NCBI RefSeq assembly: GCF_019890675.1 | Contig: NZ_JAIOAA010000015.1 | Location: 62,001-126,000 of the forward strand | Direction of reading: 5' to 3' | DNA length: 64,000 bases | DNA from: Micromonospora sp. PLK6-60 | Lineage (GTDB): Bacteria > Actinomycetota > Actinomycetes > Mycobacteriales > Micromonosporaceae | Shown here: piece by piece, positions 1 to 64,000 of the stretch | Position numbering within the stretch: the stretch's first letter is position 1 | Layout: the number at the start of each line of letters is the position of its first letter | Made by a program: the position numbers and the translations under genes | The notes under the pieces: generated by a model | What the model saw: the letters and a program-made list of their open reading frames with translations, nothing else | Told to the model about the DNA's origin: nothing | Database searches by the model: none

Positions 1-636
1 TCGATGGTGATCGCCCGGTTCGCCCTGATCACCACGGTGACGCTCGGCCTGCTGCTGGCCCTCGCGCTGGACCGGCTGCTCACCGCCACCGCCGACGCCG
101 CGCCCGCCCGACGGCGGGCGGTGCGGCTGGCGGGCGGGGCGGCGCTGGTCGCCGCGCTGCTGCCGATGGTGCCCACCCCGCTGCCCACCGAGGCACGCCC
201 GCCGGTGCCGGAGTTCGTCACCTCCGGCGCGTGGCGCGCCCACGTCGCCGAGGGCCGGACGCTGGTGCCGGTGCCGGTGGACAACCTGACCTCGATCCGC
301 TGGGGAGCCGCCGCCGTCGCCGGTTTCGCCGTCCCGCAGGGCTACTTCCTCGGCCCCACCTCACCCACCGACGACACCGGCCGCTGGGGGGTCGAGCCGC
401 AACCGACGGCCGTGCTGCTGCGCGAGGTCGCCGAGGGCGACCACCGGGCGACAATCACCGAGGTGGAACGGGCCCGGGCGGTCGCCGACGTGCGGTACTG
501 GCGGGCCGACGCGGTGGTGCTGCCGATGGACCACCCGCGCGCCGCCGAGTTGACCGCCGTGCTGGACGCCTGCTTCGGCCCGGGCCGCCGGGTCGACGAC
601 GTGCAGGTCTGGGACGTCCGCCCGCTGACCCGCTGA
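1..636 (+). CDS. Multi-pass membrane protein, C-terminal part (5' end outside window)
   Basis: The frame is open to the window edge, so this is probably the end of a longer protein; the first visible Met (base 4) need not be its start. Two hydrophobic stretches (about residues 5-22 and 38-57) are followed by about 150 soluble residues with no motif I recognise. This layout, helices then an extracytoplasmic tail, is common in GT-C-type membrane glycosyltransferases, and the next gene is a convergent PIG-V-like mannosyltransferase 26 bp away. Function is inferred only from layout and context. Confidence 0.6.
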   Translation, partial: SMVIARFALITTVTLGLLLALALDRLLTATADAAPARRRAVRLAGGAALVAALLPMVPTPLPTEARPPVPEFVTSGAWRAHVAEGRTLVPVPVDNLTSIRWGAAAVAGFAVPQGYFLGPTSPTDDTGRWGVEPQPTAVLLREVAEGDHRATITEVERARAVADVRYWRADAVVLPMDHPRAAELTAVLDACFGPGRRVDDVQVWDVRPLTR

Positions 637-662
637 CCGGCGGGCGGTGGGCGGCGGCCCGG

Positions 663-1904
663 TCAGGGCGACGACGTCCAGACCAGCGCCAGATAGCCGC
701 CGAAGTACGCCGAGACGGCGGTCAGCAGGACGAGCACCGGATACGCCCGGCCCCGCCGCGCCCGGGCCAGCGCCCCGGCGACGGGCAGCAGCAGGGCGAA
801 GGCGGGCAGCAGGAACCGGCCCTTGGAGTGGTAGTAGCCGGCGGCGCCGATCGTCGTCACCAGGAGCAGCCCGCTGTAGAGCAGCAGCGGCCACGGCTGC
901 CTGTCCATGATGCTCAGCACGAGCAGGGTGAGCGCCGCCAGCAGCACCAGCGCCACCATGTAGTGCTGGAACCGGGAGGGCGAGTCGAGGATCTCGCCGG
1001 TCCGGCGGAGGGTGAACGCCCCGCCGTCGAACGACGAGTTCCAGCCCTCGCCCTGGATCCGGAACCAGCCGTCCAGGCCGCCGGTGCGGTCGCCCACCCA
1101 GACGATGAAGCCCAGCCAGCCCAGCGGCGCCAGGAGCAGCGCGGTCAGCGGTCGCCACCACGGGCCCTGCCGGCGGATCAGCGCGACCAGCGCGGCGAGG
1201 CCCACCACCGCGATCAGCGACGAGGCGGTCGGCCGGGTCAGGCCGGCCAGCAGGCAGAGCAGGCCCGCGGTCAGCCACCGGCCGGTCAGGACGGCGTACA
1301 GCGCCCACGCGGCGAAGGCGGTGAAGAGCGCCTCGGTGTACGCCAGCGACTCGACCACGGCGTGCGGCACGACGCCCCAGACCACGGCCAGCAGCACCCC
1401 GGTGCGGCGGTCGGCCAGGTGGTTGCCGATCGCGAACAGCCCCCAGGCGGCGGCGAGCGACCCGAGCCAGGAGACGGCCAGGGCGGCCTGCTGCGGGTCC
1501 ATCGCCCAGGACTGGTCCAGCAGGCGCACCAGCCACGGGTAGAGCGGGAAGAACGCCATGTTGCTGTGCAGGCTCTCGGCGTGGTCGTAGCCGCGCGTGG
1601 CGATGCCCAGGTACCAGTCGCTGTCGTACCGGCCGGCGAGGATCCCCTGCAGCCGGACTCCGCGCGCGGAGCCCCAGATCCAGAGCGTCACCAGCCCCAC
1701 CGCCCGGACCAGCGCATACCCGACCAGGGCCGGCCAGGCCAGGGCCAGCGCCGCCAGCGGCCCGCGGCGCGACCGCCGGGCCACCACGGCGGTGGCCGGC
1801 TCGTCCGGCGGGGTGTGGGAGGGCGTCGTCTCCGGAGGGTCGGGTACGGGGTGGGGCCCGGGATGGCTCGCCTCGTCGCGACTGCTTTCCGCTGCGACGT
1901 CCAT
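663..1904 (-). CDS. PIG-V-like membrane mannosyltransferase
   Basis: A 413-residue polytopic membrane protein. After a charged, Pro-rich cytoplasmic N-terminus (about 50 residues) there are many hydrophobic helices. The first large loop carries RYDSDWYLGIATRGYD (around residue 95), resembling the acidic loop signature of PIG-V/GPI-mannosyltransferase-like GT-C enzymes, which use polyprenyl-phosphate-linked mannose outside the membrane. The ATG start is preceded by AAGGAAC at good spacing. It converges with the upstream membrane protein. Family assignment is from the loop motif and topology; the acceptor (lipid, protein or glycan) cannot be read from sequence. Confidence 0.75.
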   Translation of the reverse strand: MDVAAESSRDEASHPGPHPVPDPPETTPSHTPPDEPATAVVARRSRRGPLAALALAWPALVGYALVRAVGLVTLWIWGSARGVRLQGILAGRYDSDWYLGIATRGYDHAESLHSNMAFFPLYPWLVRLLDQSWAMDPQQAALAVSWLGSLAAAWGLFAIGNHLADRRTGVLLAVVWGVVPHAVVESLAYTEALFTAFAAWALYAVLTGRWLTAGLLCLLAGLTRPTASSLIAVVGLAALVALIRRQGPWWRPLTALLLAPLGWLGFIVWVGDRTGGLDGWFRIQGEGWNSSFDGGAFTLRRTGEILDSPSRFQHYMVALVLLAALTLLVLSIMDRQPWPLLLYSGLLLVTTIGAAGYYHSKGRFLLPAFALLLPVAGALARARRGRAYPVLVLLTAVSAYFGGYLALVWTSSP

Positions 1905-2064
1905 GTCTGTTCCTTTTTGGGCGCTGCCCAGCCGGGCCCCGGTACGGGCCCCGGTGAAGCGTCTGATGATCAGGAAACTGCGCGATGCAGCCTAACAAGG
2001 CATCAAACGGCCGGCGGGTACCACCGGCAGATCGGCGGCGGCGAGTCGCGGCGGGCGGCGCGGA

Positions 2065-2403
2065 TCAGGACAGCAGGTCCGCCACCGCGTCGGCGGCGGG
2101 GGCGTCCACCGGCAGCGCCTCCGCCGCGACCACCGCCGTCACCGGCAGCTCCCCGTACAGGTGGGGGAAGAGCGCGCCGCCGCGCGAGGGCTCCCACCGC
2201 AGTGCGGCGCCGAGCCGGTCCGGGTCCACGGTCAGCAGGGTCAGGCCGGTGGCCCCGGCGAAGTGCCGCCGCGCGGTCTCCACCACCTGGTCGGCGGCGG
2301 AGAGGTGGATGAAACCGTCCTGGTGGTCGACGGCGGAGCCGGTGAACCGGCCCCGGCCCAGGGCGTCCGCCCACTCCGTCGACGGCAGCAACTTGTAGAT
2401 CAC
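2065..2403 (-). CDS. DUF952 family protein
   Basis: A small soluble protein of about 112 residues matching the DUF952 pattern: an opening (V/M)IYKLLP, a central HQDGFIHLSAADQV segment, and the later WEPSRGGALFPHLYGELP motif. I chose the GTG at 2403 because family members typically begin right at the IYK strand. An in-frame GTG at 2436 would add 11 unconserved residues, and neither start has a strong Shine-Dalgarno. The biochemical role of DUF952 is unknown; the conserved His and acidic residues suggest a ligand- or ADP-ribose-related fold, but that is speculation. Confidence 0.8.
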   Translation of the reverse strand: MIYKLLPSTEWADALGRGRFTGSAVDHQDGFIHLSAADQVVETARRHFAGATGLTLLTVDPDRLGAALRWEPSRGGALFPHLYGELPVTAVVAAEALPVDAPAADAVADLLS

Positions 2404-2533
2404 CCACTCAGCGTACGGCGGTGGCCGGCCCGCCACGGCCTGCGCGGTTTTCCCCCGACCGGCCGCGCCGGGGCGGCATGCTCAGGTGGAGCCGGCCGGT
2501 CGGCGCGGCGACGGACCGGCGCCGGGAGGACAC

Positions 2534-2845
2534 ATGGAGAGCTACCACGAGGACTGGACCGACGGGCAGCGCGCGGTGTACGACGAGTGCTACCGGGCGG
2601 GCGCCGAGTGGGCCGCCGACCCGGACACCCCCGACGAGGACCTCCAGCACCTGATCAATCTCGGTCAGGCGGACGACGACACCCTCGCCGACTCCGAAAT
2701 CGACCACCCGGCGCTGGTGGACGCGGTCACCCAGGCCACCGGGGAGAACGTGACAAGCGTCCCGGCCAGTCACGACGACCCCGGCTTCCGGGGCTTCACC
2801 GACGGCGTACGCGACGCGGTCTCCGACGAGGTCTTCGGCCTGTAG
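2534..2845 (+). CDS. Small acidic hypothetical protein
   Basis: A 103-residue, strongly acidic soluble protein (rich in Asp and Glu, for example DPDTPDEDLQHL) without signal peptide or membrane segment. The ATG at 2534 is preceded by GGGAGGA four bases upstream, a good Shine-Dalgarno that rules out the longer in-frame ATG at 2486. I do not recognise a family. It stands alone between DUF952 (divergent) and the two-component system (same strand, 127 bp downstream). Confidence 0.65.
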   Translation: MESYHEDWTDGQRAVYDECYRAGAEWAADPDTPDEDLQHLINLGQADDDTLADSEIDHPALVDAVTQATGENVTSVPASHDDPGFRGFTDGVRDAVSDEVFGL

Positions 2846-2972
2846 ACCGCGCGGCACCCTCGCGTCGGCCGGCGCGGACCGGCCCCGGTGCGCTGCCCGG
2901 CCGGCCCCTCCCGCCGGGCCGCCGCGTCTGCCACCATTCGTGGTCGACAGACCGACGAACGGGGGGTACCGG

Positions 2973-3629
2973 GTGCGCATCCTGCTGGTCGAGGACGACC
3001 GTCGGGTCGCCGCGGCCCTCTCGTCCGCGCTGACCCGGCGCGGCTACGAGGTGGAACACGCCGCCACCGTCGCCGCCGCGCTCTCCGCCGCCCCCTGTGA
3101 CCTGGTGCTGCTCGACCTGACCCTGCCCGACGGTGACGGCACCGACCTGTGCCGGGAACTGCGCCGGCGCAGCAGCCAGCTCGGCATCATCGCGGTCACC
3201 GCCCGGGGCGAGGAACGGGACCGGGTGCTCGGCCTGCGGCTGGGCGCCGACGACTACGTGGTCAAGCCGTTCTCCATGGTCGAACTCCAGGCCCGGATCG
3301 AGGCGGTGCTGCGCCGGGCCGCGCACACCCGGCCGGAACGCAGCGTCATCGAGGCCGGCCCGGTCCGCATCGACGTCGAGGGCCGGGCGGTCACCGTCGC
3401 CGGCCGGGCGGTGGCCCTGACTCGCAAGGAGTTCGACATCCTGCTCTCGCTGGCCCGGCAGCCCGGCGTCGCCGTGCCGCGGGACCGGATCCTGCTCGAC
3501 GCCTGGGGCACCACCTGGGCGGACCGGCACACCGTCGAGGTGCACGTGGGGTCGTTGCGCGGCAAGCTGGGCGACCCCACCCTGGTGGAGACCGTACGCG
3601 GGGTCGGCTACCGGCTCCGCGGCGAGTGA
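2973..3629 (+). CDS. OmpR/PhoB-family response regulator
   Basis: A 218-residue DNA-binding response regulator. The receiver domain (about 1-115) has the acidic pocket ED at 7-9, phospho-acceptor Asp48 in LVLLDLTLPDGDG and the conserved Lys98 in DDYVVKPF. A winged-helix effector domain follows (about 125-215), with the typical LTRKEFDILLSLARQPG and VEVHVGSLRGKLGD blocks ending in VRGVGYRL. The GTG at 2973 is chosen because it starts directly at the first receiver strand (RILLVEDD) behind a G-rich stretch. The histidine kinase gene begins 9 bp downstream, so the two form an operon and a cognate pair. The signal is not evident. Confidence 0.93.
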   Translation: MRILLVEDDRRVAAALSSALTRRGYEVEHAATVAAALSAAPCDLVLLDLTLPDGDGTDLCRELRRRSSQLGIIAVTARGEERDRVLGLRLGADDYVVKPFSMVELQARIEAVLRRAAHTRPERSVIEAGPVRIDVEGRAVTVAGRAVALTRKEFDILLSLARQPGVAVPRDRILLDAWGTTWADRHTVEVHVGSLRGKLGDPTLVETVRGVGYRLRGE

Positions 3630-3638
3630 GGAGACCGG

Positions 3639-5162
3639 GTGCGTCGTCGGCTGGTGATCAGCTATCTGCTGCTGATGGCGCTGGTGCTCCTGGCGTTGGA
3701 GACCCCGTTGGCGGCCACCCTGGCCACCCGGGAGACCGACCGGGTACGCGCCGACCGGCTGGCCGACGCCACCCGGTTCGCCTCGCTGGCCCGCCCGGCG
3801 CTGCGCAGCGGCGCCCCCGGCTCGCTCGGCACCGAGCTGCGCGCCTACCACCAGCTGTACGGCATCGACGCCGCGGTGGTCGACCGGGAACGCCGCACGG
3901 TGGTCAGCTCGGCCGGCTGGCCGGTCGGTGCGGCCGGCGAGGAGGCGCTGGACGTCGCCCTCTCCGGCCAGCAGGTCAGCGGCCCGGAATCGGTCTGGCC
4001 CTGGGTGGACGGTCCGGTGGTGGTGGCGGTGCCGGTCAACGACGGCGGCGAGGTGCTCGGCGCGGTGGTGACCGCCACCCCGGCCGACCGGGTCCGCCGT
4101 ACCGTGACCGCCTGGTGGTTGCTGTTGGCCGTGATCGGCCTGGTGGCGGTGTCGGCCTGCGTGCTGACCGCGTTCGGCCTGGCCGGCTGGGTGCTGCGCC
4201 CGGTGACCGAGTTGGACGCGGTGACCCACGAGATCGCCGAGGGTGACCGGGGCGCCCGGGTCCAGCACCGGCTCGGCCCGCCCGAGCTGCGCCGGTTGGC
4301 GGCCAGCTTCAACAACATGGCCGACGTGGTGTCGGACGTGATGGACCGGCAACGTGCCTTCGTCGCGCACGCCAGCCACCAGCTGCGTAACCCGTTGACC
4401 GCGCTGCGGCTGCGGGTGGAGGAGCTGGGGCCCAGCGTCACCGACCCGGACGGCCGGATCGAGCACCGGCTGGCGCTGGAGGAGACCGACCGGCTCGCCC
4501 TGGTGCTCGACGCCCTGCTCACCCTGGCCCGGGCCGAGCGGACCGAGAACGAGCGGGTGGTGGTGGACGCCGCGACGGTGGCCGCGTCCCGGGTCGCGGC
4601 GTGGCAGCCGCTGGCCCGGCATCGCGCGGTGACGCTGCGCCTGGCGGTGCAGACCACCCCGGCGTACGCCCGGACCGTGCCCACCGCCATCGACCAGTCG
4701 CTGGACGCGCTGATCGACAACGCGGTCAAGTTCAGCGGGGCCGGCGGGACGGTGACGGTGACCGTGCGGGGCGCCGACGGGGGGATCGGGCTGGAGGTGC
4801 GCGACACCGGTCCGGGCATGACCGAGAGCCAGCTCGGGAAGGCCACCGAGCGGTTCTGGCGGGCACCGGAGGCGCAGAATCTCGACGGCGCCGGGCTGGG
4901 CCTGACCATCGTCGCCGTGCTGGTCGACGCCTCCGGCGGCCGGCTGACCATGCGCCCGGCCGAGCCCCGGGGGCTGGCCGCCGGCCTCTGGTTCCCGGCG
5001 CCCGCCCGCGACCCGGCCGGCCCCGACGCCGCCCCGGACCCCGAGGGCGGTGACCCGGACGGCCCGGATCCGGCCGCCTCGGACCGCGCCGCCGCAGCGG
5101 TCGACCCCGCCCCGGCGGTCGCGACCCGCCCCGGTGATTCGTCCACGTCGCCACCCTCGTAG
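3639..5162 (+). CDS. Two-component sensor histidine kinase
   Basis: A 507-residue membrane kinase. It has a first transmembrane helix (about 6-30), an extracytoplasmic sensor of about 130 residues, a second helix (about 167-193) and a HAMP linker (about 195-245). The HisKA box is HASHQLRNPLTALRL with phospho-acceptor His257, followed by a HATPase domain with N-box DNAVKFSG, G1 DTGPGM and G2 GAGLGLTIV. The last 50-odd residues are a Pro/Asp/Ala-rich low-complexity tail. The GTG start lies 9 bp after the response regulator. The sensor is too divergent for ligand prediction. Confidence 0.93.
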   Translation: MRRRLVISYLLLMALVLLALETPLAATLATRETDRVRADRLADATRFASLARPALRSGAPGSLGTELRAYHQLYGIDAAVVDRERRTVVSSAGWPVGAAGEEALDVALSGQQVSGPESVWPWVDGPVVVAVPVNDGGEVLGAVVTATPADRVRRTVTAWWLLLAVIGLVAVSACVLTAFGLAGWVLRPVTELDAVTHEIAEGDRGARVQHRLGPPELRRLAASFNNMADVVSDVMDRQRAFVAHASHQLRNPLTALRLRVEELGPSVTDPDGRIEHRLALEETDRLALVLDALLTLARAERTENERVVVDAATVAASRVAAWQPLARHRAVTLRLAVQTTPAYARTVPTAIDQSLDALIDNAVKFSGAGGTVTVTVRGADGGIGLEVRDTGPGMTESQLGKATERFWRAPEAQNLDGAGLGLTIVAVLVDASGGRLTMRPAEPRGLAAGLWFPAPARDPAGPDAAPDPEGGDPDGPDPAASDRAAAAVDPAPAVATRPGDSSTSPPS

Positions 5163-5284
5163 CGGCGGGCGAACCGCCCGCCGTCAGAGCGCGCGCCGGC
5201 CGGCGTCCGGGCCCGGCGCCTAGGCTCTCTCCGGCCGATCATTGCCCGGCTGCGGCGGGCCCAGACGGCGACCGGTGGCGTTGT

Positions 5285-5323
5285 CGGTTCGTCCGGATAC
5301 AACATCGATATCCGGACGAACCG
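5285..5323. terminator. Perfect 15-bp stem hairpin between convergent genes
   Basis: Bases 5285-5299 and 5309-5323 are exact reverse complements (15 bp) around a 9-base loop CAACATCGA. The hairpin lies between the 3' ends of the histidine kinase (plus) and the isomerase-like gene (minus), as expected for a bidirectional terminator. It has no T-run, which is common in actinobacteria. A protein-binding palindrome is an alternative. Confidence 0.55.
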
Positions 5324-5371
5324 CTGCCTTGCCGGACCGCGCCTCGCACCGACTGATCGGCAGGACAGGGC

Positions 5372-6286
5372 CTAGTTGCGGGGCAGGTGAACGACGCGCA
5401 GGAAGGCCGGCACCAGCCAGGGGCGCGGGCCGCCGACGACGACATCGCGCCGGGCCAGCGCGCGCGGCACGCTGAGCCGGCCGAAGAGCATCAGGTTGAA
5501 GCGCGCCGGCCGGAACGTCACCCGGGCGTCGGGGCGGTCGCCGGCCGCGCCGAGGCGCACCCGGCCGTCGCGCAGGATCAGCAGCGCCGGCCGGGTGTGC
5601 GCGGACCGGAACTCCACGCCGATCGGCCGGCGCGGCCGGCGCGCCCCGGTGTCCAGCAAGGCGCCGTGGTCCCGGCGGATCATCTCGACCAGGAACTCGT
5701 CGAGGAAGAGGGCCGCGTCGGCGTCCGCCATCGGCCAGGGCCGGGACAGCGCCCGCGCGACGTCCCAGCCGTGCACCAGGAATTCGTTGACCAGGTGGGC
5801 GAGGAGACCGGTCGGCGGGACCAGCGCGCCGCCGAGCCAGCGGACCGCCCGGGCGTCGGCGGTGGCGCCGGTGCCTGCGGTAGTGGCGGCGGCGGTGGCG
5901 GTGGCGTCGGGGGTGGTGGTGGCGGCGGTGGCGGCCAGGAGCCGGTCCACCGCCACCTGGAGTTGGCCGGCCAGCCGTCCGGGGTCGCGCTCCGGCAGGT
6001 GCCGCAGGACGACCGCGTTGGCGTCCCGGACGGTGTCCACCGTGGTGCCGGCGAGCAGCCGGTCCAGGCCCGGCACGGGCAGCGGCGGCGCGCCGGGGTC
6101 GAGGAGGGCGCCGTAGTAGGCCGCGAGGGACAGCAGGTGGGCCGCGGTGTCGGCGACCGTCCAGTCCACGGTGGCCCGGGCGGTTCCGTCGCCGGAGGCG
6201 CGGACCAGCGCGGTGAACCGCTCGGCGGCGCGGCGGGTCGCGTCCCGGGCCCGCCGCCCGGCGTCCGGCAGCTCGACATCGGTCAC
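5372..6286 (-). CDS. Maleylpyruvate isomerase N-domain / DinB-like protein (TIGR03083 type)
   Basis: A 304-residue protein. The N-terminal half resembles the mycothiol-dependent maleylpyruvate isomerase/DinB four-helix bundle (WTVADTAAHLLSLAAYYG, and a later HLVNEFLVHGWDVARAL containing the metal-type His residues). The C-terminal about 100 residues look like the SCP2-like domain often fused to it. Actinobacteria use such proteins in mycothiol-linked detoxification, but the substrate is unknown. Bases 5877-5937 encode an Ala/Thr-rich linker (TATAAATTAGTGA-like) from a GGC/GTG-rich microsatellite that interrupts the helical domain; its length may vary between strains. Confidence 0.78.
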   Translation of the reverse strand: MTDVELPDAGRRARDATRRAAERFTALVRASGDGTARATVDWTVADTAAHLLSLAAYYGALLDPGAPPLPVPGLDRLLAGTTVDTVRDANAVVLRHLPERDPGRLAGQLQVAVDRLLAATAATTTPDATATAAATTAGTGATADARAVRWLGGALVPPTGLLAHLVNEFLVHGWDVARALSRPWPMADADAALFLDEFLVEMIRRDHGALLDTGARRPRRPIGVEFRSAHTRPALLILRDGRVRLGAAGDRPDARVTFRPARFNLMLFGRLSVPRALARRDVVVGGPRPWLVPAFLRVVHLPRN

Positions 6287-7082
6287 ATCTCACGCTGGCA
6301 TGTCGGCCGCTCCGGCCGCATCTCCCAACCTGCCGTCGCGGCCGCCACCGCTGAGCTCCGGCTGGCGGCGCCGGCCGAATCCATGGTCGCCGGTGCGCAC
6401 GCCCGGGGGCCGAGGACCGCTTCGGGCGGGCTCGGGGTCGGGCGGGCTCGGGGTTGGGTGGTTCGGGATCGGGTGGTTTGGGTCAGGCGCTTCGGGGTGG
6501 GGCCACGCTTCGGGGTGGGGCCAGGCCGGTTCCGGTCGCGCTGGCCCGGGAAGTCACCCGGCCTGCGGGCCTCGGGCCGGGAGCCGGCGGTACCTCATCC
6601 GCGCCCTACCAACTTGACCTCACCAACGAATCACCGACCCCGCTCATTGCCGCATGCGGGTGCGACCGAGCCGTCGAATGATTCGTTTACGACATCAAGT
6701 CGGTAGGGCGCGAACCGCACCCCTCACAGTCCAGGCCCTGGCGCGCCCGCCGCTGCGGCAAACCCGTCCCCAACAGCCGAGGCGGGGCCTTGGTGTTGGG
6801 CGCTTGGGGCGGGGCCGTGGTGCGGGGCGCTTGGGCGGGGCGCTTCGGTGGGGGCGGCTACAGGGGTCGCGCGGTCCGGGGCCGACGACCCTCATCGCCG
6901 GGTGGGCGGTCAGCGACCCCCGGCCGCCAGCCGCTGGGAGGTCAGGGCTTGGCGCGGCGGCTGTGCACGCCGGCCGCTGTGCACGCCGGCCGTTGGGCAC
7001 GCCGGCCGTTGAGCACGCCGGCCGTTGAGCACGCCGGCCGTTGGGCACGCCGGCCGTTGGGCGGGCCAGCCGCTGGGCAGGG
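6287..7082. other. About 800-bp gene-free, repeat-rich intergenic region
   Basis: No convincing gene is seen here. From the left it contains a G-rich degenerate tandem array (about 6420-6537, units such as GGGCGGGCTCGGG and CTTCGGGGTGGGGCC), the 101-bp palindromic element (6606-6706), a second G-rich array (about 6780-6860, GGGCGCTTGGGGCGGGGCC-like units), and the 16-bp minisatellite with flanking direct repeats (6928-7101). Open frames across it are low-complexity Gly/Arg/Pro strings without start signals. Confidence 0.6.
6606..6706. repeat. 101-bp palindromic intergenic element, copy A
   Basis: The left arm is 6606-6633 and the right arm 6679-6706, 28 bp each; they are imperfect reverse complements sharing the blocks CTACC, ACTTGA and AACGAATCA. 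The centre is 45 bp. Arm and centre lengths are identical to copy B at 17971-18071, and the right arms share TGATTCGTT, ACGACATCAAGT and the terminal GTAG. Inside the centre, CCGCATGCGG is itself a palindrome. It reads as a member of a dispersed MITE- or REP-like family, or as a mobile structured RNA/terminator. Confidence 0.7.
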
Positions 7083-7101
7083 TCAGGGCTTGGTGCGGCG
7101 G
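6928..7101. repeat. 16-bp minisatellite flanked by duplicated gene end
   Basis: Seven head-to-tail 16-bp units run from 6965 to 7076 (consensus GCACGCCGGCCGTTGG; the last unit is degenerate). They are bracketed by a direct repeat of about 33 bp (6928-6960 and 7068-7101). The right-hand copy contains the stop codon and last codons of the TAXI lipoprotein gene, so the left copy is a duplicated relic of that gene's 3' end. There are no spacers between units, so it is not a CRISPR. Confidence 0.75.
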
Positions 7102-8033
7102 TACCACTCGGCCGCACCCGGATGCAGCGGTACCGGGTCGGTGGCGATCGCCGAGCGGGGGCTGATCCGGCCGGCCGCCGGATGCGCCCGGGCCAGCTCG
7201 GTCCGGCGCTCCATCAGCAGCCGGGTGATCTCGCGGACCAGCGGGTCCGGCAGGTTCGTGGCGACGATCAGATAGTTCGGGTTCGCCACCGTGCTCACCG
7301 GCTCGGTCAGGTACGCCGACCGCGGCACGTCCCGGGTGACGTAGACCTCGCCGTGCGCGCGGCGCAGCCGCTCGGTCCACTCGCCCAGGTCGACCACGCG
7401 GGTGGCGGTGGTGGTGGTCAGCTCCCGCACCGCCCGCACGGGCAGGCCGCCGGAGAAGAAGAACGCGTCGACCCGGCCGGCGCGCAGCGCGGCCACCGAG
7501 TCGTCGAGGCCGAGGTGCTGCTGGCGGACCCGGCCGTCGAGCTGTGCCACGTCCAGCAGGCGGGTGGCGGTGATCGCGGTGCCGGAACCGGGCGCGCCCA
7601 CCGACACCCGGCGCCCGGTCAGGTCGGCCAGCGTCCGTACCGGGCTGCCGGCGAGGGTGACCAGGTGCAGCAGGTCGTCGTAGACCCGGGCGACCGCCCG
7701 CACCCGCCCGGCCGACTCGGTGGTCAACGCGTCGGCCTGGGTGAACCCGAGCTCGGCCTGCCCCGAGCCGACCATCCGCACGTTCTCCTCGGACGCGGCG
7801 GTGACCACCACGCTCGCCCGTACCCCGGGCAGTTCCCGGTTGAGGATGCCGGCCAGCGACTCGCCGAAGGCATGGTAGACGGCGGTGGGGCTGCCGGTGG
7901 CGATCCGGATCGGGATCGGCCCGGCCGGCTCGTCCCGGCACGCGCCGAGCTGCGGCAGCGCCGCCAGCAGCAGCACGCACACCACCAACCGGGCCCACCC
8001 TCGGCGGCCCGGGCGCAGCCGGCCACGGTTCAC
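7083..8033 (-). CDS. TAXI-family TRAP transporter substrate-binding lipoprotein
   Basis: A 316-residue predicted lipoprotein. The N-terminal Arg-rich region and hydrophobic helix end in the lipobox LGAC (Cys at about residue 33). The mature part has the TAXI/periplasmic-binding pattern: IRIATGSPTAVYHAFGESLAGIL, then ELGFTQADAL, GRRVSVGAPGSGTAITATRLL and VDAFFFSGGLPVRAVRELT. Such proteins bind small acids for TRAP transporters. No DctQM-like permease gene is adjacent, so it may serve a remote permease or a sensory role. I chose the GTG at 8033, just ahead of the signal peptide. The longer open frame upstream is Pro/Arg-rich non-coding sequence. Confidence 0.82.
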   Translation of the reverse strand: MNRGRLRPGRRGWARLVVCVLLLAALPQLGACRDEPAGPIPIRIATGSPTAVYHAFGESLAGILNRELPGVRASVVVTAASEENVRMVGSGQAELGFTQADALTTESAGRVRAVARVYDDLLHLVTLAGSPVRTLADLTGRRVSVGAPGSGTAITATRLLDVAQLDGRVRQQHLGLDDSVAALRAGRVDAFFFSGGLPVRAVRELTTTTATRVVDLGEWTERLRRAHGEVYVTRDVPRSAYLTEPVSTVANPNYLIVATNLPDPLVREITRLLMERRTELARAHPAAGRISPRSAIATDPVPLHPGAAEWYRRTKP

Positions 8034-8166
8034 AGGCAGCACTCTGCGCCGCCCGGCGTCGCGGTGCAAGCCCGGACGCGGGCGGTCGGCCGGACCGGGC
8101 GGGAACGTCCCGGTACGCGGCAACTCGGGCCGGGCGGTCCAATGCCCGGCGGTAGCTCGGGCCGCG

Positions 8167-8205
8167 CGGCGTAGGTCGGGGCCGGGCGGCGTAGGTCGGG
8201 CCGGG
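8167..8205. repeat. Short direct repeat upstream of TAXI gene
   Basis: Two near-identical copies of about 20 bp (CGGCGTAGGTCGGGCCGGG-like) run head to tail in the leader of the TAXI gene, flanked by CCGCGCGGC on both sides (8162 and 8212). They may be a regulatory repeat or simple expansion; no promoter elements are obvious. Confidence 0.4.
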
Positions 8206-8226
8206 CGGTCGCCGCGCGGCGGTGGC

Positions 8227-8880
8227 TCAGGCGGGGGTGGCCGCCGGGGAGAGGGCGGCGCTGTCCAGGATCCGGAGCCGGTGCGGGCCGTCCGCGACCG
8301 ACACCACGAAACAGCCGGCGCCGGGACGCAGCAGGGCGGGCACGTCCAGCAGGGCGGCGCCGCGGACCAGCACGGCGGCCAGCTCCCGGTCGACCAGCCG
8401 GACCCCGAGGATGTGCCGGCGGACGTGCCGGCCACCGGCCAGCAGCGCCGACCGCCAGGCCGCGGCGGCGAGCCGGGTACGCCACACCCGGCGCACGGTG
8501 GACGCGCCCGGCTGCGGGCCGAGCAGTTCCCGGCGGCCCTGCCGCCAGCCCGCCGCCACCAGTTCGGCGTACGCGGACCGGTGCGTCCCGGGCACCGCCA
8601 GCCGGTGCAGCTCGTAGCGGCGGCGCAGCCCGCCGGTGGTCACGTCGTGCTCCACCGGCACGTCCAGCCGGGCGAGCAGCTGGCGCATCCGGTGCGCCGC
8701 CTCCGGGCGGTTGAACTCGGCCGGCGCACCCCGGTAGGGCCCGGCGCCCCGGCGGCCGGTGTCGGCGGGCGGCGGCACGCAGCGGACGAGGCAGGCGACC
8801 TCGAAGGCGTCGGCGAGGGTGTGCCAGTCCAGTGGCGGCGCCGGGCGGGGCCGGTCGAGCAGCATGGTGTGCGGGGCCAT
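8227..8880 (-). CDS. Hypothetical protein
   Basis: A 217-residue soluble, Arg/Ala/Leu-rich protein with no signal peptide and no motif I recognise. The ATG at 8880 (MAPHTMLLDRP) has AAGGAGC six bases upstream, which fixes the start against the longer in-frame candidates at 8964. The C-terminal half (LVDRELAAVLVRGAALLDVPALL, then CFVVSVADGPHRLRILDSA) alternates strands and helices like a small alpha/beta domain. It lies upstream of and on the same strand as the TAXI gene (193 bp apart), and downstream of yaaA. Confidence 0.65.
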   Translation of the reverse strand: MAPHTMLLDRPRPAPPLDWHTLADAFEVACLVRCVPPPADTGRRGAGPYRGAPAEFNRPEAAHRMRQLLARLDVPVEHDVTTGGLRRRYELHRLAVPGTHRSAYAELVAAGWRQGRRELLGPQPGASTVRRVWRTRLAAAAWRSALLAGGRHVRRHILGVRLVDRELAAVLVRGAALLDVPALLRPGAGCFVVSVADGPHRLRILDSAALSPAATPA

Positions 8881-8973
8881 CACGGTGCTCCTTGGGGCGT
8901 CGGGTACGTCTACCGTCGCCCGCCGCCGCCCGGGAGGAAACGGATCGGCCCCAGCCTTGAGCAAAATTTGCGG

Positions 8974-9771
8974 CTAGAGCTCCCGCACCACGACGTCCAC
9001 CTGCCGGGGCCGGCCGGGCGCCGTCGGCTGCTCCAGCACCTCGTACTTCAGGTCGCGCAGCGCGGTGAGCAGCGCGGCGGCGGTGCGCGGCCGGGCGTCG
9101 GCGGTGAGCAGGTCGCGGACCAGCCGGCCCTTGGTGGCCTTGTTGAAGTGGCTGACCACCGAGCGGACCGGCGACCCGTCCACCTCCCGCTCGTGCAGCA
9201 CCCGCACGGTCACCATCCGCTCGGCCAGCGGCCCGCGCGGTGCCCAGGTCGCCGCGTACGCGCCGGAGCGCAGGTCCAGCACCGGGCGTTGGCCGGCCGC
9301 CGCCGTCAGCGCCGGACCGAGCGCCCGCCGCCAGTACGCCGCCAGCGCGCCCACCCCCGGCAGCCGCGCCCCGATCGGGCAGCGGTACGGCGGGATCCGG
9401 TCGGCCAGCCGCACCGCGCCCCAGAGGCCGGAGCTGATCAGCACCGACCGGCGGGCGAGCCGCTCGGCGGCCGGCGGCAGCGTGGCCAGGTCCAGCGCCT
9501 CGTAGAGCACCCCGGTGTAGATCCGGGCGGCCGGGGCGGTGGCCGCGGCGCGCAGCCGGGCGTTGCGGCGCAGCTCGTCGCGCTGACCCTCGCTCAGGCC
9601 CAACGCCGCCAGGGCCGCCCGCTGGTCGGGGGCGGTGCTGGTGGCGATCAGCGCGTCGAGCACCTCGGCGCGGGCCGGGTTCAGCTCCGGCAGGGACAGC
9701 CGGGACAGGTCCAGCCGGCGGCCGGTCCCGGCGTCGGCCTTGCCCTCCGAGGGCGGCAGCAGGATGAGCAC
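8974..9771 (-). CDS. yaaA: YaaA-family peroxide-stress / DNA-binding protein
   Basis: A 265-residue protein of the YaaA (DUF328) family, beginning with the hallmark MLILLPPSEGKA. It also shows ARIYTGVLYEALD, the RSVLISSGLWGAVRL block, and the C-terminal HFNKATKGRLVRDLL. In Escherichia coli YaaA limits iron-dependent damage during peroxide stress and binds unusual DNA; the role here is inferred from that. The GTG start is directly at the first strand. Its 3' end is about 90 bp from the next gene on the same strand. Confidence 0.9.
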   Translation of the reverse strand: MLILLPPSEGKADAGTGRRLDLSRLSLPELNPARAEVLDALIATSTAPDQRAALAALGLSEGQRDELRRNARLRAAATAPAARIYTGVLYEALDLATLPPAAERLARRSVLISSGLWGAVRLADRIPPYRCPIGARLPGVGALAAYWRRALGPALTAAAGQRPVLDLRSGAYAATWAPRGPLAERMVTVRVLHEREVDGSPVRSVVSHFNKATKGRLVRDLLTADARPRTAAALLTALRDLKYEVLEQPTAPGRPRQVDVVVREL

Positions 9772-9792
9772 CGGGCCAGCGTACGGGCCGGG

Positions 9793-11448
9793 TCAGCGCC
9801 AGGGCCGGAAGGCCGGCTCGGGGTGGTACACCCGATAGCCGCCCACCTCGACCACGGTGGCGGTGGCGGCGCGGTCGCCGAGCAGCGCGCGCAGCCGCCG
9901 GTCGGCGGGGGAGTCGGCGGTCAGCACGTATCCCGGCCGGGCCGCCCCGGCCACCCGCGTCCAGTACGGCGGGTAGCGGTTCTGCCCCGGCGCGAGCTGG
10001 CCGTCGAGCACCGCGCAGGTCACCGCCTCACCGGTGTTGAAGATCAGCCGATTACAGGTCCAGTACTCGCCGTACACCTCCCGCAGCCCGTGCCGCCGCA
10101 CCGCGTCGGCCAGCTCGCGGGCCCGCCGCTCGTCGGTGCGCGCCGCGCCCGTGCCGGTCACGAAGCCGACCGTGCCGACCAGTACGGCGGCGGTGAGCGC
10201 GGCCAGCAGGCCGGCGCCGAGGACCCCGCCGACCCGGGCGGCCACCCCGGCCGCGCCCCGGTGCAGCCGGGCGGCGGCGAGCCAGAGCGGCCAGAGCACC
10301 GCCGGCAGGGAGAGCTGGAGTACCGACAGGTAGCGGGCGTTGTCCAGCGGCCCGGTGGCGGCCAGCGGGCTGCGCACGTACGCCAGCAGGGTCAACCCGG
10401 CGCCGACGAGCAGCGCGAGGTGGGTGAGCGGGCCGACCCGGACGGCGGCCGGGCGGCCCGCGGTCCGGCGGTAGGCGACCACCGCGAGTCCCGCCGCGCC
10501 GACCAGCAGCAGCGGATACAGCAGCCCGAACCAGGACGGTACGCGGGCGCAGCCGGTCACCGGGCACAGCCCGGTGGCCAGCGGTACGCCCGTCAGCAGG
10601 CCGCCGGAGAGCCGCGCCGAAGCCGGCGGGGTGGCGCCGGCGGCCCCGCCGAGCTGCCGCAGCACCGACAGCGAGTCCTCGCCGGGCGGCGCGAGCAGGT
10701 TGTCCCAGAGCAGCGGTGCCGCGCCGAGCAGGAAACCGGCCAGCAGCAGCATCCCCGCCCAGCCGACCAGGTCCCGGCCGGCCACCGCGACCAGCAGTAG
10801 GCCGGCCACCGCCAGGTACGGCACGATCAGCCAGTCCGACCAGATCGACAACCCGGCGAGCAGGCCGAACAGGCCGATCGCCAGCCAGCGGCGGCGGATC
10901 CGCCGGTCGGCCAACCCTACCGCCACCAGCAGCATCAACAGCACCGCCGGCTTCACCTCGGGCCGGCCACCGACGGCGGTCAACTGGTCCCGCACCACCC
11001 GCTCGGAGCCGAGCGCGAGCAGCCCGACCACGAAGGCGGCGAACCACGGCGAGCAGATCCGCCGGGTCAGCCGGTAGGTCAGCCAGAGGAAGGCGGCGTA
11101 GAGCGCCAGCACCGGCAGCCGCAGCACCGGCCAGCTCGGCCCGGCCACCGCGATCAGCGGAGCCGCCAGGTAGGACTCGACGGTGCCCATGTAGCGCTGC
11201 CCGTAGAGGAAGACCGGATGCTCCCGGCCGGCGGCGATGTGCATCGCGGCCAGCCCGAACGTCGCCTCGTCGCTGTTCGAGGCGGGCAGCGTGGCCAGCA
11301 CCAGGACCAGCCGGTAGCCGACGCCGCCCAGCCCGAGCAGCAGCGCGACCAGCGCCGGTGTGTCCGGACGCGGCCGCCACCGCCAGCGGTGCCGCACTGA
11401 GGTCGACACGACCACGCCCCCGTCGTCGTCCCGCCCGGAGTCTGTCAC
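9793..11448 (-). CDS. Multi-pass membrane protein, GT-C glycosyltransferase-like
   Basis: About 551 residues with ten or more hydrophobic helices followed by a soluble C-terminal domain of about 110 residues. The first periplasmic loop carries SNSDEATFGLAAMHI and GREHPVFLYGQRYMG, an acidic loop arrangement typical of GT-C glycosyltransferases (ArnT/PMT-like, DUF2029-like). The start is uncertain: GTG codons at 11448, 11415 and 11409 are all possible and none has a strong Shine-Dalgarno; 11448 is taken provisionally. The gene is divergent from the App1-like phosphatase. Polyprenyl-phosphate sugar use is inferred; no donor or acceptor is known. Confidence 0.72.
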   Translation of the reverse strand: MTDSGRDDDGGVVVSTSVRHRWRWRPRPDTPALVALLLGLGGVGYRLVLVLATLPASNSDEATFGLAAMHIAAGREHPVFLYGQRYMGTVESYLAAPLIAVAGPSWPVLRLPVLALYAAFLWLTYRLTRRICSPWFAAFVVGLLALGSERVVRDQLTAVGGRPEVKPAVLLMLLVAVGLADRRIRRRWLAIGLFGLLAGLSIWSDWLIVPYLAVAGLLLVAVAGRDLVGWAGMLLLAGFLLGAAPLLWDNLLAPPGEDSLSVLRQLGGAAGATPPASARLSGGLLTGVPLATGLCPVTGCARVPSWFGLLYPLLLVGAAGLAVVAYRRTAGRPAAVRVGPLTHLALLVGAGLTLLAYVRSPLAATGPLDNARYLSVLQLSLPAVLWPLWLAAARLHRGAAGVAARVGGVLGAGLLAALTAAVLVGTVGFVTGTGAARTDERRARELADAVRRHGLREVYGEYWTCNRLIFNTGEAVTCAVLDGQLAPGQNRYPPYWTRVAGAARPGYVLTADSPADRRLRALLGDRAATATVVEVGGYRVYHPEPAFRPWR

Positions 11449-11536
11449 GTGCCGGGCGGCACGCGCGGCGGATCGGGCCAGCCGGTGGGCGGGCGCTCGC
11501 CTGGCCGCTGCCGGCGGGGTGTGGCAGGGTTGCAGC

Positions 11537-12580
11537 GTGCCACCTTCACCAGCCACCGGCGAGCTCGCCGTACCGACCCTGCACCGGGCCGCGCGGCTCG
11601 AGGACGCCGTCCACCAGTTGGTGGAGCGCCGGCTGCGGCGCACCGGCTGGCAGATGAAGATCGTCGCGTACGCCGGCTACGGCGCGCCGGGCTGGGCCCG
11701 GGTGATGTGCCGGGTGCTGCTCGGCCGGCCGGAGGCGCGCGGGAAGGGCAAGCCGGAGAAGGTACGCGGCTGGCGCAGCTTCACCACCCTCCCCGCCAAG
11801 CACGTCCGGGTCAAGATCGAGGCCGGCGGGGTGGTGCACGAGGCGCGCGCCGACCGCAGCGGCTTCGTCGACACCATGGTCGAGGCCGACCTGACCCCCG
11901 GCTGGGCCACCGTGCGCCTCAGCGTCGCCGACGCGGAGCCGGTGGAGGCGCTGGTACGCGTCGTCGACCCCAGCGTCCGGTTCGGCATCATCTCCGACAT
12001 CGACGACACGGTCATGGTGACCGCGCTGCCCCGCCCGCTGCTCGCCGCGTGGAACACCTTCGTGCTGGACGAGCACGCCCGCACCGCCGTGCCCGGCATG
12101 GCGGTGCTCTACGAGCGGCTGGCCACCGCGCACCCCGGCGCCCCGGTGCTCTACCTCTCCACCGGGGCGTGGAACGTCGCGCCCACCCTGACCCGGTTCC
12201 TGTCCCGGCACCTCTACCCGGCCGGCCCGCTGCTGCTCACCGACTGGGGGCCGACGGCCGACCGGTGGTTCCGCAGTGGGCGGGAGCACAAGCGGGCCAC
12301 CCTGGCCCGGCTGGCCCGGGAGTTCCCCGACGTCCGGTGGCTGCTGATCGGCGACGACGGCCAGCACGACCAGGAGATCTACCGGGAGTTCGCCGCCGCG
12401 CACCCGGAGAACACCGCCGCGGTGGCGATCCGCCGGCTCTCGCCCACCCAGGCGGTGCTGGCCGGTAGCCTGCCCGCGCCGGCCGGCCAGTCCTCGTCCG
12501 GCCCGGTCGGGCAGAAGTGGCTGTCCGCCCCGGACGGCGCCGGGCTGTGGAAGCTGCTGCGCGACGCCGGCCTGGTCTGA
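11537..12580 (+). CDS. App1-like phosphatase domain protein (DUF2183)
   Basis: About 347 residues. The C-terminal half is a HAD-type App1 domain with the catalytic motif SDIDDTVM (DxDxT), a downstream LYLSTGAWNVAPTLTRFL block (motif II Ser/Thr), and LLIGDDGQHDQEIYREFA (acidic motif IV). In yeast, App1 is a phosphatidate phosphatase; bacterial homologues are predicted lipid phosphatases. The N-terminal 150 residues form the beta-rich domain usual in bacterial members (FTTLPAKHVRVKIEAGG). The GTG at 11537 is favoured because upstream sequence is non-conserved and antisense to the membrane protein's 5' end. Confidence 0.82.
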   Translation: MPPSPATGELAVPTLHRAARLEDAVHQLVERRLRRTGWQMKIVAYAGYGAPGWARVMCRVLLGRPEARGKGKPEKVRGWRSFTTLPAKHVRVKIEAGGVVHEARADRSGFVDTMVEADLTPGWATVRLSVADAEPVEALVRVVDPSVRFGIISDIDDTVMVTALPRPLLAAWNTFVLDEHARTAVPGMAVLYERLATAHPGAPVLYLSTGAWNVAPTLTRFLSRHLYPAGPLLLTDWGPTADRWFRSGREHKRATLARLAREFPDVRWLLIGDDGQHDQEIYREFAAAHPENTAAVAIRRLSPTQAVLAGSLPAPAGQSSSGPVGQKWLSAPDGAGLWKLLRDAGLV

Positions 12581-12697
12581 GGGTCGGCGAGCCGTACTCT
12601 GCACCGGCTCTGCGGTATCCGGCCGATGGGTGGCGTCGTTGTTCAGGTGCACCCCACCTGGCACGCCGGTATGCGGCCCGGAGAATGCGTTGAGGTC

Positions 12698-13381
12698 ATG
12701 CAGACGTCCGTAGCGGAAAAGGTTTACAGCAACGAGGGGAACGCCCCCGTGGTCGACCTCGTGGACCGCAATGCGGTGACCGTGCTCGACGTCGGGTGCG
12801 GTGCGGGGGACAACGCGGCTCTCCTCCGCCGACGCGATCCAGGTAAGAAGATCTTCGGCGTCACCGGGTCACCCGCCGAGAGTCAGCTTGCCGCCAGGCA
12901 CCTGGACGGTTGCTGGGTCGCGGACCTGGAACTCGACCTGCCCGAGGATCTGGAGAACAGCCGGTTCGACTGCATCGTCTTCAGCCACGTGCTCGAGCAT
13001 GTGCGGGACCCGGCGGCTCTGCTCAGCCGCTTCGCCGGCATGCTCTCGCCCGGGGGATCCTGCGTCATCGCCGTGCCCAACGTGCTCAACTGGCGTGAGC
13101 GGATGCACTTCCTGCGCGGCAGGTTCGAATACCAGGAGACCGGGGTCCTGGATGCCACGCACCTACGCTTCTTCACCTACCGGACCGCCGTGCCGTTGCT
13201 TCTCGGTCGCGCGGCGGAGCTGCGGGTGGAACATGTGGGCGTCACCGGCCATCTGCCCCTGTCGCGGCTGCGTCGCATCCTGCCGAGCCGTGTCTGCGAC
13301 CGCCTCGACGCGATCGGCTGCGCCCGCTGGCCCAACCTCATCGGATGGCAGATCCTCATCAAGGCCCGCCGCGACCTGTGA
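12698..13381 (+). CDS. Class I SAM-dependent methyltransferase
   Basis: A 227-residue methyltransferase with motif I VLDVGCGAGDNAALL, the acidic FDCIVFSHVLEHVRDPAALL block (motif IV region) and LSPGGSCVIAVPNVLNW. This pattern fits the Methyltransf_11/23 type found in glycan and natural-product pathways. Its C-terminal HLRFFTYRTA resembles methyltransferases associated with O-antigen loci. Codon choice looks less GC-biased than its neighbours, so recent transfer is possible. The ATG at 12698 follows GTTGAGG; an ATG at 12671 is also in frame. It converges with glgB 17 bp away. Confidence 0.8.
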   Translation: MQTSVAEKVYSNEGNAPVVDLVDRNAVTVLDVGCGAGDNAALLRRRDPGKKIFGVTGSPAESQLAARHLDGCWVADLELDLPEDLENSRFDCIVFSHVLEHVRDPAALLSRFAGMLSPGGSCVIAVPNVLNWRERMHFLRGRFEYQETGVLDATHLRFFTYRTAVPLLLGRAAELRVEHVGVTGHLPLSRLRRILPSRVCDRLDAIGCARWPNLIGWQILIKARRDL

Positions 13382-13398
13382 CAGCCCGGGCGTGGTGG

Positions 13399-15507
13399 TC
13401 AGCTCGCCGAGGGGCGGAGCCAGAGCACGCCCAGCGGCGGCACCCGCAGCGCCGCCGACGAGGGCATCCCGTGCCACGGGACGTCCTCGGCGTGCACCGC
13501 GCCGAGGTTGCCGACCCCGGAGCCGCCGTAGTGGTGGGCGTCGGTGTTCACCACCTCGGTCCAGGTGCCGCCGGCCGGTAGCCCGATCCGGTAGTCCTCC
13601 AGCGGCAGGGCGGAGAAGTTCGCCACGCAGACCAGCGTCTGGCCGTCGGGGGCGATCCGGACGAACGAGACCGTGTTGTTGGCGACGTCGTCGCCGGAGA
13701 TCCAGCGGAAGCCGGCCGGCTCGGTGTCCTGCGCCCACAGCGCCGGGGTGGCCCGGTAGGCCCGGTTCAGGTCGCCGACGAGCCGCTGCACCCCGGCCCG
13801 GGCGGGGTCGTGGGTCAGGTACCAGTCGAGGCCGCGCTGCTCGCTCCACTCCCGGTCGTCGGCCAGCTCGCAGCCCATGAAGAGCAGCTGCTTGCCGGGG
13901 TGCGCCCACATGTACGCCAGCAGCGCGCGGACGTTGGCCAGCCGCTGCCAGGTGTCGCCGGGCATCTTGCCCGCGAGGGAGCCCTTGCCGTGCACCACCT
14001 CGTCGTGGCTGATCGGCAGCACGTAGTTCTCGCTCCAGGCGTACGCCAGGGAGAAGGTGAGCTGATGGTGGTGGTGCTGCCGGTAGATCGGGTCCTTCGA
14101 GGTGTAGAGCAGGGTGTCGTGCATCCAGCCCATGTTCCACTTGAACCCGAAGCCGAGCCCGCCCTCGGCGGTGGGCCGGGTGACCCCCGGCCAGGCGGTG
14201 GACTCCTCGGCGATCATCAGCACGCCCGGGTGGTGCTTGTAGACGGTGGCGTTGGTCTCCTGGAGGAAGGCGATCGCCTCCAGGTTCTCCCGGCCGCCGT
14301 GCACGTTCGGCGCCCACTGCCCCTCCTGGCGGGAGTAGTCCAGGTAGAGCATCGAGGCGACCGCGTCGACCCGCAGGCCGTCGACGTGGAACTCGTCCAG
14401 CCAGTAGAGCGCGTTGGCGACCAGGAAGTTGCGCGCCTCCCGGCGGCCGAAGTCGAAGACGTACGTGCCCCAGTCGGGGTGCTCGCCGCGGCGGGGGTCG
14501 GGGTGCTCGTAGAGCGGGGTGCCGTCGAAGCGGGCCAGGGCCCACTCGTCCTTGGGGAAGTGCGCCGGCACCCAGTCGAGGATCACCCCGATGCCGGCGG
14601 CGTGCAGCCGGTCGACCAGGTGGCGGAACTCGTCCGGGTCACCGAAGCGGGCGGTGGGGGCGTAGTAGCCGGTGACCTGGTAACCCCAGGACCCGCCGAA
14701 CGGGTGTTCCATCACCGGCAGGAACTCCACGTGGGTGAAGCCCAGCTCGGTGACGTACGCGGTGAGCTGCTCGGCCAGCTCCCGGTAGCTCAGCCCGGGC
14801 CGCCAGGAGCCCAGGTGCACCTCGTACACGCTCATCGGCTCCTGGTGCGGCTGCCGCCGCGCCCGCCGGGCCAACCAGTCGGCGTCGCCCCACTCGTACC
14901 TGGAGTGGTGCACCACCGAGGCGGTGGCCGGCGGCGCCTCGGTGCGGGTGGCCATCGGGTCGGCCTTGTCCCGCCACTGCCCGTCGGCGCCGAGGACGCG
15001 GTACTTGTAGCGGGCGCCGGCCGGCACCCCGGGCACGAAGACCTCCCACACCCCGCTGGAGCCCAGCGAGCGCATCGGCCAGCCGTCGTCCGGGCCCCAG
15101 CCGGTGAAGTCACCCACCACCCGAATCCCGCGCGCGTTGGGCGCCCAGACGGTGAAGGCCACCCCCTCGTCGAAGACCCGGGCGCCGAGCGCCTCCCACA
15201 GCCGCTCGTGCCGGCCCTCGCCGATCAGGTGCAGGTCCAGCTCGCCCAGCGTCGGCGGGTAACGGTAGGGGTCGTCGAGCACCGCGCCGTCCACCTCGAC
15301 CCGGTAGTCGAGCACCTCACCTGGCACGTCGGCGGCGAAGACACCGGCGTCGTGCACCCGCTTCATCGGGTGCCGCTCGTCGCCCACCAGCAGGGTCACG
15401 TCGGTGGCGCCGCGGCGCAGGGTGCGCACCGTCGTCCGCCCGCCGGCGGGGTGCGCCCCCAGCAGCGCGTGCGGATCGTACGACTGGCCGGCGATCAGCT
15501 GCTCCAT
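13399..15507 (-). CDS. glgB: 1,4-alpha-glucan branching enzyme GlgB
   Basis: A 702-residue GH13 enzyme that forms alpha-1,6 branches in glycogen or capsular glucan. It has an N-terminal carbohydrate-binding/isoamylase-like region ([27 protein letters not shown]), then the barrel with [18 protein letters not shown] (nucleophile Asp), [12 protein letters not shown] (acid/base Glu) and [13 protein letters not shown] (third acidic residue). The ATG at 15507 lies inside the last codons of glgE, overlapping by 13 bases, so the two are translationally coupled. It would act on the linear chain made by GlgE from maltose-1-phosphate. Confidence 0.95.
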
Positions 15508-17690
15508 CGGGCGTCCTTCGGGGCGGGTGCGGTCGGGGCGGCGCCGCGCTTGCGGCCCTTGCCGCGGCGCGGGCGCGACGTGGCGCCGGCCGGGGCGGGC
15601 TCGCCCGGCAGGCCGTCGGGCTGGGCGGGCCGGGTCGCGGCGGTGCCGCCGGACAACTCCTCCGGCACGGCCGCCACGGTCAACTCCACCGGGGCGGCGA
15701 CCGCCGGCTCGGGTGCGGGTGGTGGCGCCGGGCGGCGGACCGTCAGCACGTGCGCGGGTTGCAGGTACGGGTCGAGCCGCACCGCGTTGCGCTGCCCCCA
15801 GTCGTAGCTCGCGCCGGTCAGCTCGTCGCGCACGCCGAACCGCTCGTGCCAGTCGAAGCCCAGCGCCGGCATGTCGAGGGTGGTGTTGCCCCACTGCACG
15901 GTCTGCGGGTCGAACGAGCAGACCACGATCACCGTGTTGCCGGTCTCCGGGTCGTGCTTGGACCAGCAGAGCAGCGCCGGGTTGTCGATGTCGTGGAAGC
16001 GCAGATTGCGCAGCCGGTGCAGGGCCGGGTTCTCCCGGCGGATCCGGTTGAGGGTGGCGATGAACGGCGCCAGCGAGCGGCCCTGCGCCTCGGCACCGGC
16101 CCAGTCCCGGGGGCGCAGCTCGTACTTCTCGTTGTCCAGGTATTCCTCGGCGCCGGGGCGGGCGGTGTGCTCGAAGAGCTCGAACCCGGCGTACATGCCC
16201 CAGGAGGGGCTCAGCAGCGCGGCCAGCACCGCCCGGATCTTGAACATCGGCGGGCCGCCGTGCTGCAACGACTCGTGCAGGATGTCCGGGGTGTTGGGCC
16301 AGAAGTTCGGCCGCATGTAATCCGCCGCCGCGACCAGCTCCTCGCAGTATGCCCGCATCTCCGCCGCCGACGTGCGCCAGGTGAAGTACGTGTACGACTG
16401 GGTGAAACCGATCTTGCCCAGCCCGTGCATGATCGCCGGCCGGGTGAACGCCTCGGCCAGGAAGAGCACGTCCGGGTCGACCCGCTTGACCTCGGCGATC
16501 AGCCAGTGCCAGAAGTCGAACGGCTTGGTGTGCGGGTTGTCCACCCGGAAGATCTTGATGCCCTCGCCGACCCAGTGCAGCACCACCCGCAGCACCTCGG
16601 CCCGGATGCCCTCGGGGTCGTTGTCGAAGTTCAGCGGATAGATGTCCTGGTATTTCTTGGGCGGGTTCTCCGCGTACGCGATGCTGCCGTCGGCCCGGGT
16701 GGTGAACCACTCCGGGTGCTCGGTCACCCACGGGTGGTCCGGGGCGCACTGCAACGCCAGGTCCAGCGCCACCTCCAGGCCCTCGTCGGCCGCGGCGGCG
16801 ACGAACGCGCGGAAGTCCGCCGGCGTACCCAGGTCGGGGTGGATGGCGTCGTGGCCGCCCTCGGCGGCGCCGATCGCCCACGGCGAGCCCACGTCGTCGG
16901 GCCCGGCGGTGAGCGAGTTGTTGCGGCCCTTGCGGTTGACCCGGCCGATCGGGTGGATCGGCGGCAGGTAGAGCACGTCGAAGCCCATCGCCGCGACCCC
17001 GGCCAACCGGTCGATCGCGGTCCGGAAGGTGCCGGAGCGCGCCGGCTCGTCGATCGTCGCCGGCACCGCCCCCTCCGAGCGGGGGAAGAACTCGTACCAG
17101 GCGGAGAAGAGCGCCCGGGGCCGGTCCACCCAGATCCGGTGCCGTTCACCGGTGGTCACCAGCTCCCGGACCGGGTGGTCCCAGAGCAGGTCGGCCAGCT
17201 CCAGCGCCGGGGCCACCCGGCGGGGCAGGTCCAGCGCGGTGTCCGCCAGCGCCGCGACCGCGGCCCGCACCCGGTCGGCGTCCGCCGCCGGCACCAGGTC
17301 GACCGCGGCGGTCAGCACGCGTACGCCCTCGGCCAGGTCGTTGCCCAGCTCGGCCGCCCCCTGCCCGGCGGCGATCTTCTTGGTCACCGCGTTCTGCCAG
17401 GTCAGGTACGGGTCCTGGAACGCCTCGACGGCGAACACCCACTCACCGACCGCGTCCGGGCGGATGACGGCGTGCCAGGTGTCCTGGCCGGGCTCGCCGG
17501 GACGCATCCGGGTGAACGGGCGGGCGCCGCCGTCCGGGCCGAGCCAGACCACGTTGCAGCCCAGCGCGTCGTGCCCCTCCCGGTAGGCGCGGGCCGACAC
17601 CGGCACGAGTTCGTCGACCACCGCCTTGGCCGGGTAGCGACCGCAGGCGACGGCGGGGGAGACGTCTTCGATGGGGAACCGTCCGCTCAC
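15495..17690 (-). CDS. glgE: Maltose-1-phosphate maltosyltransferase GlgE
   Basis: A 731-residue GH13_3 enzyme that transfers maltosyl units from alpha-maltose-1-phosphate to alpha-1,4-glucan. Visible motifs are [21 protein letters not shown] (around 240-257), [33 protein letters not shown] with nucleophile Asp384, and [21 protein letters not shown] with Glu413. An Ala/Pro/Lys-rich tail of about 60 residues follows the catalytic part. It is the first gene of a glgE-glgB unit. In many actinobacteria treS and pep2 lie between glgE and glgB, but here they are absent, pointing to supply of the phosphate donor by GlgM. Confidence 0.95.
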
Positions 17691-17783
17691 CCGCTCAACC
17701 TACTGCGCGAGATCGCTTCGCGCTCGGCTCGGCGGCTGCCCGCTACCCCCTGGAAGGACCGCCTTACCGACAGGCCGCACCTG

Positions 17784-17937
17784 GGCCTTACCCCGGCCGC
17801 GGGCGCCCCGACATGCCGCCCATCGGGCCTACCTCGGCCGCAGGCGCGCCGAGATGCCGCACATGGGGCTTACCTCGGGCGGGGATGCCCCGACATGCCG
17901 CGCATGGGGCTCAATGTCTCGGCCGCGGGCTCCCCGT
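17784..17937. repeat. Degenerate 41-42-bp tandem repeat upstream of glgE
   Basis: Units starting at about 17784, 17826, 17867 and 17908 each begin GGGC(C/T)TACC-like and contain CGGCCGCGGGCGCCCCGA followed by ATGCCGC. The fourth unit is partial. The array lies in the roughly 420-bp gene-free gap (17691-18110) upstream of glgE and could affect its promoter spacing. No other gene is seen in the gap apart from the 101-bp palindrome. Confidence 0.6.
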
Positions 17938-17970
17938 CGCGCGGTGACCGTGCCGGGTGCCCCTCGTAGG

Positions 17971-18071
17971 CTACGAACTTGATGTCGTAGACGAATCACC
18001 CCGCCGGAACGATGCGGACTAACGCGGCATCCCGTTTCCCGGCTGATTCGTTCACGACATCAAGTTCGTAG
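17971..18071. repeat. 101-bp palindromic intergenic element, copy B
   Basis: The left arm (17971-17998) and right arm (18044-18071) are 28 bp each and match as reverse complements in 26 of 28 positions around a 45-bp centre. The centre holds its own weak hairpin (GATGCGG facing CGCGGCATC). The same architecture and arm sequence occur in copy A at 6606-6706. It sits 39 bp beyond the stop of the GntR gene, where it could act as a terminator, but the long arms and the second copy elsewhere suggest a dispersed repeat family. Confidence 0.75.
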
Positions 18072-18110
18072 TGTGCGGAGCGCCTACCCTCGGGCTCGCG
18101 GCGAGGAAAC

Positions 18111-18344
18111 TCACCCCTGGGCGGGCGGCTCCGGTGCCACGAACGACCCCTTGCCCTGGTGCACCTCGATCCAGCCCCGCTCGTCGAGGATTCGAAGGGC
18201 CAACCTGATCGGCGTCGCACTGGCCTTGTACTGCTCGCACAGCTCAGCGATGGATGGCAGTTTGTCTCCGGGTTGCAGCGCACCGGACTGAATCGACGTG
18301 ATCACGTCGGCGATGACCTGTTCGTAAAGCGGTTTTCTCGGCAT
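18111..18344 (-). CDS. Small GntR-type winged-helix regulator
   Basis: A 77-residue protein that is essentially only the GntR DNA-binding domain: PLYEQVIADVITSIQSGALQPGD, LPSIAELCEQYKAS, TPIRLALRILDERGWIEV and GKGSFVA. It lacks any effector-binding domain, as in the short single-domain GntR proteins that pair with XRE regulators in actinomycetes. The ATG at 18344 is chosen because it precedes PLYEQV directly (GAGAGG upstream); the in-frame start at 18425 would add unconserved residues. It is divergent from the XRE regulator and probably shares its control region. Confidence 0.85.
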   Translation of the reverse strand: MPRKPLYEQVIADVITSIQSGALQPGDKLPSIAELCEQYKASATPIRLALRILDERGWIEVHQGKGSFVAPEPPAQG

Positions 18345-18409
18345 GGAACGGCCGCCTCTCGTCAGCCCTTCGAGCATGCCATCCGACTCAGCATTCTGTG
18401 CATGGTGTG

Positions 18410-18438
18410 TTGACTCTGTACTCACTGCACTCTAAGTT
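18410..18438 (+). promoter_or_regulatory. Candidate promoter for leader peptide/XRE regulator
   Basis: TTGACT (18410-18415), a 17-bp spacer and TAAGTT (18433-18438) form a plausible sigma-70-like promoter reading rightwards, about 100 bp before the leader peptide start. The spacer contains short repeats (ACTCTGTACTCACTGCACTC) that could be an operator shared with the divergent GntR gene. This is inference from spacing only. Confidence 0.35.
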
Positions 18439-18535
18439 GGCGAACGAGGCCCTCTCGTCAGCAACGGAGCGCCTCGACCAGGCGGGGCGGCGTTGAAGCT
18501 GCCCCGCCTCCGGACAGACGCTGGAGGAGGCAGGG

Positions 18536-18595
18536 ATGCAGGAGTGCCCGCACGATGGGCCGCTGCCGTCGGCGTATCCGGCGGCTGGCTGGTGA
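18536..18595 (+). CDS. 19-residue leader peptide overlapping the XRE regulator
   Basis: An ATG at 18536 sits behind GGAGGAGG (18523-18530), the strongest Shine-Dalgarno in this region, and encodes MQECPHDGPLPSAYPAAGW. Its TGA stop overlaps the GTG start of the regulator as GTGA (18592-18595), the usual arrangement for translational coupling. Alternatively, the peptide is the true N-terminus of the regulator separated by a one-base frameshift, since the regulator frame also reads GW immediately before its LVNDLPVGRR. Confidence 0.5.
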   Translation: MQECPHDGPLPSAYPAAGW

Positions 18596-19746
18596 ACGAC
18601 CTTCCGGTGGGCCGCCGGGTCGCCCATTGGCGGGTGCGGCGGAACATGACGCAGCAGCAGTTCGCCGACCGGCTCGGCAAGTCGAAGAGCTGGGTGGACA
18701 AGGTCGAGCGGGGCGTACGAAATCTGGAGCGGGTGTCGAGTCTGCGCGAGGTCGCCGACGTGCTCCGGATCGACGTGGAGGTCCTGCTGGCCGACCGGGA
18801 CAGGCAGCCGTCGCGTACTGTCCCGGGCGTGGCACGGGTGCGGGCCGCGCTGGCCCGCTACCACGTCCCGGTCCCCGGCCGGCCGGCCGACGTGGCCGAG
18901 CTGCGGGCCCGCCTGGCGCACGCGGAGCAGACCTACCGGCATGCCCGTTACCCGGCGTTGCTCGTCGCGCTGCCGGACCTGCTGGGCGCCGCGCGTGCGG
19001 CGCGGGCGGCCCGACCGGGGCCGACGGCGGACGGGCTGCTGGTGGCCGGGTACGGGCTGGTGGCCCTGGCGCTGCTGAAGGTCGATCAGGGGGAGCTGGC
19101 CTGGCTGGCCGCCGATCGGGGCATGGCGGTGGCCGCCGCCATGGACGATCCGGGGGCCGTCGCCCGCGCCACGGTGCCGCTGAGTCAGGTGCTGCGGTTC
19201 GTCGGCCGGCGACGGTCCGCGCGGGAGGCCGCCGTGGTGGCCGCCCGCAGGCTCGCGTCGGCGCCGCCCGGCGGCGATCCGTCGCCCGGCCCGTCCCTGC
19301 TCGGGACCTTGTTCGTGCAGGCCGCCCTCGCCGCCGCCGGCCGGGGGGACGAGCGCGGCGCCGAGGACCTGCTCGACCGCGCGGCGTCCGCCGGGGACAC
19401 CGGAGCCCCCGGCCGGGCGGCGGTCGAGGCCGCCCGGGTGGTGGCCGCCGCCTCCCTCGGTGACGTCACGGCGGCGACGGTGCGCCACGAGCGGTTGATC
19501 GCCGGTGACGAGTGGCGGTGGCTGCCACCCGAGCACCGGGCCGCGTACCTGCTCGACGCCGCCCGCGCGTACGCGGTGGCCGGCGACCCGGTCCGGGCGG
19601 GGCGGACGGTGCTGGAGGCGGAACGCACCGCCCACGGCGAGGTGCACGACCGGCCGGCGGTCCGGGAGCTGGTCGCGGTCGTGGCGCGTACCGGCGCGGC
19701 CACGGCCGCCCTGGATCGGCTCGCCGCCACCCTGCACGTCACCTGA
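18592..19746 (+). CDS. XRE-family transcriptional regulator with large C-terminal helical domain
   Basis: A 384-residue protein. An HTH_3/XRE domain occupies about residues 5-65 (VGRRVAHWRVRRNMTQQQFADRL, SKSWVDKVERGVRNLERVSSLREVADVL). About 300 Ala/Arg/Leu-rich helical residues follow, probably TPR-like repeats, as in actinobacterial regulators that read a peptide or small signal. No Shine-Dalgarno directly precedes the GTG, so translation probably depends on the overlapping leader peptide. It is divergent from the small GntR gene. Target and signal are unknown. Confidence 0.82.
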   Translation: MNDLPVGRRVAHWRVRRNMTQQQFADRLGKSKSWVDKVERGVRNLERVSSLREVADVLRIDVEVLLADRDRQPSRTVPGVARVRAALARYHVPVPGRPADVAELRARLAHAEQTYRHARYPALLVALPDLLGAARAARAARPGPTADGLLVAGYGLVALALLKVDQGELAWLAADRGMAVAAAMDDPGAVARATVPLSQVLRFVGRRRSAREAAVVAARRLASAPPGGDPSPGPSLLGTLFVQAALAAAGRGDERGAEDLLDRAASAGDTGAPGRAAVEAARVVAAASLGDVTAATVRHERLIAGDEWRWLPPEHRAAYLLDAARAYAVAGDPVRAGRTVLEAERTAHGEVHDRPAVRELVAVVARTGAATAALDRLAATLHVT

Positions 19747-19764
19747 AACTGGTGGAAGGGTGCG

Positions 19765-20319
19765 TCAGCCGAGGTCGTGCTCGGCCGGGCTGGTGTTCAG
19801 CACCCAGGCCAGCGGCATGGTGGCCCGCACCGCATACTGCTCGCCGTCCAACTGGTGCATCGTCACGGTCTGCGCCGCGTCCTGCTCCACGACCCAGTAT
19901 CGCGGGATGCCGGCCGCCGCGTATTCGGCCCGCTTGGTGACCGTGTCGATGCCCTCGGAGCCGGGCGAGACGATCTCGGCCACGAGGAGCACGTCGCCGG
20001 TCGGCAACCACACGCCGTCGGCCTGCGCCTTGCTCCACACCACCAGGTCGGGGATGCGACCGCCGACCCCGCCGCGGCGACCCGGGATGCGCAGCCCGAC
20101 CGCCTGGGCGAGGTGATCCGCCGGAATGCCGCCCTGGGCCAGCCACACCATCAGCCGGGTCGCGACGATCGCATGGGCGTATCCCGGCGGCGGCATGATC
20201 GAGAGAACTCCCTCGGGACTGATCTCGTACCGATGGTGCTCGTCCGCGGCCATCATCGCGGTCAGGTCGTCGAGCGTGACGATCGGCGGCATCGACCTGC
20301 CCACCGCCTCCGAGCTCAT
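19765..20319 (-). CDS. Uma2-family (DUF820) PD-(D/E)XK protein
   Basis: A 184-residue protein of the Uma2 family with a restriction-endonuclease-like fold. It shows MPPPGYAHAIVATRLMVWL, the catalytic-type Asp91 in GRIPDLVVW, Glu115 in LLVAEIVSPGSEGID, and KRAEYAAAGIPRYWVVE. These proteins are often multicopy in cyanobacteria and actinobacteria and their role is unsettled. It stands alone, convergent with the XRE gene 18 bp away. No transposase or toxin partner is adjacent. Confidence 0.88.
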   Translation of the reverse strand: MSSEAVGRSMPPIVTLDDLTAMMAADEHHRYEISPEGVLSIMPPPGYAHAIVATRLMVWLAQGGIPADHLAQAVGLRIPGRRGGVGGRIPDLVVWSKAQADGVWLPTGDVLLVAEIVSPGSEGIDTVTKRAEYAAAGIPRYWVVEQDAAQTVTMHQLDGEQYAVRATMPLAWVLNTSPAEHDLG

Positions 20320-20362
20320 GCCGGCATCCTACCGGCCGGACACCGTCCCACCCGGCAGCTGC

Positions 20363-21571
20363 TCACCGCGCCGCGCCCACCGACCGGTACACCTCCAGCG
20401 TCCGGGCCGCGACCGCGTCCCAGGAGAAGTGCTCGACCGCCCGCCGCCGCCCGGCGAGCCCGAACTCCTCGGCCCGCTTCGGGTCGGCCAGCAACTCGTT
20501 GAGCCGGGCCGCGAGGTCCGCCTCGAACCGCGCCGGGTCCAGCGGAGTGCCGGAGCCGTCGCCGGCCTGCTCGATGGGGACCAGCTGGCCGGTGTCGCCG
20601 TCGGCGACCACCTCGGGGATGCCGCCGGTGGCGGTGGCCACCACGGCCGTCTCGCAGGCCATCGCCTCCAGGTTGACGATGCCCATCGGCTCGTAGACGG
20701 ACGGGCAGACGAAGATCGTGGCGTGGGTGAGCACCTGGATCACCTCGTGCTTGGGCAGCATCGCCGCCACCCAGATCACCCCCGAACGGGTGGCCCGCAG
20801 CTCGGCGACCAGCTCCTCCACCTCGGCGGCGAGCTCCGGGGTGTCGGGGGCGCCGGCGAGCAGCACCAGCTGGGTGTCGGCGGGCAGTTCCCGGGCCGCC
20901 CGCAGCAGATACGGCAGGCCCTTCTGCCGGGTGATCCGTCCGACGTACACCACGCTGGGGCGGGCCGGGTCGATGCCGAGCCGGTCGACGACGTCGGTGC
21001 CGTGGTCCGGGGCGTACTGGGTGGTGTCGATGCCGTTGTAGACCACCCGGACCCGGTCCGGGTTCACCGCCGGGTAGGCGGTGAGCACGTCCCGCCGCAT
21101 CCCCTCGCTGACCGCGATCACCGCGTCGGCGGCCTCCACCGCGGTCCGCTCGGCCCAGGAGGAGAGCGCGTACCCGCCGCCGAGCTGCTCGGCCTTCCAC
21201 GGCCGCAGCGGCTCCAGGCTGTGCGCGGTCAGCACGTGCGGCACCCCGTACAGCAGCTTCGCGGTGTGCCCGGCCAGGTTGGCGTACCAGGTGTGGCTGT
21301 GCACCACGTCGGTGCCGGCGCAACCGGCCGCCATCTCCAGGTCGACGCCCATCGTGCGCAGCGCGGCGTTCGCACCGGCCAGGCCGGCCGGCTCGGCGTA
21401 CGCGGTGACGCCCGGCTCGGTGCGGGGCGCGCCGAAGCAGTGCACCCGTACGTCGGCGAGCCGGCGCAGCTCCCGGGCCAGGTACTCGACGTGCACCCCG
21501 GCGCCGCCGTACACCTCCGGCGGGTACTCCCGGGTGAGCAGGTCGACGCGCAGCCCACGCGAATCCGTCAT
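20363..21571 (-). CDS. glgM: GT4 glucosyltransferase GlgM (maltose-1-phosphate synthase; glycogen synthase GlgA-type)
   Basis: A 402-residue GT4 enzyme. It has the N-terminal donor/acceptor cleft LTREYPPEVYGGAGVHVEYLARELR, then HSHTWYANLAG, VYVGRITRQKGLPYLLRA, and the GT4 signature VCPSVYEPMGIVNLEAMACETAVVATATGGIPEVV. It is divergent from glgC (96 bp between starts), matching the mycobacterial glgM-glgC arrangement in which GlgM builds alpha-maltose-1-phosphate from ADP-glucose and glucose-1-phosphate. With glgE in the same window this supports GlgM over a classical GlgA; automated pipelines may label it glgA. The ATG at 21571 begins just before the first strand. Confidence 0.9.
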   Translation of the reverse strand: MTDSRGLRVDLLTREYPPEVYGGAGVHVEYLARELRRLADVRVHCFGAPRTEPGVTAYAEPAGLAGANAALRTMGVDLEMAAGCAGTDVVHSHTWYANLAGHTAKLLYGVPHVLTAHSLEPLRPWKAEQLGGGYALSSWAERTAVEAADAVIAVSEGMRRDVLTAYPAVNPDRVRVVYNGIDTTQYAPDHGTDVVDRLGIDPARPSVVYVGRITRQKGLPYLLRAARELPADTQLVLLAGAPDTPELAAEVEELVAELRATRSGVIWVAAMLPKHEVIQVLTHATIFVCPSVYEPMGIVNLEAMACETAVVATATGGIPEVVADGDTGQLVPIEQAGDGSGTPLDPARFEADLAARLNELLADPKRAEEFGLAGRRRAVEHFSWDAVAARTLEVYRSVGAAR

Positions 21572-21667
21572 GCCCGGCACCCTAACGCGGAATCCCGTTC
21601 CGCACCCGGCGCGGATCTGTGCGGCGTACGAGTGGTGAAGTCGGGGCGGGATGGTTAGCGTCGGTAC

Positions 21668-22900
21668 ATGGCAGCAAAGGTGCTCGCGATCGTGTTGGCC
21701 GGCGGCGAGGGCAAGCGACTCATGCCGCTGACGACGGACCGGGCCAAGCCCGCCGTCCCGTTCGGCGGGATGTACCGGATGGTCGACTTCGTGCTCTCGA
21801 ACCTGGCCAACGCCGGCTTCCTCAAGATCGTCGTGTTGACCCAGTACAAGTCGCACTCGCTGGACCGGCACATCACCAAGACCTGGCGGATGTCGACCCT
21901 GCTCGGCAACTACGTCACGCCGGTGCCCGCCCAGCAGCGCCGCGGCCCGTGGTGGTTCGCCGGCTCGGCCGACGCGATCTACCAGAGCTTCAACCTGATC
22001 AACGACGAGCAGCCGGACTACGTGATCGTCTTCGGCGCCGACCACATCTACCGGATGGACCCGCGGCAGATGGTGGAGGACCACATCGCCTCCGGCGCCG
22101 GGGTCACCGTGGCCGGCATCCGCCAGCCGCTGTCCTCGGCCGACCAGTTCGGCGTCATCGAGGTCGGCGAGGACGGCCGGCGGATCCGCGCCTTCCGGGA
22201 GAAGCCGACCGACGCGGTCGGCCTGCCCGACGCGCCGGACCAGGTGTACGCCTCGATGGGCAACTACGTCTTCACCACCCGGGCGCTCTGCGAGGCCGTC
22301 GAGCGCGACGCGGAGGACCGGAGCAGCAAGCACGACATGGGCGGCAGCATCATCCCGATGCTGGTCGAGCGGGGCGAGGCAAACGTCTACGACTTCAAGG
22401 ACAACGAGGTGCCCGGCAGCACCGACCGGGACCGCGGCTACTGGCGGGACGTGGGGACGCTCGACTCGTTCTACGACGCCCACATGGACCTGATCAACGT
22501 GCACCCGGTGTTCAACCTCTACAACTTCGAGTGGCCGATCTACACCGAGCAGCCGCCGTACCCGCCGGCGAAGTTCGTCCACCAGTGGGGCGAGCGGGTC
22601 GGCCGGGCGGTCGCCTCGATGGTCTCGCCCGGCGCGGTGATCTCCGGATCGCTGGTGGAGAACTCGGTGGTCTCGCCCAAGGTCAAGGTCCACTCCTGGG
22701 CGCACGTGGACGGCGCGGTGCTGATGGAGGGCGTCGAGATCGGCCGGCACGCGGTGGTCCGCCGGGCCATCCTGGACAAGAACGTCTTCGTCCCGGAGGG
22801 CGCCGAGATCGGCGTGGACCTGGAGAAGGACCGGCAGCGGTACACCGTCTCCGACAACGGCATCGTGGTGATCGGCAAGGGCCAGCGCGTCGAGCCGTGA
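21668..22900 (+). CDS. glgC: Glucose-1-phosphate adenylyltransferase GlgC
   Basis: A 410-residue ADP-glucose pyrophosphorylase making ADP-glucose from ATP and glucose-1-phosphate. It has the nucleotide-binding [21 protein letters not shown], the [14 protein letters not shown] block, [19 protein letters not shown], and [18 protein letters not shown] in the catalytic domain, followed by a left-handed beta-helix region ([39 protein letters not shown]). No good Shine-Dalgarno is seen. It supplies GlgM, divergent from it, and pgm lies 66 bp downstream on the same strand. Confidence 0.95.
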
Positions 22901-22966
22901 GGCACGTGTGACCTCGGCCCCGGCCGGGAAAGAACCACCGTCCCACCGTCCCTGGAGGTAGCAGCA

Positions 22967-24610
<1,644 letters not shown>

Positions 24611-24622
24611 CCGGACGGACGG

Positions 24623-25546
24623 TCAACAGGGCGGGTCCAGCTCCCGCTGGGTGTACGGCTGTCGCAGCTCCTCCGGGAGCAGCTCCCGCAGCTGGTCGGG
24701 CAGGAACGGCAGGTCGAGCAGGCTCAGCTTGAGCTGGTTGCGTTCCTGGTAGCGCACCGGGTCGAAGCGGACCACCTGCCCGGCGTCCGGCCGGTAGCGG
24801 ATGTCCACCGTCCCCTCGGTCGCCGCGTCGTTGATGACGACGCCGTCCATCTCCACCGCGACCGACGCCGAGTGCGGCCGCAACTCCAGCCGGATGGTCT
24901 CCTCGGGGGAGAGGACCAGCGGCCGGGAGATGCCGGACATCGGCGCCGACGGGGTCACCACCACCGCGTGGGTGGCGGGGGAGACCAGCGGCCCGCCGGC
25001 GGCGTAGCTGTACGCGGTTGAGCCGGTGGGCGTGCTGATCACCAGGGCGTCGCAGCGGTAGTAGCCGTACCGCTGGCCGTCCACGGCCAGGGTGGCGGTG
25101 ACGAAGCCCGACCCGGGCTGGCGGATCAGCGCGATGTCGTTGAAGGCGACCACGTCGTCGCCGCACACGTCGCAGGCCAGGCAGGCGTGCGACTCCACGG
25201 TGAAGTCCTTGGCCAGCAGCCGGCTCAGCGCCTCCGGCAGCTCCGGCGGCGCGACCTCGACGAGAAAGCCGAGCCGGCCCAGGTGCACGCCGAGCACCGG
25301 CTTGGGATCGCGTACGGCCGAGCGGAGCGCGCCGAGCATGGTGCCGTCCCCGCCGATGCTGATCAGGGCGTCCGCGCGGGTGGCCAGCTCCGCCTCGGGC
25401 ACCGGCTCGACGGTCGCCGGCACCCGGTGCCGGTCCTCGGCGCGCACCAGCAGCGACTTGCGGTTCCTCGTCGCCCACCGCTCGATGATCCCGACCACCT
25501 CGGTGACGTCCCGGGTGGGGTGCAGCACCAGACCCAGCCCCGCCAT
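24623..25546 (-). CDS. nadK: NAD kinase
   Basis: A 307-residue NAD(+)/ATP-NAD kinase phosphorylating NAD to NADP. It has LGLVLHPTRDVTEVV, the GGDGT motif in ISIGGDGTMLGALR, LGRLGFLVEV, and the second conserved block ALVISTPTGSTAYSYAAGGPLVSP. The length is usual. It converges with pgm (12 bp gap) and lies upstream of the carboxypeptidase on the opposite side. Some actinobacterial orthologues use polyphosphate as well as ATP; sequence alone does not decide that here. Confidence 0.93.
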   Translation of the reverse strand: MAGLGLVLHPTRDVTEVVGIIERWATRNRKSLLVRAEDRHRVPATVEPVPEAELATRADALISIGGDGTMLGALRSAVRDPKPVLGVHLGRLGFLVEVAPPELPEALSRLLAKDFTVESHACLACDVCGDDVVAFNDIALIRQPGSGFVTATLAVDGQRYGYYRCDALVISTPTGSTAYSYAAGGPLVSPATHAVVVTPSAPMSGISRPLVLSPEETIRLELRPHSASVAVEMDGVVINDAATEGTVDIRYRPDAGQVVRFDPVRYQERNQLKLSLLDLPFLPDQLRELLPEELRQPYTQRELDPPC

Positions 25547-25648
25547 CCGTACAGCTCACCACATCCGGGTCGGACCCGCCTCCGGTAACCGGAAGGTGCG
25601 CCGGCGGTGGGGTCACCGCCGGCGCACCTTCGGTCGTGCTGTCGTCGC

Positions 25649-28600
25649 CTAGCGGCGCTTGTGCAGGTGCTTCAGCGACTTGGCGACCAGGTCGTCCCGG
25701 GCCGCCGGGGCCAGCCCCTCCAGCCCGAAGCCGAGGTAGACGGTGTCCGCGGTGACCACCGCCGCCCCCTCCTCGAACGCCTGCTGGCTGCGGGTCCAGT
25801 TGTTCGGCGCGGTGGCCGAGCCGGCCGGCGCCGCCGCGACGGTCCAGCCGCCCAGGTCCGCCTCGAACGAGGTCTCCGAGACGACCGCCCCGTCGGCGAT
25901 CACCCGCGCGTCGTCCAGGAAGACGCCCAGGCCCTGGGTGCCCCAGTCGGAGACGTACGAGATGGCCACCTCGACCTGCTTGCCGGCGTACGCCGACAGG
26001 TCGATCTTGAATTCCTGCCAGCCGCCGGAGGAGCCGGTGGCCGCGTTCCAGCTGCCCGTGCTGCCCGTCGGGGAGCAGTCCGCGCCCTGGTAGTGGGCCA
26101 GGAACGGGTGCAGCTGCGCCACCCAGCCCGACTGGCAGCTCTCGCCGGTGCCGGTGTCGGTGTGCCCGTTGGCGTCCGGCAGCGTGGTCCAGTTGTCGCT
26201 GCCCACCTCGTGCGCCTCGACGATCATGTAGTCCCAGTCCGACTCGATGTCGTACGAGGTGAAGAAGCGCAGCTCACCGCTGCTCGCCCCGGTCAGGTCC
26301 ACGGTCCGGGCCAGCCGCTTGTAGGACTGGTCCGACCGGTCGCTGTACAGGTACCACGCGCCGGTGCGCGGGTCGAACGGCGCGCCGCCCGGCCGCACCC
26401 AGTCCACCGTCGCCGAGCTGGCGAACTGCGGGAACTTGTCCGGCTTCAGGAAGCTGGACGTGGTGAGGAAGGACGCCGTGTGGTCCTGGTTGCCGGCCGA
26501 GCCGGGCGCGTTGAGGTCGCCGGCGAAGCCGTTGAAGGCGCCCGCCGAGCCGCGCACCGGGTACGGGTCGCCGTCGGCCGAGGTGCCACCGTCGCTGACG
26601 TAGTTGTACGCGCCCAGGTAGTACTGCTGGAAGTCGTTCAGCAGCGGCAGGCAGGCCACGTCGTTCGGGTTGGTGCACTCCGGCGGGGCGCCGGGCCGGT
26701 AGGCGTACGACCCGTTGGCGGCCTGTGCGAACAGCGCGTACTTGCCGCTGACCAGGACCTTGCCGCCCTCGTTGAGGTAGTCCCGGACGGCCAGCTCGGT
26801 GGTCAGCGCCGCCTCCGCCGCCGTGCCGGCGACCTGGCCGGGGGAGCGGAGGATGATGTCGTCGCCGGTCTCCCAGATCACCGTCTGGTAGTGCGACAGC
26901 ACGCCCAGCGGGTGCGGGGCGGTGCGTCCCATGGCGTCGAAGTCGTACACGTTCGCCTTGTGTCCGGCCTTGCGCACGGAGTCCGCGATCTGGCCGGCGT
27001 ACTTGGCGGTGGGGCTGTTCTGGGCCGGGCTCAGGCCGGTGGTGTCCTCCATCGCCAGCACCAGCACGTCGCCGCCGATGTCCTGGTGGACCCGGTAGGT
27101 GAAGTGGCTGCTGGCGGTCGGGCCCTTGCCGGGCTTGACCCCGGTGAACCAGACCTCGACCCGGTCGCCGGGCTTCGTGCCGGTGACCGTGCCGCGCAGT
27201 TCGGCGTAGTAGTCGTTGTTGTCGTCGCCGTAGCGCTCACCGCCGCGCCACTCGTGGACCTTCACCGTCTTCGGCCGCCCGCCGTTGACCACGTAGTGCA
27301 TCCGGACGTCCTTCAACGCCCGCCGGGCGATCGTGGCGACCTCCTGGGTCCGCCCGTACGAGGTGTCGAACGCGTCCACCACGAAGTCCGGGGTGCTGCG
27401 GCCGACCACCGACACCGGGTCGTCCGGGTCGGCCGCCGACTTGGCCACGGCGAGGGCGAACGGGAGGTTCTTGGCCACCTCGGCCGAGATCAGCTTCTCG
27501 TCGTCCGGGAAGATGAAGCCGCTGACGCAGTCCGCCGGGTCCCACTGGTCGTTCGGGTCGGACGCCGACGCGCTCTGGCAGGTGGACATCTCCGGGGTGA
27601 AGGCGAGCGTCTTGTAACGCGCCTGCGCGTAGCCGTCGGTCTCGCCGTTGGTGGTGTACAGCTCGGCGGAGATGTCCGGGTCGTAGCCGGGAATCGCCGA
27701 GTGGGCGTCGTCGCCGGCCATCGTCTCGTAGATGACGTCGTCCGGGGTCGGGGTGCTCACCTGCCAGCCCACGCCGTAGAGCAGCAGCTCCGCGGCGGAG
27801 TGATAGTTGATCATGAACTTGAAGCCGACCCGCTTGAACAGGCGGTCCAGCGCCTTGGTCTCCGGCTCCGAGTTCGGCGCGGTGCCCCGGTAGGTCTCGC
27901 TGGTGATGTCCGGCGAGGACCCCTCGTCGTCGTAGCCCCACTTGTAGCCGAAGTTGCGGTTCAGGTCGACGCCGTCGGCGCTGGTGAGCTGCCCGTCGCC
28001 GTCGTTGTCCCGCAGGTTCTTGCGCCACAGCCGGTTGCCCGGGGTGAAGGTGTAGTCGTAGCCGTCGGGGTTCGCCACCGGCAGGAACCACAGCTCCCGG
28101 CTGTCCACCAGGGAGGTGATCTCCTTGTTCTTGCCGTAGTTGTCCAGGTAGTGGTGCAGCAGCCGGCGGGTCATCTCCGGCGTGATCCACTCCCGGGCGT
28201 GCTGGTTGCTGGCGTACAGCACCGCCGGGCGGGTGCCGTCCGGCACCGAGCGGGCGTTCTTGGTCACCTTGACCGCGAGGATCGGCTTGCCCTGCACGGT
28301 GGTGCCGATGGTCTCCAGCTTGGCCAGCTTCGGGAACCGGGCCACCGTCGCGGTCAGCTCGTCCCGGATGCCGCCCGGCTCGCTGTACGACCGGAACGCC
28401 TTCCAGCCCGCGGCGGACTGCTCGCGCAGCACCTGGGAGGCGTCCTTGCCGCGGATCTTCTTGACCCGCAACGGGACGCCCGCCCCGGTCAGCCGCTTCG
28501 CCTCCCGCCGGCTGAGCACCGTCTCGACCTGGGTGCCCGCCGCGCCGGTCTGCACCGTGTCGTGCCCCAGGTCGACCCCGGCCGCGCGCAGCTTCTCCAG

Positions 28601-28747
28601 CTGCTCCGCGTTGACCGTGCCGACGTACACCTCCAAGCTGTCGCGGCCGACCGGATCGGACGGTGGTCGCGCGCTGGCCGGAGCGGTCAGCGCCAGCGCG
28701 CCGACCAGAGTGAACACGCCGGCGATCGCCAGCCGTCTGCGCCTCAT
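25649..28747 (-). CDS. Secreted M14 zinc carboxypeptidase with long C-terminal extension
   Basis: A 1032-residue exported peptidase. The signal peptide covers about residues 1-27 (Arg-rich start, hydrophobic core, APASARP). After a propeptide-like region, the M14 domain (about 115-450) has zinc ligands His183 and Glu186 in NQHAREWITPE and His316 in INYHSAAE, with the catalytic-type Glu386 in AFTPEMSTC. The C-terminal half carries a region resembling immune inhibitor A-type peptidase proteins (SDWDYMIVEAHEVGSDNWTT, then a beta-sandwich) that probably binds substrate or surface. The ATG at 28747 has GAAGGGGG just upstream. A good promoter lies at 28780-28809. Confidence 0.88.
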   Translation of the reverse strand: MRRRRLAIAGVFTLVGALALTAPASARPPSDPVGRDSLEVYVGTVNAEQLEKLRAAGVDLGHDTVQTGAAGTQVETVLSRREAKRLTGAGVPLRVKKIRGKDASQVLREQSAAGWKAFRSYSEPGGIRDELTATVARFPKLAKLETIGTTVQGKPILAVKVTKNARSVPDGTRPAVLYASNQHAREWITPEMTRRLLHHYLDNYGKNKEITSLVDSRELWFLPVANPDGYDYTFTPGNRLWRKNLRDNDGDGQLTSADGVDLNRNFGYKWGYDDEGSSPDITSETYRGTAPNSEPETKALDRLFKRVGFKFMINYHSAAELLLYGVGWQVSTPTPDDVIYETMAGDDAHSAIPGYDPDISAELYTTNGETDGYAQARYKTLAFTPEMSTCQSASASDPNDQWDPADCVSGFIFPDDEKLISAEVAKNLPFALAVAKSAADPDDPVSVVGRSTPDFVVDAFDTSYGRTQEVATIARRALKDVRMHYVVNGGRPKTVKVHEWRGGERYGDDNNDYYAELRGTVTGTKPGDRVEVWFTGVKPGKGPTASSHFTYRVHQDIGGDVLVLAMEDTTGLSPAQNSPTAKYAGQIADSVRKAGHKANVYDFDAMGRTAPHPLGVLSHYQTVIWETGDDIILRSPGQVAGTAAEAALTTELAVRDYLNEGGKVLVSGKYALFAQAANGSYAYRPGAPPECTNPNDVACLPLLNDFQQYYLGAYNYVSDGGTSADGDPYPVRGSAGAFNGFAGDLNAPGSAGNQDHTASFLTTSSFLKPDKFPQFASSATVDWVRPGGAPFDPRTGAWYLYSDRSDQSYKRLARTVDLTGASSGELRFFTSYDIESDWDYMIVEAHEVGSDNWTTLPDANGHTDTGTGESCQSGWVAQLHPFLAHYQGADCSPTGSTGSWNAATGSSGGWQEFKIDLSAYAGKQVEVAISYVSDWGTQGLGVFLDDARVIADGAVVSETSFEADLGGWTVAAAPAGSATAPNNWTRSQQAFEEGAAVVTADTVYLGFGLEGLAPAARDDLVAKSLKHLHKRR

Positions 28748-28779
28748 CGCGCCCCCTTCATGAAGGACCTGTGGCTCGG

Positions 28780-28809
28780 AGCCTTCCTGTGACACCGAAT
28801 GCATGTCAA
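28780..28809 (-). promoter_or_regulatory. Promoter of the secreted carboxypeptidase
   Basis: On the minus strand, TTGACA (28809-28804), an 18-bp spacer and AAGGCT (28785-28780) form a near-consensus sigma-70-type promoter about 33 bp before the ATG. The adjacent perfect inverted repeat at 28808-28826 touches the -35 box, a typical operator position. Confidence 0.5.
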
Positions 28810-28826
28810 TGACTCGATAAGTCATT
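28808..28826. promoter_or_regulatory. Candidate operator palindrome at carboxypeptidase promoter
   Basis: AATGACT and AGTCATT (7 bp, perfect) are separated by CGATA. The repeat abuts the -35 box of the carboxypeptidase promoter and lies about 150 bp before the divergent methyltransferase, so a repressor here could affect either gene. Confidence 0.35.
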
Positions 28827-28976
28827 TCCGTGGCGACGGGCAAGGTGTCCCGTGGCTTATCCGGCAAATGGTCCGGCGGCGGTTTCTTTGTGCCGGATGT
28901 GCTCGTTGAGGACTTCGTACCGCGGGACGTCGGCAACCGGCCGACCCGCTCCTGGCCAGATGATCGGAAGGTCGTC

Positions 28977-29762
28977 ATGAGCAGTAGAGGCTGGCGCTCG
29001 GGGATCGCCAGGATCACGCCTCCCGTCGTTCGGGAGTGGCGGCGATCCGTCGTCGTCGCCCGCACCCGTCGCCGCAACGCCGCGAGGTCGACCACCGACG
29101 TGTTCTCCGAGATCTACGCTCGCGGGACCTGGGGGCGCGCCGACGCGTACGACTCCGGTACCGGGTCGTGGGGGGTGGTGGCGCAGCGCTACGCCGAACA
29201 CGTCCGCAAGCTCGTCGCCGACCTCGGCGCGCGGTCCGTGGTCGACGTCGGCTGTGGCGACTTCCGGGTGGCCGAGCAGTTCGTCGACTGTGTCGAGTCG
29301 TACCACGGCGTGGACGTGGTGCCGGCGGTGATCCAACGCAACAGCGAACGGTACGGGAGCAGCCGGATCCACTTCTCCGTGGCCGACGCCGCCGTCGATC
29401 CGCTTCCGACCGCCGACATCTGCCTGATCCGCCAGGTGCTCCAGCACCTCTCGAACGGGCAGATCGCGGCGATCCTCGACCGGTGCCGGCAGTTCTCCGC
29501 CGTGGTGGTGACCGAGCACTGGCCCGCACCCCAGGTCATGACCGTGCCCAATCGCGACAAGCCGCACGGCCCGGACGTCCGGCTCGACTCGGGCTCCTGG
29601 GTGGACATCGCCGCGGCTCCATTTCATTGTTCGCCGGTGCACGAGACGCTCCGACTGTCCGGGGAGCCGGCGCTGTACCACCCCGGCGAGACGATCCGGA
29701 CGTTCGTCTGGCGGCCGGAGACCTCGACGGGCCGGCGCGCGGATTCCCTCTTCCGCACGTGA
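28977..29762 (+). CDS. Class I SAM-dependent methyltransferase
   Basis: A 261-residue protein. After an Arg-rich N-terminus it has the methyltransferase motif SVVDVGCGDFRVAEQFV, a nucleotide-pocket acidic residue in YHGVDVVPAVI, and ADICLIRQVLQHLSNGQI. The C-terminal ETIRTFVW and the genomic position fit methylation of a sugar or glycolipid, but the substrate is not evident. The ATG at 28977 is preceded by GGAAGG five bases upstream, overriding the in-frame ATG at 28830. It is the first gene of the rightward polysaccharide block; an AT-rich stretch follows (29763-29900). Confidence 0.82.
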   Translation: MSSRGWRSGIARITPPVVREWRRSVVVARTRRRNAARSTTDVFSEIYARGTWGRADAYDSGTGSWGVVAQRYAEHVRKLVADLGARSVVDVGCGDFRVAEQFVDCVESYHGVDVVPAVIQRNSERYGSSRIHFSVADAAVDPLPTADICLIRQVLQHLSNGQIAAILDRCRQFSAVVVTEHWPAPQVMTVPNRDKPHGPDVRLDSGSWVDIAAAPFHCSPVHETLRLSGEPALYHPGETIRTFVWRPETSTGRRADSLFRT

Positions 29763-29900
29763 CCGATCGAGGGTGGGCGTGAATTGCCCTGATAAATACT
29801 TTCACCCGATATTTTGCGGTCAGGCGTGTCGTAGTCGCTCGCGGCGGACCGCCGTACGACCGCTGATGCGATGTTCTCTCGACAAAGGCAGGCAGGCCGA

Positions 29901-32069
29901 GTGAAGCAGATCGTCCAGTCCGTGTCCGACGGCGAGCTGAGGGTCGTCGAGGTTCCGCAGCCCGAGCCGGGCGCCACCGAAGCCCTCGTCGCCACGCGCA
30001 GGTCACTGCTCTCCGCGGGGACCGAGCGCGCCGTGCGCGAACTCGCCTCGGCGAGCCTGCTGGCCAAGGCCCGGGCCCGGCCCGACCTGGTCCGCCAGGT
30101 GGTCAGCAGGGCGCGGACGGCCGGCGTGCGCTCCACCCTGGCCGCCGTGCGCAGCCGACTCGACGAGGACATGCCGCTGGGATACAGCGCCGCCGGCGTC
30201 GTCGTCGCCGCCGGCGCCGCGACCGACGGCCTCCGGCCGGGAATGCGGGTGGCGACGGCGTCCGCCGGGCACGCCGAGTACCAGGCGGTGCCCGCCCTGC
30301 TCGCGGTGCCCGTCCCCGAGGCGGTGTCCGACCAGGCCGCCGCGTTCGGCGCGGTCGCGGCCATCGCCCTGCAGGGGCTACGGCAGGCCGAGGTCGGCGT
30401 GGGTGGCTCGGTCGCGGTCGTCGGTCTGGGCCTGGTCGGTCAGCTCACCGTACGCCTCGGCCTCGCCGCGGGGCTCAACGTCATCGGCGTCGACCTGCGC
30501 GACTGGACCGCCGAGCTGGCCACGACGGCAGGCGCCACCGGGCTGGTCGAGGCGGGCGCGGCGACCACCGATCAGATCCTGGAACTGACCCGGGGCCGAG
30601 GCGTCGACGCGGTCCTGATCACCGCGGCGACCCGCTCGTCGGAGCCGGTCGCCCGCAGCACCGAGATCGCCCGCGACCGGGCCCGGCTGGTGGTGGTCGG
30701 CGACGTCGGCCTGGAACTCGACCGCCGCGGCTTCTACGAGCGCGAACTGGACCTCCGGTTCGCCCGCAGCTACGGGCCGGGCCGCTACGACCGGGCGTAC
30801 GAGGACTGGGGCGTCGACTATCCCGTCGGCCACGTGCGGTGGACGGCCCGGCGCAACATCGAGGCGTACCTGGACCTGGTGGCCAGTGGGCGGGTGACGG
30901 TCGACGACCTGGTCACGCACGTCTTCGACGTCGAGCGGGCGACGGCCGCCTACGAGGTGCTGGCCGCCGACCCCCGCTCGCTGGCGGTGCAACTCAGCTA
31001 CGCCGCCCCGGCGCAGCCGAACCGTACCTCGATCACCATCCGGCCCCGCCGCGTCACCTCGAGCCCGCGCGCCGGCCTGATCGGCGCCGGCACGTACGCC
31101 AAGGCGACCTTCCTGCCCGCGCTGAAGGCGGCCGGCTGGGCGGACGACCTCGCCGCCGTCACCTCCGCCAAGGGTCTGACCGCCCGGCACGCCGCGGAAC
31201 GCCACGGGATCCCACTCGTGCTGCCGACCGCCGACGACCTGCTGGCCCGCGACGACATCGACACGGTGTTCATCCTGAGCCGGCACGACTCGCACGCCGA
31301 GCTGGTGGTGCGGGCGCTCGACGCCGGCAAGCACGTCTTCGTGGAGAAGCCCCTCGCGCTGACCCAGGACGAGCTCGACGAGGTCCGGGCCGCCTACGAC
31401 CGCAACTCGGGTCACCTCTTCGTCGGCTTCAACCGCCGGCATGCCCCGATGGTCGTCCAGGCGGAGAAGGCGCTGACCGGCGGTACCGGGCCGCTGAGCA
31501 TCACCTACCGGGTGAACGCCGGGACGCTGCCGGACACGCACTGGTACCACGACCGGCGCCAGGGCGGCCGGGTCCGCGGCGAGGTGTGCCACTTCATCGA
31601 CCTCGCGTCCTGGCTGGTGGGCGAGCAGCCCGGCGCGGTCCACGCGTACGGCAGTGGGCGCGGCGAGCCGGGGCTGGAGGAGGACGTCAGCGTCCTGCTC
31701 GGCTATCCCGACGGGTCGACGGCGACGATCACGTACTGCACCCGGGGGCACCGGGGCACCGCGAAGGAACGGCTGGAGATCCTCGGTCGTGGGCACACCG
31801 TGCTGATCGACGACTTCCGGCGGCTGGAGATTGACGGCCGGGAGGTGAAGCGGGTGCCGGCCGGCAAGGGGCACCGGGAGATGCTGGTCCGGATGCGTGC
31901 GGCGGTCAGCCGTGGCAGGCCGGACGAACGAGGGCTCGGGGCGTCGTTCGGGGCGACGAGTGCGGCGCTGTCGGTGGTCGCCGCCCTGGCCGGCGTCGAG
32001 GGCCTTCCGTCGCGTCGGCTGACGCAGGTGGTGGCCGCGAAAGCCGCCGAAAGCACGTTCAGCGCATGA
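29901..32069 (+). CDS. Bi-domain oxidoreductase (zinc-type alcohol dehydrogenase plus Gfo/Idh/MocA)
   Basis: A 722-residue fusion. Residues about 1-370 are a medium-chain dehydrogenase with the NAD-binding VAVVGLGLVGQLTVRLGLAAG. Residues about 390-720 are a Gfo/Idh/MocA domain (RAGLIGAGTYAKATFLPALKAAG, HVFVEKPLAL, GFNRRHAPM, GEVCHFIDLASWL). Such fusions occur in exopolysaccharide and cell-wall glycan clusters, often near heparinase II/III proteins (also present here), and are thought to oxidise a sugar nucleotide or glycan. The GTG at 29901 gives the usual (M/V)KQI(V/L)QS opening; the ATG at 29871 would add ten residues. An AT-rich leader upstream probably holds the promoter. Confidence 0.88.
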   Translation: MKQIVQSVSDGELRVVEVPQPEPGATEALVATRRSLLSAGTERAVRELASASLLAKARARPDLVRQVVSRARTAGVRSTLAAVRSRLDEDMPLGYSAAGVVVAAGAATDGLRPGMRVATASAGHAEYQAVPALLAVPVPEAVSDQAAAFGAVAAIALQGLRQAEVGVGGSVAVVGLGLVGQLTVRLGLAAGLNVIGVDLRDWTAELATTAGATGLVEAGAATTDQILELTRGRGVDAVLITAATRSSEPVARSTEIARDRARLVVVGDVGLELDRRGFYERELDLRFARSYGPGRYDRAYEDWGVDYPVGHVRWTARRNIEAYLDLVASGRVTVDDLVTHVFDVERATAAYEVLAADPRSLAVQLSYAAPAQPNRTSITIRPRRVTSSPRAGLIGAGTYAKATFLPALKAAGWADDLAAVTSAKGLTARHAAERHGIPLVLPTADDLLARDDIDTVFILSRHDSHAELVVRALDAGKHVFVEKPLALTQDELDEVRAAYDRNSGHLFVGFNRRHAPMVVQAEKALTGGTGPLSITYRVNAGTLPDTHWYHDRRQGGRVRGEVCHFIDLASWLVGEQPGAVHAYGSGRGEPGLEEDVSVLLGYPDGSTATITYCTRGHRGTAKERLEILGRGHTVLIDDFRRLEIDGREVKRVPAGKGHREMLVRMRAAVSRGRPDERGLGASFGATSAALSVVAALAGVEGLPSRRLTQVVAAKAAESTFSA

Positions 32070-32166
32070 GCGTGGAACCGACGGGCGTCCTCGGTCCTTT
32101 CGGAGGTGACTGCGGCGGGCTGGCGACGACGCGGTGTGGCCGTTCGTGACGGGGATGAGGAAGCCC

Positions 32167-33400
32167 ATGCATGAGTCTGGTGTAGCCGACAAGGTTCGGG
32201 TCGGCGTGTTCGTCGGTCATTTCATTCCGGCATACCGATCGGGTGGACCCATCCGAAGCCTGGCGGCGATCACGGCGGACCGTGATTCCGGCGTCAGCTA
32301 CGCGGTGTTCACCCGCGACCGGGACGCCGGCGACCGGCAGCCATTCGCGCTCGCGCGTCCCCGGGAGCTTGTCGAGGTGCGGGGCCGGCGGGCGATGTAC
32401 GTCGACATCGAAAGGCCGGTGGCCTACCTGCGGGCGCTGTACCGGTTCGGGCGCTACGGGCACGACGTCTACTACTTCAACAGCCTCTGGAACAGGCCGT
32501 TCACGCTGGTACCGCTGGCACTCATCTACCTTGGTCTCATTGCGCGCCGTCCGGTGTTGCTCGCGCCGAGGGGCGAGCTGCTGTCCGGTGCCCTCGGCCG
32601 GAAGTCAAGGCGGAAGCGGGTCGGGCTGCTCCTGATGCGGTCACTGCTGACCAGGCTGGGCGTGACGCTGCACTGCACCTCCGCCGCGGAGGTGGACGGG
32701 GCGAGAAGACTGCTTCCTGGAGTGCCCGTCGAACTCATTCCCGATGCTTTCGACGCCGATGAGTCGACCGCTGCGGAGTCGCCGAGTGAGGCGGCACCGG
32801 TCACGGGGCTGCGGGTCTGTTATTTCTCGCGGATCCACCCGCACAAGAATCTTGCCGGCGCGATCTCCGCGCTCGGAGAGGTGCCCGACCCGGTGCACCT
32901 GCGGGTGATCGGTCCCGTCATCGACGACGGCTACCACCAGCACTGCCGGGCGCTTGCCGCAGGGCTGCCGGCGCACATCCGAGTCGAATTCGTGGGATCG
33001 ATTCCACACGAGGAAACCGCCGCCGCCCTGTCCTGGGGGCACGTCCTCCTTCTTCCCACCAAGGGCGAGAACTTCGGTCACGCGATCCGGGAGGGGATGG
33101 CTGCGGGGTTGTGCCCGGTGCTCCGACGGGACGCCGTGGACCGACGTGGCGCGCCGTGCCGGCGGGGTCGCCCTGCCGTGGTGGGACACGCACGGTTTCG
33201 CGAGGCACCTCTCGGCGCTGGCACGCATGTCCGGGCAGGAACTCCACGCGCTGCGAGCCAAGGTGCACGGCGCCTACCGGTCGTGGGTCGTCAGCCAGGT
33301 CCCCAGCCAGCTGCTGATGGACGAACTCTTCGTGCGCCTGACCGGCAGGGTGCCCACGGCCCTGGTCGAGGTGGGCGGTCGCGCCGGCGGCGTGCGGTAG
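32167..33400 (+). pseudogene. GT4 glycosyltransferase, frameshifted tandem paralogue
   Basis: About 410 codons closely resembling the next gene throughout (VGVFVGHFIPAYRSGGPIRSL, DVYYFNSLWNRPFTLVPLALI, LLAPRGELLSGAL). The frame breaks after the Val codon at 33118-33120. The expected ATC-type codon is represented by a single C, after which the +1 frame resumes the family sequence (SDGTPWTDVARRAGGVALPW) to a TAG at 33398-33400. The unshifted frame runs instead into an Arg-rich tail ending at 33483. A two-base deletion, a sequencing error or programmed frameshifting would each explain it. The ATG at 32167 has GAGGAAG upstream. The broken part includes the C-terminal donor-binding half. Confidence 0.78.
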
Positions 33401-33534
33401 GCGAAGGTGAAAGGCTCGCTGGCCTCGTCCTTCGGGACCTGACCCCGGTAGTGGAAGGAACCTTCCAGGCCCCGACCCGATGAACATGACATGGGGCGGG
33501 GACGGCGAACCGCAACGAATATTGCGAGGAACGA

Positions 33535-34863
33535 ATGCAGAACCAAGATCGGCCGGACGGAGTGCGCGTCGGTGTGTTCGTCGGGCACTTTCTCCCGGCG
33601 TACCGCGCCGGCGGTCCCGTTCGTAGTCTGTCGGCGATCACGGCGCCTCGCGACTCCGGCGTCACCTACGTTGCCTTCACGCGGGACCGGGACTACGGGG
33701 ACTCCGCGCCCTTCGCTGGCGCACGAGCGGGCGAGGTGGTCCGATTCCACGAGCGGAATGTCATGTATGTCGATATCGCGCGACCGGCAGCCTATCTGCG
33801 CGCCCTCCGCCGATTCACCAGGATCGACCACGACGTCTACTACTTCAACAGCGCCTGGAACAGACCCTTCACCCTGGTGCCCTTGGCGCTCATCAGCCTC
33901 GGCGTGATAGCCCGACGACCGGTGCTGCTCGCGCCGCGAGGCGAGCTGATGCGCGGCGCGCTCGACTTCAAGGGCTGGCGGAAGCGGGCCGGCCTGCTCG
34001 TGCTCCGGGTCCTGCTGGCCCGGGTCGGGGCCACGATTCACTGCACCTCCGAGGAGGAGGCGGCCAGCGTCCGCAAGCATCTGCCCGGTCGACCGATCGA
34101 ACTGGTCGCCGACGCCTTCGAGGCCGAAGATCGTCTCCCCGCCCCGCAACCGGACGCGCCGACCCCCTCCGACACGCTGCGCGTCTGTTTCTTCTCTCGC
34201 ATCGACCGGAAGAAGAACCTGACGGGTGTGCTGGCGGCGATGGCACAGGTCACCGAACCGGTGCATCTGCGCGTGATCGGGCCCGCCTCGGACCAGGCAT
34301 ATGAACAGCGATGTCGGGACATGGCCGCGAAGTTGCCAGGCCACATCCGAGTGGAGTTCATGGGCCCCGTCCCGCATGAGCAGGCGGCGGATGCGCTCTC
34401 CTGGGCCCACGTGTTCTTCTTCCCCACCAAGGCCGAGAACTTCGGCCACGTCGTTCGGGAGGCCATGGCGGCAGGATTATGCCCGGTCATCTCCGACACG
34501 ACGCCGTGGACGGACCTGGCGCGTCGCGCCGGCGGCGTCGCGTTGCCCTGGGCGGACACGAACGGCTTCGCGCGGCACCTGTCGGTACTGGCCCGCACGC
34601 CGTCCGAGGAACTCGGTTCCCTGCGGGCCAAGGTCCTGGACACGTACCGGTCGTGGGCGGCCAGCCAGGTGCCCAGCCCGGTACTGATGGATCGGCTGTT
34701 CGAGCGCCTGGCCCGCGAACCGGCCGCAGCTCCGGGCGTTGTGGCTGCCGTGGGGCCGCAGCGCGGCAGTGCTGGTGCCCCGGCGAGCCAACCGCGGGTG
34801 GGCGGCAGCGCTCTCGACACCGACGAGCACCACGACCGCCACGCACCTTCAGGGGGCCGGTAG
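33535..34863 (+). CDS. GT4-family glycosyltransferase (intact tandem copy)
   Basis: A 442-residue GT-B enzyme. The N-terminal domain has VGVFVGHFLPAYRAGGPVRSL, and the C-terminal domain has the GT4 pattern VCFFSRIDRKKNLTGVLAAMA, HVFFFPTKAENFGHVVREAMAAG and CPVISDTTPWTDLARR. A poorly conserved tail of about 45 residues (Ala/Gly/Pro, then Asp/His-rich) extends beyond the domain. It transfers a sugar in the surface glycan; donor and acceptor are unknown. It is the intact duplicate of the preceding frameshifted gene (134 bp apart). Its end overlaps the convergent rfbD by 15 bases. Confidence 0.87.
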   Translation: MQNQDRPDGVRVGVFVGHFLPAYRAGGPVRSLSAITAPRDSGVTYVAFTRDRDYGDSAPFAGARAGEVVRFHERNVMYVDIARPAAYLRALRRFTRIDHDVYYFNSAWNRPFTLVPLALISLGVIARRPVLLAPRGELMRGALDFKGWRKRAGLLVLRVLLARVGATIHCTSEEEAASVRKHLPGRPIELVADAFEAEDRLPAPQPDAPTPSDTLRVCFFSRIDRKKNLTGVLAAMAQVTEPVHLRVIGPASDQAYEQRCRDMAAKLPGHIRVEFMGPVPHEQAADALSWAHVFFFPTKAENFGHVVREAMAAGLCPVISDTTPWTDLARRAGGVALPWADTNGFARHLSVLARTPSEELGSLRAKVLDTYRSWAASQVPSPVLMDRLFERLAREPAAAPGVVAAVGPQRGSAGAPASQPRVGGSALDTDEHHDRHAPSGGR

Positions 34864-35757
34864 CGGCGCGGTCGCTGGCTCCCTCCACGGTGACGCCGGG
34901 GCCGGAGCGAGCGCCTGCGTCAGAGCCGAGCGCCAGTGGGCCGGTGGTGGCAGGCCCGCCGCCGTCCATCGCCGGTGGGCCAGCACGCTGTAGGCCGGGC
35001 GGGCGGCCGGACGGAGGTAGCGGTCGCTGGTGGTAGGGCGGATCCGGTCGGGGTCGAGGCCGCGAAGTGTGAAAACGGCACGGGCCAGGCCGTACCAGGT
35101 GGTTTCGCCCGACGCCGTGCCGTGATAGACGCCGGGAGCGGCCTGCCCGGCCAGTGCGGCGTCGGCCAGCGAGCTGAGCAGTGCGGCCAGTTGACGAGAC
35201 CAGGTGGGCTGCCCCCGCTGGTCATCCACCACCTCAAGCCGTTCGCGCTCCTCGGCCAGGCGCAGCATCGTGGACACGAAGTTGGGCCCGTGTGCGCCGT
35301 AGAGCCATGCGGTACGCACGACGAAGCCGGCGTGCGGGAGAAGCCGGGAAACGGCGACTTCTCCGGCGAGCTTGCTGCGGCCGTACGCGTTGATCGGGGA
35401 AGTGCTGGCATTCTCCGCATACGGCTGAGTCGCTTTGCCGGAGAAGACGTAATCGGTGGAAACATGAATCAGGCGGGCGTTGGTCGCCGCGCACGCCCTG
35501 GCGAGATTGCCGACGCCGTCGCCGTTGACGGCGGTGGCTGCCTCCTCCTGTGTCTCGGCGCCGTCGACGTCCGTCCACGCCGCGGCGTTGATGACCACGT
35601 CATGGCCGGCGACCGCTGTCTGTACCGCGACGGAATCCCTGATGTCGAGGTCCCCGCGCGTGGTGGCGGTCACTGAGAGATCGCTTCGGGATCCCAGCAC
35701 CGCCAGCAGATCCCGTCCCAGCATGCCGCCCGCGCCGGTCACCAGAAAACGGTTCAT
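34849..35757 (-). CDS. rfbD: dTDP-4-dehydrorhamnose reductase RfbD
   Basis: A 302-residue extended SDR enzyme for the last step of dTDP-L-rhamnose synthesis. It shows FLVTGAGGMLGRDLLAVL (NAD(P) binding), DVVINAAAWTDVDGAE, the STDYVFSG motif and NAYGRSKLAGE (Tyr-x-x-x-Lys). It is on the opposite strand to rfbA and rfbC (221 bp apart, divergent), so the three rhamnose genes are transcribed from one intergenic region. The 3' end overlaps the convergent GT4 gene by 15 bp. Confidence 0.94.
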   Translation of the reverse strand: MNRFLVTGAGGMLGRDLLAVLGSRSDLSVTATTRGDLDIRDSVAVQTAVAGHDVVINAAAWTDVDGAETQEEAATAVNGDGVGNLARACAATNARLIHVSTDYVFSGKATQPYAENASTSPINAYGRSKLAGEVAVSRLLPHAGFVVRTAWLYGAHGPNFVSTMLRLAEERERLEVVDDQRGQPTWSRQLAALLSSLADAALAGQAAPGVYHGTASGETTWYGLARAVFTLRGLDPDRIRPTTSDRYLRPAARPAYSVLAHRRWTAAGLPPPAHWRSALTQALAPAPASPWREPATAPLPAP

Positions 35758-35978
35758 CCGGCGACCCCCACCCGCCCCGTTTCTGCAATGAAATTCACCA
35801 TTTGCGGAGCGGTCGATGCGTCATCCGCGCTGCGGAGGTTCCGGGCCGACCGTGCGTTCACGAACCGGTCAGAATCGACGTCAGCGATTTGAGTCAACAT
35901 GATCCGAGTCTAAGCCAGATTTGCCGTCCTGCCCGTGTTGTCGACCGGTTCATCTCGATGGTCCGGTAGCATCCGAGC

Positions 35979-36857
35979 ATGCGCGGAATCGTTCTCGCGG
36001 GTGGGACCGGTACCAGGCTTTGGCCGATCACACGTGCGGTGTCAAAGCAACTCATGCCGGTCTTCGACAAGCCGATGATCTATTACCCGCTCGCCACCTT
36101 GATCATGGCTGGCGTGCGAGAAATACTCATTATCACCACCCCTGAGGATCAGGAGCAGTTTCGCCGGCTGTTGGGCTCCGGCGCGCAGTTCGGTCTGCGG
36201 CTGGAATACGCTTCGCAGCCCAGACCGGAGGGCATCGCGCAGGCCTTCGTCATTGGCGCCGACTTCATCGGCGGCGAAACCGTGGCGCTGATCCTCGGCG
36301 ACAACATCTTTCACGGCGTCGGCCTGGGCCGCCAGCTCAGCGGCAATTCGAACGTCATCGGCGGAAAGATTTTCGCCTACCCGGTTGCCGACCCCGGGGC
36401 GTACGGGGTGGTGGACTTCGACACCACCGGTCGCGTGCTGTCGATCGAGGAAAAGCCCGTCCACCCGAAGTCGCGCTACGCCGTTCCCGGGCTCTACTTC
36501 TACGACAACCGGGTGGTCGACATCGCCCGCAAACTCACTCCCAGCGCTCGCGGCGAACTGGAGATCACGGAAATCAACGAGATCTACCGGGAGTGGGGCG
36601 AACTCGCGGTGACCGTCCTGGCCCGCGGAACCGCATGGCTGGACACCGGCACCTTCGCCTCCATGGTGCAGGCTGCCGAGTTCGTGCGGGTCATCGAGGA
36701 GCGCCAGGGCATGAAGATCGGCTGCCTCGAAGAGGTCGCGTGGCGTGCCGGCCTCATCGGCGACGAGCAGTTGCGGGTGTTGGCCGAGCCGCTACTCAAG
36801 AGCGGATACGGCAGTTATCTGCTGGGTCTGCTGTCGGCGCAGGGTGTGAGGAACTGA
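35979..36857 (+). CDS. rfbA: Glucose-1-phosphate thymidylyltransferase RfbA
   Basis: A 292-residue enzyme making dTDP-glucose. It has the nucleotide-binding [68 protein letters not shown] and [11 protein letters not shown]. The length is standard. Base composition is visibly less GC-rich than the glycogen genes, suggesting foreign origin of this block. The rfbC start is 4 bp after the stop, so they form an operon. The first enzyme product would go to RfbB, which is not in this window. Confidence 0.95.
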
Positions 36858-36861
36858 GCCG

Positions 36862-37485
36862 ATGAAGATTCGCCCGTTGAGCATAGAAGGGGCCTGGGAG
36901 ATCACCCCGCAGCAGTACGGCGACCCCCGCGGGATGTTTCTGGAGTGGTACCGCGGTGACCGACTGGCCGCCGCGGTGGGACATCCGCTCCGATTCGCCC
37001 AGGGAAACCTGTCGGTGTCCGCGCGGGGCGTGGTCCGTGGCATCCACTTCGCTGATGTTCCCGTCGGCCAGGCCAAATACGTGACCTGCGTACGCGGGAG
37101 GATCCTCGACATCGTCGTGGACGTCCGAGTGGGCTCCCCGACCTATCGGCAGTGGGAAGCAATTCCGCTGGACGATGTCGACCGACGGGCGGTATACCTC
37201 GCGGAAGGACTCGGGCACGGATTCTGCGCGTTGACCGAGGACGCGACATTGAGCTACCTCTGCTCCACCACCTACGACCCCGGGACAGATCGTGCGGTGC
37301 ACCCGCTCGACCCCGAGCTCGCCATCGAGTGGCCGACCGCGGCGCCGTTGCTGTCCGCCCGGGACACCGCCGCGCCCACCCTGGCCCAGGCGCGCCGCTC
37401 GGGGCTGTTGCCCGATCACCAGAAATGTCAGTCGTACGCGGCGAGCCTCAACTCCGGCGGCGCAGATCATCGCGACGGACGCTAG
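36862..37485 (+). CDS. rfbC: dTDP-4-dehydrorhamnose 3,5-epimerase RfbC
   Basis: A 207-residue cupin-fold epimerase. It has IEGAWEITPQQYGDPRGMFLEWYR, QGNLSVSARGVVRGIHFADVPVGQAKYVTC (catalytic-type His), the IVVDVRVGSPTYRQWE strand and the YLAEGLGHGFCALTEDATLSYLCS block. Starting four bases after rfbA, it is translationally linked to it. The same enzyme family also includes 3-epimerases for other deoxysugars, but pairing with rfbA and rfbD makes the rhamnose role most likely. Confidence 0.93.
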   Translation: MKIRPLSIEGAWEITPQQYGDPRGMFLEWYRGDRLAAAVGHPLRFAQGNLSVSARGVVRGIHFADVPVGQAKYVTCVRGRILDIVVDVRVGSPTYRQWEAIPLDDVDRRAVYLAEGLGHGFCALTEDATLSYLCSTTYDPGTDRAVHPLDPELAIEWPTAAPLLSARDTAAPTLAQARRSGLLPDHQKCQSYAASLNSGGADHRDGR

Positions 37486-37588
37486 TTTCCGAGGCGTCAG
37501 CTGTCCACGAACAGGAAGTTGGGAAAGAGCGATTTTCACCGAAACGCGCAGTGGTGCATCGTCGAGCGCCGCCCTGAACCACGGCAAG

Positions 37589-38791
37589 GTGGGCCGGCGG
37601 AAGGTCGCCCTCGTCACCCATGGCCTCGCGCACGGTGGGGGAGTGCCGGCTGTGGTGAGGTGGCTGCGGGACGGACTCGTGGCCGCCGGAGGTTACTCGG
37701 TGGATCTCTACGACCTGGCGACGTCCAGCAGCGATCGGGCGAGTCGGCGCCTCGTCGCGCCACAGTCGTGGATGCGGCGCAGCCTGCGCAGCGGCGGCGA
37801 GGGTCCGTTCTCGCACGAGCACTGGGGTGCGAACGCCGTCGAGTTGGAGATCATGCGCTACCGCCCCCGCCGGGAGTTGACGAGCGCTCTGCGCGACTAC
37901 GACCTGATACAGGTGGTCGCCGGCTCCCCGGCATGGGCGTCCGCCGTGCTGGAGGCGGGCGTTCCGGTGGTGCTTCAGGCGGCAACCATCGTCGAATGGG
38001 AGCGGCGGGCGAGCCTGGCCACCGACGCGACCGCCCTTCGCATGTGGCGCGGCGCCATGACGCACCTGACCTCACGAGTCGAGCGGTACGCGGTCCGCGA
38101 GGCTGATGCCGTCCTCGTGGAGAACGCGGAAATGCTGGAGAGAGTCCGCGCCCTCGGCCAGGACCGAGTCATCAAGGCGGCGCCCGGGGTCGACACGACG
38201 TTCTTCTCGCCATCTCCCGCCGGATGGCAGCGAAACGGTCAGCTACTTTCCGTGTGCCGCCTGGCTGATCCGAGGAAGGGGATCGACCGGACCATTCTTG
38301 CCTATGCCGAGATGGCCCGGCGGGCGCACTCCGTGCCTCCGCTGGTGCTGGCGGGTGGGGGCACGTTGTCGATGTCGAACCAGGCGCTGATCGCGGATCT
38401 GGGTCTGACGGACCGGGTGGTCGTTCGCTCGAATATCTCGACTGTCGAATTGCTCGCACTCTACCGATCGGCATCGGTCTTCGTGCAGACGTCCTATGAG
38501 GAGGGCCTGGGGCTGTCCGTGCTCGAGGCCATGGCGTGCGGTCTACCGGTGGTGGCGACGGAAACTGCCGGGAGCAGGGAAACGATAGCCCACGGGGAAA
38601 CTGGCTGGTTGACCCCGCAGAGCCCCACCTCGGCGGTGCCGGAGGGTATCGCAGACCGGGTGCTCGAAATTTTGGCTGATCCACGGTGTGACCTCGGGCC
38701 ACGTGGACGGAAGCGATGCCTGGCCAACTTCTCGGCGCGGGTGGCTCTCCGGCGTTTCACCGACACCTACGACGCACTGCTCGGTCGATAG
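37589..38791 (+). CDS. GT4-family glycosyltransferase
   Basis: About 400 residues. The N-terminus has KVALVTHGLAHGGGVPAVVRWL. The C-terminal GT4 domain has LLSVCRLADPRKGIDRTILAYAEMA, then VFVQTSYEEGLGLSVLEAMACGLPVVATETAGSRE with the conserved donor-phosphate Glu residues. The GTG at 37589 is the start nearest the first strand; a Shine-Dalgarno is not obvious, so this choice is uncertain. Located just after rfbC on the same strand, it is a reasonable rhamnosyltransferase candidate, but this is inference from position only. A hairpin terminator follows. Confidence 0.85.
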   Translation: MGRRKVALVTHGLAHGGGVPAVVRWLRDGLVAAGGYSVDLYDLATSSSDRASRRLVAPQSWMRRSLRSGGEGPFSHEHWGANAVELEIMRYRPRRELTSALRDYDLIQVVAGSPAWASAVLEAGVPVVLQAATIVEWERRASLATDATALRMWRGAMTHLTSRVERYAVREADAVLVENAEMLERVRALGQDRVIKAAPGVDTTFFSPSPAGWQRNGQLLSVCRLADPRKGIDRTILAYAEMARRAHSVPPLVLAGGGTLSMSNQALIADLGLTDRVVVRSNISTVELLALYRSASVFVQTSYEEGLGLSVLEAMACGLPVVATETAGSRETIAHGETGWLTPQSPTSAVPEGIADRVLEILADPRCDLGPRGRKRCLANFSARVALRRFTDTYDALLGR

Positions 38792-38806
38792 GTCCAGCAT
38801 GGCCGG

Positions 38807-38839
38807 AGGGTGGCCGCCGGCGGGTCCGGCAGCCACCCT
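38807..38839. terminator. Bidirectional hairpin terminator
   Basis: AGGGTGGC (38807-38814) pairs with GCCACCCT (38832-38839), with an inner GCCGG/CCGGC stem. It lies between the convergent GT4 and GT2 genes, the expected place for a factor-independent terminator in high-GC DNA. Confidence 0.6.
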
Positions 38840-38850
38840 CGCGCGGGTGA

Positions 38851-39729
38851 CTACCAACTCATGATGCGGGCGGGAAGTGGTTCGTCCGGGAGCGGTCCCT
38901 CCGCCGCACTCGGCTTACGCCACCAGGCGTGCCGCAATGCCATCAGGCCGAGTCGCAACCTGGTCGTGTCGCGCCGTTTGAGGATGTCCCCCACTGCCAT
39001 TCGGGGCAGCAAGGACACGGCCCAGATCCAGTTCAGGAGGGCGGCGCCCACACCGAAGTTCGTCCTCGCGAACCAGACGCGATTGCGGATGGTGTAGTAG
39101 GTCCAGCGGCTACCCGACATGACGCGGGAGCCATGATGCGTGGCCGGCGCGTCGCCACAGCAGAGCACCCGCCAACCGGTCCGGCGCGCCCGGACGCACA
39201 AGTCGGTGTCCTCCGCGCCGATGAAGAAGGATCCGTCGAGACCGACGTCCTCCACTACTTCCCGCCTGATGAACATCACCGCTCCCGTGACCCAGTCACA
39301 ATCCACTGTCCGCGGGCCCGGGTCGATCAGCACCCGTGGTGCGCGACGCCAGGCGGAGAAGCGTGCCGCGCCGGACTGGAGCGAGCCGTCTTCGTGCCGC
39401 AGGATCGGGCCGACGATCCCCACGCCGGGCTCGCTGAACAAGGTATCCAGGCAGCGCTCGAACGAGTCACGGGGCAGCACGATGTCGGTGTTCAGCAACA
39501 GCAGGGCCCTCGCGGACCGCCCGCGGGCGGCCAGCATGAAAGCGTCTCCGTACCCCAGGTTGCGGTCGGGGACGATCCACTCGACGCGGTCGTCGACCTC
39601 GGCCGGGCGAGGTGCCCGGTCGTTGGCGACGACCACCACCTCGGTGCCGTACTCGACGATATCGTTGACCAATTTTATTGTCGGCGTGAGGTCGCCGTAG
39701 TGAACAATGACGGATGTCGACGTTGCCAT
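38851..39729 (-). CDS. GT2-family glycosyltransferase
   Basis: A 292-residue GT-A enzyme. It has SVIVHYGDLTPTIKLVNDIV, the nucleotide-binding NLGYGDAFMLAARG, the LLLLNTDIVL (DxD-like) motif, and the acceptor/base region FFIGAEDTDLCVRARRTGW. This is the pattern of the rhamnosyltransferase-like GT2 branch. The ATG at 39729 has CGGAG five bases upstream. It lies 36 bp downstream of the flippase gene on the same strand, closing the leftward operon that starts at the sugar transferase. Confidence 0.88.
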   Translation of the reverse strand: MATSTSVIVHYGDLTPTIKLVNDIVEYGTEVVVVANDRAPRPAEVDDRVEWIVPDRNLGYGDAFMLAARGRSARALLLLNTDIVLPRDSFERCLDTLFSEPGVGIVGPILRHEDGSLQSGAARFSAWRRAPRVLIDPGPRTVDCDWVTGAVMFIRREVVEDVGLDGSFFIGAEDTDLCVRARRTGWRVLCCGDAPATHHGSRVMSGSRWTYYTIRNRVWFARTNFGVGAALLNWIWAVSLLPRMAVGDILKRRDTTRLRLGLMALRHAWWRKPSAAEGPLPDEPLPARIMSW

Positions 39730-39765
39730 TCGAGCTCCGAGTTCCGCGCTGAGGTTCTCTGTTTG

Positions 39766-41043
39766 TCAGGCAGATTGTAGGGTCGTGGATGGATTCCGAC
39801 GTGCGGCAATGAAAAAGATTGTCGAGGAAAGAAGGTAGCCGACTCCCGGCACCAATGCGACGACGCCGATCGGCCAGTCTCCCAGATGTGCCAGACCGAA
39901 GCCCGCCGCGACCGCGATCAGGCTCGGGAGCCGGTAAATGCTGGTCCGCACGCCGTGGCCTGCCATCAGGCATTCATGGACGAGCAGATAGTCGAGTGAC
40001 TGCAGTATGCCCACGAAGCAGAGAGCTGCTACGACAGGAACTGAAGGCAGGAAGCTGGCGCCGTACAGGGCGCTTACCCACAGGCCGCTGGACACGGCTA
40101 GTGGAACCGCGACGATCGCAGCGGTAGCGGATGTCCGCCGCAGTTCCTTCCGCAGTTGGAGGTGGCGATCCGTCAGCTCCCGGCCGCGACGCGCGAACCA
40201 GTGCATTCCTTGCGACTGGCCGGCGGCCATCACCGCACTCTGCGCCGCGATGCCGACCGCGTAGAAGGCGACAAGCTCATGTGGAAAAAGCACGGTGACC
40301 GCGAGTAGGTCGAGGCGGTACTGCGCGAAGGTCACGACACCGCCGGGCGCCAGGCGAAGGGAGTCGCCGAGCAGGCGACGGTGGGAAGCCCCGGTGGACG
40401 ACCGTCCTCGCTCCGCATGCGTCACGACCCACAGGGCCACTGCCGCCGTCTGCAGGCCGGCGATGCTGACCAGCCAGACGGCCGTCGACTGCGTGCCCAG
40501 GAGCGTGAGAGCTGCCATGGCCAGCAGTGCCGCCACTTGTGGCGCGAGGCGGGCCAGGTTGAACTCGACGCCCATCCGGCCCATCCGCTGCGCCTCGGAC
40601 GGGCCGATGGAGCCGAGCTGGGTTGCCGCCGCGATCAGCATCGCGGCAACGACGATGATCCAGGGTGGCCGCCACATCGCGGCGAGGCCGGCCACGAGGA
40701 CGAGCGCGACCGCGAAGGTCGCCGCCAGCGGCGTGAGCAGCTGGCGGAGCTTGTGGCGTCCCGGTGTCGACCTGTCGAGCACGAGCGCCTGCGGCAGACC
40801 ACCGAGGGCGAGAATCCCCAGCGTCGCGACCCACGTCTGCCAGGTGATGTACTCGCCGCGGCCGGCGGGGCCGAGAGCTCGGGAGATGATGACACTGGTG
40901 AGCACCCCGCTGAGCAGCAAGGTGCCGTTGGTGAGCAGCGTCCCGAGGCGGGCGGCGCGTCTCCGGAGCGAACGGCTGGTTCCCGGGCGAACCGGTTCCT
41001 GGACGGGGGGCCGACCGGAGCCACTGACGAGCGATGATGACAT
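39766..41043 (-). CDS. Polysaccharide flippase (Wzx/MATE-like membrane protein)
   Basis: A 425-residue protein with about 12 hydrophobic helices, beginning after an Arg-rich N-terminus with LLLSGVLTSVIISRALGPAGRGEYITW, a typical opening of Wzx/MurJ-superfamily flippases (transmembrane helix 1 followed by RxLGPxGRG). It would export lipid-linked oligosaccharide repeats. The ATG at 41043 lies 4 bp after the stop of the upstream GT4 gene, so the two are co-expressed. The much longer open frame upstream overlaps the GT4 gene in another frame and is not part of it. Confidence 0.87.
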   Translation of the reverse strand: MSSSLVSGSGRPPVQEPVRPGTSRSLRRRAARLGTLLTNGTLLLSGVLTSVIISRALGPAGRGEYITWQTWVATLGILALGGLPQALVLDRSTPGRHKLRQLLTPLAATFAVALVLVAGLAAMWRPPWIIVVAAMLIAAATQLGSIGPSEAQRMGRMGVEFNLARLAPQVAALLAMAALTLLGTQSTAVWLVSIAGLQTAAVALWVVTHAERGRSSTGASHRRLLGDSLRLAPGGVVTFAQYRLDLLAVTVLFPHELVAFYAVGIAAQSAVMAAGQSQGMHWFARRGRELTDRHLQLRKELRRTSATAAIVAVPLAVSSGLWVSALYGASFLPSVPVVAALCFVGILQSLDYLLVHECLMAGHGVRTSIYRLPSLIAVAAGFGLAHLGDWPIGVVALVPGVGYLLSSTIFFIAARRNPSTTLQSA

Positions 41044-41047
41044 CTGA

Positions 41048-42265
41048 TCAGCCGGCGACCGGAGGCGGGGGGAACGACGCGGGCCGCTTCGTGCCGGCCT
41101 CGGCGAGCAACCGGGTGAGCAGGTCGGCGAGCGCGGTCGACATGGCGGTCCGCGACTGGTTGGCGCGTACCCATTGCTGGCCGGCGGCGCCCAATTTCGC
41201 AAGTTCGTCCGGGCTGGCCTGGGCGGCCTGGCTGAGGCCGTGCGCCAGATTTCCCGGATCGACGACGTTGCCCGCTCCCGCCCTGATGACGAGATCACCC
41301 ACGACCCCGGGGCTGTTGGTGACGACCGGGAGGCCCGCGGCCATGTAGTCGAACACCTTGTTGGGGCTGACCCCGACGCGGAACAGCTCGACGTCGGCGA
41401 GCACGTGCAGGCCGACGTCCGCGGCGTGGAGAAGGTCGGGCACCTCGGTCTTCGGGATCGGGTCGAGGAACCGTATGTTGCGGATGCCCTGAGCCGCCGC
41501 CTGCAGGCGGGGCTTCTCCGCGCCTGAGCCCACGAGCACGATGTCCAGATCGGGGACCGCCCTGGCCGCGTGCACGAGCAGGTCGAGTCCGTTGGCCGGC
41601 CCGTGCGCGCCGGCGTAGACGGCCGTGCGCCGGGTGAATCCGTACCGCTGCCGGAGCGCGTCGCGGGGACCGCTGGGCACGAAGTCCTCGGGGTCGGCGG
41701 CGTTGGGGATGAAGACGATCTTCTCGGCCGCCACGCCCGTGACCTCGATCGCCGCCCGCACACCCGGTGCCATGATCACTATTCGGTCCGCCTGCCCATA
41801 GAGGAACCGCTCCAGGCGCGCCAGCGCCCGGTACGCGGGCGAGGTCTCGGACAGCCTCCCCATGTCCAGCAGGACGCGCGGCCACAGGTCGCGGATCTCC
41901 AGCACGAACGGCGTGCGCCGCAGCGCCGCGACCAGCCAGCCCGAGAGGCCGGCCAGCAGGTGTGGCGACGACGCGTAGACCACGTCGGGTCGGGGTTGCC
42001 GCAGGCCAGCCGCCGTGGCGGTGACCGCGAAGCTGGCCCAGTTGACGACCCGACCCAGCCCGTTGCCCCGATATGGAGTCACCGCGACCGGGTGGAATCC
42101 GGGTTCGGGCCGCTGCGGCCGGCCGGTGGTCAGGTTGCGACGGGCCGCGACGATCACGTACGACCAGCCGGGCAGCCGGCTGAACAGCTCGACATGTCGG
42201 GTACCGCCCGGGTAGCCCCGGGGCACGGCGAAGTGGTTGAGCACGAGGACCCGGCGTCGGCTCAT
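41048..42265 (-). CDS. WbuB-like GT4 glycosyltransferase
   Basis: A 405-residue enzyme. It starts VLVLNHFAVPRGYPGGTRHVELFSRL and has VYASSPHLLAGLSGWLVA, FVLEIRDLWPRVLLDMG (the IxDLWP motif of WbuB-like GT4 enzymes), IPNAADPEDFVP, and PNKVFDYMAAGLPVVTNSPG near the C-terminus. WbuB relatives transfer N-acetylfucosamine-type sugars, so it may accept UDP-L-FucNAc from the cap genes downstream; a second WbuB-like gene lies at 48603. Its ATG overlaps the heparinase stop by ATGA. Confidence 0.87.
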   Translation of the reverse strand: MSRRRVLVLNHFAVPRGYPGGTRHVELFSRLPGWSYVIVAARRNLTTGRPQRPEPGFHPVAVTPYRGNGLGRVVNWASFAVTATAAGLRQPRPDVVYASSPHLLAGLSGWLVAALRRTPFVLEIRDLWPRVLLDMGRLSETSPAYRALARLERFLYGQADRIVIMAPGVRAAIEVTGVAAEKIVFIPNAADPEDFVPSGPRDALRQRYGFTRRTAVYAGAHGPANGLDLLVHAARAVPDLDIVLVGSGAEKPRLQAAAQGIRNIRFLDPIPKTEVPDLLHAADVGLHVLADVELFRVGVSPNKVFDYMAAGLPVVTNSPGVVGDLVIRAGAGNVVDPGNLAHGLSQAAQASPDELAKLGAAGQQWVRANQSRTAMSTALADLLTRLLAEAGTKRPASFPPPPVAG

Positions 42266-44256
42266 CGCGGCGCTCGTACCTGGTGGACCTGCCCGGAGGC
42301 GAGGTGGGTCACGTCCAGTGTGGCGGCGGCGGGACTCCAGGTCACCGCCAACCGAAGACCATCGAGCACCCCCGCTTCGGACTGTGACCGGGCCACCCTG
42401 CCCAATCCCCACACCATGGTGTCGGCCCGGTTCTCGACCGTGATCCAGGTCGCCGGCTCCCAGCGTCCGTAGGTGCGGCTGTGCCACCCACCGAACGGCG
42501 TGGACCGCCCGCGCACCGTCGAGTGACCGTCCAGGCCGAAGAGATCGAGCTTGCTGTCGCCGGCGACCAGTGTGCCGCCGGCCACCGAGACGTCCGGGTG
42601 CAGCGGAACGGTCAGTGACCAGTGCCCGACGGTCGCCGGCCGGTCGGCGAACTCGACGATCGCCAGGTAGTGGTCGGCCACCACGACGGCCCGGCCGACC
42701 CGCACCGGTCGCTCGCCGCGCGCGTACGCGTCGTGCCAGCCGAAGAGGATGGTGCGGTCCGGCAACACGAGCGGTGACCCGAGGTGACCGCGGCCGGTGT
42801 TCAGCCAGCGGAACGCGCGGTGCGGCACGAGCTGGTCCCGGCCGTCCGGCCGGCGCACCGGGTGGGCGGCCGAGGTACGCAGGCCGTTACGCACCTCCAG
42901 CGGACCGTTGTACGTGCCCGTGCCCGGGTCGGCGATCAGCCAGTTGCCGTCGTGCCGCACCCACACCGAGGTCAGGTCGGCGTGCCCGTGCGAGGGGCCA
43001 CCGTCGACCTTGAACCACACTCGCCAGGGGCCGCGCTCGACCCGGGCGATGCCGCCCGAGGTCGTCACGGGTGGGGTGCGGACGGCTGAGGTGACGTCGC
43101 CTTCCGGGGGCGGCGCGGGCGCGTACCAGGCCAGCTCGTCGAAGTCGGCGTACCACCGCGCCGGCACGTGTTCACCGGACAGCACCAGGCCGAGCGCGAC
43201 CGAACCGGCCACGTCGAGCGGATCGCCGGAGGACGCGAGCACCCGTCCCTCGTCCCAGTCGCCGTACTGCGGGACGTCGCCGTCGAAGACGCCGAGCCGA
43301 GCCAGGTGCAGGCTGGCCGCGTGCAGGTCACGGCGTACGCCGGACGGTGCCCCGCCGAGCAGCACCCGCACGATGAGCATCTCGAGAACGAACCGGTGGT
43401 ACGACAGGGAATCCTCGATCATCCGGCCGTCGGGGGCCATGTGCCGGCGCAGCTGGGCCGCGAACATCCGCTCGCCGGTGCGCGCCCACCACCTGGCGCC
43501 CCGCGCGCTGGGGAACATCCGGGACAGCACGATCAGCCCGAGTGCGTCGCCCAGCATGTGGTTGTTGCGCATGCTGCTCAACGTGTAGGGCAGCTCGACC
43601 GTCAGGTGGCGGGCGCTGGCCAGCAGCAGGCTTTCCATGGCGGCCACCAGGTCGCCGGGCAGGCGCTCGCCGGTCAGTTCGAGGACCTGGCTCCAGGCGA
43701 TCGCGCGTAGGGCTAGTTCGAGGCTTGAGTACCAGTTCACGCCCCGTTCGGCCGGGGACTGCTCGCACCAGGACCGGAGCAGGCCGGTCAGGCCGTCCAG
43801 CCAGGGCCCGTCCGGGTCGATGCGGGCGGCCCGGGCCAGGACGACCAGGTCCCGGTGGCGGGCCACTTCCCAGGTGTGCTTGACGTCGGACAGCCGCGCC
43901 TCGGACCGGATGTCGATCCGCCACCACGGCTCGCGCTCGGGCCACCGCCGTCCGGTGAGCGGGTCGGTGGACCACGGCACGGAAAGGCCGGTAGCTACCC
44001 GCCGCCCGAAGGCTCGGGGTCCGTCACGCAGCACGCTTCGGGCGTCGTCCAGGCATCGGTGGCGGGGACCGTCGTCGAGCGGCGGTGGGCCGGTCAGGGG
44101 TACCGGGGTAGCCGGGTGGTGACGGTGTGTCTCGCCGCGGAACAGGACGGCGTGGAATCCGCTGCGCTTGGACGCCTCGTACACCGCGCGGATCGGTGCC
44201 GACAGGCCGAGCGCGCGGGTGTCCGCGGCGATCGCGCGCAGACCGATTCTTGGCAT
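42262..44256 (-). CDS. Heparinase II/III-family protein
   Basis: A 664-residue protein. The N-terminal alpha/alpha-toroid region includes WYSSLELALRAIAWSQVLEL, SSMRNNHMLGDALGLIVLSR and DGRMIEDSLSYHRFVLEMLIV. The C-terminal beta-sandwich has WFKVDGGPSHGHADLTSVWV, typical of heparinase II/III-like lyases, with the conserved Asn-His, Tyr and His residues in place. No signal peptide is seen, so it may act inside or leave by another route. Such proteins recur in exopolysaccharide loci with bi-domain oxidoreductases. The Shine-Dalgarno GGAGGAG precedes the ATG. Activity (lyase or C5-epimerase-like) is not established here. Confidence 0.85.
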   Translation of the reverse strand: MPRIGLRAIAADTRALGLSAPIRAVYEASKRSGFHAVLFRGETHRHHPATPVPLTGPPPLDDGPRHRCLDDARSVLRDGPRAFGRRVATGLSVPWSTDPLTGRRWPEREPWWRIDIRSEARLSDVKHTWEVARHRDLVVLARAARIDPDGPWLDGLTGLLRSWCEQSPAERGVNWYSSLELALRAIAWSQVLELTGERLPGDLVAAMESLLLASARHLTVELPYTLSSMRNNHMLGDALGLIVLSRMFPSARGARWWARTGERMFAAQLRRHMAPDGRMIEDSLSYHRFVLEMLIVRVLLGGAPSGVRRDLHAASLHLARLGVFDGDVPQYGDWDEGRVLASSGDPLDVAGSVALGLVLSGEHVPARWYADFDELAWYAPAPPPEGDVTSAVRTPPVTTSGGIARVERGPWRVWFKVDGGPSHGHADLTSVWVRHDGNWLIADPGTGTYNGPLEVRNGLRTSAAHPVRRPDGRDQLVPHRAFRWLNTGRGHLGSPLVLPDRTILFGWHDAYARGERPVRVGRAVVVADHYLAIVEFADRPATVGHWSLTVPLHPDVSVAGGTLVAGDSKLDLFGLDGHSTVRGRSTPFGGWHSRTYGRWEPATWITVENRADTMVWGLGRVARSQSEAGVLDGLRLAVTWSPAAATLDVTHLASGQVHQVRAPR

Positions 44257-44299
44257 CGAACTCCTCCTGGGCGGGTGACGTCGACACCCGCAGTCCGTC

Positions 44300-45450
<1,151 letters not shown>

Positions 45451-45454
<4 letters not shown>

Positions 45455-46155
45455 CGGGCTCCTCCGGACGGTGTCGCCATGCCGTGATCCGATCCGGCGG
45501 TCCTGACGTCGACGCCCGTGCCGAGGAACTCGGGGGCGGTGGCGTGTCCGGGGGCGGAGATGCCTTCGCGACGGAGCACGGGGCGCACGGTCGCCAGGAG
45601 AATCGACAGGTTCAACCGGAGGCTGCGGGTGTCGACGTACTCGACGTCGAGGTCCAGCTTCTCCGCCCAGCTCAGGCTGTTACGGCCACGGATCTGGGCC
45701 AGGCCGGTCATGCCGGGCCGGACCTCGTGGCGGCGGGCCTGCCAGGGGGAGTAGCGGTCGAGGTACTCGGGAAGCAGCGGTCGGGGACCGACGAGGCTCA
45801 TCTCCCCCCGTAGCACGTTCCAGAGGGTGGGCAGTTCGTCCAGGCTGGTGGCGCGCAACCAGTTCCCCAGCGGGGTGAGCCGGTCCCCGACGTCGAGCGG
45901 GCTCTGGTGCGGACCCGGCGGACGCATGGTGCGGAACTTGACCACGTCGAAGCATCGCCCGTGCAGCCCGGCGCGACGCTGCCGGAACAGCACCGGTCGG
46001 CCGAGCCGTGCCGCGACCAGCGCGGCCACGACCGCGATCACCGGCGCGGCGAGAACCAGCAGCAGCGCGGCGACGGCGACGTCGAGGACCCGCTGACCGC
46101 GGTCCGGCCGCTGCCGCTGCCGGGGACGAGGGCTTGCGTCGACCAGACCGCTCAT
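45451..46155 (-). CDS. Initiating sugar-phosphate transferase (PglC/WcaJ type)
   Basis: A 234-residue bacterial sugar transferase that loads the first sugar phosphate onto undecaprenyl phosphate. It has a single reentrant/transmembrane helix (VLDVAVAALLLVLAAPVIAVVAALV), then RQRRAGLHGRCFDVVKFRTM, the DELPTLWNVLRGEMSLVGPRPLLPEYL motif and RHEVRPGMTGLAQIRGRNSLSW. The compact size matches the PglC-like catalytic domain without the long N-terminal part. The ATG at 46155 has GGAGGG upstream. It heads the leftward operon and is divergent from capE. Confidence 0.93.
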
Positions 46156-46408
46156 GGGCACCCTCCGACCTCCCGTGGGCAGAGACGCAGATCATTGAAA
46201 CCGGCATCAAGGAAAAATCACCAGATGACTCGCAAGAACGACAGTCAACGTACGGATCAACCTCGGAAGGGCCGCTGGGGAAACGGTCTACCGCCCGAAG
46301 ACTCGATCGCGGGGTGGACCCTGCGCTGTCGGCGGCCACGGGCCTCTTGCTCGACGGCAAGCAAAACGCATGTTTGTCCCGATCTGGGCGTTTATCCTCC
46401 GATTGGGA
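46156..46408. promoter_or_regulatory. Divergent control region between sugar transferase and capE
   Basis: A 253-bp, comparatively AT-rich gap separates the leftward operon (sugar transferase to GT2) from the rightward capE operon, so both must be driven from here. I see no confident -35/-10 pair or long palindrome; short ORFs in this gap lack start signals. Confidence 0.4.
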
Positions 46409-47482
46409 ATGACGGATGATGACCACGGAACGGGGCTACGGGTGACTGTGCTACCTGCGGGATGCCGGGTGTTGATAACCGGCGGCACTGGATCGTTCGG
46501 GCAGACGATGGTGCGGCGCCTGCTCGACCAGGACGCCCACGAGATCCGGGTGTTCAGCCGGGACGAGGCCAAGCAGGACGCCATGCGGCACCGGCTGGGC
46601 GACGACCGGGTGCGGTACTACCTCGGCGACGTGCGGGACGTCGACTCGCTACTGCGGGCCAGCCGCGACGTGGACCACGTCTTCCACGCCGCCGCCCTCA
46701 AACAGGTGCCCTCCTGCGAGTTCTTCCCGCTCGAGGCGGTGCGCACCAACGTCCTCGGCTCGGCGAACGTCATCGAGGCCGCCGAGCGGAACGGCGTGCG
46801 ATCGGTGGTGGTGCTGAGCACCGACAAGGCCGTCTATCCGGTGAACGCCATGGGCATCAGCAAGGCGCTGATGGAGAAGGTCGCCCAGGCGCACGCCCGG
46901 AACAACCCGCGCAGCCGCACCAGCGTCTCCTGCGTGCGGTACGGCAACGTGATGTACTCCCGCGGCTCGGTCATTCCGCTGTTCCTCGAGCAGATCAAGG
47001 CGGGGCGGGCACCCACCGTCACCGAACCGACGATGACCCGCTTCCTGATGTCGCTCGCCGACTCCGCCCAGCTGGTCGAGCACGCGTTCGCGCACGGGCG
47101 CCCGGGCGACGTGTTCATCCGTAAGGCGCCCGCCTGCACCATCGGCGATCTCGCCGAGGCCGTCTGCCGGCTCTTCGACGTGCCGCCGAAGCTGGACGTG
47201 ATCGGGGTGCGGCACGGCGAGAAGCAGCACGAGACCCTGGCCAGCCGGGAGGAACTCGCCCACGCCGACGACTTCGGCGACTTCTTCCGGGTGCCGGTCG
47301 ACGCCCGTGACCTGAACTACTCGCTCTATGTCAGCGAGGGCGATCCGGGCGCCGCCCTGATGGCGGACTTCACCTCGGCGAACGCGTTCCGGCTAGACGT
47401 ACCGCAGATCATGGAGCTGCTGATGACGCTGCCCGAGATCCGGGCGGAGCTGGCGCTGCGGGATCCGGTGCTGGCGTGCTGA
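46409..47482 (+). CDS. capE: CapE-type UDP-GlcNAc 4,6-dehydratase/5-epimerase
   Basis: A 357-residue extended SDR catalysing the first step to UDP-L-FucNAc. It has VLITGGTGSFGQTMVRRLL (NAD(P) binding), HAAALKQVPSCEFFPLEAVRTN, and the active site STDKAVYPVNAMGISKALMEK, where Met148 replaces the usual catalytic Tyr with Lys152 retained (MxxxK), as described for CapE/FlaA1-type inverting dehydratases. The start is uncertain (ATG 46409 or GTG 46442). Its stop overlaps the capF start by 7 bases. CapF and a WecB-like epimerase follow, completing the pathway. Confidence 0.92.
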   Translation: MTDDDHGTGLRVTVLPAGCRVLITGGTGSFGQTMVRRLLDQDAHEIRVFSRDEAKQDAMRHRLGDDRVRYYLGDVRDVDSLLRASRDVDHVFHAAALKQVPSCEFFPLEAVRTNVLGSANVIEAAERNGVRSVVVLSTDKAVYPVNAMGISKALMEKVAQAHARNNPRSRTSVSCVRYGNVMYSRGSVIPLFLEQIKAGRAPTVTEPTMTRFLMSLADSAQLVEHAFAHGRPGDVFIRKAPACTIGDLAEAVCRLFDVPPKLDVIGVRHGEKQHETLASREELAHADDFGDFFRVPVDARDLNYSLYVSEGDPGAALMADFTSANAFRLDVPQIMELLMTLPEIRAELALRDPVLAC

Positions 47483-48606
47483 GGCTGGCGCTGACCGGGG
47501 GCGGCGGCTTCCTCGGCTGGCACGTCCGGGTGCTGCTGCGGGCCCTCGGCTGGCCGGAACCGGTGCTGCTCACCCGGGCCGACCTGGCCGACAGGGCGAC
47601 GGTCGCGGCCAAGGTCAGCGGGGTGGACCGGGTGCTGCACCTGGCCGGAGTCAACCGGGCGGACGATCCGGGGGAGGTGGCCGCCGGCAACGTCCGGCTG
47701 GCGACCCGGCTGGCCGAGGGGCTGGCCGCTGCCGCGGTGCCGCCCGGATCGGTGGTCTTCGCCAACTCGGTGCAGGCGGGCAACGGCACCCCGTACGGGG
47801 ACGGCAAGGCGGCCGCCGCGCGCATCCTGGCGGGCACCGGGCTGCCCGTGGACGACGTGCCGCTGCCGAACCTGTACGGCGAGCACGGCCGCCCGTTCTA
47901 CAACTCCGTGGTGGCCACCTTCTGCCGGCTGCTCGCCGACGGACAGCGGCCGGAGATCCAGCAGGACCGGCAGGTGGACCTGGTGCACGTCACCGACGCC
48001 GCGGCTCGCCTGCTCGGCGTCCCGGCGGCGGCCTCGTGGGATCCGGCGCTGCCGGCGCTCCGCGTCGGCGTACGGGAGCTGGCCGAACGGCTCGGCGTGA
48101 TGGCCGCCGGCTATCGGGTGGGGGACATCCCGGCGCTGGACGACCGGCACCAGGTCCGGCTGTTCAACACCTACCGCTCGCACTGCTTCCCGGCGCACTA
48201 TCCGCTGCCGCTGACCCGCCGCCGGGACGCGCGGGGGGAACTGGTCGAGACGGTACGGGCGCACGGGGGCGCGGGGCAGACCTTCTGCTCCACCACGCGG
48301 CCGGGCAGTACCCGGGGGGAGCACTTCCACCTGGCCAAGGTGGAGCGTTTCGTCGTCCTGCGCGGCACGGCGGAGATCAGCCTGCGCCGGGTCGGTGACG
48401 GCACGGTGGTGCGGTTCCCGGTCTCCGGAGCCGAGCCCGTCCTGGTCGACATGCCGACCATGTGGGCCCACAAGATCGTGAACACTGGCACCGACGAGCT
48501 GGTGACCCTGTTCTGGGCCAACGAGCTGTTCGACCCGGCCCGGCCGGACACCTGGCCGGAGCCGGTGGAGCTGTCCTCGACGACACCGGTGGCGGTGCCG
48601 GGATGA
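47476..48606 (+). CDS. capF: CapF-type UDP-L-talose reductase (epimerase plus cupin)
   Basis: A 376-residue bifunctional enzyme. The N-terminal SDR-like part has LALTGGGGFLGWHVRVLLRALG, VDRVLHLAGVNRADDPGE and the NAD-pocket region. The C-terminal cupin (about 245-370) has the metal site region STRGEHFHLAKVERFVVLRG and MWAHKIVNTGTDELVTLFWANE. In Staphylococcus aureus, CapF converts the CapE product to UDP-N-acetyl-L-pneumosamine/talosamine-type intermediates. The GTG start overlaps capE by 7 bp and its stop overlaps the next ATG as ATGA, so the three genes are coupled. Confidence 0.92.
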   Translation: MLRLALTGGGGFLGWHVRVLLRALGWPEPVLLTRADLADRATVAAKVSGVDRVLHLAGVNRADDPGEVAAGNVRLATRLAEGLAAAAVPPGSVVFANSVQAGNGTPYGDGKAAAARILAGTGLPVDDVPLPNLYGEHGRPFYNSVVATFCRLLADGQRPEIQQDRQVDLVHVTDAAARLLGVPAAASWDPALPALRVGVRELAERLGVMAAGYRVGDIPALDDRHQVRLFNTYRSHCFPAHYPLPLTRRRDARGELVETVRAHGGAGQTFCSTTRPGSTRGEHFHLAKVERFVVLRGTAEISLRRVGDGTVVRFPVSGAEPVLVDMPTMWAHKIVNTGTDELVTLFWANELFDPARPDTWPEPVELSSTTPVAVPG

Positions 48607-49841
48607 GGATCGGCCTGGTCTCCCAGTGGTACGCGCCCGAGGGCGCCTTCGTCCCGGGCAACCTCGCGCACGGCCTGGCCGACCGGGGGCACGAGGTCCG
48701 CGTGCTCACCACCTTCCCGAGCTATCCGCACGGCCGGACCTTTCCCGGGTGGCGGCAGCGCTGGTCGCACCGCGAGCGGCACGGGGCGGTGACGATCCGG
48801 CGGGTGCCTTCCTACCCGAGCCACGACACCTCGCCGGTGCGGCGCGCGCTCAGCTTCGCCTCGTTCGCGGCCGCCAGCACCCTGGCCGGCGTCCGCGCCC
48901 TACGCGACGTCGACGTCACGTACGTCTACCACCCACCGCCGACCGCCGCGGCCGCGGCCGCCGTGCACCGGCTGGTCCGGGGGACACCGGTCGTCCTGCA
49001 CGTGCAGGACCTGTGGCCGGAGTCCGTACTCCGGTCGGGAATGGCGCCCACCGGCCCGGCCGGACGGGTCTTCGCCCGTAACCTGACCCGGCTGATGCGG
49101 GCCACCTACCGGCTGGCCGCCGCCATCGTGGTGATCTCGCCGACCATGGCCGACCTGGTGGTGCGGCACGGCGCGGACCCGGACCGGGTGCGGGTGGTGT
49201 GGAACTGGACCGACGACGGGTTGTTCCGGCCGGTGCCGCCGTCCCCGCAGGCCCGGGCCGCCCTCGGGCACCGCGGCCGGACGACGGTGATGTTCGCCGG
49301 CAACATCGGCCTGCTGCAGGGAATCGAGACGGCGATCCGGGCCGCCGCGACGATGCGGGACCGGATGGACCTGGTGGTGATCGGCTCCGGCACCGACGAG
49401 GACGCCGCCCGCCGGCTCGCCGTCGAGTTGGGAGCCGACAACGTACGCTTCCTCGGCCGGCAGCCCGCGGACCGGATGGCCGCTCTCTACGCCGCCGTCG
49501 ACTGGCAGCTCGTCTGCCTGCGTGACCTGCCCGAACTGGCCGGCACCATCCCGTCGAAGCTGCAGGCGGCGCTGGCCTGCGGGGTGCCGGTGATCGCCTC
49601 GGCCGGCGGCGACACGGCGGCGTTCGTCGGGTCGACCGGGGTGGGACTGGTGGCGGCTCCGGCGGACCCCGACTCGCTCGCCGCCCGGTTCGCCGAGGCG
49701 GCGCGGATGCCCGCCGCGACCCGGACGGGGCTGGGCACGCGGGCCCGTCAGGTCTATCTGGAGCGCATGTCGCTGCGGGTGGGCGTGGACCAGTTCGAGG
49801 ACATTCTCACCAAGACCGCCGAGCGGAGAGGCCGCCGATGA
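48603..49841 (+). CDS. WbuB-like L-FucNAc glycosyltransferase (GT4)
   Basis: A 412-residue GT-B enzyme: IGLVSQWYAPEGAFVPGNLAHGL, VLTTFPSYPHGRTFPGW, DVTYVYHPPPTAAAAAAVHRL, VVLHVQDLWPESVLRSGM (the DLWP motif), and GTIPSKLQAALACGVPVIAS. In Escherichia coli O26 and similar loci the same order (fnlA-fnlB-fnlC-wbuB) pairs a WbuB enzyme with FucNAc synthesis, so transfer of L-FucNAc is a reasonable prediction. It overlaps capF and wecB by ATGA at both ends. Confidence 0.88.
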   Translation: MRIGLVSQWYAPEGAFVPGNLAHGLADRGHEVRVLTTFPSYPHGRTFPGWRQRWSHRERHGAVTIRRVPSYPSHDTSPVRRALSFASFAAASTLAGVRALRDVDVTYVYHPPPTAAAAAAVHRLVRGTPVVLHVQDLWPESVLRSGMAPTGPAGRVFARNLTRLMRATYRLAAAIVVISPTMADLVVRHGADPDRVRVVWNWTDDGLFRPVPPSPQARAALGHRGRTTVMFAGNIGLLQGIETAIRAAATMRDRMDLVVIGSGTDEDAARRLAVELGADNVRFLGRQPADRMAALYAAVDWQLVCLRDLPELAGTIPSKLQAALACGVPVIASAGGDTAAFVGSTGVGLVAAPADPDSLAARFAEAARMPAATRTGLGTRARQVYLERMSLRVGVDQFEDILTKTAERRGRR

Positions 49842-50962
49842 CCCGGGTCATGACAGTGGTCGGCACCCGGCCCGAGATCATCCGGCTGTCCCGGGTGATC
49901 TCCCGGCTGGCGGAGACCGTCGACCACGTGCTGGTGCACACCGGCCAGAACTGGGACAGCAGCCTCTCCGATGTCTTCTTCAAGGAGTTGCGGCTGCGGG
50001 AGCCGGACCGGTTCCTCCGGGTGGACACGTCCTCCCTGGGGCGGGTCCTGGGAGGCGTACTGGCCGGCACCGAGGCGGCGCTGGCCGACCTGCGACCCGA
50101 CGCCCTGCTGGTGCTCGGCGACACCAACAGCTGCATCGCCGCCCTGATGGCCCGGCGGATGCGGGTGCCCGTCTACCACATGGAGGCGGGCAACCGCTGC
50201 TTCGACCTCAACGTGCCGGAGGAGACCAACCGCCGGTTGGTCGACCATGTCGCCGACTTCAACCTGGTCTACACCGAGCACGCCCGCCGCAACCTGCTCG
50301 CCGAGGGGCTGCACCCGCGCCGGATCCTGCACACCGGGTCGCCGATGCGGGAGGTGCTCGCGCACTACCGCGCCGACGTCGAGGGCTCCACCATCCTCCG
50401 GCAGCTCGACCTCGCCCCGAACGGCTACTTCGTGGTCAGCGCGCACCGGGAGGAGAACGTCGACCATCCGGGCCGGCTGCGCCGGCTGCTCGACTGCCTG
50501 GCGGCGGTCCGCGACCGGTGGGGGTTGCCGGTGCTGGTCTCCACCCATCCGCGCACCCGTAAACGGCTGGAGGCGCTCGCCCTCGCCCCGGCCGCCCTCG
50601 ACGGCATCTCGTTCCACGAGCCGTTCGGGCTCTTCGACTACGTACACCTGCAGAGCAGGGCGTACTGCACGCTCTCCGACAGCGGGACGATCAGCGAGGA
50701 GGCGGCGATTCTCGGCTTTCCCGCGGTGACCCTGCGCGAGTCGATCGAGCGCCCCGAGGCGCTCGACGCCGGTGGCATCATCATGACCGGGCTCGACCCG
50801 GCGGGCGTGGTGGAGGCGGTCGAGGTCACCGTGCGGCAGGTCACCGCGAGCGGGGTGCCCTGCCCGGCGGACTACGACGTGCCCGACACCTCCCGCCGGG
50901 TGGTCGATTTCATCCTGTCGACCGTCCGCCGGCACCACGACTGGGCCGGAATCCGCCGCTGA
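49838..50962 (+). CDS. wecB: UDP-N-acetylglucosamine 2-epimerase-type enzyme (CapG/WecB/FnlC)
   Basis: A 374-residue GT-B-fold epimerase. It has MTVVGTRPEIIRLSRVISRL, VHTGQNWDSSLSDVFF, DALLVLGDTNSCIAALMARR, PVYHMEAGNRCFDLNVPEETNRRLVDH, VVSAHREENVDHP and YCTLSDSGTISEEAAILGFPAVTLRE. In the cap/fnl pathway it converts the CapF product to UDP-L-FucNAc. Overlapping the GT4 gene and closing the operon supports CapG function over a plain WecB; sequence alone cannot separate them. Confidence 0.92.
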   Translation: MTRVMTVVGTRPEIIRLSRVISRLAETVDHVLVHTGQNWDSSLSDVFFKELRLREPDRFLRVDTSSLGRVLGGVLAGTEAALADLRPDALLVLGDTNSCIAALMARRMRVPVYHMEAGNRCFDLNVPEETNRRLVDHVADFNLVYTEHARRNLLAEGLHPRRILHTGSPMREVLAHYRADVEGSTILRQLDLAPNGYFVVSAHREENVDHPGRLRRLLDCLAAVRDRWGLPVLVSTHPRTRKRLEALALAPAALDGISFHEPFGLFDYVHLQSRAYCTLSDSGTISEEAAILGFPAVTLRESIERPEALDAGGIIMTGLDPAGVVEAVEVTVRQVTASGVPCPADYDVPDTSRRVVDFILSTVRRHHDWAGIRR

Positions 50963-50994
50963 GTCGTCTGCGACGTCGTACGGGAGCGTGCGGG

Positions 50995-51426
50995 TCAGCG
51001 CCAGCCGTCGCCCGCCTCGAGCCGCAGGCTGAGCAGCGTCGCCAGCGGCATCGACTCGCCGTCCCGGCCGCCCCGACCGACCACCAGCGGCGGTGCGGAC
51101 GGCTCCGGCCGGGCCCCGAGCAGCCGGGACCGCAGGCTCGCCGGCACGGTCAGCAGGTAGAACCGTCCCTCGGTGTCCACCGCCCGGGTCCGGGCCCGGT
51201 CGACGTACCAGCCGGTGAGGTGGGTGCGGTAGCGACCGCGCCCGTCGTAGGACGCCACGGTGAGCCGCTCGGTGCGCAGGCCGCGCCGGGTCGCCTCGGC
51301 GGCGAACCCGGCCACCAGCTCCGTCGCCTCGGCCTGCTCGGTCGCCCGCTGGCGCGCGTCCGCGTCGGCGTGCGCGCGCACCGCCTGCCGCTGCCGTTCC
51401 CGCCACCGCTGGCCGTCGTCCGTCAC
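50995..51426 (-). CDS. Conserved hypothetical protein, Arg/Ala-rich
   Basis: A 143-residue soluble protein. The first about 50 residues form a charged, probably coiled helix (RWRERQRQAVRAHADADARQ). The rest is strand-rich (YRTHLTGWYVDRARTRAVDTEG, then FYLLTVPAS). The composition and tail (SMPLATLLSLRLEAGDGWR) look like a conserved actinobacterial hypothetical, but I cannot name a family. It converges with wecB (32 bp gap). Confidence 0.65.
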   Translation of the reverse strand: MTDDGQRWRERQRQAVRAHADADARQRATEQAEATELVAGFAAEATRRGLRTERLTVASYDGRGRYRTHLTGWYVDRARTRAVDTEGRFYLLTVPASLRSRLLGARPEPSAPPLVVGRGGRDGESMPLATLLSLRLEAGDGWR

Positions 51427-51468
51427 CCTCTGGACGGTACGCGGGGCGCGCGCCGCCGGGTGCCTGGG

Positions 51469-52161
51469 TCAGCGGGCCGGCACGCCCTTGACGATCGTGT
51501 CGGGCAGGACGTCCCGGGTGACGCAGGCGCCCGCACCCACCACGGCGTTGCGGCCGACGGTGCGGAACTGGAGGATGGCCGCCGTGGTGCCGACCATCAC
51601 GGCCTCCGCCAGCCGGCAGTAACCCGACACGGCGGCGAGCGGATTGACCGAGACGTAGTCGCCCAGCTCGACGTCGTGCCCGATGGTGCAGTTCTGGTTG
51701 AGATGCACGTGCCGGCCGAGCACGACGTTGGTGGTCACCCGGGCGCCGCCGAAGGCGACCAGCCCTTCGGCGAAGACGCAGTCCGGTCCGATCTCGGCGT
51801 TCGGGTGCACGATGGTGGCGGCGGGGTGCCCGTATCCGCGGATGCTCTCGTCGGTCAGGCGACGCCGGCGAGGGTCGCCGACGCCCAGCGCCACGTGCGT
51901 CCCGGGAGGCGCGTCCGCCAGCCACCGGGTCGGGCCGAGGAGCCGCATGTCCATCTGGTGCACGAGCTTCACGTTGCCCTCGAGCGGGCAGTCGTCGACG
52001 AAGCCGAGCACCCGCCAGACCGGACCGTCACCGGCGCGGGCGTTGATCGCCCGGACGATGCCGAAGAGCTCCCGGCCCATCCCGCCCGTACCGACGATCA
52101 CCAGGTCCGTCGGGCGACCACCTCCGGTCGGCACGGCCCGAGGTGGGTGCGGATCCGGCAT
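51469..52161 (-). CDS. NeuD/PglD-like sugar O/N-acyltransferase
   Basis: A 230-residue protein. The N-terminal Rossmann-like half (DLVIVGTGGMGRELFGIVRAI, WRVLGFVDDCPLEG) is followed by a left-handed beta-helix of hexapeptide repeats (IVHPNAEIGPDCVFAEGLVAFGG, VLGRHVHLNQNCTIGHDVELGDYVSVNPLAAVSGYC) ending GAGACVTRDVLPDTIVKGVPAR. The pattern matches PglD/NeuD enzymes that acetylate an amino or hydroxyl group on sugar nucleotides; the conserved His in NCTIGHDV is in the expected place. It lies close to the cap operon on the opposite strand. Start ATG 52161. Confidence 0.85.
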   Translation of the reverse strand: MPDPHPPRAVPTGGGRPTDLVIVGTGGMGRELFGIVRAINARAGDGPVWRVLGFVDDCPLEGNVKLVHQMDMRLLGPTRWLADAPPGTHVALGVGDPRRRRLTDESIRGYGHPAATIVHPNAEIGPDCVFAEGLVAFGGARVTTNVVLGRHVHLNQNCTIGHDVELGDYVSVNPLAAVSGYCRLAEAVMVGTTAAILQFRTVGRNAVVGAGACVTRDVLPDTIVKGVPAR

Positions 52162-52272
52162 CGGCAGATGGCTCCTCGCGTGAGCGGTCGGCTGGCTTCG
52201 CACCGCTCAACGATCCGGCGGTCCGCCGGTTCCGCGTGCCGACGATGGGCGGGGGCGGGCCCGGCGGCGCGC

Positions 52273-54711
52273 TCAGGCCAGACCGGCGCGGCGCAACGCC
52301 TCGGCCATCTCGCTGTTGGCGGGGGCCGGGGCGCCCTTGCCCTGCCGCTGCTGCGAGCCGCCCCGCGCCCCGCTGCGTTCGCCGCGGCCGGCCTCGGTCC
52401 CGCGCCGACCGCCGCCGGCCGCGCGCCGGCCACCGTCGTCGCGGTGCCCGCCGCCACCGGAGCCACCCTGGCCGCCCCGGGGTCCACCGCGCTCCCGACG
52501 CCCCTCGCCACCGCCACCCGCCGGCGTCTCGTCCTCCAGCCGCAGGGTCAGCGAGATCCGCTTGCGCGGCACGTCCACGTCGAGCACCTTCACCCGCACC
52601 ACGTCACCGGACTTCACCACGTCCCGCGGGTCCTTGACGAAGGTGTGCGACATGGCCGACACGTGCACCAGCCCGTCCTGGTGCACGCCGACGTCGACGA
52701 ACGCCCCGAACGCGGCCACGTTGGTGACCACGCCCTCCAGCAGCATCCCCGGCGCCAGGTCGCCGATCTTCTCCACCCCCTCCACGAAGGTCGCGGTCCG
52801 GAACTCCGGGCGCGGGTCGCGGCCGGGCTTCTCCAGCTCGGCGAGGATGTCGGTGACGGTGGGCAGGCCGAACTTCTCGTCGACGAAGTCGGTGGCCCGC
52901 AGCCCGCGCAGGATCGCCGACCTGCCGATGACCGCGCGCAGGTCCTGCCCGGTGGAGGCGAGGATCCGCCGCACCACCGGGTACGCCTCCGGGTGCACGC
53001 TTGACGAGTCGAGCGGGTCGTCGCCGCCGGGGATGCGCAGGAAGCCGGCGCACTGCTCGAACGCCTTCGGCCCGAGGCGGGCCACCTTCTTCAGCTCCGA
53101 GCGGGTGCGGAACGGGCCGTTGGCGTCCCGGTGCAGCACGATGTTCTCGGCCAGCCCGGCGCCGATGCCGGAGACCCGGGTGAGCAGGGGAGCGGACGCG
53201 GTGTTGACGTCCACGCCTACCGCGTTGACGCAGTCCTCGACCACCGCGTCCAGCGAGCGGGACAGCTTCACCTCGGACAGGTCGTGCTGGTACTGGCCGA
53301 CGCCGATCGAGCGCGGATCGATCTTGACCAGCTCGGCGAGCGGGTCCTGGAGGCGGCGGGCGATGGAGACCGCGCCGCGCAGCGACACGTCCAGCCCGGG
53401 CAGCTCCTGCGAGGCGTACGCGGAGGCGGAGTAGACCGACGCGCCGGCCTCGGAGACCATCACCTTTGTCAGTTTCAGCTCCGGGTGCCGCTTGATCAGG
53501 TCGGCGGCGAGCTTGTCGGTCTCCCGGCTGGCGGTGCCGTTGCCGATGGCGACCAGCTCGACGCCGTGCGCCGCGGCCAGCGTGGCCAGCGTGTGCACCG
53601 AGGCGTCCCACTGCCGGCGCGGCTCGTGCGGATAGATGGTGTCGGTGGCGACCACCTTGCCGGTGGCGTCGACCACGGCCACCTTCACCCCGGTGCGCAG
53701 GCCCGGGTCCAGACCCATGGTGGCCCGGGTGCCGGCCGGCGCGGCGAGCAGCAGGTCGCGCAGGTTGGTGGCGAAGACCCGCACGGCCTCCTCCTCGGCC
53801 GCCTGCCACAGCCGCATCCGCAGGTCCGCGCCGAGGTGGATGAGGATCCTCGTACGCCAGGCCCAGCGCACCGTGTCGGCCAGCCACTTGTCGGCGGGGC
53901 GGCCCTGGTCCCCGACCCCGAACCGGCCGGCGATGGCCGCCTCGTAGCGGGTGGGCCCGGTGACGACCGCGTCGGCGTCGCCGTCGGGTTCCGGGGCCAT
54001 GGTCAGGTCGAGCACGCCCTCCTTCTCGCCCCGGAACATGGCCAGGATCCGGTGCGAGGGCAGCTTCGGGTACGGCTCGGCGAAGTCGAAGTAGTCGGCG
54101 AACTTGGCGCCGGCGGTCTCCTGCCCCTCGCGTACCCGGGAGACCAGCCGGCCGCGCGACCACATCTGCTCGCGCAGCGTGCCGATCAGGTCGGCGTCCT
54201 CGGCGAACCGCTCGATGAGGATGTGCCGGGCGCCCTCCAGCGCGGCGGCGGCGTCCGCGACGCCCTTGTCGGCGTCGACGAACCCGGCGGCCGTCTCCCG
54301 AGGATCCTGGGTCGGGTCGGCGAGCAGGGTCTCCGCCAGGGGTTCGAGGCCGGCCTCGCGGGCGATCTGCGCCCGGGTCCGCCGCTTGGGCTTGTAGGGA
54401 AGGTAGATGTCCTCCAGCCGGGACTTCGAGTCGGCCGCCATGATCTGCGCTTCGAGGGCCTCGTCGAGCTTGCCCTGCGACCGGATCGACTCCAGCACCG
54501 CGGCTCGCCGCTCGTCCAGTTCGCGCAGGTAGCGCAGCCGCTCCTCGAGGGTGCGCAGCTGCGCGTCGTCCAGCAGGCCGGTGGCCTCCTTGCGGTAGCG
54601 GGCGATGAACGGCACGGTGGCGCCGCCGTCGAGCAGTTCCACGGCCGCCCGCACCTGGCGTTCGGCGACGCCGATCTCCTCGGCGATGCGCTGGTGAACA
54701 GACTGGGTCAC
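52273..54711 (-). CDS. tex: Tex-type RNA-binding transcriptional accessory protein
   Basis: An 812-residue Tex/YhgF homologue. It has an N-terminal helical region ([52 protein letters not shown]), YqgF/RNase H-like domain ([29 protein letters not shown]), helix-hairpin-helix region ([24 protein letters not shown]), and S1 domain ([29 protein letters not shown]). After S1 there is a Gly/Arg-rich (RGG-like) tail of about 75 residues ([20 protein letters not shown]), found in some actinobacterial Tex proteins and likely to bind nucleic acid. The start is the GTG at 54711. It is divergent from dgt. Confidence 0.93.
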
Positions 54712-54776
54712 GATCTTGATCCGCCTTCGCTCTGGGTTCCGCGACCGATTCTGCCGCCCCACCCCTGGATGCAAGG

Positions 54777-54824
54777 AGGGGCCCCTTGTTAACGCCGGGC
54801 GTTGTACAGGGGCCCCCTGTTAAC
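54777..54824. repeat. GGGGCCCC/GTTAAC direct-repeat element
   Basis: Two 17-bp copies, AGGGGCCCCTTGTTAAC (54777-54793) and AGGGGCCCCCTGTTAAC (54808-54824), differ at one base and are 31 bp apart. The core between them is partly inverted (GTTAACGCC facing GGCGTTGTAC). The element lies in the tex/dgt divergent promoter region. It looks like a degenerate palindrome of a dispersed intergenic family, but no second family member is visible in this window. Confidence 0.55.
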
Positions 54825-54880
54825 CAATGGCGGGCCCGACGCGGCGCGCGTGCCGGTGCCGTCCGGCTATCGTGGCGATC

Positions 54881-56392
54881 ATGGAACAACCTGCGGATCC
54901 GCGGGCCCGTCGGCTCTTCGGCGGCAGTGCCCGGGCGCTCGGCGACCTGGCGGCCAGCCCGTTCCGGGCCGACCGGGACCGGATCGTGGCGTCGCCGTTC
55001 TTCGCCCGGCTGAACGGGGTCACCCAGGTGATCAGTCCGTCCGGGTCGGGCCTGCTGGTGCACAACCGGCTCACCCACAGCCTGAAGGTGGCGCAGGTGG
55101 CCCGGGCGATCGCCGAGCGGCTCACCGCCGACGACGAACACCGCGCGCTGCTGGACAAGCTGGGCGGCTGCGACCCGGACGTGGTGGAGGCCGCCGCGCT
55201 CGCCCACGACCTCGGGCATCCGCCCTTCGGCCACCTGGGGGAGCGGGTCCTCGACCGGCTGGCCCGGACCCGGCTCGGCCTCACCGACGGGTTCGAGGGC
55301 AACGCCCAGTCGTACCGGATCGTCACCAGCACCGAGATCCGCGGCGCGGCGACCACCGGCCTGGACCTGACCGCGGCGGTCCGGGCGGCGATGCTGAAGT
55401 ATCCGTGGACCCGCCTCGACCACCCCGACCCGCATCCGCGCACCCTCGACCCGGCCCCGCGTGGTGCGGCCGTCCCGCCCGACGATCCGGAGAGCGGGTC
55501 GCTGAAGTTCGGGGCGTACCGGACCGAGCTGGACGACCTGCGGCAGGCCCGGGAGCCGTTCGCCGGCCGGATCGCCGACTGGCAGCAGACCGTCGAGGCG
55601 TCGATCATGGACACCGCCGACGACATCGCGTACGCCATCCACGACGTGGAGGACTTCTATCGGGTCGGGGTGCTCCAGCAGGGTGCGGTGGCCGCCGAGC
55701 TGATGGCCTGGCAGCGCGAGGTCGACCACTTCCGTACCGCCACCGACGGCGGCCTGGACGGCGCGTCGCGGCGGCCCGGCGCGGCGATCGAGCGGCTGCG
55801 CCGGCAGCTGCACCGCAAGGACTCCTGGATCGCCGACGACGAGGCGTTCGCCGCCGCCGTGGAACACGTCCGACAGGAACTGGTGGAGGGGCTGCTCGCC
55901 TCGCCGTTCGACGGCTCGATCGAGGCCGAGCAGTACGTGGCCCGCTTCTCCGCCCGCTGGTCCACCCGGTTCGTCGACGCGATCCGGGTGAGCGCCGACC
56001 CGCACGTGCGCTCGGGGCACGTGCTGCTGGCCCGGCCGCAGTGGCACGAGGTGCAGGTGCTCAAGTTCGTCCACCACCGGTTCGTGCTGGCCCGCCCCGA
56101 CCTGGCCCTGCACCAGCGCGGCCAGGCCCGGCTGCTCGACACCCTGGTCGAGGCGCTGTGGGAGTGGCTGCTGGACCCGGAGGAGGAGTCCCGGCTGCCC
56201 CGGCGGCTGCACGACCTGGTCGAGTTGGCCGAGGCCGAGCTGCACCCGCGTACCCCGGACCGGGTGGGCCGGGCCCGCGGGCGGGCGATCATCGACTTCG
56301 TCGCGCAGCTCACCGACGGGCAGGCGGTGGCGATGCTGGACGCGCTGTCGGGACGGTCCGGGGCGCTCTGGACCGACGCTTTCGTGTTGTGA
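54881..56392 (+). CDS. dgt: Deoxyguanosinetriphosphate triphosphohydrolase-like protein
   Basis: A 503-residue HD-domain enzyme. It has RDRIVASPFFARLNGVTQVISPSGSGLLVHNRLTHSLKVA (His66), ALAHDLGHPPFGHLGERVL with the metal-binding His109-Asp110, and the downstream IMDTADDIAYAIHDVEDF (metal Asp). dGTPases cleave dNTPs to nucleoside and triphosphate, influencing dNTP pools and DNA replication fidelity. The length and order of motifs are standard. The ATG at 54881 is preferred over the ATG at 54827 because the upstream part is non-conserved and overlaps the repeat region. Confidence 0.93.
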   Translation: MEQPADPRARRLFGGSARALGDLAASPFRADRDRIVASPFFARLNGVTQVISPSGSGLLVHNRLTHSLKVAQVARAIAERLTADDEHRALLDKLGGCDPDVVEAAALAHDLGHPPFGHLGERVLDRLARTRLGLTDGFEGNAQSYRIVTSTEIRGAATTGLDLTAAVRAAMLKYPWTRLDHPDPHPRTLDPAPRGAAVPPDDPESGSLKFGAYRTELDDLRQAREPFAGRIADWQQTVEASIMDTADDIAYAIHDVEDFYRVGVLQQGAVAAELMAWQREVDHFRTATDGGLDGASRRPGAAIERLRRQLHRKDSWIADDEAFAAAVEHVRQELVEGLLASPFDGSIEAEQYVARFSARWSTRFVDAIRVSADPHVRSGHVLLARPQWHEVQVLKFVHHRFVLARPDLALHQRGQARLLDTLVEALWEWLLDPEEESRLPRRLHDLVELAEAELHPRTPDRVGRARGRAIIDFVAQLTDGQAVAMLDALSGRSGALWTDAFVL

Positions 56393-56444
56393 TCCGGGGA
56401 CAGGTCCAGGGCGGGGCCCGGGCGAGCGGACGCTGTTACTCGAC

Positions 56445-57788
56445 CTACACCAGCTGCCGGGCCAGGGGTGCCGATGCCGAACCCTGACCGGGGAGCTGTC
56501 CTCGCTGTGGACCAGCCGTCGCGATCCGGGCGCGTCGTTCCGCCGGCGGGTCGATGACCAGGAGCCAGAGGAGCAGCCACACCACCGTTGCCACCCGGTT
56601 GGACGTCAGCATGGGCTGCCCGAGATTTCCGATGGTGATCAGCAGCAGCAGGCTCCCACCGAGTTGGCTCGTCACGCGGCTCACCCGGTGACGGTTCCGA
56701 TACCAGCGCAGGCCCAGTAGCACGAGCACTGCGGTGTGCAGGAGGACGCCGCAGAGGCCGGTGAGCACGAGAGCCTCCAGCCAGCCGCTGTCATAGGGAA
56801 CATCGAGTCCGCGCAGCCCCAGGCCGAACCACGGCGCGTGGTCCAGGACGATGCTCGCCGACCCGTTGACGGCCGATTGACCCCCGAATCTGTCGGCCGT
56901 GTACAGGGCGACCAGACCGGTCTCGCTGCGATCAGGGCGCAGCCAGTCGTCGAGCAACCTTCCACCGATCGCGGTGGTCGAGCCGCTCGACTGGTACCGG
57001 TAGAAGGCGATCACACCGAGCGCGACCAGCGCGGCCCAGGTTCGGCCCCGCCAGTTGTTGAAGCGCCAGACCTGCCAGAGGGCTATCGGCATGCCCACGA
57101 TGAGGAAGACCTTCGACGCGGCGAGTAGCCCGCCGATGGCGAGCACGACACCGACAATCACCAATCGGAGCGGCTGGTGCTTGAAGAACCAGACGGCGAT
57201 GATCAGGCCCAGCGAGTACATGACGCCCGCCTCCGCAGGCTGATTGAAGATGCCCCCGAAGCGGTCCATTCCGGTCGCGAGCACCGCCACCGGTGTCAAC
57301 CCGCCCGTGCCGCCCCAGAAGTGGGACAGCAGCGGCGACATGTCTCGGGTCAGTGACAGGTAGGAGAGGACGGTGTTCAGGCACAGTGCCATCATCAGGG
57401 TGTAGCCGGCGAGTCGAATCAGGCGATCACGGCCGCCGTCTCCGAGGACGACGGCTCCGATGACGAGTACGGCGACGGGAAGCGCGAGGTTGTCGATCGC
57501 CGCGAATCCGTCAGTCCTGACGTTGAGGGCCTGACTCTCGGCGCCCGGCGCCACCATCGCCACCACCAACTGGGTGGCGAGCAGGGCCCCGATCACGCCT
57601 GCCGCCGCCGGTGCCCGCCCGAGCCGGTGGGCCCCGACGACCAGGGCCAGGGCGCAGGTGGCATAGACCACGAGCTGCTCGGTCCGCAAGCCCGGTAGGC
57701 CGGTGTACGGGCCGAAGGCCGCGGCGACCATCAGCACCACGATCACTTCCGCCGCCCGTTGACCCGGGGCGTGTCCTCTACCTTGCAC
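56445..57788 (-). CDS. O-antigen polymerase/ligase-like membrane protein (Wzy/WaaL type)
   Basis: A 447-residue protein with about 11-12 hydrophobic helices, a large extracytoplasmic loop in the second half (about 260-340), and a Pro/Gln-rich cytoplasmic tail. The GIFNQPAEAGVMYSLGL and HAPWFGLGLRGLDVPYDSGWLEALVLTGL segments resemble the loop and helix layout of Wzy/WaaL-like O-antigen polymerases or ligases. The GTG at 57788 has GGAG eight bases upstream. It probably polymerises or ligates the glycan built by the cluster to its left, but sequence conservation in this class is low. Confidence 0.72.
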   Translation of the reverse strand: MQGRGHAPGQRAAEVIVVLMVAAAFGPYTGLPGLRTEQLVVYATCALALVVGAHRLGRAPAAAGVIGALLATQLVVAMVAPGAESQALNVRTDGFAAIDNLALPVAVLVIGAVVLGDGGRDRLIRLAGYTLMMALCLNTVLSYLSLTRDMSPLLSHFWGGTGGLTPVAVLATGMDRFGGIFNQPAEAGVMYSLGLIIAVWFFKHQPLRLVIVGVVLAIGGLLAASKVFLIVGMPIALWQVWRFNNWRGRTWAALVALGVIAFYRYQSSGSTTAIGGRLLDDWLRPDRSETGLVALYTADRFGGQSAVNGSASIVLDHAPWFGLGLRGLDVPYDSGWLEALVLTGLCGVLLHTAVLVLLGLRWYRNRHRVSRVTSQLGGSLLLLITIGNLGQPMLTSNRVATVVWLLLWLLVIDPPAERRARIATAGPQRGQLPGQGSASAPLARQLV

Positions 57789-57998
57789 GGCAGGTCTCCA
57801 GGGCAATCGCGAGGGCGGGCGGCCATCCCTTCCTACCAGCCCGAGCGTCGGTATCGGCCCGTTTCGGGTAGACGGAGTGTCGATCTTCTGGTTTCGACAC
57901 CTTCTGTGCTTTGTCGGGTTTAGATCCTTATTGGCCTATGATGCCGGCGTGGGCATGGTGGTCCCTGGGACGCCGGCCAGGACGTGGAGGGAGTTCGG

Positions 57999-58928
57999 AT
58001 GACCAAGCGGATCGTCTGGGTCAGCTTCGACACCATCGGGCGGGACTGCCTCGAAGCGGCCGCGGAGGTGGGCGCGGAGATCGCCGGCGTCGTGACGCTG
58101 CCCGGCCCGGTACGGCCGGAGGTGTCCGGCATGTGCCGCTTCGACGAGGTGGCCGACCGGTACGGAGCGGAACTCATCGAAGCCCGCAACGTCAACGACC
58201 CGGAGTGCGTCGAGGCCGTCCGCCGGTTGGCCCCGGACAGCCTCTGGGTGGTCGGCTGGTCGCAACTGCTCCGCGACGACCTGCTCGCCATTCCGCCGCA
58301 CGGGACCTTCGGCATGCACCCGACCCTGCTGCCCCGGCACCGGGGACGCGCCCCGATCCCCTGGGCGATCCTGACCGGTCTGGCTCGGACGGGCGTGACG
58401 CTCTTCGAGATCCCCGAGGCGACCGCCGACTCCGGGGCGATCGTCGGACAGGCGGTGGTGGACATCGCTCCGGACGAGACCGCCACCACGTTGTACGACA
58501 AGTGCGCGGCGGCGCACCTCGCGCTGGTCCGCGAGTTCTTTCCGCAGATCGCCGCCGGCACCGCTCCCCGCATCCGGCAGGACCCGTCGCGGGCCAGCCA
58601 CTGGCCCAAGCGCGTCCCGTCGGACGGCCTGATCGACTGGGAGACCCGCGCCGGTTACCTGGACGCCTGGGTGCGGGCTCAGACCCGCCCCTATCCCGGC
58701 GCGTTCACCTGGCTCGGCAGCGAGCGGGTGGTGATCTGGGCGGCGCGCCCCGAGCCGACGGATCGGACGGCGGCGGCCGGTACGGTGCTCGCCCACCGTG
58801 CCGAGGGCGTGCTGGTCGCCGCGGGCGACGGCGCGCTGCTGGTGAGCGAGGCGACGGTGGGTGACCGGCCGGCCGCTCGTGGCCCCGAACTGCACGCCCA
58901 CCTCGAGCAGGGTGTGGTGCTCGGATGA
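57999..58928 (+). CDS. Formyltransferase-family enzyme (putative sugar N-formyltransferase)
   Basis: A 309-residue protein of the methionyl-tRNA formyltransferase/GART fold. It has HGTFGMHPTLLPRHRGRAPIPWAI in the usual place of NxHxSLLPxxRG, and the catalytic-type Asp144 in TADSGAIVG. The Asn of the N-H-D triad (expected two residues before His107) is Gly105, so the active site is altered. The neighbouring deacetylase (ATGA overlap) suggests the pair makes an N-formylated amino sugar, as formyltransferases do for dTDP- or UDP-sugars. The ATG at 57999 has GGAGGG five to ten bases upstream. A short inverted repeat (GTGTCGA/TCGACAC, 57877-57900) lies upstream. Confidence 0.8.
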   Translation: MTKRIVWVSFDTIGRDCLEAAAEVGAEIAGVVTLPGPVRPEVSGMCRFDEVADRYGAELIEARNVNDPECVEAVRRLAPDSLWVVGWSQLLRDDLLAIPPHGTFGMHPTLLPRHRGRAPIPWAILTGLARTGVTLFEIPEATADSGAIVGQAVVDIAPDETATTLYDKCAAAHLALVREFFPQIAAGTAPRIRQDPSRASHWPKRVPSDGLIDWETRAGYLDAWVRAQTRPYPGAFTWLGSERVVIWAARPEPTDRTAAAGTVLAHRAEGVLVAAGDGALLVSEATVGDRPAARGPELHAHLEQGVVLG

Positions 58929-59596
58929 GCCGCGTCCTCGTCTTCGCCGCCCACCCGGACGACGAGATCCTCGGCATGGGCGGCACCCTGGCCCGCCACG
59001 CCGACCGGGGCGACGCGGTACGCATCTGCTGCGTGACCGATGGATCGTCCACCCAGTACGCCGGCGACCTGGAGATCCTCCGGCAGAAGCAGCAGGAGGC
59101 GCGCAAGGCGGCCGAGACGCTCGGGGTGACCGACTACGTGCACCTCGACCTGCCGGACATGCGTCTGGACACGCTGCCGCACGTCGAGGTCAACCGGGTG
59201 GTGGAGCGGCAGATCGCCGAGTTCCAACCGGACACCGTCTATTCCGTGCAGGCCGACGTCAACCTCGATCACCGCACGGTGTTCGAATCGGTGGCGGTGG
59301 CCACCCGGCCGGTGCCGGGGCAGACGGTACGGCGGCTGCTCACCTACGCGCCCACCTCCAGCACGGAGTGGACACCGGCCCCGGTGACCTGGTGGCAGCC
59401 GAACTGGTTCGTCGACATCTCGGCCACGCTGGAGCGCAAGCTGGAGGCGTTCCGGCACTACCGTTCCGAGTGGCGGGACTGGCCGCACCCCCGCAACGAC
59501 CGCGCGCTGCGGGTGCACGCCGAGCACTGGGGCACCGTGGTCGGACGGGACGCCGCGGAGCCCTTCATGCTCGTCCGCGGCGTGGAGTCGGACTGA
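58925..59596 (+). CDS. PIG-L (LmbE)-family deacetylase
   Basis: A 223-residue zinc deacetylase. It opens with RVLVFAAHPDDEILGMGGTL (the HPDDE metal motif), followed by VRICCVTDGSSTQYAGD, and has the DVNLDHRTVFES (metal His) region. PIG-L enzymes remove N-acetyl groups from sugars (for example GlcNAc in mycothiol, GPI or teicoplanin pathways). Its ATG overlaps the formyltransferase stop as ATGA, implying equimolar expression and sequential action: deacetylation exposes the amine that the formyltransferase then formylates. This is inference from context, not shown by sequence. Confidence 0.88.
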   Translation: MSRVLVFAAHPDDEILGMGGTLARHADRGDAVRICCVTDGSSTQYAGDLEILRQKQQEARKAAETLGVTDYVHLDLPDMRLDTLPHVEVNRVVERQIAEFQPDTVYSVQADVNLDHRTVFESVAVATRPVPGQTVRRLLTYAPTSSTEWTPAPVTWWQPNWFVDISATLERKLEAFRHYRSEWRDWPHPRNDRALRVHAEHWGTVVGRDAAEPFMLVRGVESD

Positions 59597-59602
59597 GGCG
59601 GG

Positions 59603-60745
59603 TCAGGCGACCGCCTGCCACCACCCGTCCACCGCCGGCGGATCGTCCACCACCACCCGCTCGCCCGGCCGGGGCACCGCCAACCGCACGTCGCGCGCCT
59701 TCGCCTCGGCCCAGAGCCGGTCCACCGGCTCCGACCAGTCGTGCAGGGCGAGGTTGAAGGTCGCCCAGTGCACCGGCACGAACAGCCCGCCGCGCAGGTC
59801 GAGGTGGGCGGCGACGGCCTCCTCGGGGAACATGTGGATGCTCGGCCAGGCCCGGTCGTACGCGCCGATCTGCATCAGCGTGACGTCGAACGGGCCGTGC
59901 TCGGCGCCGATGGCGGCGTACCCGTCGAAGTAGCCGGAGTCGCCGGTGTAGAAGACCTTCCGGTGCGCCCCGGCGATCACCCACGAGCTCCACAGCGTGC
60001 CGTCGCGGCGCAGCCCGCGCCCGGAGAAGTGCTGGGCGGGGGTGGCGGTCAGGGTCAGCCCGCCGACCTGGTGCTGCTCGGACCAGTCCAGCTCGACGAT
60101 CCGCGTCTCGGGCACCCCCCAGCGCTCCAGGTGGGCGCCGACGCCGAGCGGGACGACGAACGGGGCGGACTGCTGGGCGAGCAGCCCGCGCACGGTCGCC
60201 ATGTCCAGGTGGTCGTAGTGGTCGTGGGAGATCAGGATGGCGTCCAGCGGCGGCAGCTCGTCGAGGCGTACCGGGGGTTCGTGGATGCGCCGGGGGCCGA
60301 CCGCCGCGGAGGGGGAGCAGCGGTCGCTCCACACCGGGTCCAGCAGCACCCGGCGGCCCTCGATCTCGACCAGGGTGGAGGCGTGGCCGTACCAGACCAC
60401 GTTGAGTTCGCGGTCGGTGTCGTCGCCGGCCGGGACGCGAGCGGGGCGCAGCAGCGGGACGGCCGCGCCCGGGCGGCGCTTCTGCTTGCCGAAGACCAGC
60501 TCCTTGACCAGGTTGCGGCCGGGGTCGGCGACCATCGTCCGGGTGCCGGCGGGGTTGTGGAAGACGCCGTCGCGGAACTGCGGCGACCGCGCCGCCCGCT
60601 CGGCCCGCCGGCCGGCGAGCCGCCCGCCGAGCTGGGCGGGCACGTCCCGCGCCGTCCAGGCCAGGCCGGCCACCGCGGCCAGCCCCGCCATCCGCCACAA
60701 CCGGCCGCCGCGCGCCCGCTCGATCGTCCGCTCCGCGTCGCCCAT
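59603..60745 (-). CDS. MBL-fold metallo-hydrolase (NAPE-PLD-like)
   Basis: A 380-residue protein. A membrane-associating hydrophobic segment near the N-terminus (about 18-33) precedes the metallo-beta-lactamase domain. The domain shows ELNVVWYGHASTLVEIEGRRVLLDPVW, the metal motif ISHDHYDHLD (HxHxDH), TPAQHFSGRG, KVFYTGDSGYFDGY (metal Asp) and VPVHWATFNLALHDW. The pattern matches the NAPE-PLD/UlaG-like branch, phosphodiesterases or lactone hydrolases acting on lipids. The start at 60745 is fixed by GAGAGGAC five bases upstream. Substrate unknown. Confidence 0.87.
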   Translation of the reverse strand: MGDAERTIERARGGRLWRMAGLAAVAGLAWTARDVPAQLGGRLAGRRAERAARSPQFRDGVFHNPAGTRTMVADPGRNLVKELVFGKQKRRPGAAVPLLRPARVPAGDDTDRELNVVWYGHASTLVEIEGRRVLLDPVWSDRCSPSAAVGPRRIHEPPVRLDELPPLDAILISHDHYDHLDMATVRGLLAQQSAPFVVPLGVGAHLERWGVPETRIVELDWSEQHQVGGLTLTATPAQHFSGRGLRRDGTLWSSWVIAGAHRKVFYTGDSGYFDGYAAIGAEHGPFDVTLMQIGAYDRAWPSIHMFPEEAVAAHLDLRGGLFVPVHWATFNLALHDWSEPVDRLWAEAKARDVRLAVPRPGERVVVDDPPAVDGWWQAVA

Positions 60746-60827
60746 GCGCCGTCCTCTCCGCCAAGGTCTCTCGTACACGCTAGTCACCCGGCGCCCCCCG
60801 CGCCCACCTGCCGGCGCGGGGAAGGAT

Positions 60828-61805
60828 TCAGCCGTCGCGGCGCAGCGCGGCGGCGGCCGAGCCGCCGACCGCCTGGGCGGCCCGCGCGCCCCGCAGCAGG
60901 GCGTTGCCGCCCACGGTACGGACCAGCCGGGGCAGGTCGGGCAGCCAGCCGCCGCGTACCGAGGCGTTGGCCGGGTCCGGGGTGAACACCACGCCGTCGG
61001 TCGGCGGTACCGGCCCGCCGGTCAGCCCGGCGGCGCGCATCAGCGGGCCGACCAGCACGTCGTACAGGCCGGGCAGCAGGGTGAAGCCGAACCGCATGAC
61101 CACGTTGGCCCGGCCCACCGAGACCTCCCGACGGGGCCGGTCGGCGCAGTCGACGATGGCCCGGGCGACCCGTTCCGGGGTGGTGACCGGCAGCGGCGGC
61201 CGACCCGCCCGGCCCAGGTGGTTGGCCGCCCGCTGGTAGACCGGCGTGTCCACGCTGCCGGGGTTGACCAGGCAGATGTGTACGCCGGGCAGGTCCCGCG
61301 CCTCCTGTTGCAACGCCCGGGCCAGGCCCTGCAACCCCCACTTGCTGGCGACGTAGCCGCTCATGTACGGCGCGGTGACGTGCCCGAGCACCGAGCCGGT
61401 GAGGATCAGGGTGCCGCCCCCGGCCTCCTTGAAGTGGCGCAGCGCCACCCGGGCGGCGCCGGCGGCGGCCAGCAGGTCGGTGCGTACCACCTGTTCGAAG
61501 ACCGGCTCGGGCAGTTCCTCGAACCGCCCGTACGCCATCACGGCCGCGGTGTGCAGCCAGACGTCGATCCGGCCGAAGCCGGTCACGGCGGCGGTCGCCA
61601 GGGCGTCCAGCGCGCCGGGCTGGGTGACGTCGGTGGGGACCGTGAGGACCTCCGCGCCCGCCCGGCGGCACTCCCGGCCCGCCTCGGCCAGCGTCCCCGG
61701 GTCCCGGGCCGCGAGGACCAGGCGGTCCCCGCGGCCGGCGAACTCGTGGGCGGCGGCCCGGCCGATGCCGCTGGTCGCCCCGGCGATCACCACCACCCGG
61801 CTCAC
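60828..61805 (-). CDS. Short-chain dehydrogenase/reductase
   Basis: A 325-residue SDR. It has VVVIAGATSGIGRAAAHEFAGRG (TGxxxGxG pattern variant), VWLHTAAVMAYGRFE, the catalytic Ser in LILTGSVLGHV, Tyr and Lys in YMSGYVASKWG, and VNPGSVDTPVYQ. A C-terminal extension of about 90 residues beyond the SDR core is typical of the DltE-like/retinol dehydrogenase-like branch. The GTG start overlaps the alcohol dehydrogenase stop by four bases, so the two oxidoreductases are co-translated. Substrate not predictable. Confidence 0.88.
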   Translation of the reverse strand: MSRVVVIAGATSGIGRAAAHEFAGRGDRLVLAARDPGTLAEAGRECRRAGAEVLTVPTDVTQPGALDALATAAVTGFGRIDVWLHTAAVMAYGRFEELPEPVFEQVVRTDLLAAAGAARVALRHFKEAGGGTLILTGSVLGHVTAPYMSGYVASKWGLQGLARALQQEARDLPGVHICLVNPGSVDTPVYQRAANHLGRAGRPPLPVTTPERVARAIVDCADRPRREVSVGRANVVMRFGFTLLPGLYDVLVGPLMRAAGLTGGPVPPTDGVVFTPDPANASVRGGWLPDLPRLVRTVGGNALLRGARAAQAVGGSAAAALRRDG

Positions 61806-62986
61806 GGCGCGAGCACGACCTTGACGCAGCCGTCCTCCTTCTTCTGGAACATCTCGTACGCCTGCGGCGCCTGCTCCAGCGGCAGCCGGTGGGTGCGCAG
61901 ATCCTCGACGCCCAGCGGGTCGTCGTCGCCGGCGAGCAGCGGCATGATCTCGTCGGTCCAGCGGCGGACGTGGCACTGGCCCATCCGCAGCTGGATGCCC
62001 CGGTCGAACATCTCCATCAGCGGCATCGGGTCCTGCTCACCGCCGTACACCCCGGAGATGGAGACGGTGCCGCCGCGGCGCACGGCCTTGAGCGCGGCGT
62101 GCAGCACCACCAGGCGGTCCACCCCGGCCTTGTCGATCATCGGCTGGGCCAGCTTGTCCGGCAGCAGCCCGGCGGCGGTCTGGGCGAACTTGCCGACCGG
62201 CGCGCCGTGCGCCTCCATGCCGACCGCGTCGATCACCGCGTCCGGGCCCCGGCCGTCGACCAGGTCGATCAGCGCGCCGGGCACGTCGTCGAGTTGGGTG
62301 ACGTCGAGCGTCTCGATGCCGTGCCGGCGGGCCATCTCCAGCCGCTCCGGCACCAGGTCGAGGCCGATCACCCGGCCGGCGCCGAGGTGGCGGCCGATCC
62401 GGGCGCAGAACTGGCCGACCGGTCCGAGCCCGAAGACGGCCAGGGTGCCGCCGGGCGGGGTGTCGGCGTACTTCACCGCCTGCCAGGCGGTGGGCAGGAT
62501 GTCGGAGAGGTAGAGGTACCGCTCGTCCGGGCCGGTCTCCGGGATCTTGATCGGGCCGACCTGGGCCTGCGGGACGCGCAGGTACTCGGCCTGCCCGCCG
62601 GGCACCGAGCCGTAGAGCGAGGTGTAGCCGAACAGCGAGGCGCCCTTGCCCTCGGCGGTCACCTGGGTGATCTCGCACTGCGCGTAGAGCTGCCGCTGGC
62701 ACATCCAGCAGTCGCCGCAGGAGATGTTGAACGGGACCACCACCCGGTCGCCGGGCTTGAGCCGGGTCACCCCGGGGCCGACCTCCTCGACCACGCCCAT
62801 CGGCTCGTGGCCGAGGATGTCGCCCGCCTTCAGGTACGGCCCGAGCACCTCGTACAGGTGCAGGTCGGAGCCGCAGATCGCGGTGGAGGTGATTCGCACG
62901 ATCGCGTCGGTCGGCGCCTCGATGCGGGGATCGGGTACCTCCTCCACCCGGACGTCCCGCTTGCCCTGCCAGGTAAGTGCCTTCAT
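61802..62986 (-). CDS. Zinc-dependent alcohol dehydrogenase (formaldehyde dehydrogenase-like)
   Basis: A 394-residue medium-chain dehydrogenase. It has catalytic-zinc residues in STAICGSDLHLYE (Cys) and LGHEPMGVVEEVG (His-Glu), structural-zinc-like Cys residues in SCGDCWMCQRQLYAQCE, and the Rossmann motif LAVFGLGPVGQFCARIGRHLGAG. The insertion between zinc and cofactor parts is larger than in simple alcohol dehydrogenases, as in the glutathione-independent formaldehyde dehydrogenase-like branch. It is the first gene of a two-gene unit with the SDR. The ATG at 62986 is used; a longer frame upstream has no support. Confidence 0.9.
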   Translation of the reverse strand: MKALTWQGKRDVRVEEVPDPRIEAPTDAIVRITSTAICGSDLHLYEVLGPYLKAGDILGHEPMGVVEEVGPGVTRLKPGDRVVVPFNISCGDCWMCQRQLYAQCEITQVTAEGKGASLFGYTSLYGSVPGGQAEYLRVPQAQVGPIKIPETGPDERYLYLSDILPTAWQAVKYADTPPGGTLAVFGLGPVGQFCARIGRHLGAGRVIGLDLVPERLEMARRHGIETLDVTQLDDVPGALIDLVDGRGPDAVIDAVGMEAHGAPVGKFAQTAAGLLPDKLAQPMIDKAGVDRLVVLHAALKAVRRGGTVSISGVYGGEQDPMPLMEMFDRGIQLRMGQCHVRRWTDEIMPLLAGDDDPLGVEDLRTHRLPLEQAPQAYEMFQKKEDGCVKVVLAP

Positions 62987-63145
62987 GCCCTGATTCCCCT
63001 CTCGGTGCCGTCCATGGGACTGCTACCCGGCAGGGCGCGCTTGAACCGACACGCCCCGCGCCGTCCGCCACCGGGGCCCGCGGTGGCCGAGCGCGCGCGT
63101 GCCCGTGCGCGCTCACCGACGGTCACCCTCCCGTCCGTTGGGTAC

Positions 63146-63295
63146 GCCACCCCGCAGGCTTTGCTCTGCTGCCGCCGAGGCAACAGGCACGAAGAGTGAT
63201 CGGGCGGGGGTCATCCACCAGCCTGCCGCCGGGGGAGATGGCCTGTTCAGGCGGGTGTTGCCTGGGCGGAAGCAGAGCAAAGCCTGGGGGGTGGC
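63146..63295. repeat. 150-bp element with 40-bp inverted arms
   Basis: Left arm 63146-63185 and right arm 63256-63295 are reverse complements at 37 of 40 positions, enclosing a 70-bp centre. The strongest block is CAGGCTTTGCTCTGCT facing AGCAGAGCAAAGCCTG. No ORF spans it convincingly and no clean target-site duplication is evident. It may be a MITE, a structured RNA or a dispersed palindromic repeat, in the 642-bp gene-free gap upstream of the alcohol dehydrogenase. Confidence 0.72.
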
Positions 63296-63370
63296 GGTTG
63301 GGCCGGGCGGCTGGAGTCGCGCAGAGTCACCGGCGTCGTCCTGCGACTGGGGGTAACCGTGAGTGACGGT

Positions 63371-63528
63371 GACCGGCGAGGCGCGCACGACCGGCGAGGC
63401 GCGCGTGCGGACCGGGCTGGTCGTGCGGGTCAGGCTGGTCGTGCAGGTCGGGCTGGTCGTGCAGGTCGGGCTGGTCGGGCTGGTCGTGCGGGTCGTGCAG
63501 GTCGTGCAGGTCGTGCGGGTCGTGGGCG
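63371..63528. repeat. 18-bp/9-bp minisatellite in sdhB-adh gap
   Basis: GACCGGCGAGGCGCGC appears at 63371-63386 and again at 63389-63404 (period 18). Then about a dozen 9-bp variants of GGTCGTGC(A/G)(G/T) run to 63528. The frames across it are pure Gly/Arg/Ala or Val/Leu repeats with no start signal, so it is not a gene. Confidence 0.65.
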
Positions 63529-63628
63529 AGCCGGCGCGGCGTGGGCGGGGGTGCCGCACGTGACGAGCGCCGGCCGTCGGGCCCGCTGAGGGGCGCGACG
63601 GCCGGCGCTCGCCGGGATGTTCGCCGGG

Positions 63629-64000
63629 TCAGGAACCCGGGGTGTCGCCGCGCTTGGCGGTCGCCGCGAGGTAGTCGCGGTTGAGCCGGCCGATGGTGTT
63701 CAACGGGATGCCCTTCGGGCAGACCGCGGTGCACTCACCGGCGTTGGTGCAGCCGCCGAAGCCGGCCTCGTCGTGCGCGTCGACCATGCCGATCACCCGG
63801 GTGTAGCGCTCCGGCTGGCCCTGCGGCAGCAGCGAGAGCTGAGTGATCTTGGCGGCGGTGAAGAGCATGCCGGAGCCGTTCGGGCAGGCGGCCACGCATG
63901 CGCCGCAGCCGATGCAGGCGGCCGACTCGAAGGCGGCGTCCGCGTTGGCCTTGGCCACCGGGGTGGCGTGCGCCTCGGGGGCGCTGCCGGTCGGCGCGGT
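63629..64000 (-). CDS. sdhB: Succinate dehydrogenase/fumarate reductase iron-sulfur subunit, C-terminal part
   Basis: The C-terminal about 123 residues of SdhB; the frame is open to the window end, so the N-terminal 2Fe-2S domain lies outside. The visible domain has two cluster-binding sets: CIGCGACVAACPNGS ([4Fe-4S]) and CTNAGECTAVCPKGIPL ([3Fe-4S]/quinone-side cluster). The GTG at 63958 is not a start but an internal Val. The protein passes electrons from the flavoprotein (SdhA) to the quinone site. The TGA stop is followed by a repeat-rich spacer. Confidence 0.88.
   Translation of the reverse strand, partial: TAPTGSAPEAHATPVAKANADAAFESAACIGCGACVAACPNGSGMLFTAAKITQLSLLPQGQPERYTRVIGMVDAHDEAGFGGCTNAGECTAVCPKGIPLNTIGRLNRDYLAATAKRGDTPGS

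Follow-up and report, generated by a model that had tools for sequence, protein, structure and literature searches.

REPIN- and MITE-like inverted repeats of Micromonospora with centre lengths that step by the helix turn in one genome

The MITEs of bacteria carry terminal inverted repeats, contain no gene and lie dispersed in intergenic DNA. The dependence of DNA looping on helix phase is known from engineered spacers and from the IESs of ciliates, and the length-and-twist study of IS50/Tn5 by Goryshin et al. in 1994 which Arnaiz et al. cite, is said to have found that the distance from end to end matters in units of the helix turn. The sections drawn on here of Bertels and Rainey (2011; PMC3116915) describe REPINs as inverted REP doublets with RAYT transposases. 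Those of Arnaiz et al. (2012; PMC3464196) report a periodicity of about 10 bp in the lengths of Paramecium IESs, which peak at 45-46, 55-56 and 65-66 bp, and interpret this periodicity as looping of duplex DNA in a transpososome-like complex. Among open-licence papers we found no description of a family such as the one reported below under inverted, palindromic, miniature or extragenic repeats of Micromonospora, nor anything on REPINs together with RAYTs in Actinobacteria.

The window, i.e. the whole stretch of 64,000 nucleotides of Micromonospora sp. PLK6-60 that was analysed, holds two copies of the repeat (Table 1). Both lie exactly where an earlier note had placed them (6606-6706 and 17971-18071, with 28-bp arms and a 45-bp centre). 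The 22-base arm core had three window matches at up to three mismatches against a mean of 0.00 in 100 shuffles, and the 14-base outer half at up to two mismatches matched all four window arms against 0.04 in shuffles, so that chance is excluded for the two elements. A sequence-only arm model of 44 columns, built from 80 arms, recovered the four window arms at E values from 4e-9 to 1.5e-12; its next-best matches in the window were partial (E 0.033 and 0.06). Both copies lie near the 3' ends of minus-strand genes, as had also been observed earlier: copy 1 is found 376 bp beyond the end of an NMT1-like minus-strand gene (7083-8435), and copy 2 is located 39 bp beyond the end of a GntR minus-strand gene (18111-18425) and 280 bp before the start of a GlgE gene (15495-17690). 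An unrelated inverted repeat of 41 bp, 93% complementary and with its halves 70 bases apart, occupies window positions 63145-63185 and 63256-63296.

Table 1. Positions of the two elements and their parts in the window
Feature	Position	Strand	Basis
Copy 1, whole repeated unit (CCTC group)	6584..6722	.	Per-position identity, 15-member group; homology with sister copies reaches about 28 bases to the left and 22 to the right of the 22-base core
Copy 1, left arm, 28 bp, CCTC type	6606..6633	+	
Copy 1, centre, 45 bp	6634..6678	.	
Copy 1, right arm, 28 bp	6679..6706	-	
Copy 2, whole unit	17955..18087	.	Information content of 100 arms and family profile; edges assumed, as for the other copies, 22 bases beyond the 22-base cores
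Copy 2, left arm, 28 bp	17971..17998	+	
Copy 2, centre, 45 bp	17999..18043	.	
Copy 2, right arm, 28 bp	18044..18071	-	

The family extends far beyond these two copies. In the source genome (6.46 Mb in 50 contigs) arm cores with up to three mismatches occurred 43 times in forward and 44 times in reverse orientation, the reversed control giving 0, and the arm model found 106 arms (weakest E=0.0026), which make up 50 inverted pairs and six solo arms. Of 58 loci fetched from this genome five were duplicates; the remaining 53 comprise the 50 pairs and three of the solo arms (L020, L048, L052), the other three lying on contigs 8 and 49. The exact 19-base arm core was present in 22 of 38 genomes of the same genus and in none of 162 genomes that represent 43 further genera of the family, with controls at 0. 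An order-wide draw of 150 genomes, scanned with the arm model under stricter filters and with 42 candidates scored per genome, gave matches in 10 of 15 listed genomes of the same genus and in none of the others in the draw. In a scan of named genomes all of the at least 80 loci among the matches listed belonged to Micromonospora. As far as searched, the family is confined to this genus.

Within Micromonospora the distribution is very uneven. At two mismatches the source genome has 84 cores and no other of 121 genomes of the genus more than 15; 46 of the 121 carry any core, and the range is 0 to 84. The arm model found 46 arms in the relative G035 and none in five other genomes of the genus. 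Inverted pairs with gaps of 4-64 bp occurred in 46 of 160 genomes, the source genome included. An origin from plasmids, phages or viruses was rejected, as one element queried against plasmids and phages and the exact arm pattern searched in viral contigs gave no match.

A sister family has the outer block (CT..GGAGCTG) in common with these elements and a different inner half (GCCCCGT...). It has 42 copies in genome G011, and the 14 that were fetched (L340-L353) all contain a 54-base core with a mean identity of 91%. Just outside this core, positions are 86-100% symmetric yet variable between the 14 copies. The sister family in G011 is probably a more recent expansion. Its pattern was found in 14 of 160 genomes; the reversed control matched eight genomes one to three times each, so that single matches elsewhere may be due to chance. 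Two patterns of the TGATG family gave no match in G011.

The copies in the source genome are dispersed units of about 135-145 bp with conserved arms. Identity within the 15-member group is 94-97% in the arms, 76% in the centre and 72-75% in the near flanks, and within a 7-member group 96-98%, 75% and 73-85%, respectively. Outside about -28/+22 identity is 0.32-0.40, close to the chance value of 0.31, and the right edge of the unit is sharp (1.0 at +22, 0.27 at +23). Single linkage sorts the 50 centres into 16 groups (15, 12, 5, 4, 2 and 2 members and ten singletons). In 12 non-overlapping nearest pairs 4.3% of sites differed in the arm, 20.9% in the centre, 21.7% in the near flank and 58.8% in the far flank. 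The low divergence of the arms compared with that of centres and far flanks therefore indicates dispersed units whose ends are kept by selection. Terminal inverted repeats, lack of coding capacity and dispersed copies place them near MITEs, and the 50 inverted doublets of a conserved, short, near-palindromic repeat place them near REPINs; the inner 19-mer of the arm is itself a quasi-palindrome. The suggestion of a REP- or MITE-like dispersed family made in the earlier note is supported, for a family restricted to one genus as far as searched. That note had also described conserved arms around a changing centre of constant length; arms and centre behave as described, whereas the length is not constant but quantised.

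The gaps between the arms of the 50 pairs were 35 (three pairs), 45 (29), 46 (two), 56 (four), 57, 66 (two), 77, 88, 97 (two), 99 (three), 109 and 166 bp. Up to 109 bp the centre lengths step by one turn of the helix (35, 45, 56, 66, 77, 88, 97-99 and 109 bp), and the 11 distinct lengths of up to 120 bp gave R=0.937 at a period of 10.55 bp, a value as high as which was found in none of 20,000 random sets. Because many of the 45-bp elements are related, the test was repeated with one length per centre lineage (14, compiled by hand), which gave R=0.969. The 166-bp element is off phase, and its inclusion gave R=0.905; omission of every 45 gave R=0.963. None of 20,000 smoothed sets was as high in these lineage tests within 10-11.2 bp, and over all periods from 6 to 20 p was 0.0002 for the set without 45 and 0 for the other sets. 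In the GC-rich centres of the source genome A/T recurs at intervals of about 10 bp, in a fixed position relative to the arms. Peaks at 13-14, 23 and 32 bp from the arm edge appeared in three sets of 45-bp centres, namely the CCTC group (15), a second group (8) and six others, two of which are loosely linked to the second group in the single-linkage grouping, and the 19 elements of other lengths showed the same A/T phase (P=0.003). The length steps and the A/T phase both suggest bending of duplex DNA between two bound ends.

In other species phasing of the gap is weak. Pairs compiled by hand from among the matches listed gave a best R of 0.32-0.33 (p 0.005-0.007 within 10-11.2 bp and 0.035-0.052 over all periods from 6 to 20) at a phase of 7.6 bp, against 3.5 bp modulo 10.5 in the source genome. 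A partly overlapping set of 52 other-species pairs gave R 0.30-0.33 at 10.5-11.5 bp, and A/T phasing in these pairs was not significant (P=0.06). Strong phasing is a property of the expansion in the source genome and is claimed for that expansion rather than for the whole family.

That the repeats are non-autonomous mobile elements, whose ends are paired by a putative enzyme through a small loop of duplex, is the likeliest account and has in our judgement an even chance of being correct. Each copy would be a small element of about 135-145 bp or more with two inverted ends of about 44 bp and a free centre. A putative recombinase or transposase encoded elsewhere would bind both ends, gripping them on one face of the helix, and join them by looping the double-stranded centre, and the outer half of the end would serve as a recognition block common to both ends of an element. 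Since a short duplex would have to be looped, mostly centres of about a whole number of turns that can bend in phase would have been propagated or kept in the source genome. We infer that a protein mobilises the element, that movement occurs in trans and that the looping step is under selection. Against this it may be said that old copies keep conserved arms and that solo arms recur at conserved places, which fits a function in place as well. The absence of a target-site duplication and of a transposase linked to the arms among our results, the weak and differently placed phasing in other species and the off-phase 166-bp element count against it too.

Movement by a transposase acting in trans, an idea already put forward in the earlier note, is still the best guess, although no transposase linked to the arms was found. 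Y1 (RAYT) transposases (PF01797) gave no match at E<=0.01 in the source genome, the same search being positive in 6 of 14 control genomes, and the fetched loci showed no parent transposon in which such ends flank a transposase. No length or offset stood out as a target-site duplication in the 50 elements of the source genome (the best score, 6/50 against 1.0 expected, came from a scan of tens of thousands of combinations), nor was a duplication found in the 14 copies of the sister family. Two candidates for a transposase between distant arms were rejected. The pair at L164, 743 bp apart, encloses a predicted membrane protein, and two weak arms on contig 8, separated by 10.6 kb, are solo arms of the CCTC type next to repeated gene blocks. 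At three places (L298:2291-3281, L298:13069-14065 and L299:5261-6258) a block of about 1 kb recurs with 93-95% identity; it encodes a protein of 183 amino acids that has no Pfam match, and a solo CCTC-type arm lies near each.

It seems unlikely to us, though not negligibly so, that the elements are REPIN-like in the sense that some enzyme, not a Y1 RAYT, recognises folded hairpins of single-stranded DNA or RNA in which the outer halves are paired and the inner halves are read unpaired. Strong folding of both window copies on each strand (z -6.8 to -9.8) speaks for it, and the symmetry just outside the core of the sister family would also fit. Further support comes from the arms of other species. 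The end of an element, about 44 bp long, consists of an outer half and an inner half, ACGANTCA, which is common to the family. In 67 non-redundant pairs from other species, with positions counted from the T of TGATG, both arms of an element agree at -7, -6, -5, -4, -2, -1 and +5 (z 3.8-6.7); the match at +7 is weak (z 2.4), and +8, +9, +10, +12, +14, +15 and +18 show none (z -2.0 to 1.7). Matching of the outer half is, however, undiminished at loops of up to 321 bases. For gaps between 5 and 321 bases it shows no dependence on gap length (Spearman -0.017, p=0.89), with 5.4-5.7 of seven positions matched in every gap class against 3.5 for random arms; the two pairs with the longest gaps, perhaps not true partners, were kept in this test. 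This constancy argues against a hairpin, because the need for a hairpin should weaken with the length of its loop. Judged by these sequences, the arm outside the source genome looks like an element-specific outer half joined to a common inner half, the arms apparently being read by one partner and not by each other. The inner half ends in A or G, and this base is the same in both arms in 40 of the 67 pairs (expected 45.3); an A/G difference between the two arms is slightly commoner than expected, as if the ends were not equivalent.

In the source genome the outer block is nearly uniform and the arms vary independently except at -5, which is matched within elements (p=0.0145 without the CCTC group). 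Position +5 is unmatched (24/35, expected 23.5), unlike in other species, a further point against the mobile reading. Among 29 aligned elements a two-sided change was seen at only one of 28 arm pairs, against a shuffled mean of 3.4, and pairing was broken at several positions in about half of them; in 15 of the 50 elements one CCTC-type arm disrupts the pairing. Conservation for secondary structure, as the earlier note had read the repeat, is thus not supported in this genome, and the compensatory base changes that it had proposed as a check do not exceed shuffles in the arms. RNA or cruciform structure in the source genome was rejected for want of arm covariation. The centre as a consistent palindrome was rejected as well (39.5% of cells paired against 36.2% in shuffles); its covariation score beat all 500 shuffles, but sliding by 3 columns scored equally high. 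Nor would the phasing of length and A/T be expected from a single-stranded loop, and the Y1 transposase of REPINs is absent from the source genome. The lack of compensatory pairing here and the gap-independent match of outer halves elsewhere favour protein-bound ends that loop duplex DNA.

We likewise give little credence to the elements being fixed chromosomal or regulatory sites, spread by duplication, whose arms are looped by a DNA-binding protein that organises the chromosome or regulates neighbouring genes. Helical phasing would fit any looping protein, the centres drift while the arms are conserved in place, and solo arms do recur at particular sites. Among 80 named loci of the matches listed, an inverted partner lies within 520 bases of 36 anchors; another 14 have a partner in which the inner 19-mer is flipped, and 30 have none; four loci resemble single full palindromes. 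A solo arm with at most one mismatch lies up to 700 bases past an XPB-type helicase gene (PF16203) at 10 of 30 loci, which were fetched from 61 genomes without selection for an arm. The helicase is the clearest recurrent neighbour, but it marks a conserved solo site and was rejected as a partner. The solo arm past this gene is present in many species (L209-L238, L293:2212-5210), and HicA/HicB-like genes, another long palindrome and, in three genomes, fragments of the helicase gene lie past it as well. In the source genome another solo arm lies directly after the integrase gene of a pSAM2-like integrative element (L292:6453-9957), with tRNA-Lys on its other side. This element encodes a tyrosine integrase (Phage_integrase) and RepSA, and in another species (G038, L297) an integrase with 94% identity is accompanied by the same solo arm.

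At least five element loci of the source genome share flanking DNA with element loci of G035, as fixed sites would. At the four loci printed for both genomes, however, the outer blocks differ and the centres are unrelated; the common loci are possibly hot spots of insertion, or else old sites whose centres have been replaced. Fixed sites are also hard to reconcile with core numbers that vary from 0 to 84 in 121 congeneric genomes and with the dispersal of sister copies whose far flanks are unrelated. Moreover, no full arm was present in 58 relatives' loci of the two window copies (29 each, 77-88% identical); two half-matches at one of them (L093) belong to the sister family. These loci have diverged too far to yield exact empty sites. 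In two relatives, L114 and L118, the intergenic region at copy 2 is short and has another long palindrome; the palindrome in this region of L095, L114 and L118 is of the type GATCTTGG...CCAAGATC.

Of 49 elements of the source genome, 21 lie between convergent, 22 between tandem and 6 between divergent genes. In a background of 50 intergenic gaps that measured 150 bp or more, taken from the window and seven fetched stretches and including element loci, 9 were convergent (Fisher p=0.009), gene context being called by a crude GC3 gene finder that missed the GntR gene beside copy 2. The role in termination or RNA stability considered in the earlier note is unproved: convergent regions are favoured, but neither copy shows a U-tailed pattern. 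Bidirectional terminators or RNA-stability hairpins between convergent genes would account for the strong hairpins, for this enrichment (within the limits of gene finder and background) and perhaps for the other palindrome of L114 and L118 at the copy-2 locus, but they are very improbable, since the intrinsic-terminator pattern (a GC hairpin followed by a U tract) was found 0 times around either copy, Rfam gave 0 matches in the window at gathering thresholds, a terminator needs neither a 28-bp sequence-specific motif nor gap phasing, and arm pairing is not kept up by compensation in the source genome.

If, on the other hand, the elements are mobile and are joined through a duplex loop, they might represent an undescribed class of bacterial elements, mobilised in trans, with lengths quantised by the helix turn and a putative recombinase that loops the duplex between modular ends. 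We offer this tentatively, as possible rather than probable, and no more firmly the proposal that each modular end of such a class joins an outer block peculiar to the element to an interchangeable inner block, TGATG...ACGANTCA here and GCCCCGT...GCGGGC in the 42-copy sister family. Were it true, some fifty natural elements in one bacterial genome would be a ready test bed for helix-phase looping, and a DNA-pairing protein in Micromonospora, its recognition block and the geometry of its loop would be predicted. The twist constraint seen in Paramecium IESs would then have a natural record in bacteria too. The elements also serve as a warning that a conserved and strongly folding inverted repeat need not be kept for RNA structure.

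Like REPINs, as far as these are characterised in the sections drawn on (PMC3116915), the Micromonospora elements are dispersed, intergenic inverted pairs of near-palindromic arms with a less conserved spacer; solo arms occur too, and movement in trans is presumed. Unlike REPINs as described there, they lack a Y1 transposase and, in the source genome, compensatory pairing, and their spacer grows in helix-turn steps. With Paramecium IESs, to judge from the corresponding sections on these (PMC3464196), they have in common their shortness, two ends and a length periodicity near 10.5 bp. The IESs, however, belong to the germline DNA of ciliates, have ends of a weak, mariner-like consensus and are excised by a domesticated piggyBac transposase (PMC3464196), whereas the Micromonospora elements are bacterial and have long conserved ends and no enzyme identified. 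They resemble MITEs in their terminal inverted repeats, their lack of genes and their dispersal in intergenic DNA, and differ from them in that no target-site duplication was found, nor a parent transposon among the fetched loci, and in that, in other species, the outer halves vary between elements and match within one. IS50/Tn5 is an engineered bench system, while the Micromonospora elements are a natural genomic family. On balance they are best read as REPIN- or MITE-like elements with helix-quantised lengths, as in the IESs of Paramecium.
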